In this document: piece after piece, positions 1-25,729 of the stretch
Layout of the letters: the number at the start of each line of letters is the position of its first letter
Position numbering within the stretch: the stretch's first letter is position 1
Virus record (IMG/VR): IMGVR_UViG_3300037071_004601
Span: 1 to 25,729 of that record
Origin: a virus
DNA: 25,729 nt
Direction: 5' to 3' (one strand)
The notes under the pieces: generated by a model
What the model saw: the letters and a program-made list of their open reading frames with translations, nothing else
What the model was told of the DNA's origin: nothing
Database searches by the model: none
Translations under genes and position numbers: made by a program

Positions 1-1
1 A

Positions 2-286
2 GAGGCTGAGTCTGGACGCGATGGCTCGGAGGTCAATGTGGCCAACGCCTCGAGCGAGCGATGGCGAGAAGGGCGGGCCGAACCAGAGTCAGGGCGGCTA
101 CCCGTCTTTTTCCGCCCTGGCCTCGAGGACTTCGGAGGAACCTGGGCCGTTGAACCCGACGTGGGTCGAGTGGCTCATGGGGTTCCCTCTCGGGTGGACC
201 GACTTAGGTGCCTCGGAAACGCCGTAGTTCCCCAGGTCGCTGAATTCATCGGCCGGCGGATTGTCGCCCACGCGGAGGCCGCATGA
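2..286 (+). CDS. DNA cytosine methyltransferase, C-terminal end (5' partial)
   Basis: The gene enters from outside the window and ends at TGA 284-286. The frame reads RVDRLRCLGNAVVPQ and then VAEFIGRRI, the C-terminal conserved motif (motif X region) of C5 cytosine DNA methyltransferases, which helps form the AdoMet pocket. Catalytic motifs I-VIII would lie upstream and are not visible. This frame is preferred because its stop overlaps the next start as ATGA (283-286), the junction style used throughout the region. The frame +1 to it (3-227) is also open and encodes WPTPRASDGEKGG and LNPTWVEWLMGFP, which resemble the C-terminal part of other phage DNA methyltransferases. The true reading frame upstream is therefore uncertain, and a frameshift within the gene cannot be excluded. 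Likely role: modification of phage DNA against host restriction. Confidence 0.6.
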   Translation, partial: EAESGRDGSEVNVANASSERWREGRAEPESGRLPVFFRPGLEDFGGTWAVEPDVGRVAHGVPSRVDRLRCLGNAVVPQVAEFIGRRIVAHAEAA

Positions 287-471
287 TGTGCCTCGGCTCC
301 CACATCCCCGCCAAGGGAACCAAGATGATTGCCGCGGGTGCGCGCGTCCCGGTGGGGAAGTTCCGCTGCGTCCGGTGCGACGTCCTGGTTCCAGTCAATG
401 GTTACGGGGAGGCCCTCGAACATGAGGAGCCCGCCCGGCAGGTCCAGAAGCTTTCCAGCTCGATTAACTGA
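283..471 (+). CDS. small CxxC protein, unknown function
   Basis: A 62-residue protein whose ATG overlaps the methyltransferase stop by 4 nt. It has one clear CxxC pair (FRCVRCDV, about residues 27-32), flanked by short beta-like hydrophobic stretches, and a further Cys near the N-terminus (MMCLGSH). A metal-binding role is possible, but a single pair is not diagnostic. The C-terminal third is polar (EALEHEEPARQVQK). I do not recognise a family. The overlap with the upstream gene and the 23-nt gap to the next gene support it being real and co-transcribed. Confidence 0.55.
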   Translation: MMCLGSHIPAKGTKMIAAGARVPVGKFRCVRCDVLVPVNGYGEALEHEEPARQVQKLSSSIN

Positions 472-494
472 CTCAACCGCTCGAGGGGGCGAAA

Positions 495-1493
495 TTGCGA
501 CTGCCGTTCATTCAGGTGACGCAGGAAACATGGAGCAAGGCCCGCATGCTTTCCGGGCTCTTGGCCATTCCGGAGAGGGAGTGTCTGGGGCTGATTCTCG
601 ACCTCTGGGCATGGGGACTCGAGCTCGGGCCGCAGGATGAGGCGCCGACCGGGGTCTGTGACAACCCTCGAGCGGTAACGATGTTGGCAGGGGCGCTCCG
701 GTTTCAAGGGTCGAGCGCGGAGTTGGCCAATGCCCTGTCGGACGTCGGACTGATGGAGGCGCTGGAGTCCGGAGGCATCCGGATCCGCGGACTGGACCGG
801 TATAAACGGACCTGGAAACGCAACCGTGTCGGGAAAAGCGCGGAAACCGACGCGGAACCGACACCAAGTGCGTCGGTTTCCGACACCAAACCGACAAATC
901 CCGACGCGAAACCGACGCACCAGACGCAGACGCAGACGCAGAAGAAGATAAAAACAAAAGAAGAAGAACCGAATCCGATCTCCGCGATGGGAAGTCTCCG
1001 GCTTCCGATTGATGCGAAGCCTGAACGGAGAAAAGAGCCGGCCCCGCTCAAGCCAGGATTCAAGCCCGGTGAGGTTTTCTTTCTTTGGGCTCAAGGCGAA
1101 CGCGAGCAACAGGCCGGCCTGATTCCGGAATTGAGCCTGGACCCACCAGACACCGAAGCCTGGTTCGCCGAGGCGTCGGCCGTCGTCGGGAGCCTCGACC
1201 GGCTCAAGGGGACCTACAACGCTTTTCTGGTGGACCCGTTCTGGATGAAGAACCGGAACCGCTGGGCTCAATTTCGGAAGAAGTGGCGCGACTTTGTCCC
1301 CCCGGCCGAGGCACCGGCTCCACCCGTTCCGGCCTGTCGGGTCTGCGCCTCCACGGCCAACGTCTCCGGGGGCTGGTGCTCGCCATGCGGCGTGGCATGG
1401 CAGAACTCCGACGCGGCTCGGGAGGTCATTACGGCCGACGACCCGAATGCGCTCATTGAGGCCTGGGTGAGTGGGCGGAAAGAGGCCGCATGA
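495..1493 (+). CDS. putative phage replication initiator / replisome organiser
   Basis: A 332-residue protein starting at TTG 495 behind a strong purine-rich site (GAGGGGG, 483-489). Residues 1-110 form a compact predicted alpha/beta domain ending in a winged-helix-like segment (IRIRGLDRYKRTWKRN). Residues ~115-160 are a low-complexity linker with repeated KPT/DAKPT and QTQTQTQ, then a Lys/Glu-rich patch. Residues 161-275 form a second helical domain, followed by a zinc ribbon with C281-x2-C284 and C295-x2-C298. An N-terminal DNA-binding domain, a long linker and a C-terminal domain are typical of phage O-type initiators, which bind the origin and recruit the helicase. No helicase or polymerase motif is present. 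The linker-coding DNA carries repeats that could be the origin itself. The name is inference from architecture. Confidence 0.5.
   Translation: MRLPFIQVTQETWSKARMLSGLLAIPERECLGLILDLWAWGLELGPQDEAPTGVCDNPRAVTMLAGALRFQGSSAELANALSDVGLMEALESGGIRIRGLDRYKRTWKRNRVGKSAETDAEPTPSASVSDTKPTNPDAKPTHQTQTQTQKKIKTKEEEPNPISAMGSLRLPIDAKPERRKEPAPLKPGFKPGEVFFLWAQGEREQQAGLIPELSLDPPDTEAWFAEASAVVGSLDRLKGTYNAFLVDPFWMKNRNRWAQFRKKWRDFVPPAEAPAPPVPACRVCASTANVSGGWCSPCGVAWQNSDAAREVITADDPNALIEAWVSGRKEAA
844..970 (+). other. candidate intragenic replication origin (iteron-like repeats plus A-rich tract)
   Basis: Inside the putative initiator gene, 844-918 holds six direct copies of CCGAC (847, 858, 880, 891, 901 and 912), three of them extended to AAACCGAC (844, 888, 909), and one inverted copy (CGTCGGTTT, 871-879). 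Next is a (CAGACG)3 run at 921-938, then a 30-base tract at 941-970 that is about 70% A+T in otherwise GC-rich DNA. Clustered initiator sites next to an easily melted tract inside the initiator gene is the arrangement of the lambda origin in gene O. The alternative is that the repeats only reflect a repetitive Thr/Pro/Asp/Gln linker. Confidence 0.4.
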
Positions 1494-1642
1494 AAATCCG
1501 CTGGCTCGCCTGGCTCTGCCGACTCTTCCCCTGTTCAGCCCCGAACATTCCCGACTCGGAGGGGCTCATCCCCATCGTTAAAATCGGGGTCTGTTCCAGG
1601 TGTGGGCAGGCCGTTACCAAGCCTTGGAGGTTGGTGCCGTGA
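1490..1642 (+). CDS. small CxxC protein, unknown function
   Basis: A 50-residue protein. Its ATG (1490) overlaps the upstream stop as ATGA, and its own TGA (1640-1642) overlaps the next GTG start. The N-terminus is hydrophobic and aromatic (MKIRWLAWLCRLFPC), possibly a membrane-facing amphipathic helix. The second half carries VCSRCGQ, a zinc-knuckle-like CxxC. Function unknown. Its reality rests on perfect 4-nt coupling at both ends and the shared CxxC theme. Confidence 0.55.
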   Translation: MKIRWLAWLCRLFPCSAPNIPDSEGLIPIVKIGVCSRCGQAVTKPWRLVP

Positions 1643-2022
1643 GGGAGCACGACAAGGATTGCGCGTCGTTGCCATGCGGTGACCCTGAGTGTACGGCTCC
1701 CGGATGTCGGAACCAGCCATGCACCTGCGGGGCCGCTGAATTCAACGCCGGGCTTGCGGCTGGGCGGCGAGAAATCCCGTGCTGGTGTCCGGACGTGTCC
1801 TTGGCGATGGATTGCCCGAAGCACGCGCCAGACGAGGCCCGGAAGATTCTGAAGGAGTGTCTCGCCCTCCGCTCCCGGGTGGAGGCGCTCGAAGCATTGG
1901 CCGCGGACGTGCTCCATCAGGTGGACATCGGAGACTACATGGACGGCATGGACCATGACCTGAAGATGAACGTCACCATCGGCAATCTTCGGCGGGCCCT
2001 CCACCCGGAGGTGAAGACGTGA
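1639..2022 (+). CDS. Cys-rich hypothetical protein with C-terminal helical region
   Basis: A 127-residue protein. I choose GTG 1639 because it overlaps the previous stop (GTGA, 1639-1642) and has GGAGG at 1626-1630; an upstream in-frame start at 1600 would overlap far more. The first ~55 residues contain about nine cysteines, in patterns such as CGDPECTAPGC, QPCTCG and IPCWCPD, suggesting one or two zinc sites. The rest is helical (EARKILKECLALRSRVEALEALAADVLHQ) and probably oligomerises. No family recognised. Confidence 0.65.
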   Translation: MREHDKDCASLPCGDPECTAPGCRNQPCTCGAAEFNAGLAAGRREIPCWCPDVSLAMDCPKHAPDEARKILKECLALRSRVEALEALAADVLHQVDIGDYMDGMDHDLKMNVTIGNLRRALHPEVKT

Positions 2023-2543
2023 GCGACGACAAGTACGGGCCAGTAGCGCGGGACCCCGTGGCCGAGGCGAGGGCAATCGGAGAAGACCTGAAGGCGTCCA
2101 TGCTTCAGTCCGCGCTGCGCATCTCCTCCCTCGAAGCCCAGGTTCGGGAAGGGGCGGAGCGCGAGGCGAGGTTGAGGGAGGCGCTGGAGAGCTGCGAGAG
2201 CCCTCACTGGTGCCCGTCGTGCGATGCGAAGCTGGGGCCACAGGCGCACAAGCCGGAATGCTTGCTGCGTGCCGCCCTCTCCTCCTCCCCACCCATCCCA
2301 GACCCCAGGGACGGGCAGATAGCTGCGGCGAACGCGTTGGCCCAAGCATCCGAGTCGGGATACCTCGCCGGGTGGAACGAGGCGGTTGAGCGCTGCGCCC
2401 AAGTTCTGAGCGCGGACTGCACCGATACGGCATTTGCCGAGGCGAACTGGATTCGCAAACTCAAGCGAGGCGCCACGGAATCCGCCACGAAAGAGCCATC
2501 CCCAGACGCAAACGAAGCGCCACCGAAAGCGCCGAAACCATGA
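2019..2543 (+). CDS. coiled-coil protein with CCHC zinc-finger-like motif
   Basis: A 174-residue protein from GTG 2019 (GTGA overlap). Residues ~25-65 form a predicted coiled coil (LRISSLEAQVREGAERE). This is followed by the pattern C-x2-C-x8-H-x3-C (WCPSCD through HKPEC), which recurs in small phage early proteins and looks like a CCHC zinc site. Later, SGYLAGWNEAVERCAQVL resembles the short conserved helix in Ead/Ea22-like and related phage accessory proteins. The C-terminus is Pro/Ala-rich and disordered. Precise role unknown. Confidence 0.65.
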   Translation: MSDDKYGPVARDPVAEARAIGEDLKASMLQSALRISSLEAQVREGAEREARLREALESCESPHWCPSCDAKLGPQAHKPECLLRAALSSSPPIPDPRDGQIAAANALAQASESGYLAGWNEAVERCAQVLSADCTDTAFAEANWIRKLKRGATESATKEPSPDANEAPPKAPKP

Positions 2544-2659
2544 CTCCTGAGGCCTACCTTCAATTCTGGCGCGACATGATGGCCTGGGCTGTCGGCCTGG
2601 GAGTCTTCATCGCGGGCGAGCTTCTGGTGATTACCGTGTTGCTGGCGGTGAGGCGATGA
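2540..2659 (+). CDS. 39-residue single-span membrane protein
   Basis: A micro-ORF from ATG 2540 to TGA 2657-2659, joined to both neighbours by 4-nt ATGA overlaps. Residues ~14-36 are a continuous hydrophobic segment (WAVGLGVFIAGELLVITVLL) followed by Arg-Arg, predicting one membrane helix with a cytoplasmic C-terminus. A short polar N-terminus (MTPEAYLQFWRD) precedes it. It could be a holin-like, superinfection or regulatory peptide, but nothing specific shows this. The single Glu within the helix is unusual. Confidence 0.55.
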   Translation: MTPEAYLQFWRDMMAWAVGLGVFIAGELLVITVLLAVRR

Positions 2660-3120
2660 GGAAATCCAAGCTAGCCGCGCTGGGTGCCATGCTGGCGCGT
2701 TCGCAGACCCCATCGGGCCTCTTGGTGTGCAGCGACCCCGACATGCTCGCCACGGCCAAGCCAGGCCCCTTCCCGGTCATTTTTACGATTCCCATTCGGA
2801 CGGTCTCAACCTCGAACGTCCGGGAGCATTGGGCGACTCGGGCTAAGCGGACGGGACGGGAGCGGGCGGCGATAGCTTGGATGGGCGTGGCGAAGTGCGC
2901 GCTGGTGGTCCTGCCCGTCACGGTGACGCTTACACGAATCGCCCCGCGCGAGCTCGACGACGACAACCTCCGCGGATGCCTTAAATCGTGCAGGGATTCT
3001 GTCGCTGACTGCCTGGGCCTTCCGAATGACAGAGACCCACGAGCAACCTGGACCTACTCCCAAGAGCGCGGGAAACCGAAGGAATACGCGGTGAGAGTCA
3101 CCATCGAGGCGAGGCCATGA
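2656..3120 (+). CDS. RusA-like Holliday junction resolvase
   Basis: A 154-residue protein, ATGA-coupled at both ends. Residues 51-65 (STSNVREHWATRAKR) match the N-terminal conserved segment of RusA-like phage proteins. Residues 101-118 (DDDN, K110, D114, D118) match the RusA acidic core, in which Asp residues bind Mg2+ and a Lys assists cleavage. The tail (WTYSQERGKPKEYAVRVTI) is the usual terminal beta-hairpin. RusA dimers resolve four-way junctions; in phages this processes recombination or replication intermediates before packaging. The length is slightly above the usual 120-140 because of an N-terminal extension. Position beside the replication genes fits. Confidence 0.65.
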   Translation: MRKSKLAALGAMLARSQTPSGLLVCSDPDMLATAKPGPFPVIFTIPIRTVSTSNVREHWATRAKRTGRERAAIAWMGVAKCALVVLPVTVTLTRIAPRELDDDNLRGCLKSCRDSVADCLGLPNDRDPRATWTYSQERGKPKEYAVRVTIEARP

Positions 3121-3296
3121 AGTGCGGAACGGATGGATGCGAGCACAAGGCGAAGGAGGCGCGCAAAATCGCCTTTCCCGAGCACGCGGGGTTGTGCGGC
3201 TTCTGCTCGTTCAAGGCCTGGCAAAAGCGCCTCGGCATTCTGGGTAAAGCCTGGCGGGAACGACCCATCACCGAACGAACGGACACTTGGCCATGA
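3117..3296 (+). CDS. small putative zinc-binding protein
   Basis: A 59-residue protein with ATGA overlaps at both ends (3117-3120 and 3293-3296). It reads MKCGTDGCEHKA and, after a spacer, HAGLCGFCSFKAW, giving a possible Cys/Cys/His plus C-x2-C zinc site across residues 3-30. The basic C-terminal half (KAWQKRLGILGKAWRERP) could contact nucleic acid. Too small for a confident family assignment. Confidence 0.6.
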   Translation: MKCGTDGCEHKAKEARKIAFPEHAGLCGFCSFKAWQKRLGILGKAWRERPITERTDTWP

Positions 3297-3556
3297 AAAT
3301 CCGCTCCACAGACACCTTCACCCTCCCGTGCGGCTGCCTTGCTAATGAAGTCCGCTACTTCGACGAGGAGGGGGTCGAAATCGACGACGTCATCGAATTC
3401 GAGCCCACCCCCACCGGCGCCCGGATTCTCGAGCGCTGGGAGACAAGTCCCGGAATCTGGAGAAGCCAGGAGAGCTTCGGGACCTTCCATGCCGTCTGCC
3501 GGCACTCAGCTCCGAGGCCCTACTTGAATGGGCACATGACGGAGATGGAGGGGTGA
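3293..3556 (+). CDS. hypothetical protein (87 aa)
   Basis: I choose ATG 3293 because of the ATGA overlap; a TTG two codons upstream (3287) is also in frame. The protein begins MKIRSTDTFTLPCGCLANEV and is rich in acidic residues in the middle (YFDEEGVEIDDVIEFEP). Cysteines occur in a CGC near the N-terminus and a C-x-H pair (VCRHSA) near the end, so metal binding is possible. It looks like a small beta protein. Function unknown. Confidence 0.6.
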   Translation: MKIRSTDTFTLPCGCLANEVRYFDEEGVEIDDVIEFEPTPTGARILERWETSPGIWRSQESFGTFHAVCRHSAPRPYLNGHMTEMEG

Positions 3557-3834
3557 GAAACAGGGCCGAGCCATGGTTCAGGACGGAGGGGAGGCGCCGC
3601 CTAGAGGAAGAGGTGGCCCGGTATCAGAATCGGCCGCGCCTCGACGGGTTCTTCCTGGACACCCAGTTCATGGACATCACGAACCCCGGCCCGGTGTACG
3701 TCAACATCACGTGCCACGCGCCCAGCCGGAACATGCGCATCACGGGTTTCGACGATGAGCCGATAGCGGACGCGCCCGGGCCGGACATGATCGACGTCCT
3801 TCTGGGTGCCTATGGCGGCGGCGAGCCGCGATGA
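3553..3834 (+). CDS. hypothetical protein (93 aa)
   Basis: It starts at GTG 3553, overlapping the upstream stop as GTGA, with a purine-rich site (GGAGATGGAGG, 3541-3551). The N-terminal 30 residues are basic/helical (FRTEGRRRLEEEVARYQNRP); the rest is probably beta (DGFFLDTQF, GPVYVNITCHAP) with an acidic C-terminal part. It ends in ATGA overlap with the next gene. No family recognised. Confidence 0.6.
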   Translation: MRNRAEPWFRTEGRRRLEEEVARYQNRPRLDGFFLDTQFMDITNPGPVYVNITCHAPSRNMRITGFDDEPIADAPGPDMIDVLLGAYGGGEPR

Positions 3835-4013
3835 CAGCCTTTGCCTGCCAGCAATGTCAGGCCATGGCCCTCAACTGGCTCGAGAAGCCACCCAAAGAGG
3901 GCGAACGCTTCACCTGCTCTGAATGCGGAGTGGAAAGGATGGTTACGAAAGTGAAATTCGGGATGGTGGCGAGTTGTGAGGTGAAGAAGAAGCCTCAGAG
4001 GTGGAGCAAATGA
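3831..4013 (+). CDS. small zinc-ribbon protein
   Basis: A 60-residue protein with two CxxC pairs, FACQQCQAM near the N-terminus and FTCSECGVE about 25 residues later, a classic four-Cys zinc ribbon. The C-terminus is basic (CEVKKKPQRWSK), compatible with nucleic-acid or host RNA polymerase contacts, though this is not shown. ATGA overlaps at both ends (3831-3834 and 4010-4013) place it in the same translationally coupled chain. Confidence 0.65.
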   Translation: MTAFACQQCQAMALNWLEKPPKEGERFTCSECGVERMVTKVKFGMVASCEVKKKPQRWSK

Positions 4014-4375
4014 GGCTCGCCCTGGTTGCGCTGCTACTCGCTGGGTGGAAAGTGGGCAAGGACGACAAGTTTCTGTCCGTCCAGATCGCCCCCTCCGTTG
4101 AAGTCGCATGGATTGACGGTTGTGGAAGGTGCTGGGTGCCGGGAGATGGCGGGGCGATTGAGGACCGGGGCCCATTCTGCCGAGCCACGGCTCCCGTCTA
4201 CCGAACGATGGTCAACGGGCCCGATGCCGGCCAACCCGCGGGCTGCGATGGCGAGTGGGAGGAGCAGCACCTCGTCACCTGTATGCCGACCGTCGTGAAT
4301 CGGAACTACACCCGCCGGCTCGCGGACGGTGGAACCGAGTTCAAGAGCGTTAACGAGTCCAGGGGCTGCCGATGA
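4010..4375 (+). CDS. probable exported Cys-rich protein
   Basis: A 121-residue protein. ATG 4010 is preferred (ATGA overlap) over in-frame GTG 4001. The N-terminus MRLALVALLLAGWKVG is a short hydrophobic stretch resembling a signal peptide or uncleaved anchor, without a clear cleavage motif. The remainder has seven cysteines (CGRC, PFC, GC, TC, GC patterns) that could form disulfides outside the cytoplasm. It directly precedes the HExxH protein, which is also hydrophobic, so the two may act together at the envelope. No homologue recognised. Confidence 0.55.
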   Translation: MRLALVALLLAGWKVGKDDKFLSVQIAPSVEVAWIDGCGRCWVPGDGGAIEDRGPFCRATAPVYRTMVNGPDAGQPAGCDGEWEEQHLVTCMPTVVNRNYTRRLADGGTEFKSVNESRGCR

Positions 4376-4737
4376 GACTCGCCGGCTCGATGTGGACCAG
4401 CCCCAACACCCTCCTCGGCCTGCTCGCCGCGCTCCTGGGTGGCGGGAAATTCTACGGTGTCCGCGGTGGCGCCCTCGTCTTCGTTCCGAGGACCTGGGGG
4501 TTCTGGGCGTGGTTCTTCCAGAGCTGGGGAGGCATCACCATCGGGGAGTGTGTCTTTGTTCGGGACGGGGAGAACGCCTCCGTCCTGGCGCATGAGCTCC
4601 GGCATGTTTGGCAGTACCGGTGTTTAGGGCCGCTCTTTCTTCCGGCTTATGGGTTGGCCTCGGTGTGGGCGTGGTTGAGCGGGCGGCATTACTACAACGA
4701 GCAATTTTTTGAAGTCGATGCGCAGCGACATTCGTGA
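4372..4737 (+). CDS. putative membrane-associated zinc metallopeptidase (HExxH)
   Basis: A 121-residue protein with HELRH at residues 74-78 in the context VLAHELRHVWQY, then a hydrophobic stretch GPLFLPAYGLASVWAWL and FFEVDAQRH, where E114 may be the third zinc ligand of a gluzincin. This HExxHxWQ...GP...Y...E pattern resembles a family of small bacterial hydrophobic peptidase-like proteins of unknown substrate. Hydrophobic segments at residues ~12-24 and 86-103 suggest membrane association. ATGA overlap upstream and GTGA overlap downstream. Active-site residues are visible; substrate and role are unknown. An envelope or host-protein target is inference. Confidence 0.55.
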   Translation: MRLAGSMWTSPNTLLGLLAALLGGGKFYGVRGGALVFVPRTWGFWAWFFQSWGGITIGECVFVRDGENASVLAHELRHVWQYRCLGPLFLPAYGLASVWAWLSGRHYYNEQFFEVDAQRHS

Positions 4738-5255
4738 CGGACCAATGTGGTATTTTCCTCGAACCAGCGATTACGGGAGTCCAGCGAATGAGCGAGAGCA
4801 GGACCGCGGTTCCGGTAACAGGAGCAACGTCCAGCACCAGCAAGCTCGACTACATCCTTCGGGCCGGAGGGAAAAGCGACTGGCCGATGGTTGCCGATGC
4901 CTGGGTCAACTCTCACCGGGCATCCAGTCGAGCAACCAAGCTATCGAACAAGGCGACCTTCTTCCGCCACCATCACCGCATCGTCGACCTGCTGCTTCAG
5001 AGCCCAGGCGTGCGCGTCATCGTGGCAGCCCCCGCTGACGACGACTTCACCGCCTACGGGTTCGCCGTCGTTCAGGGCTCGCTGGTGCACATGGTCTACG
5101 TCAAGGCCCCGTTCCGAAGGATTGGCGTGGCGAAGACGATGCTGGCCGGCTTCAGGCCTTCCGGTTTCACCCATTGGACGAAAGACATCGGGCAATGGAT
5201 TTACGACAAGTACCCCGGGCTCAATTACGACCCGTTTTGGATGGAGGCACCGTGA
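4734..5255 (+). CDS. GNAT-like acetyltransferase
   Basis: 173 residues from GTG 4734 (GTGA overlap); an internal ATG at 4788, with GGGAG about 10 nt upstream, would give 155 residues and is also plausible. The core resembles phage GNAT-like proteins: DYILRAGGKSDWPMVADAWV near the start, a central beta sheet (VRVIVAAP, AYGFAVVQG), and VHMVYVKAPFRRIGVAKTML at 118-137. There, R128-x-x-G131-x-A133 fits the acetyl-CoA pyrophosphate-binding loop. GNATs transfer acetyl from acetyl-CoA to amines. In phages they may modify host proteins or small molecules; the substrate here is unknown. Confidence 0.6.
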   Translation: MTDQCGIFLEPAITGVQRMSESRTAVPVTGATSSTSKLDYILRAGGKSDWPMVADAWVNSHRASSRATKLSNKATFFRHHHRIVDLLLQSPGVRVIVAAPADDDFTAYGFAVVQGSLVHMVYVKAPFRRIGVAKTMLAGFRPSGFTHWTKDIGQWIYDKYPGLNYDPFWMEAP

Positions 5256-5509
5256 GCGAACCTGCGAAAGAAGCGAAGGAAGCCAAGCGACCGAAGGTGA
5301 CGCGGTTTCTGACCCGAGACGTCGTCAACTACGGCGGCGTCACGAAAAATACTCTCAACACGGGCGATATGGGGGCCGTCATCGATCGCACCCCTGGCGG
5401 GCTCCTGGTGCGCTACGAGCGGCCCGACTCGAAGGGCAAGATGGAGCGGCGGGAGACCTTCGTTCCGGACTCCAATGTCATCTCAATCGACCTCGAAACG
5501 GGTGCATAA
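5252..5509 (+). CDS. hypothetical protein (85 aa), possible SH3-like fold
   Basis: Start chosen at GTG 5252 because of the GTGA overlap and GGAGG at 5243-5247. A longer in-frame start at 5174 would overlap the acetyltransferase by 80 nt. The N-terminus is charged (EPAKEAKEAKRPK). The middle looks like a small beta barrel (LNTGDMGAVIDRTPGGLLV, then RRETFVPDSNVISID), similar in style to short phage proteins that bind DNA or DNA-protein complexes, but this is weak. Last gene before a 22-nt gap. Confidence 0.6.
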   Translation: MSEPAKEAKEAKRPKVTRFLTRDVVNYGGVTKNTLNTGDMGAVIDRTPGGLLVRYERPDSKGKMERRETFVPDSNVISIDLETGA

Positions 5510-5531
5510 AGCCACCATCAGCGGAGGCTAA

Positions 5532-5795
5532 ATGGCCACGGACACAAGCGAAAACGCTGGATCCCCCCGTCGCAGGCGCGGTCCCCCTCTCCGGACCCTG
5601 AAGCACCTCCGCGTTTTCGTGGCCAAAGTGCTGCGCGAGCTCAAGGCGGAAGGGAATGGCGGCGACCCCAACACCGCCCGCTGCCTCATCTATGGGGCGA
5701 AGGTGCTGTCGGAGATCATCTCTGGTTCGGACCTGGAGGCGCGGATCGAGCGGCTCGAGGGGAAGCGGCCCGAGAGTCCGGCCGGGGTGCAGTGA
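5532..5795 (+). CDS. small terminase-proximal protein (possible small terminase subunit)
   Basis: 87 residues from ATG 5532, with GCGGAGG at 5521-5527. The N-terminus is strongly basic (SPRRRRGPPLRTLKHLR). The rest is helical and ends in SDLEARIERLEGKRPE, a segment I associate with small conserved proteins encoded just upstream of phage terminases. Small terminase subunits bind packaging sites and activate the large subunit; size, basic N-terminus and position are compatible, but no helix-turn-helix is certain. It overlaps the HNH gene. Confidence 0.45.
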   Translation: MATDTSENAGSPRRRRGPPLRTLKHLRVFVAKVLRELKAEGNGGDPNTARCLIYGAKVLSEIISGSDLEARIERLEGKRPESPAGVQ

Positions 5796-6166
5796 TGGAG
5801 GTGGGCGACCCCGAGTACATGCGCGCTGCCTACAAGCGTTACTACGCGAAACATGGGCCACGCATCCGAGAGAGCAAGCGGCATGCGTCGAGGAAACGTC
5901 AGTACGGACTGACGCCAAACGAGTACGCGCGGATGATTTTCCTTCAGAACGCGGCATGCGCGATTTGCGGAAAGCCACAGGAGGCCGAACGGTGGGGCAG
6001 CCTGTCGGTGGACCACAACCACGCCACAGGAAAGACCCGGGAGTTGCTGTGCAGTGGGTGCAACAGGATGCTCGGGTATGCGCACGACGACCCGGACTAT
6101 TTGAGATTGGCGGCCGAATACCTGGAGAAGCATGGCTCAACTGGAATCACGAGTAGAGGCCCTTGA
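5795..6166 (+). CDS. HNH endonuclease, T4 endonuclease VII-like
   Basis: About 123 residues. ATG 5795 overlaps the previous stop as TGATG; GTG 5792 adds one codon. The endonuclease VII domain is clear: C55-x2-C58 and C86-x2-C89 bind structural zinc, D73-H74-N75-H76 is the His-Me core, followed by G79-K80, LLCSGCN and a helical tail (DDPDYLRLAAEYLEKHG). T4 endonuclease VII cuts branched DNA before packaging, and small homologues next to terminases are common. The gene overlaps the large terminase by 35 nt, so packaging and nuclease are likely co-translated. It could also be a homing-type nuclease, but the tight overlaps argue for a resident gene. Confidence 0.8.
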   Translation: MEVGDPEYMRAAYKRYYAKHGPRIRESKRHASRKRQYGLTPNEYARMIFLQNAACAICGKPQEAERWGSLSVDHNHATGKTRELLCSGCNRMLGYAHDDPDYLRLAAEYLEKHGSTGITSRGP

Positions 6167-7628
6167 GGCACGGATCGAGACGCGGGACGTATCCGATGAT
6201 CTCGTGAAGGCGCTTCGAGCCGAGTGCTTCGACAAGCAACTTGCCGTCTGGGACGACCCAGCGCGAAGCAAGGGCATCCTTGGGCCGAGACGCATCGGCA
6301 AGACGGAATTTAATCCGAGGTTCCTGTTGGGCGAGGCCGCGAAGAAGAAGGCCCTCACGCGCTACTGGGGCATCAGCCGACTTCGGGCCAAGCACCTCAT
6401 TTGGGACCATCTCCGGGCGGTCGACCAACGTCTCGGCATTGGCGCCAGGTTCAACGATACGGAGCTCGAGGTGCGGCTCCCTGGCGGCGGGATGGTCCGA
6501 CTCCATGGAGCAGACAAGGAGAAGGAGACCCAGAAAAAGCGCGGCGACAAGGTGGCGGCCGACGTGGTGGACGAGTCGCAGCTATTCGGCTCGTACATGA
6601 AGACACTCTGTGAGGACGTGATCGAGCCCGGCCTAATGGACCTCCAGGGCTGCCAGGTGCTCGAGGGCACTCCGGGCGTCGTCTGTGCCGGATATTGGTT
6701 CGATGTCTCAGGCGGTAACGACTTCGCCAGGCGATGGGAATCCACCAAGGTCCGCGGCTACAGCCTTCATCGCTGGATGCCATGGGAGAATCCCTATTTC
6801 AAGAACGCCAGGGAGGAAGTCTACGCGCTCAAGGCCAAGCGCGGATGGGACGACAAGCATCCGACGTGGCTCCGCGAATACTGCGGCATTTGGGTCAACG
6901 ACACTGGCGCGCTGTTCTATAAATGGGACGAGCACCGCAACAGCTACAAGCCGGGCGCCCTCATTCCGTGGGGCCCAGGATGGCAACACGTCGTCGGATG
7001 GGACCTCGGCAAGGTGGATGCGATGGCCCTCGTCTACTGGGCATTTCATCCGAAATCGCGCGACCTGATCGAGGCCTTCAGCTGGAAGGAGAGCGAAATC
7101 ACCTCAGACCTTGTCGTCGCGGAGGCGAGAGCTATCGAAGCGCGGCTCGGCTTGGATGTGGTGGGCAGAGTGGCAGACACGGGCGGCCTGGGCGCGCTCA
7201 TCGTGGAGGAGGTGGCCCAGCGCACCGGGATGCACTTCGAGGCCGCCAAGAAGACGGACAAGCGCGCACACGTGGAGATGTTCAACGGGGAATTGCTCGC
7301 CGGGAGAATCAAGACAGCCTACGGCTCAGTGTACTCCGAGGAGATTGCGCAACTTCCGAAGCAATCGGACTGGGTCCCGGAAGAGCACGACGGCCAAGCA
7401 CCACCAGAGGATCCGCGCTTTGCGAACCACTGCTGCGATGCCGGTCTCTATGGGTGGCGCCGGGCCGCACACTGGATGTTTGAGCCCGAAGCAGAGAAGC
7501 CGCCGGCACCCAACACCCCGGCCTGGTTTGCGAAGCAGGTGGAGGAAATGGAAAATCAGGCCGAAGAGGAAGTGAGACAGGCGAAGATGGAACGAGCGGA
7601 AGACGAGGAGGCCAACGAATGGCTGTGA
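6132..7628 (+). CDS. terL: terminase large subunit (packaging ATPase-nuclease)
   Basis: 498 residues from ATG 6132 with GGAG upstream. The ATPase domain has Walker A GPRRIGKT (51-58), Walker B VAADVVDE (141-148) and the coupling motif LEGTP (about 177-181). The RNase H-like nuclease domain has D291 in VVGWDLGKVD, D349 in GRVADTGG and D436 in FANHCCDAG, the expected metal ligands. Residues 1-17 are a short coiled coil (LESRVEALEARIE) not typical of all TerL proteins. The charged C-terminal tail could bind the portal. TerL drives ATP-dependent DNA translocation into the procapsid and cuts the concatemer. It sits upstream of the portal, as in many podoviruses. Confidence 0.92.
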   Translation: MAQLESRVEALEARIETRDVSDDLVKALRAECFDKQLAVWDDPARSKGILGPRRIGKTEFNPRFLLGEAAKKKALTRYWGISRLRAKHLIWDHLRAVDQRLGIGARFNDTELEVRLPGGGMVRLHGADKEKETQKKRGDKVAADVVDESQLFGSYMKTLCEDVIEPGLMDLQGCQVLEGTPGVVCAGYWFDVSGGNDFARRWESTKVRGYSLHRWMPWENPYFKNAREEVYALKAKRGWDDKHPTWLREYCGIWVNDTGALFYKWDEHRNSYKPGALIPWGPGWQHVVGWDLGKVDAMALVYWAFHPKSRDLIEAFSWKESEITSDLVVAEARAIEARLGLDVVGRVADTGGLGALIVEEVAQRTGMHFEAAKKTDKRAHVEMFNGELLAGRIKTAYGSVYSEEIAQLPKQSDWVPEEHDGQAPPEDPRFANHCCDAGLYGWRRAAHWMFEPEAEKPPAPNTPAWFAKQVEEMENQAEEEVRQAKMERAEDEEANEWL

Positions 7629-7966
7629 AAAGACGACGACGCATCGATATGCCGGACGCGGTCTCCGCTATCCGGGGCCAGGTGGCGGACCTCACCTCGA
7701 GCCTGGGCTACCTCAATGACTCGCTCGAGGGGCTCGCTCAGCAGATTGGGCGGTTCGGCTCGCTGACTCGGGAGGTGACGGGAGCACCTCCGTATGTGCC
7801 GCCTGAACCCGCGTACTATCCGAAGAACCCATTCTTCGAGCGCCCCAAGTCGGCTCTCGTCCTGAGCCCAGAAGAGCAAGCCAAGAAAGCCGCCCTCCTC
7901 GCCCAATTCGACGACAAGGCGCGGATGCGGGAAGAGCTCGAGGCGGACATGGAGGCAGGGGCGTGA
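7619..7966 (+). CDS. hypothetical coiled-coil protein (115 aa)
   Basis: ATG 7619 overlaps the terminase end by 10 nt, with GAGGAGG at 7606-7612. The N-terminus is basic (KRRRRIDM), then a helical stretch (AIRGQVADLTSSLGYLNDSLEGLAQQIG), a Pro-rich middle (APPYVPPEPAYYPKNP), and a charged helical C-terminus (DDKARMREELEADMEAGA). It ends in GTGA overlap. Possibly a packaging accessory or minor head protein by position only. Confidence 0.6.
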   Translation: MAVKRRRRIDMPDAVSAIRGQVADLTSSLGYLNDSLEGLAQQIGRFGSLTREVTGAPPYVPPEPAYYPKNPFFERPKSALVLSPEEQAKKAALLAQFDDKARMREELEADMEAGA

Positions 7967-8202
7967 GCTTTCCGAACACCTCCTCGTTTGTCCCCGGCCC
8001 GGACACGCGGTGGAAGTGCGGAGCCTGTGGGGACGTCTGCACCTGGCTCGCCGATCGCTGCATGTGCGGAAAGACCGAGAGGGTGAACACGAGCATGGGC
8101 CCGGTCCTCCACTACAAGGGAGGTAAGATTCCGTCGATCATTGACGCATCACCGACAGGGACGGCCACCGAGAGCGATTTCATGGGTGAAAAACACACGT
8201 AG
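7963..8202 (+). CDS. small zinc-binding protein
   Basis: 79 residues from GTG 7963 (GTGA overlap). Residues ~18-36 read WKCGACGDVCTWLADRCMCG, five cysteines spaced like a compact zinc ribbon or rubredoxin-like knuckle. The remainder (VLHYKGGKIPSIID) is not distinctive. One of three Cys-patterned small genes between terminase and portal. Confidence 0.6.
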   Translation: MSFPNTSSFVPGPDTRWKCGACGDVCTWLADRCMCGKTERVNTSMGPVLHYKGGKIPSIIDASPTGTATESDFMGEKHT

Positions 8203-8368
8203 CGCCACCATCCGAAAAGAAGGCAGAGACCTGGGCCTCACCCCGACGGAGCGCCATCAGAAGAACCAGCTGATGCGCCAGTTCATCCGCGGCGACGGCG
8301 AGAAGGGCAACAGCCAGGCGTTCAAAGAAGGCTGGGATCGCATCTTCGGGAAGAGCGCCGATGAGTGA
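8186..8368 (+). CDS. small basic protein, unknown function
   Basis: 60 residues if started at GTG 8186, overlapping the upstream gene by 17 nt. The frame is open back to TTG 8141, but that would overlap by 62 nt, so 8186 is preferred with low certainty. The protein is basic and helical (KNTRSATIRKEGRDLGLTP, RHQKNQLMRQFIRGDGE) and may bind nucleic acid. It ends within an 8-nt overlap with the next gene. No family recognised. Confidence 0.5.
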   Translation: MKNTRSATIRKEGRDLGLTPTERHQKNQLMRQFIRGDGEKGNSQAFKEGWDRIFGKSADE

Positions 8369-8543
8369 CCTGATTCAGTCCCCGGACGCGAAGCTGTGCG
8401 TCTCCTGCCGCAAGCAACGGCGCGACTTGAAGGGCGTACCGGCCAGGCTGGACGGCCACCCCAACACGACGCGCCGGCTCATCTGCTGGGCGTGCGTGAA
8501 ATGGGCCGATGCCCAGATGACCCCAGAGAAGGCGGAAGCGTGA
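8361..8543 (+). CDS. small zinc-finger-like protein
   Basis: 60 residues from ATG 8361, with an 8-nt overlap upstream and GTGA overlap downstream (8540-8543). It has two Cys pairs, LCVSCRKQRRD and LICWACVKW, separated by about 25 residues, an arrangement expected of a four-Cys zinc site. The basic segment between them suggests nucleic-acid contact. Function unknown. Confidence 0.6.
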   Translation: MSDLIQSPDAKLCVSCRKQRRDLKGVPARLDGHPNTTRRLICWACVKWADAQMTPEKAEA

Positions 8544-8806
8544 CCCTCCCCGACCTGCTCGAGCTGATGGCGAAGCACAAAGCCCTGAAGGTGAAGACGG
8601 CGGACTTCGAGGTTGAGCTCCACCCGGTCGCCTTCCTGGACGTCGCCGCCCCAGAGGCGAAGCAGGGCCCGTTCGGAGATGAGAACGGCGAAGGCCAGTG
8701 CACCTGTGGGCACACGCTTACGGAACACTCCGGCGATGGGCTATGCTTGCGCGGCTGTAGCTCGGATGGATGCGGGCCGATGAACGACGCCCGGCACGAC
8801 CCTTAA
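8540..8806 (+). CDS. hypothetical protein with Cys/His cluster (88 aa)
   Basis: Start at GTG 8540 (GTGA overlap), although the frame is open further upstream. Residues 1-32 (LPDLLELMAKHKALKVKTA) form a helix and strand; the C-terminal half carries CTCGHTLTEHSGDG, CLRGCSSDGC, a Cys/His cluster probably binding one or two zinc ions. The TAA stop (8804-8806) is in the same frame as the portal gene immediately downstream, a point discussed under the portal start. Confidence 0.6.
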   Translation: MTLPDLLELMAKHKALKVKTADFEVELHPVAFLDVAAPEAKQGPFGDENGEGQCTCGHTLTEHSGDGLCLRGCSSDGCGPMNDARHDP

Positions 8807-8992
8807 GGACGGTCACGGAAAGATGCTCATGTCGCCATAGGCTCCATCGACTACCGCTCCTTCGGCTCCAACGGGCCCCCCAACGCCAGCCAGGCGCCGA
8901 AAGAGCGTCGCTGGTGGACCCTTTCCGGCACAGAGGCGGCTCAGGCCATCCAGGCCGCGGTCACCTTCCTTCAGCAGAACCAAACGGCGCGG
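8807..8992 (+). other. apparent portal N-terminal coding sequence lacking a canonical start
   Basis: In the portal frame this stretch is open from the preceding TAA to ATG 8993. From about 8846 it reads like protein: IDYRSFGSNGPP, then KERRWWTLSGTEAAQAI and AAVTFLQQNQTAR, continuous with the portal's first helix and typical of portal N-termini. No ATG, GTG or TTG occurs in frame here. ATG 8823 and ATG 8829 lie one frame away and meet TAG at 8838; a single missing base nearby would join them to the portal. The alternatives are ATA 8837 or ATC 8846 as a rare start, or that the portal truly begins at 8993. Confidence 0.5.
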
Positions 8993-10726
8993 ATGACTCA
9001 GCAGGTCATCTCGACCCGCCTCTACGGCAACAACACCCTTTTCGGCATCTCCGGCGCCAACCAGACGAAGGTGAACGCCATCAAGAACGCGGTGCGCGAG
9101 CGCGTCACCTACAACGTCGTTCAGTCCGTCATCGACACCGTTGGCGCGAACGTCGCGGAGAATAAGCCCAAGCCCTACTTCCTCACCTCCGGCGGCACCT
9201 CGAGAGAGCAGCGGAAGGCAAAGAAGCTCAACCAATTCGTCGACGGCATCTTCTACGAGAACAACGCCTACGACCTGGGCGGCATGACCTTCCGGGATGG
9301 ATGCATCGGCGGGGATGGCGTCATCCACGTCTTCGCCAAACACCAGCGCGTGGCCTTCGAGCGCGTGATGGCTGCAGAGCTCTGGGTGGACGAGGTGGAG
9401 GCGATGTACGGCTTCCCCAGGCAGATGCACCGAGTAAAGAATATCGACCGGGGCGAGCTCGCCGGCTACTTCCCGGGCAAGGCGTCAGCAATCGGGTCCG
9501 CCAACCCACCCAGCGCCCAGGACATCGGCAACATCGCCAACATTTCAGACATGGTCGCCGTTCGAGAGTCCTGGCACCTGCCCTCATTCCCCGGCGCGAA
9601 GGATGGGAAGCACATCATCACGGTGGACGGTGCCGCGCTCACGCCAATGGAGCCGTGGAATCACGACTTCTTCCCGTTCGCCCGCTTCAGTTGGTGCCCT
9701 CGCCCGCTCGGTTTCTGGAGCCAGGGCCTCGCCGAGCAGCTGCAGAACATCCAGCTCGAGGTAAACAAACTTCTCTTCCTCATCCAGCGCAGCATGCACC
9801 TGGCCGGGACGTTCAAAGTTTTTCTGCAGAACGGCTCGAAAATCGTCAAGGAGCACATCAACAACGACATCGGCGCCATCGTTAACTACACGGGTCAGCC
9901 GCCGACGTTCTACGTCCCCCAGGTGGTTCCGCCGGAGTACTACGGCCACCTCTCGACCCTGATTGAGCGCGCATATCAGCAGGGCGGCGTGTCCCAGCTC
10001 GCAGCCGCGGCGAAGAAACCGGAAGGTCTCGACTCCGGGAAGGCCATTCGCGCCTACAAGGACAACGACTCGGACCGCTTCCGCACTATCGGCCGCTACA
10101 ACGACAAGCTGTACCTGGACCTGGCCAAGATGGCGATCGCCACCGCCAAGGACATCGCCGCGGAGAACGGCGGGACTTACGAGGTGACGGTCCCGGGGAA
10201 GAAGTTCCTCCGGAAGATGGACTGGGGGGATATCGACCTCGAGGCCGACGAGTACGTGATGCAGTGCTTCCCGGTGTCGAAGCTCCCAAGCGACCCCGCG
10301 GGACGGCTCGAGACGGTCCAGGAGTACATCCAGGCAGGGATGCTCTCCCCTCGCCAAGGGAAACGCCTGCTGGACTTCCCGGATCTGGAGCAGGTGGAGG
10401 GGCTCCAGAACGCGGCGGAGGACCTACTCACATCGGTGCTCGACGCGATTGTTGATGAGGGGGAGTACTCGCCTCCCGAGCCGACGGACGACTTGGACCT
10501 CGCGAAGGAGCTCGTCCTCGAATACCTCGCGCTCGGCCGAATGCAGGCGCTTGAACCTGAGCGTATGGAACTGCTACGCTGTTTTTCGACTCAGGTTGAC
10601 ACGCTGCTTTCGATGGCGACCTCCCCGAGTCCCGCGCCGGTTGCGGAAGGACCCCAGGCTCAGGCCGCCCCTCCACCGACTTCTGATTTGATTCAGAACG
10701 TTCCGGGATTGGCTCCAGCCGCGTGA
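8993..10726 (+). CDS. portal protein
   Basis: At least 577 residues from ATG 8993, likely longer at the N-terminus (see the preceding entry). The portal is the dodecameric ring at one capsid vertex through which DNA enters and leaves. Visible features: N-terminal helices (NAIKNAVRERVTYNVVQSVID), a wing/clip region with RDGCIGGDGVIHVF, the stem/crown part LGFWSQGLAEQLQNIQLEVN followed by LLFLIQRSMHLAGTFKVFL, and the helical segment around GVSQLAAAAKKPEGLDSGKAI that resembles podovirus portals. The C-terminus is a disordered Pro/Ala tail. Size and position between terminase and scaffold support the call. Confidence 0.8.
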   Translation: MTQQVISTRLYGNNTLFGISGANQTKVNAIKNAVRERVTYNVVQSVIDTVGANVAENKPKPYFLTSGGTSREQRKAKKLNQFVDGIFYENNAYDLGGMTFRDGCIGGDGVIHVFAKHQRVAFERVMAAELWVDEVEAMYGFPRQMHRVKNIDRGELAGYFPGKASAIGSANPPSAQDIGNIANISDMVAVRESWHLPSFPGAKDGKHIITVDGAALTPMEPWNHDFFPFARFSWCPRPLGFWSQGLAEQLQNIQLEVNKLLFLIQRSMHLAGTFKVFLQNGSKIVKEHINNDIGAIVNYTGQPPTFYVPQVVPPEYYGHLSTLIERAYQQGGVSQLAAAAKKPEGLDSGKAIRAYKDNDSDRFRTIGRYNDKLYLDLAKMAIATAKDIAAENGGTYEVTVPGKKFLRKMDWGDIDLEADEYVMQCFPVSKLPSDPAGRLETVQEYIQAGMLSPRQGKRLLDFPDLEQVEGLQNAAEDLLTSVLDAIVDEGEYSPPEPTDDLDLAKELVLEYLALGRMQALEPERMELLRCFSTQVDTLLSMATSPSPAPVAEGPQAQAAPPPTSDLIQNVPGLAPAA

Positions 10727-11583
10727 CTCTCGCCGCTTCGACTCCTGCAGCCGCCCCCGTGACGAACGGTGCGGCCCCCGCGTCGCCCGCTCCGGTGGAG
10801 ACAGCAGCCCCAGTCGCGCAGGGCGGCGAAGACGCTCAAGTGAAGAAGGGCTTCGCGCTGATGGCGAAGCGCGAGCGCGGCCTGGCCCTCAAGGCGCACG
10901 ACCTCTCCCAGAAGGCCGAAGCCTTCAAGGCGGAGAAGGCTGAATTTGAGGAATGGAAGTCCGCTCGGGCCAACTCCAAGAGGGACCCAGTCAGCTTCCT
11001 GAAGAAGGAATACGGGGACGACTGGTACGACAAGATGACCGAGCTCCGGCTTTCGGGCGGGAAGGTAACTCCCGAGCTCCTGGGTGAAGCGATGGATGCG
11101 AAGATTGCCGCCCTCGAGAAGAAGCACGAGGAGGCCGGCCGCAAGCAACTCGAGGAGCAGAAGGCCCAGGTCCTGCGCGAGTCGGAGCAGTCCTTTCATG
11201 CGTGGAAGGACGAAGTGCACGACTTCGTGAGGCAGCAAGCGGACGCCTACGAGCTCATCAACCATTTTGAAGTTCACGACCGGGTGACAGCGAAGATTCA
11301 GAGCGAGTTCGCGAAAACTCAGAAGCTCATCACCCCGAAGGATGCGGCCGACGCCATCGAGAAGCAGCTCGAGGAAGCGGCCGGGAAGTCAAAGAAGTTG
11401 GGCAAGGCGCCGGCTGCGCCAGTTTCAGCCGACAAGCGAAACGACCCCCTGCAACGACGCACGTTGAGCAACGACATGACGGGCAGCACCCCCGCCGCCA
11501 AGCCTCCGCCGGTAGACGACGCGGAGAGGCGACGCAGGGCCCTGGCCGCCATGGACGCAGTCCAGGCGCACCGAGCGTCCTAG
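10723..11583 (+). CDS. scaffolding protein
   Basis: 286 residues from GTG 10723 (GTGA overlap with the portal). Low-complexity Ala/Pro N-terminus (1-38), a long, highly charged helical centre (about 45-225) with coiled-coil stretches (AHDLSQKAEAFKAEKAEFEE and EEAGRKQLEEQKAQ), and a basic, disordered C-terminus (DDAERRRRALAAMDAVQAH) that could be the capsid-binding hook. Scaffolds guide assembly of the capsid shell and leave before or during packaging. The position directly before the major capsid gene and the composition fit; no protease domain is seen. Confidence 0.75.
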   Translation: MTLAASTPAAAPVTNGAAPASPAPVETAAPVAQGGEDAQVKKGFALMAKRERGLALKAHDLSQKAEAFKAEKAEFEEWKSARANSKRDPVSFLKKEYGDDWYDKMTELRLSGGKVTPELLGEAMDAKIAALEKKHEEAGRKQLEEQKAQVLRESEQSFHAWKDEVHDFVRQQADAYELINHFEVHDRVTAKIQSEFAKTQKLITPKDAADAIEKQLEEAAGKSKKLGKAPAAPVSADKRNDPLQRRTLSNDMTGSTPAAKPPPVDDAERRRRALAAMDAVQAHRAS

Positions 11584-11606
11584 GACAACCAACAAGTTTC
11601 GCTGCA

Positions 11607-11620
11607 GGCGCTACGGCGCC
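11607..11620 (+). promoter_or_regulatory. UACG tetraloop hairpin before the capsid gene
   Basis: GGCGC (11607-11611), TACG, GCGCC (11616-11620): a perfect 5-bp GC stem closed by a UNCG-class tetraloop, among the most stable RNA hairpins. It lies in the 52-nt gap between scaffold and major capsid genes, 15 nt upstream of the capsid ATG. There is no T-run, so it is not a standard terminator. It may stabilise or define the 5' end of capsid mRNA; this is inference. Confidence 0.45.
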
Positions 11621-11635
11621 ACATGGGGTTGACAC

Positions 11636-12862
11636 ATGAGCGCCTATCTCGACTTGCCCGCCGGAAATGCGGCCCTTAAAGAGTGGTACGACGGCCAGAA
11701 GGTCGACAACTTGGCCTACGACGAGAACCCGATGTTGGCCCTCGTCCCAAAAGAGACGGAAGCCGGCGGGAAGTACATCCCGATCCCCATTCAGTACGAG
11801 GTGAACCAGGGCCGGTCGGCGACCTTCTCCAACGCCCAGGGCAACCAGACTCCGGCGCTCCTCGCCGAGTTCATGCTGACCCGGAAGACGGACTACGACG
11901 TCGCCACCATCGACAACCAGACGATGGAGGCAGCCTCGAGCGACAAGGGCTCCTTCATCCGCTTCTCGACGATGATGATCGACGGCGCCATCCAGGGCTG
12001 TTCCATCTCGGCGGCCTCTGCGCTTCTACGGGACGGGACCGGAACCATCGGCGTCATCGCCACCGGCGGCATCACCTCCGGCGTGATTACGCTGTCGAAC
12101 CCGGCCGACGTCTCACAGTTCGGCGTAAACCAGACCCTTCAGGCCAACGCCACCTCCGGCGGGACTCCCCGGGCCGCGCTTGGGTACGTCATTGCCCGGA
12201 ACGTAATGAGCGGGACCATCACCGTTGCCTCATCGGGCCTCGGTGGTTCGGCCGGTTCGCCTTCGGGCTGGACCGCCGGTGACTCGCTGCTCGTCCAGGG
12301 CGACAACAACGGAAAGCTCGCCGGCTTCCCGGCATGGCTGCCCACCACGGCACCGACAAGCTCGGACAACTTCTACGGCGTGAATCGCTCCACGGACTCC
12401 CGCCTCTACGGCCTGTCCTACGACGGTTCGGCACAGTCCATCGAAGAGGCACTGGTCGACCACACGATGATTCTGGCCCGCGAAGGCAGCTCCCCGGACC
12501 ACTTCGGGACCAACTTCGGAAGCTACGCGGCGCTGGTGAAGGCGCTCGGCGCCAAGGTCCAGTACGTGGACCTCAAGGGCCCCGCCGACCTGTCCTTCCA
12601 GGGCGTCACCATCCACGGCGCCCGTTCGGTCATCAAGGTCGTTGCCGACCGAAGCACTCAGGCCGCCCGCGGCTTCATGCTGAAGCTGAACACCTGGAAG
12701 CTCTACTCGCTCGGCCAGGTCCCGAAGATTCTCAAGTACGGGGACGGGCTCGACATGCTCCGCGTCTACAACGCAGACGCAGGCGAAGTCCGGGTCGCCT
12801 ACTACGCGAACCTCGGCTGCAGCGCTCCCGGGAAAAACGGGCAGACCATCCTGTCGGCGTAA
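11636..12862 (+). CDS. major capsid protein
   Basis: 408 residues from ATG 11636 with GGGG about 7 nt upstream. It follows the scaffold and is sized like a HK97-fold capsid protein of podoviruses. Features: N-terminal arm (NAALKEWYDGQKVDNLAYDE), early YIPIPIQYEVNQGRSATF strand, a helical spine near TDYDVATIDNQTMEAASSDK, and an inserted Gly/Thr/Ser-rich beta domain (about 130-225) before the C-terminal A-domain strands (GFMLKLNTWKLYSLGQVPKI). It builds the icosahedral shell. Assignment rests mainly on order, size and composition. Confidence 0.75.
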   Translation: MSAYLDLPAGNAALKEWYDGQKVDNLAYDENPMLALVPKETEAGGKYIPIPIQYEVNQGRSATFSNAQGNQTPALLAEFMLTRKTDYDVATIDNQTMEAASSDKGSFIRFSTMMIDGAIQGCSISAASALLRDGTGTIGVIATGGITSGVITLSNPADVSQFGVNQTLQANATSGGTPRAALGYVIARNVMSGTITVASSGLGGSAGSPSGWTAGDSLLVQGDNNGKLAGFPAWLPTTAPTSSDNFYGVNRSTDSRLYGLSYDGSAQSIEEALVDHTMILAREGSSPDHFGTNFGSYAALVKALGAKVQYVDLKGPADLSFQGVTIHGARSVIKVVADRSTQAARGFMLKLNTWKLYSLGQVPKILKYGDGLDMLRVYNADAGEVRVAYYANLGCSAPGKNGQTILSA

Positions 12863-12874
12863 GGGACCCAGACC

Positions 12875-13330
12875 ATGGCAAACAGAGACTTCCAGCAATT
12901 CCAGAGCTCGCTCGAGAAGGGGCTCGTCCAGCTCTTCTGCCGCGTCTCTGTTGCCGGCGGCGGGGCCGTCACGCTCCAGAAGTGGAACCCCGCCACGCGC
13001 ACCTACACCAGTGCGGCGACGACTGGGGCGGGCTCGTACGCAGTTGGGGCCCAGGGCATCAAGACGGTGACCAGGACCGGCACAGGGGCATGGACCGTCG
13101 TCCTTCAGGACAGCTACCAGCGGCTCCTGGGGGTCAGGTTCTCGACGACCGCCGCGAGCGGCGTGGCCACCGTTGGGGGCGCCGCAGTGGACGCCACCAC
13201 CGATGTCACGAGCAACAGCGCGCCCACTATTCTCCTGGTCATCTACAGCACTCCTGGCACGCCAGCAGACCCAGCCAGCGGCGACAAGATTGATCTCCGG
13301 TTCACCCTCCAGAACAGCGCGAGCGTCTAG
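12875..13330 (+). CDS. putative virion/head decoration protein (beta-rich)
   Basis: 151 residues from ATG 12875, with AAGGGA at 12861-12866. The N-terminus DFQQFQSSLEKGLVQLF is helical; the rest is beta-rich (VTLQKWNPATRTYTSAAT, KTVTRTGTGAWTVVLQDSYQ) with alternating small residues typical of capsid-bound or fibre-like proteins. It follows the capsid gene directly. No family is recognised with certainty; a surface or head-completion protein is inferred from position and composition. Confidence 0.6.
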   Translation: MANRDFQQFQSSLEKGLVQLFCRVSVAGGGAVTLQKWNPATRTYTSAATTGAGSYAVGAQGIKTVTRTGTGAWTVVLQDSYQRLLGVRFSTTAASGVATVGGAAVDATTDVTSNSAPTILLVIYSTPGTPADPASGDKIDLRFTLQNSASV

Positions 13331-13333
13331 ACC

Positions 13334-13723
13334 ATGGCCATCACCGCAAGCGTTGCCCTGAGTTCAGCCACGGCCACCACGGGCCAGCGGGTGGCGGTCG
13401 CGCTGACCGTCTCCAACTCTGGCGGCTCGGCGGTCAACGTCACGGCCATTCGGCCGATGATGAGCCCCCAAAACTCGACGAAGGAAACAACCTCCGTCGC
13501 GCAAGGCGTCGTTGCGCTGGGCCCGGGAGCAACGGTGTCCGTGGCGGCGAGCGGCTCGACCGTCTTTGCTTACGACATCATCGCCAACACTCCAACGTCT
13601 GGGTACGGCCTGGCGATGCCCGCCTCCCAGGTCTACGACGTTGGGGCCACCGTCTACACCTCGGACGGTGCGGTGACTGACGCCACCTCCACCACCCTCA
13701 CCGCGTCTGACCCGATTCCCTAA
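13334..13723 (+). CDS. Ig-like head decoration protein, copy 1
   Basis: 129 residues from ATG 13334, only 3 nt after the previous stop. Thr/Ser/Val-rich beta-sandwich pattern: ASVALSSATATTGQRVAVAL, then TVSNSGGSAVNVTAIRP, resembling Ig-like/CARDB-type folds that coat phage capsids and bind surfaces. It aligns along most of its length with the next protein, so the two are tandem paralogues. Probable role: capsid decoration, inferred from fold style and position. Confidence 0.6.
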   Translation: MAITASVALSSATATTGQRVAVALTVSNSGGSAVNVTAIRPMMSPQNSTKETTSVAQGVVALGPGATVSVAASGSTVFAYDIIANTPTSGYGLAMPASQVYDVGATVYTSDGAVTDATSTTLTASDPIP

Positions 13724-13732
13724 GGACTCCCC

Positions 13733-14200
13733 ATGGCGATGAGCGCAACGATGACAGTCCCGAGCAACGTCATCGCCGGGCGACCGGTGACGGCGATGTT
13801 GCTCATTGCCAACACGGGCGGTTCAGACGTCACGGTTTCCACGGTTCAGCCGGTGGTAACGCCATCGGGCCCTAGTGCGGCGAAGCAGCCCGCTGTCTTC
13901 GCGCCGGAAGTAGCCTTCCCCATCGGTCGGACGAAGACGGTGGCAGCAACCTCCGGCACGCTCTATGTGCCGATGGAGGTCGTTTTCCTGCTGCCGCAGA
14001 CTCCGGGGCTCGGCCCCGTCACCGCAGGCGGCGCCTTCCTGCTTGATGCCATCATCACCGTTTCAGACGGGACTGTTTGTTCCGTCACCACCCCTAAGTG
14101 GGTGTCAGTTTCTGCTGGAGCCCCTTCACCGTCGCAGGGCTACGGTCAGCTTCGCTTTGACGACGGGCGCAACCTCGTGAACGTCGCAATCGTTCCGTAA
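13733..14200 (+). CDS. Ig-like head decoration protein, copy 2
   Basis: 155 residues from ATG 13733, 9 nt after copy 1. It starts MAMSATMTVPSNVIAGRPV and then has LLIANTGGSDVTVSTVQP, matching SNSGGSAVNVTAIRP in copy 1, with a shared later VYDVGATVYTSDGAV / LLDAIITVSDGTV strand pair. It is longer by a C-terminal extension (GQLRFDDGRNLVNVAIVP). Divergence is considerable, so the duplication is old. Likely a second capsid surface protein. Confidence 0.6.
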   Translation: MAMSATMTVPSNVIAGRPVTAMLLIANTGGSDVTVSTVQPVVTPSGPSAAKQPAVFAPEVAFPIGRTKTVAATSGTLYVPMEVVFLLPQTPGLGPVTAGGAFLLDAIITVSDGTVCSVTTPKWVSVSAGAPSPSQGYGQLRFDDGRNLVNVAIVP

Positions 14201-14218
14201 CTCGAAAGGACGCATCCA

Positions 14219-14848
14219 ATGGCTGCTTCATCTCTCTCAGTAAAAGACGGCGGCGGAAGTTCCCAGACCATTGGGACCATGACCGACGCAGCGGGGGCCC
14301 AGCGCTCGCATGTCACCCTGGACAACGCGGCGGCCAGATACCGCATCGCGAAAACCGCGTTGGCGGCCATCGCGTCCGGCACCGCGTTCGCCGTCATCAC
14401 CGGCAGCGCCAGCAAGACGGTCCGCATCAAGCGCATCGCCATCACCTGCGCTGCCACTGCCGCAGGAGGTCTGCCGGTTACCCTGGTTAAGGGCTCCGAC
14501 GCCGGGACGCTCGGCTCGGCAGCGCTGACCCAACTGAACACCACCACCCTGGGAAAGCTGGATTCCAGCTCTGCCAGCTCAACGGCCAACGTCAGCACGG
14601 TTGGGACCGCCGTCTACACCACCCTGCCCACGTCGGCAGGCGTGCTCGGGGCAATGCGGATGCCCGCATCGGCCCTCACCACTGCGGCCACTTCCGGCGA
14701 GGCAAAGCCTGCGGCTTGGGACTTCTCCGGCGGCGCACTGGTCCTCCGCGGCGTTCTCGAGTGCGTTTATGTCACGACCAACGCCGCGACTGCGCTGTCT
14801 GGTGGCGTTTATGACTTCGAGTGCGAGTGGGAAGAGGATGCGAGCTAG
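14219..14848 (+). CDS. virion structural protein (widespread phage family)
   Basis: 209 residues from ATG 14219 with GAAAGGA at 14203-14209. N-terminal SLSVKDGGGSSQTIGTMTDA, a central beta region (FAVITGSASKTVRIKRIAI), and C-terminal WDFSGGALVLRGVLECVYVT, GGVYDFECEWEED. This pattern recurs in phage structural proteins of unknown exact role, encoded near capsid genes. Probably a head fibre, decoration or vertex protein. The final residues overlap the next gene by one base (TAGTG). Confidence 0.6.
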   Translation: MAASSLSVKDGGGSSQTIGTMTDAAGAQRSHVTLDNAAARYRIAKTALAAIASGTAFAVITGSASKTVRIKRIAITCAATAAGGLPVTLVKGSDAGTLGSAALTQLNTTTLGKLDSSSASSTANVSTVGTAVYTTLPTSAGVLGAMRMPASALTTAATSGEAKPAAWDFSGGALVLRGVLECVYVTTNAATALSGGVYDFECEWEEDAS

Positions 14849-15111
14849 TGACGTCGCATAAAAAAGACGCCGAGGCGTCAGGCCACGCTGCGCACGGTCA
14901 TCCGAAGGACGCCGAAGCGGCAAGCCATCCGAAGCATAGCCATCCGACGCACGGCGAAGGGATGCACCAGGCCACCGTCGAGGAAGCGGCGGTCGCCTCC
15001 GGGCGCGAGGAGAAAACCTGCGCCCAGTGTGGACTCGCCACCACCTACAGCGTCCCTCGCCCTGACAGCTGGCCGGAACCGTTGTGCGGAAACTGCGGAA
15101 CGAAACTATAG
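14848..15111 (+). CDS. His-rich zinc-ribbon protein
   Basis: 87 residues from GTG 14848, sharing one base with the upstream stop (TAGTG). Residues 4-40 contain about ten histidines in a quasi-repeat, including SGHAAHGHPKDAEAASHPKH and then SHPTHGEGMH. The C-terminal part is a zinc ribbon, TCAQCG and LCGNCG, about 25 residues apart. Two separate metal-binding segments in one small protein are unusual. Encoded among head genes, it may be a minor virion component or an assembly factor; function unknown. Confidence 0.55.
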   Translation: MTSHKKDAEASGHAAHGHPKDAEAASHPKHSHPTHGEGMHQATVEEAAVASGREEKTCAQCGLATTYSVPRPDSWPEPLCGNCGTKL

Positions 15112-15128
15112 GGCTGTAGCGAGGACAA

Positions 15129-15833
15129 ATGGCCACTCTGCCCCTGATGACGCTCGGTGAAATTCGCACTGCGTGTCAGCAGCGGGCAGACATGGTCAAC
15201 AGCACCTTCGTTTCTTCGGCGGAGTGGACGTCCTACATAAACAACAGCCTCTTCGAGCTCTACGACTTGCTCGTCCAGAAATACGGAGACGACTACTTCG
15301 TCAAGACCTCCCCAACCGTCATCACCACCGACGGGACCAACGACAGGTACGCGCTGGCCTCGGACTTCCTCAAGCTCCTGGGGCTCGACCTGCTCGTCTC
15401 CGGGAGCGGAGCCACGGCGCAATACGTCTCGCTCCGGCCGTTCAGCTTCACCGAGCGCAACGCCTTCTCCGGGCTTCGCTTCATCCCGGGAGCTCGAGCC
15501 AATCTCCGGTATCGCCTCAATGGCTCGAACGTCTGGTTCGCCCCATTCCCTCCAGCCGGGCTCACCATTCGCCCCCAGTACGTTCCGAGACTCACGGCGC
15601 TGTCCGCGGAGGGCGATACCTCCGACGGCTTCTCCGGGTGGCTCGAATACGTCATCGTCGATGCGTGCATCAAGGCGTTGATGAAAGAGGAGTCCGACGT
15701 TTCGGCCTTCCTGGTGGAGAAACAGGGGTTGATTGCCCGCATTGAGGCCGCGGCCGAGAATCGCGATGCCGGGAGTCCTGCGACGGTCGCTGACGCCCAG
15801 GGCGTTGGGTGGGCAGAGCCGGACGGGTGGTAG
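15129..15833 (+). CDS. head-tail adaptor/connector protein
   Basis: 234 residues from ATG 15129. N-terminal MTLGEIRTACQQRADMVNST, then WTSYINNSLFELYDLLVQKY and GDDYFVKTS, a helical pattern shared by podovirus adaptor proteins (P22 gp4-like/gp6-like connectors) that bind below the portal. The middle is beta (LRYRLNGSNVWFAPFPPAG, LTIRPQYVPRL), with a C-terminal helical part (IVDACIKALMKEESDVSAFL). The position between head proteins and the large tail protein fits a ring that connects portal to tail. Confidence 0.55.
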   Translation: MATLPLMTLGEIRTACQQRADMVNSTFVSSAEWTSYINNSLFELYDLLVQKYGDDYFVKTSPTVITTDGTNDRYALASDFLKLLGLDLLVSGSGATAQYVSLRPFSFTERNAFSGLRFIPGARANLRYRLNGSNVWFAPFPPAGLTIRPQYVPRLTALSAEGDTSDGFSGWLEYVIVDACIKALMKEESDVSAFLVEKQGLIARIEAAAENRDAGSPATVADAQGVGWAEPDGW

Positions 15834-15836
15834 GCC

Positions 15837-16157
15837 GTGGCCCTTCCTCCATTCCGTAAAATCAACGTCGCAGGCGATACGACCTTCAGTCGGGCGCAAG
15901 ACGATGCCGCCCAGGTCCACCGCGCCCTCATCAACATCCCCATTCTGAACGGGGCGCTGCTTGAAGACGTGGTGGTGACGACAGGGGCCGTCCAAAGCAT
16001 CCCCCACCAGCTCGGGCGGACGTTGATTGGCTGGATGGTGGTGCGTCAGCGGGCCAGCGCCATTGTCTGGGACACCCAGGACGCCAACACGAACCCCCAA
16101 GGGACTCTCTTCCTCAACTCTTCCGCCACCGTGACGGTGGATCTGTGGGTGTTCTGA
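15837..16157 (+). CDS. small virion protein (tail-associated)
   Basis: 106 residues from GTG 15837, 3 nt after the adaptor stop. The pattern TTGAVQSIPHQLGRTLIGWM, then VVRQRASAIVWDTQDAN and a final TVTVDLWVF is a recurrent short beta-protein form that I associate with podovirus tail genes. Its TGA overlaps the ATG of the big tail gene as TGATG (16155-16159), so the two are translationally coupled and probably work in the same tail assembly. Confidence 0.55.
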   Translation: MALPPFRKINVAGDTTFSRAQDDAAQVHRALINIPILNGALLEDVVVTTGAVQSIPHQLGRTLIGWMVVRQRASAIVWDTQDANTNPQGTLFLNSSATVTVDLWVF

Positions 16158-19100
16158 TGGCGCTCGAAGAACAGGAAATAGACATCCCGTTCGTGAAGGG
16201 GCAGGAGACCAAAACCGATCCACTCCTCCTGCCAGGAGACACGCCAACCTCAATCATCAATGGATACTTCGCACCCAACGGCTCCATTTCTCGGCGCGAT
16301 CCATGGAATGACTACACCGGATCCGAGGTGCCCGCCGTCCAGCGCGGAATCTGCGCCTACGGCGACGAGGTGCTCACCGTGTCCGGCGAGTCGCTCTATA
16401 GCTACGGGTACGACTACGCGGACCAGTTTTCGAGGGGCACCGTTTCCCCCTGCTCCATGAGCAAGCAGAGCGTCTACGCGGGCACAACCTACGCGGACAT
16501 GATTGACGTCGCCCGTTCGACAAACCTGGGAACCAATCTCCTCTGCTACGTCTGGAGAGATTGCACCCCAACCACGCCCACCTCCTACACGGCCAACGGC
16601 ATCTACGCGATGGTGCGGGACGAGGCCTCTGGGACGGTCATCTACGGGCCAACGCTTCTCTCCGTCACCACCACCGCACAGCATCCGCGGGTGGCGGCAG
16701 TAACGGCCGTTTCTCCTTCGGCAGCAGCGGCGTTCCTGGTGCTATGGGGGGACGGCGCAAACATCAAGGGCGTCGCCATCAACATCGGAACGCTGGTGGC
16801 CACGGCGTCAGCCAACATTTTCACTGACCGGTCAGGGCAAATCCCGTTCGCATTCTATCAGAGTGCCGGAAGCGTCATCGTGGCCTATGCCACCGGGACT
16901 GCTCCCGACAGCGTGCTCGCTGCGAAGCTGGCGTTTACGGCCGGGGCGATCACCGTCGTCTCGGGGCCCGTGAGTTGCTCGCTCACCGCAACTCTTCCCA
17001 GGGCGGACGTGGCGTGTCTCGCGCTTGCGGCCTACTCGTCTTCTATCATCGGCGTGTTTGCGCTGGCCCGCGGCGGCGCTGGGAACGAAGGGGTATGGGC
17101 AGGGACGCTTGGGGCGACCGCCACGACGGTAACTGCCGGAATCGCCCTTGCCAACAAGGACGCCACGCCCGCGCCGCTCATCGGCCAGGCATTCATAACG
17201 GCGACGCTGGTCGGCACGACGATGTTGGTCTTCAGCGACAACCCGTGCCCCGTTGCGTTGTTTGCCGCTGCTGGGACGACGACGCCGCTCCGGACCGTCG
17301 GCATCAACTCCTCAAACGTCGTCGTCCAGGCGGCCGCCACGGCGCTCACGAGCCTCATCTGCGCCAAGGGGGCATGTGGCCCATTCATCGCTGGACAGGC
17401 CTTCACCTCCGGGGGCAAGGCCTATTTGCCTGTCTATGTGGGCTCCTCGGTCACGGGAGATCCGAACCTCCAAAACACATGGTTCCTGTACTCCGAGAGC
17501 TCGGACCAACTCGTCGGGAAGGCGCTTTACGGGACGTTCGGGGCATGGACCATCAACAACTCCGGAATGACGTACTCCTCAATTCCGCCGAGCACCGTCG
17601 TCTTGAATTCTGGCGACTTCCTCTGCCCAGTTTCGGAGCGCGGCCAAATCGCCTTCGCTGGCGGGAACAATGTGAATGTGACGGCCGTTGGCGTTTCGCG
17701 GCTGGTGCTCGACTTCTCCCCACTCTTCTCGACCGCGCAGGTCGGCCCGTGCCAGTTCTTCGCTGGCGGCATCCTGACCCAGTACGACGGCCGCTCCGTG
17801 GTGGAGGCCGGGTTTCATCTCTTCCCGGAGTACGTGCGGGTCCAGCTCACCGGGACGGGCATCACGGGAACCTATCAATATTGCGCTCTGTACGAGTGGA
17901 CTGACGACAAGGGACAACGACACCAGTCGGCGCCTTCCGTGCCGGTAACTTCATCCCCGGCAAACCAGACGGTCCGCCTGAAGGTTCCGTGCCTTGGGAT
18001 GACGGCCAAGTCGAACGTCACCATCGTCCTCTATCGAACCGCGACGCTCGGAACCACATTCTACCGACTGAACGACATCCTGACGCCCATCGTCAACATC
18101 CCCACCAGTCCGATGACGGCGGACTACGACGACACGGCAACGGACGCGTCAATTACGGACAACGAAGTACTCTACACCGTGGGCGGCGCACTCGACCGCA
18201 ATGGGCCATCATTCGTTGGGGCCGTCGCTGCCCACCAGGGCCGCCTCTGGATGGTTGGCCTCGAGGACCCAACGGAATTCCGCTTCTCCCAGGAAGCTGT
18301 TGCGAGCGACGGGCTCGCCTTTAATGAGGCGCTCTCCGGAAGAATTCAGCCGGGCATTGGCGCACTGACGGCCATGGCGCCGCTCGACGACAAAGCAATT
18401 CTCTATACCGCCGGGAAGAAGTTGGTCGTATTCGGGGATGGGCCCAACCAAGCGGGACTCCAGGGCACCTATTCGTCCCCACAACTCCTGCCGTCGGACA
18501 TCGGGTGCTCGGAGCCGCGCAGCATCGTCAACATCTCGTCTGGGCAGATGTACCAGAGCGACCTAGGAATCTACCTCCTCAACCGGGCGCTTCAGGATGA
18601 ATACATCGGCTCGCCTGTCGAAAATCTGGTTGTCGGTCAGGCCATCTCGTCAGCAGTGAGCGTTCCCGATAAGGCCCAGGTGAGATTCACTCTCCCGGAC
18701 TACAACAGCTCTTACGGGCGAATGCTCACCTACGACACCCAGTATGGTACGTGGGCATCCCACTACGCAGCGACGGCGACATCCATGACAGGCGGGTGTG
18801 TTTGGCAGGGGTATTACACCTTCGCCAACGGGACAACCTTGCGCCTCGGAACGATGGACGCCGACACCCTGGCTGGCGCCTATCTGGACTTTAACACCCA
18901 CTCCATTCCGGTCATCTGGACATCGCCAAAAATTCATGTCGGCGCGTTGGGAGGGTTTCAGCGGGTGCGAAGGCTGGTGCTCCGCGGGGCGTTCTCGGCG
19001 GACTCGGCCATTTCCATCCTCGTCACCACGCCCGAGTCCTCCTATACGGCAACGCTCGCCTCCTCTGACGCGATCGACGTGGGCGGCTACTTCACCCTTC

Positions 19101-19264
19101 GGCATCACATCGCTCTTCAGAAGTGCAACACCATTCAGTTCACCATCACCGACACACCAGCCGGCGGTCCCGGAACTCGGGCCGGGTGTAATTTCAGCGG
19201 GATGACGCTCGGCGTCGGCATTAAGAAGGGCACGGCGAAGTTGCCGGCCGCGTCGTCGATGTAG
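16157..19264 (+). CDS. large tail protein (stopper/hub-like, ~1035 aa)
   Basis: Start chosen at ATG 16157 (TGATG overlap); GTG 16145 adds four codons. The N-terminus (DPLLLPGDTPTSIINGYFAP, NGSISRRDPW) resembles tail proteins with beta-propeller-like repeats. The body is a long series of Gly/Thr/Ala-rich strands, with a fibronectin-like section (GTGITGTYQYCALYEWTDDK) in the middle. The C-terminus KCNTIQFTITDTPAGG, NFSGMTLGVGIKKGTAKLPA matches a recurrent tail-protein ending in podovirus-like phages. Probable role: tail tube, hub or DNA-retaining plug. No peptidoglycan hydrolase motif is visible. Confidence 0.55.
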   Translation: MALEEQEIDIPFVKGQETKTDPLLLPGDTPTSIINGYFAPNGSISRRDPWNDYTGSEVPAVQRGICAYGDEVLTVSGESLYSYGYDYADQFSRGTVSPCSMSKQSVYAGTTYADMIDVARSTNLGTNLLCYVWRDCTPTTPTSYTANGIYAMVRDEASGTVIYGPTLLSVTTTAQHPRVAAVTAVSPSAAAAFLVLWGDGANIKGVAINIGTLVATASANIFTDRSGQIPFAFYQSAGSVIVAYATGTAPDSVLAAKLAFTAGAITVVSGPVSCSLTATLPRADVACLALAAYSSSIIGVFALARGGAGNEGVWAGTLGATATTVTAGIALANKDATPAPLIGQAFITATLVGTTMLVFSDNPCPVALFAAAGTTTPLRTVGINSSNVVVQAAATALTSLICAKGACGPFIAGQAFTSGGKAYLPVYVGSSVTGDPNLQNTWFLYSESSDQLVGKALYGTFGAWTINNSGMTYSSIPPSTVVLNSGDFLCPVSERGQIAFAGGNNVNVTAVGVSRLVLDFSPLFSTAQVGPCQFFAGGILTQYDGRSVVEAGFHLFPEYVRVQLTGTGITGTYQYCALYEWTDDKGQRHQSAPSVPVTSSPANQTVRLKVPCLGMTAKSNVTIVLYRTATLGTTFYRLNDILTPIVNIPTSPMTADYDDTATDASITDNEVLYTVGGALDRNGPSFVGAVAAHQGRLWMVGLEDPTEFRFSQEAVASDGLAFNEALSGRIQPGIGALTAMAPLDDKAILYTAGKKLVVFGDGPNQAGLQGTYSSPQLLPSDIGCSEPRSIVNISSGQMYQSDLGIYLLNRALQDEYIGSPVENLVVGQAISSAVSVPDKAQVRFTLPDYNSSYGRMLTYDTQYGTWASHYAATATSMTGGCVWQGYYTFANGTTLRLGTMDADTLAGAYLDFNTHSIPVIWTSPKIHVGALGGFQRVRRLVLRGAFSADSAISILVTTPESSYTATLASSDAIDVGGYFTLRHHIALQKCNTIQFTITDTPAGGPGTRAGCNFSGMTLGVGIKKGTAKLPAASSM

Positions 19265-19334
19265 GTCAAGGCGGGAGAGCTACGCCCTAAACGAGCGTTC
19301 ATCTTGGCGGGTGGGCGCCTGTCGCGGATCATTT

Positions 19335-19736
19335 ATGTCTATGCGACTCATCGGTGTTGTGGGCGTTTTGGTTTTGATGGTTGGGTGCGGCCGGTCTGGG
19401 CCGTGCAAAGAGCGGAGCGGAACGTATTCCGTCAAGCACGAGCAGAGGTCGGGGAACTGCGGCGCGATCTCGGAATACATCGTCAACGTCGACCAGCCAG
19501 CGCCATCATCGCAATGCGTCTTTGGCGGCGGCTATTCCGCGGACCAATGTGATGGGGACATGACCTCAACATGCCCCAACGACAACCCGGCGACCGGTAG
19601 CAACAAGTGGGTCACCTCTCTCACGTGGAACGAGGACGCATCGCACGCGACAGGTGTCGTAGACCTGGTGATCACCGGCACAAACGGGCATGGCTCCTGC
19701 CACTCCACTTACGACCTAACCTACTCTCGGATATAG
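19335..19736 (+). CDS. putative lipoprotein (candidate moron)
   Basis: 133 residues from ATG 19335 (ATG 19341 is equally possible; the frame is open from 19311). The N-terminus MSMRLIGVVGVLVLMVGC has a basic residue, a hydrophobic core and a lipobox-like M-V-G-C, predicting lipidation at the Cys and envelope localisation. The mature part has further cysteines (GPCKERSGTYSVKHEQRSGN C, QCDGDMTSTC, GSCHSTYDLTYSRI) and resembles small Cys-rich lipoproteins of Myxococcota/Deltaproteobacteria. It sits between the tail and internal protein genes with a 70-nt gap before and a 60-nt gap containing a hairpin after. Phage lipoproteins often block superinfection, which is a possibility here. Confidence 0.55.
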   Translation: MSMRLIGVVGVLVLMVGCGRSGPCKERSGTYSVKHEQRSGNCGAISEYIVNVDQPAPSSQCVFGGGYSADQCDGDMTSTCPNDNPATGSNKWVTSLTWNEDASHATGVVDLVITGTNGHGSCHSTYDLTYSRI

Positions 19737-19755
19737 TCCCGTCACGCCACCAGCG

Positions 19756-19791
19756 AACCCCGGCGCCTCCATCGGTCAGCTGCGCGGGGTT
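19756..19791 (+). terminator. GC-rich hairpin after the lipoprotein gene
   Basis: AACCCC (19756-19761) and GCGC (19763-19766) pair with GCGC (19782-19785) and GGGGTT (19786-19791), giving a 10-bp stem with one bulged G and a ~15-nt loop. It is followed only by TTC, so Rho-independent termination would be weak. The 3' arm contains the GGGG that probably serves as ribosome site for ATG 19797, so the hairpin could instead limit translation of that gene. Confidence 0.4.
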
Positions 19792-19796
19792 TCAAG

Positions 19797-20816
19797 ATGG
19801 GCTGGTGGGATTACGCGAAGTGGATCTTCCCCGCTGTCGGTGCCGCCGACGAAGCCGCCCGAGCCGTCTACCGGCTGGGCGACAACGCGGTCCAGGGCAA
19901 AGACCTCATCATGGGGGACGGCAAGGGCACGGATGCCACTGCTGGCGTCCTGGGTGGCTCCGCCGTAGACCACGCCCTCGGCCCCAACATGGGAAGCGGA
20001 AGCGTCGGGGCAGGTCCGGGCTACGCACCACCGGCCGGCCTAGACACCACGCAGTCGGACAGCGCACGCAACGAGATGATGCAGTTTGTCTCGGCCCTGA
20101 AGGAGCAAGCAGCGGGACGAGGACCGAGCGCAGCTCAGGACCAACTCCGGTCTGCGACGGACGCCAACATCCGCCAGGCGATGGCGCTGGGGCAGTCACA
20201 GCGCGGGGTGGGCTACCAGGCGGGCATCAAGAACATGCTCGCCAATCAGGCCCGAACTCAGCAGGAGTCGGCACTCCAGTCGTCGTTTCTCCGGAACCAG
20301 GAGTCGATGCAGGCACAGAGCCAACTCGGCGGCGTCCTCGGGACGATGCGTCAGGGAGATCTGGGCCAACAGGCATCATCCACGGACGTGGAGAAGCTGA
20401 AACAGAACTGGGCGGTTGCAAAGCTCGATGACGCTGGTCGAAAGCGCGCCGCCGACAACCAGCTCGCGGGAAGCGTCATCAACGCCGCGGGGGCGGCAGG
20501 AGCCCAGTACGCGAGCTCAGGCAAAGGCAAGGCAGCGGGCGGGCTCATTCAGGGCACGCCGCAGGCACCTGGAGACAGTCCCCGCAACGACACCGTCCCA
20601 GCCATGCTCTCCCCTGGCGAGATCGTCATCCCGCGCACCGTGGCCCAATCCGTGGACGCTCCGGATCGCGCCGCTGAATTCGTCGCCGCCATCAAGGCAA
20701 GCAAGGGTGCCAAGGCGGCACCGGCCAAGGGCGACTACGGCGCGTTGATGACGAAGCAGAGGCAACTCGCGGCACAGATGGCCCAGATCCAGGCGCAACT
20801 CGCGGGGCATGCGTGA
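19797..20816 (+). CDS. internal/ejection or tail-tip protein with SPGE motif
   Basis: 339 residues from ATG 19797. The N-terminus (MGWWDYAKWIFPAVGAADEA) is followed by Ala/Gln-rich helices (RGPSAAQDQLRSATDANIRQ). Residues 264-279, NDTVPAMLSPGEIVIP, form a motif common in phage internal-virion and tail proteins, preceded by GGLIQGTPQAPGDSP. The C-terminus is a Gln-rich coiled coil (RQLAAQMAQIQAQLAGHA). It is the first of three consecutive large Ala-rich genes, which in podoviruses typically encode the proteins ejected with the DNA. Exact role inferred. Confidence 0.6.
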   Translation: MGWWDYAKWIFPAVGAADEAARAVYRLGDNAVQGKDLIMGDGKGTDATAGVLGGSAVDHALGPNMGSGSVGAGPGYAPPAGLDTTQSDSARNEMMQFVSALKEQAAGRGPSAAQDQLRSATDANIRQAMALGQSQRGVGYQAGIKNMLANQARTQQESALQSSFLRNQESMQAQSQLGGVLGTMRQGDLGQQASSTDVEKLKQNWAVAKLDDAGRKRAADNQLAGSVINAAGAAGAQYASSGKGKAAGGLIQGTPQAPGDSPRNDTVPAMLSPGEIVIPRTVAQSVDAPDRAAEFVAAIKASKGAKAAPAKGDYGALMTKQRQLAAQMAQIQAQLAGHA

Positions 20817-22834
20817 GGCCGGAAAAGTACAAGCTACTGAGCGAGGATGACTCACACTTCCTCGTCCAGGACGGAGAGGGCGAGTTCAGGGTTGCGCGGG
20901 ACGGGCTTTCGCCGGAACTCCAGGAGAAAATCAAGGGCCTGGGAACGAACACTGAAGGGGCCCTTCCGGAACAGAAGCTGACCGGAGCCGACCTGTCCGC
21001 ACCCCGACAACCCGCCCCGGCGCCGACAGGCGCTCCTGTGGCCAAAAAAGAGGAACTGCTCACCGCGACTCCTCCCCCTAAAGAGGTGCCGGTCTGGAAA
21101 TCCATCGTTCAGGGCGGAGCTGGTCTCCTGGGAGGTGTCGTGGGCGGCATGTTCGGCGGCCCGCTCGGAGCCGCCGTGGGCACGGCCGGAGGAAACCTCC
21201 TCGGCAATGCCATCACCGCCAACCAGGGCGGCGAGGTTCCTCCCCTCGCGAAGTACAAGATGCTTGAGGACGGCGAGGACTTCTACCGCCTGGACGACGG
21301 CAAGGGAGAGTTCCGGGTCGCGAAGAACGGGCTCAGTCCCGAGATGCGAAATCGGGTGGTCCAGCACTTCGCGGGCGGCGGAGTGGTCGCCCCCCAGGCA
21401 GAGCCCGTATTCGACGACGCCACCTGGAGTCAGATGATGGCTTTGCAGGGCGGACAGCCAGCACCGCAAGCCGGACCCAGCGAGTTCTCGATTGCGGACC
21501 CATCGGCACGCCCGCCCTTGGACCCGAGCGAATTCCCGGAAACCATCGCGCCGACCCAGACCTTCTCCCTGCAGTCCTCGGCGACCGCACCGGTGGAGCA
21601 AAGGTACGTCTCCATCCCAGCGCCGGCCACGGAGCCTGTCGCAGCGCCCACCCTTGCCGCTCCCCCTCCCGCTCCGGTCCCAACGTCTGGTGGTTCGCCA
21701 GGCATGCCGGGAATGGGCGGGGCTCCGCGGATGCCGAACACCCAGGCGGAAATCAAGGGTGCCGAGCTCGAAGGCATCCAGGCGGCAAGAACGGGCCTCG
21801 AGGCACAACAGAAGCAGGCGCAGGCAGAGTCCCAAATTCGCCAGGCCGCGGCGCTCGAGCAGGAAGCTCGCGTCCAGAAATTCGCCGACATCAACGCCGC
21901 CCACCAGGCGCGCGGGGACAAGCTCTACAACGACGTCCTGACGGGCCAAATCAACCCGAACAAGCTCTGGGAAAGCCGAACCACCGGCCAGCAGATCGGC
22001 TCGTCCATCGCTATCATCCTGAGCGGCATCGGCCAGGGTCTGGCGGGAGGGCCCAATATGGCCCTGTCCATCATCGACAAGGCTATTGACCGAGACATCG
22101 ACGCGCAGAAAACCAACCTCTCCAAGAAGGAGAACGCGCTCGCCCAACACATGCAGATGGGTCGGGACATGGCGACCGCTCAGCAGCTCGTCAAGGCGGA
22201 CGCCCGAGACGCCATCGCCGCCCAACTCGAGGCCGCGTCCGCGAAATTCGGGGACCAGCGCGCCACTGCGGCCGCGATGGCATCCGTTGCGGCGATGAAG
22301 GAGAAGTCGGCGACCGAGCGACACACGGTGGCCGTCCAAGACATGGGCCTCTTCCTGGAGCAGGAGAAAATTGCTTCGGACCGTCTCAAGGCGGCGGCGT
22401 CAGCGAAGGACGGAAACGCAGAGCTATTCGTCCCAGGCTACGGGTTCGCGCTGGATCCAAAAGCCGCCGCCGTTGCCCGAGAAGCCACGGCGGCGCATGG
22501 GAGCCTGGTTGCGGACCTCAACGAGCTCATCAGTCTCCGGAAGACCTACGGCGTCGAAAAGGCGCCCACGGACGCGCGAGCCAGAATGGAAACGCTTCAG
22601 GGAGCCATCATGGGGAACGCCAATCAGCTCTACAGATTCGGCGCGCTCGACAAGGGCTCACAGCAGATGCTCGAGCTGATGATGGGGAACGCAACTGCTC
22701 TCGGAAACCAGCAAGCGAAGATGGAACAGTTCAAGAAGTCCGTTGAACGGAAGATGCGCGGAGTCCTGAAGTCCTACATGGACCCCCGCACCTACAAAGA
22801 CCCGGGCGAGTTCGCCGCCAAGCTGGAGCAGTAG
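20813..22834 (+). CDS. internal virion/ejection protein with duplicated module and glycine zipper
   Basis: 673 residues from GTG 20813 (GTGA overlap). Residues 5-42 (KYKLLSEDDSHFLVQDGEGE and FRVARDGLSPELQ) recur as residues 147-184 (KYKMLEDGEDFYRLDDGKGE, FRVAKNGLSPEM). Between them lies a glycine zipper at about 99-133 (GAGLLGGVVGGMFGGPLGAA), able to insert into membranes. Then come a Pro-rich spacer, long Ala/Gln/Glu helices (370-520) with a second hydrophobic stretch (IGSSIAIILSGIGQGLAGG), and a helical end. Composition and position suggest a channel-forming ejection protein. No enzyme motif is seen. Confidence 0.55.
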   Translation: MRPEKYKLLSEDDSHFLVQDGEGEFRVARDGLSPELQEKIKGLGTNTEGALPEQKLTGADLSAPRQPAPAPTGAPVAKKEELLTATPPPKEVPVWKSIVQGGAGLLGGVVGGMFGGPLGAAVGTAGGNLLGNAITANQGGEVPPLAKYKMLEDGEDFYRLDDGKGEFRVAKNGLSPEMRNRVVQHFAGGGVVAPQAEPVFDDATWSQMMALQGGQPAPQAGPSEFSIADPSARPPLDPSEFPETIAPTQTFSLQSSATAPVEQRYVSIPAPATEPVAAPTLAAPPPAPVPTSGGSPGMPGMGGAPRMPNTQAEIKGAELEGIQAARTGLEAQQKQAQAESQIRQAAALEQEARVQKFADINAAHQARGDKLYNDVLTGQINPNKLWESRTTGQQIGSSIAIILSGIGQGLAGGPNMALSIIDKAIDRDIDAQKTNLSKKENALAQHMQMGRDMATAQQLVKADARDAIAAQLEAASAKFGDQRATAAAMASVAAMKEKSATERHTVAVQDMGLFLEQEKIASDRLKAAASAKDGNAELFVPGYGFALDPKAAAVAREATAAHGSLVADLNELISLRKTYGVEKAPTDARARMETLQGAIMGNANQLYRFGALDKGSQQMLELMMGNATALGNQQAKMEQFKKSVERKMRGVLKSYMDPRTYKDPGEFAAKLEQ

Positions 22835-22836
22835 AA

Positions 22837-25662
22837 GTGGCGGCTCCTGGCAAAGTTTTCGTCGTCAGTCCGGACGGCGAGTCCGGATACCTGCCGTCCG
22901 CGGACGTCGACGGGGCGCTCGGGGCGGGCTTCCGAGTTGGGACGCCGGAAGAGATCGCCGCTCACGAGAACGAGAAGAAGTACGGGACCACTTCTCAGGC
23001 TCTGATGGCCGGCACGGAAGCGGCCGGCAGGGCCATGACACTGGGGCTGTCCACCCCGGCACAGGTGGCGCTTGGGGCCGACCCCAAGGCCATCAAGGCG
23101 CGCGAAGAGGTCAACCCGACGGCGGCCATGGTCGGGACAGGTGTCGGCATCGCCGCCCCGCTTCTTCTCACCATGGGGGCCTCAGCCCCAGCTGCAGCCG
23201 CCGAAGTTGGGGCCATGGGCCTCGCCAAGACTGCTGCCAGCCTCTCTGCCCCGGCGCTCATCTCCAGAGCCGGCCAGGCGGTCACTGCTGGCGCGAAGGC
23301 ACTCCTCCCCGAGGCGACGACCCTGGGCGGTCAGATGCTCGCCAAGGGGGCGGCAGTGGCCGCAGGCGGGGCCGTTGAGGGCGCGGCCTATGGTGTGGGC
23401 AACGTCGTGCACGAGGCCGCCCTAGGCGACCCGAACCTCACCGCCCAGTCCGCGATCGCTGAAATCGGCCTGAACGCCGCCTTGGGTGGCGGCTTCGGAA
23501 TGCTGGCAGGCGTCGCAGAGGTTGGCGCCCCCGTCGCGATTGGGAAGGCCAGAGAGGCCATCAGCGGCCTCTTCAGGAAGGGAAAGCAGGGCGTTGAGGG
23601 GGTAGCCGTCCGAGCCGCGGAAGCCGCCGGAACCGCCCCAGACGTTGCTACTCTGATCATCGAGCACCGTGCTGAGGTGTCGCTGCTCGAGAAGCAAATG
23701 CCGGGCATCACCCAGGAGATGACCAACGCCACTCCGGAGATGGCGCAGTGGGTCCTTAAGAACGGTAGCAAGCTAAAGGAGCTCGAGACCGCGTTCCCTG
23801 GGACAACCAAGCTGCTAGCGCGGACGTCCCCAGAGACCGCCGACTTCCTGGCTGCGAATGTCAGCAAGATCCACACGGACCCGAAGGCGCTTCAGCGGGC
23901 AACGGGCGAACTCCGCGAGGGGATGCAGTCGGTCCTCGACAAGACCGATGACGTCCTGAGAAGCATCAACATAGATCTCGCCCCACGGGAGGCAGAGGTA
24001 TTGCTCGCCACCGCCGATGGCGCCGCCGTCAAGACCGGGTACGAGTCAGCCCTGAGCAAGATGGACGAGGCCATTGCAGCCATGCGCGCGGAGCCGGAGC
24101 TCCACAGCTCGGCGATGGCCCGTCACATGGAGAAGGTCCGGGAAGGGCTCATCCGCGACGCAGGAGACCGGCTCGAGCCGCTCGCCGCGTTCAATCGGCT
24201 GAAGACGCTGCGTCAGAGCCTGGACGAAGCCATTCCCTACGGCAAAGACGCGATGGCGCTGGGTTTCTCGGACCGGAACTCGGTTGCCCTGCTGAAGGAG
24301 GTGCGTCGGACGGTCAAGCGCACCCTGACGGACGAGTCTGTTTTCGGAGTCGCCGGAGCTCGCCGGGCCGCGCTCGACGAGGCCCAGGCGGAATGGCTGC
24401 AGCTCGTCGGGAAAGGAGGCGCTTTCCGGAAGGCCTTCATGGACAGCGCCGGCCAAATCCCCTCCACCAAGGTAACCACATGGCTGAACTCTCTCGCCAA
24501 CGACAAGGGCGTTTCCAGGGCCGAGGCGTGGGGGCAGGTGGTCGCCGCTTCCAAGAAGGTGATCAACGAGGCCGAGGCATCCGCCAAGTCAGCGCCGCTG
24601 AGTAAGTTCAACCGAAGCGCGGTGGACGAGCTCGTCGGGCGAGCCGAGAAGCTGGCTGCGGAACAACAACTCGCGGGCGAAGCTGCCGCGACGATGAAGT
24701 ACCTCAAGTCCGGAGGCGTTGGTATTCCCAACTCCGGACCCGTCGGAATGGGCGAGACAGCAGCCTTGGCCGCCGCGGGGATGGTCCTCCCTGGGGCCGT
24801 CACCAGCGCCGTTAAGGCGACGCTAAACGTCGGTCGGACGGTCAAGAGCGTTCCCCGGATGGTGGCCATCCTCTCGGCCCTGGACAGCGCGGGGCAGACC
24901 ATCTCCCGGGCCATCGACACCGGAGCGGGGGTGCTGGTCCGAGGCTCACCAAAGGCTGCGAGGATTGGCCGGAGCGAAGTCGCCGCCGGCATTGCCAACA
25001 GCTTCGGAAACACCCCAGAGCAGGCCCGGGCGACCTTCCTCCGCCGGGCCGACAAAATTACCCAGGCGGCCCAGCCCGATGCCCTGAACGAGCGCCTGAC
25101 GAAGCAGACCGAGGGGCTCCAGGAGCACGCCCCCAACGTCGCCCAGGCGCTGCAGGTATCCAGCGCCCGAGGGATGGCCTTCCTTCAGGCCAAGATGCCG
25201 AAGCCGCCCAACATCGGCCCCCTGGCCGCGAAGTGGGTCCCGAGCCAGACGGAGATCGGCAAGTTCAACCGCTACTACGAGGCGGTTCAGTCCCCCGTCT
25301 CCATCCTGAAGCAGGCAGCGGCTGGCACCCTCACCCCGGAGGCGGTGGAGGCGGTCCAGACCGTCTACCCGGACCTGTTCAAGAAAATCCAGGAGTCCGC
25401 CCTGGACAAGCTCACCAGCCACCGGGGCCCCGTTCCGTACAAGTCGCGTCTCATGCTAAGTCTGTTACTGGGAACGGACCTGGACGGGTCCCTGAAGCCG
25501 GAAGTCATCCTTCGGAATCAGGCGGCCATCAAGGGTCCATCGGCTCGAGCTTCCCAGAGCACGCCGGGTGGTGCACCTCCGGCGCAAGCGGCCTCCAAGC
25601 TAACCATTGCGAATCGTTCCCTGACGCCCATGCAACAGGCTCAGGCTCGAGGAGACCAGTGA
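22837..25662 (+). CDS. large internal virion/ejection protein (941 aa)
   Basis: It starts at GTG 22837 two bases after the previous stop, with TGGAG at 22824-22828. Residues 7-54 (VFVVSPDGESGYLPSADVDG, TPEEIAAHENEKKYG) are a widespread N-terminal module of phage internal proteins. Next come Gly/Ala hydrophobic segments (about 95-137, 165-190 and 213-234), then long charged helices (about 280-640) suited to coiled-coil tube formation. The C-terminus (SPVSILKQAAAGTLTPEAVE, YPDLFKKIQESALDKL) also recurs in this family. No transglycosylase or protease motif is visible. Probable role: forms the trans-envelope conduit during DNA delivery. Confidence 0.6.
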   Translation: MAAPGKVFVVSPDGESGYLPSADVDGALGAGFRVGTPEEIAAHENEKKYGTTSQALMAGTEAAGRAMTLGLSTPAQVALGADPKAIKAREEVNPTAAMVGTGVGIAAPLLLTMGASAPAAAAEVGAMGLAKTAASLSAPALISRAGQAVTAGAKALLPEATTLGGQMLAKGAAVAAGGAVEGAAYGVGNVVHEAALGDPNLTAQSAIAEIGLNAALGGGFGMLAGVAEVGAPVAIGKAREAISGLFRKGKQGVEGVAVRAAEAAGTAPDVATLIIEHRAEVSLLEKQMPGITQEMTNATPEMAQWVLKNGSKLKELETAFPGTTKLLARTSPETADFLAANVSKIHTDPKALQRATGELREGMQSVLDKTDDVLRSINIDLAPREAEVLLATADGAAVKTGYESALSKMDEAIAAMRAEPELHSSAMARHMEKVREGLIRDAGDRLEPLAAFNRLKTLRQSLDEAIPYGKDAMALGFSDRNSVALLKEVRRTVKRTLTDESVFGVAGARRAALDEAQAEWLQLVGKGGAFRKAFMDSAGQIPSTKVTTWLNSLANDKGVSRAEAWGQVVAASKKVINEAEASAKSAPLSKFNRSAVDELVGRAEKLAAEQQLAGEAAATMKYLKSGGVGIPNSGPVGMGETAALAAAGMVLPGAVTSAVKATLNVGRTVKSVPRMVAILSALDSAGQTISRAIDTGAGVLVRGSPKAARIGRSEVAAGIANSFGNTPEQARATFLRRADKITQAAQPDALNERLTKQTEGLQEHAPNVAQALQVSSARGMAFLQAKMPKPPNIGPLAAKWVPSQTEIGKFNRYYEAVQSPVSILKQAAAGTLTPEAVEAVQTVYPDLFKKIQESALDKLTSHRGPVPYKSRLMLSLLLGTDLDGSLKPEVILRNQAAIKGPSARASQSTPGGAPPAQAASKLTIANRSLTPMQQAQARGDQ

Positions 25663-25729
25663 TGCTCCAGCCTTCGATGCAAGAAGCCGAACCGGCCGAG
25701 TACGAAGAGGATGAAGTCTGCGAGCACCC
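25662..25729 (+). CDS. unknown protein, 5' end only
   Basis: ATG 25662 overlaps the previous stop as TGATG, and the frame is open to the window end (22 codons). The visible N-terminus is acidic (MLQPSMQEAEPAEYEEDEVC). Too little remains to assign a family; the position suggests another internal or tail-related protein. Confidence 0.5.
   Translation, partial: MLQPSMQEAEPAEYEEDEVCEH

Follow-up and report, generated by a model that had tools for sequence, protein, structure and literature searches.

Introduction

For the Rep proteins of TP901-1 and Tuc2009, binding to direct-repeat regions within their own genes was reported, and these regions serve as ori (PMC8965321). The same general architecture is found in published descriptions of lambdoid origins (PMC7466680). 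In the phage SPP1, oriL is located within gene 38, and direct repeats and an A+T-rich unwinding element are present in this gene of the origin-binding protein (PMC6316719). Rac was reported with an active origin, oriJ (PMC3945230); oriJ may or may not lie in the Rac gene ydaU, which is compared below. An initiator gene that carries its own origin is thus a kind already known, and the phage analysed here probably adds a further case.

The window is the whole analysed stretch of a virus record of 25.7 kb from an environmental sample (IMGVR_UViG_3300037071_004601, positions 1–25729). One of its genes encodes a replication initiator, and a block of repeats followed by an A+T-rich tract lies in the middle of this gene. 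Judging from the sequence, the block is very likely an intragenic phage replication origin that is bound by the N-terminal domain of the initiator itself.

Initiator gene and protein

The gene, its domains and the elements in its linker are located as follows.

495..1493, + strand: replication initiator gene, 332 aa, TTG start (PHROG matches; relatives in other IMG/VR contigs)
495..836, + strand: N-terminal winged-helix-like domain, aa 1–114 (AlphaFold2 model; putative DNA-binding role)
844..916, + strand: iteron array, about seven 8-bp AAACCGAC-type sites
921..942, + strand: hexanucleotide ladder (CAGACG)3CAGA, CAGACGCAGACGCAGACGCAGA; the same DNA repeat is present in nine genes of the clade
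939..974, + strand: A+T-rich, purine-rich tract, candidate DNA-unwinding element (from sequence; P=0.0014 against synonymous recoding)
1065..1490, + strand: C-terminal helical domain and Cys-rich tail, aa 191–332 (presumed role in replisome or helicase recruitment)

The initiator matches two profiles annotated as 'replication initiation protein', phrog_9474 (E=1.2e-7, residues 6–157) and phrog_3926 (E=1.1e-4). According to the N-terminal domain profile match, it belongs to the phrog_9474 replication initiation proteins. It does not belong to the lambda O family, as neither of these best PHROGs is O-like. In the AlphaFold2 model (42-sequence alignment, pLDDT 93.9), aa 1–114 form a helical domain with a beta-hairpin, which is winged-helix-like. 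In the BFVD structure search, this domain matches 'Primosomal protein 1' (E=5.5e-5), and a weaker BFVD/Foldseek match is a phage replisome organiser N-terminal domain protein (E=8e-3, prob 0.99, rmsd 10.2). No Pfam match (Phage_rep_org_N-type N-terminal fold) was found for the initiator, and the comparison with PDB structures gave no significant match. The residues 191–267 are modelled as four helices (pLDDT 61–89 by ten-residue block). The linker, aa 118–181, is modelled as disordered and is encoded by the repeat block and the sequence after it; a disordered linker can accommodate such repeats. The model agrees with the sequence-only reading, in which the block encodes a disordered linker between two domains of the initiator.

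Repeat block in the linker DNA

The CCGAC core is present on the + strand at 847, 858, 880, 891, 901 and 912, and on the − strand at 872. These seven copies in 75 bp are the densest cluster in the window, and CCGAC is not enriched across the whole window. Exact AAACCGAC sites are located on the + strand at 844, 888 and 909, and an exact inverted copy is located at 872–879. The variants GAACCGAC, TTTCCGAC and ATCCCGAC are located at 855, 877 and 898, respectively. The A+T content is 70% at 941–970 and 73% at 945–974, and the three highest-A+T 30-mers of the whole 25.7 kb begin at 939, 940 and 945. The earlier counts of six direct and one inverted CCGAC copies in 75 bp, of three exact sites on the + strand, of a (CAGACG)3 run and of a 30-mer with about 70% A+T were all reproduced. 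The repeat spacing had been called irregular, and this point has to be corrected. The cores are spaced by 11, 22, 11, 10 and 11 bp, which indicates helical phasing in which the reading frame is not kept, and the correction is in the direction that favours an origin. The lag 11/22 score of the linker is 23 against 6.2 expected (P=0.002).

The repeats were compared with a null model in which the same peptide was recoded at random with the codon usage of the phage. By recoding, 2.4 copies of CCGAC are expected (P=0.001), and 0.28 copies of AAACCGAC are expected; none of 20000 recodings reached 4. CCGAC and AAACCGAC were picked post hoc, and the fair comparison is by motif-free tests, the best 7-mer and the best 8-mer, each of which gave P=2e-4 against protein-preserving shuffles. 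The A+T content of 942–971 is 70%, as compared with 54% expected under synonymous recoding (P=0.0014). No 7-mer occurs at least four times within 90 bp elsewhere in the window or in the 12.8 kb completing the circular map. When the parts of the initiator gene are compared, all three kinds of repeat pair (in-frame, out-of-frame and inverted) are significant in the linker, and the repeat pairs of the winged-helix and C-terminal parts are not above protein-preserving shuffles.

Circular map and neighbouring genes

The left end of the window overlaps the contig IMGVR_UViG_3300037070_004394 (L066, L067) at 100% identity, and the right end corresponds to the opposite end of the same contig at 99.8%, with 12.8 kb of new sequence between. 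With both overlaps joined, the map is circular and measures about 38.6 kb. The added 12.8 kb part contains RecE-like, Erf-like, methyltransferase and helicase-like genes, and a RusA-like gene is also recognised in the phage. Neither DnaB nor DnaC of the phage was recognised in the parts examined, and no helicase loader gene was recognised near the initiator, in contrast to lambda or Rac. An Endonuclease VII-type resolvase gene (window 5792–6166; PF02945, E=6.6e-23) is located just upstream of the terminase gene.

GC skew had been proposed as a check of the origin. No turn is found at the repeat site, and the sign changes about 7 kb upstream, where the gene orientation switches. GC skew was therefore uninformative and was dropped as an origin marker; it speaks neither for nor against the origin.

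Comparison with the described systems

In Tuc2009 (Rep, orf16), with TP901-1 ORF13 as a sister case, the initiator gene also contains repeats. The Tuc2009 gene has an 11/22-bp ladder, then a ladder of short period and then a stretch rich in A+T, and the window linker shows the 11/22-bp ladder as well. The gene order is similar, with an annealing protein, SSB or methyltransferase, and RusA. The second ladder of Tuc2009 has a period of 5, whereas that of the window has a period of 6, and Tuc2009 has a low-GC host. The initiators are compared by fold only, through the weak replisome organiser match described above.

In lambda, as in the window, iterons and then a purine-rich A+T tract lie in the middle of the initiator gene, and the repeats are out of frame. 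However, lambda has four annotated 18-bp iterons 20–24 bp apart, whereas the window has about seven 8-bp sites in 11-bp steps and a hexamer run. The window initiator is in another PHROG family, and no P-like loader was recognised next door. Of the lambda-like origin suggested in the sequence-only reading, the architecture, repeats followed by an A+T tract, therefore stands, but the family does not. By protein and by array, the window initiator groups with the phrog_9474-type and Tuc2009-type initiators, not with lambda O.

The Rac prophage gene ydaU (E. coli 442/2), considered together with the phrog_9474/2509 initiators, encodes a related winged-helix domain (the Rac protein matches phrog_9474 with E=8.4e-27), and its linker carries iterons, a short repeat run and an A+T tract. 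The Rac iteron is GCGTTAC, the ladder is another one, and a DnaC-like gene, ydaV, follows. SPP1 oriL in gene 38 is likened to the window by its published description, not by sequence.

Relatives and their ladders

With the N-terminal domain as query, 15 loci were found first, and then 80 in a wider set. The annotated phage relatives include Faecalibacterium phage FP_Lagaffe, Paenibacillus phage Harrison, Myxococcus phage Mx9, Microcystis phages, epsilon15 and Rac. Scans of genome contigs for the N-terminal domain and a plasmid search gave no matches. The non-redundant set consists of 76 genes, seven with HNH domains and 69 without. A recurrent layout is found in the linkers of the relatives: an iteron block, whose sequence varies by phage, comes first, then a run of short period, then a stretch rich in A+T, and in many cases a hairpin. 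Hairpin stems of at least 7 after the A-rich tract were found 16 times against 3.2 expected. This hairpin, common in relatives, is absent from the window (best stem 3); its absence, like that of a recognised loader gene nearby, counts against the origin.

With synonymous-codon shuffles of the 76 genes, 7-mer repeat pairs are 3–7 times the expectation at codons 111–170 and about 1–2 times elsewhere. Out-of-frame direct pairs number 919 against 123 expected, and inverted pairs 543 against 232; the excess is greatest for the out-of-frame pairs. For lags 11 and 22, the z values of the window's clade are 8.2 and 8.9, and those of the other relatives are 21.5 and 11.1. Lags 11/22 reach P<=0.01 in 39 of 69 initiators, as compared with three of 69 for the control lags 13/17/19. 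A second run with periods of 5/10/15/20 nt is present in most relatives (z>20 at lags 5, 10 and 11), and lags 5–20 reach P<=0.01 in 43 of 69 initiators. The period of this second ladder is 5 in most clades and 6, (GACGCA)n, in the window's clade; the window itself does not have the period-5 ladder (lag-5 P=0.22). By the coarse 7-mer test, only 15 of the 76 genes pass. The lag and out-of-frame tests were designed afterwards and are partly post hoc, and they were checked by control lags, other gene segments and lambda O.

Lambda O, whose iterons are annotated, served as a positive control and is significant for out-of-frame and for inverted pairs. Tuc2009 rep also passes as a positive control; its annotation reads 'contains origin of replication', and lags 5, 11, 15 and 22 are seen in it. 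TP901-1 rep, with a published origin, shows the 5-nt ladder only and failed the codon 105–200 test, which indicates that the repeat test is not fully sensitive.

A protein-independent search for a hexamer run and an A-rich tract gave four initiators of one family among unrelated coding repeats. GACGCA alone was rejected as an origin marker; most of its matches are unrelated coding repeats, and the initiator matches are one clade. As unrelated proteins with the repeat also give DADADA, an origin cannot be recognised by the hexamer alone.

Nuclease fusions and possible domain exchange

In two genes, L056:3001–3762 and L057:3001–3771 (L057 = L027), the winged-helix domain is fused to a T5orf172/MUG113-type (GIY-YIG superfamily) domain, and both are without linker repeats. 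L056 is located directly upstream of the initiator of L021, which carries repeats. Odn of ICP1 is an origin-directed nuclease with a RepA_N domain and T5orf172, and it cuts only with iterons (PMC8263062). By analogy, L056 and L057 are candidate Odn-like origin-directed nucleases or homing genes, and their resemblance to Odn fits the winged-helix domain as the origin-recognition part.

An HNH domain is located directly after the winged helix in L080, L092, L112, L123 and L152 (Pfam match), and in L116 and L125 (similar sequence, no Pfam match). The ladder lies downstream of the HNH domain in at least three of these seven genes (L092, L112 and L123), and apparently also in L080 and L116. A weak DnaB_2 match is present behind the ladder in L123. 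The nine nuclease fusions were considered as a repeat-free control; since several HNH-type genes keep the ladder downstream, this was dropped, and they serve only to check the effect of position.

The E. coli Rac prophage ydaU genes L054 and L055 have a common C-terminus, unrelated N-terminal domains and different linker repeats. The difference is consistent with an exchange of the domain and the origin together.

Constraint at the DNA level and other readings

The CAGACG repeat is read as QT (QTQTQT) in the window and as DA (DADADA) in L018. Likewise, ACCAGT is read as TS (TSTST) in L074 (=L029) and as PV (PVPVP) in L075 (=L030), and the N-terminal domains of L074 and L075 are 94% identical despite the different linker frame. 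The same DNA repeat is thus kept in different reading frames among relatives, which indicates that selection acts on the DNA. In the clade of the window, the hexamer run mostly keeps to one frame, and without L018 the run alone could be a protein repeat. The repeats in the initiator gene are accordingly under DNA-level constraint, and the A+T-rich unwinding tract adjoins them at the sequence level. A comparison of homologous linkers had been proposed, in which conserved nucleotide repeats with varying amino acids would support an origin. The result favours the origin; the repeats are at the same place, their sequences differ, the copies are out of frame, and the frames vary.

A purely protein-level explanation, which had been left open, is disfavoured by these results. 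In this explanation, the repeats would be a by-product of a low-complexity disordered linker (KPT, QT and EE runs) and codon bias. The linker is indeed modelled as disordered, KPT and QT residues do recur, and slippage can expand simple repeats, as L021 has about ten units. However, protein-preserving shuffles do not reproduce the repeats, the excess is greatest for out-of-frame copies, the 11-bp and 5-bp periods break the reading frame, and relatives read the same DNA in different frames. None of the 11/22-bp and 5/10/15/20-nt periods is needed by the protein. We regard the by-product explanation as very unlikely.

DNA-level constraint would fit any protein-binding array, and iteron-binding initiators often autoregulate. 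The repeats could therefore be an operator by which the initiator controls the expression of its own gene, with the origin elsewhere. The array, however, lies 350 bp inside the gene, and the most A+T-rich tract of the window comes after it. In Tuc2009, TP901-1 and lambda, the reported origin has this same layout, and no comparable cluster is present elsewhere in the map of about 38.6 kb. An operator without origin function at this site is unlikely. The free combination of winged-helix and C-terminal parts in the two Rac ydaU genes, and the joining of HNH and GIY-YIG domains to the winged helix, would also suit a recombination or module-exchange hotspot with no origin. A hotspot leaves the 11-bp phasing and the adjoining A+T tract unexplained, and exchange is equally expected if the domain and the origin must travel together, so that this explanation is extremely improbable.

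Proposed mechanism and the second ladder

For the intragenic origin, we infer protein binding, melting and helicase loading at the window block as follows. The N-terminal winged-helix domain would bind the AAACCGAC-type iterons, which follow one another at intervals of one or two helical turns (11/22 bp), and the bound initiators would assemble into a nucleoprotein array along a single face of the helix. Strain from the array would open the adjacent purine-rich A+T tract 939–974. The hexamer ladder between the iterons and the tract may orient or extend the complex toward the melted strand. The C-terminal domain would then recruit the helicase, which is probably that of the host, as no phage DnaB or DnaC was recognised in the parts examined.

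DnaA-trios are an element of bacterial oriC. By analogy with them, the short-period strand-asymmetric ladder is possibly a distinct element, a register for the initiator or for C-terminal-domain subunits on the opened strand. This idea is tentative and is drawn from the layout only. If it is true, REEKRREE or TVPNLT linker runs are coding by-products of a DNA element. If the second ladder is functional, it offers a testable step in DNA opening by phage initiators. The family-wide second ladder is the most interesting remaining point, and it may be undescribed so far; searches of open-access text gave no description of a ladder of this kind in the initiator genes of phages.

According to these results, origins in uncultured phages can be located from sequence alone, by searching the linkers of initiator genes for out-of-frame repeats phased at 11 bp. 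Linkers of low complexity, which are generally set aside as disordered protein, become candidate DNA elements. The results also suggest joint diversification of the iteron sequence and the initiator N-terminal domain, as was reported for PLE satellites (PMC8263062).

Period-5 ladders, for example ACCNN, AGANN or AGGNT, are present in the initiator linkers of L148, L099, L103, L136, L058, L093, L061, L155 (epsilon15), L157 (phiPSA1) and L160 (Tuc2009). In Myxococcus phage Mx4, the long 'hypothetical protein' gene p24 (L063:892–2190) carries a dense GTCACGC array in both orientations and out of frame. This array probably marks a further intragenic origin, in a gene whose N-terminus is of another type.
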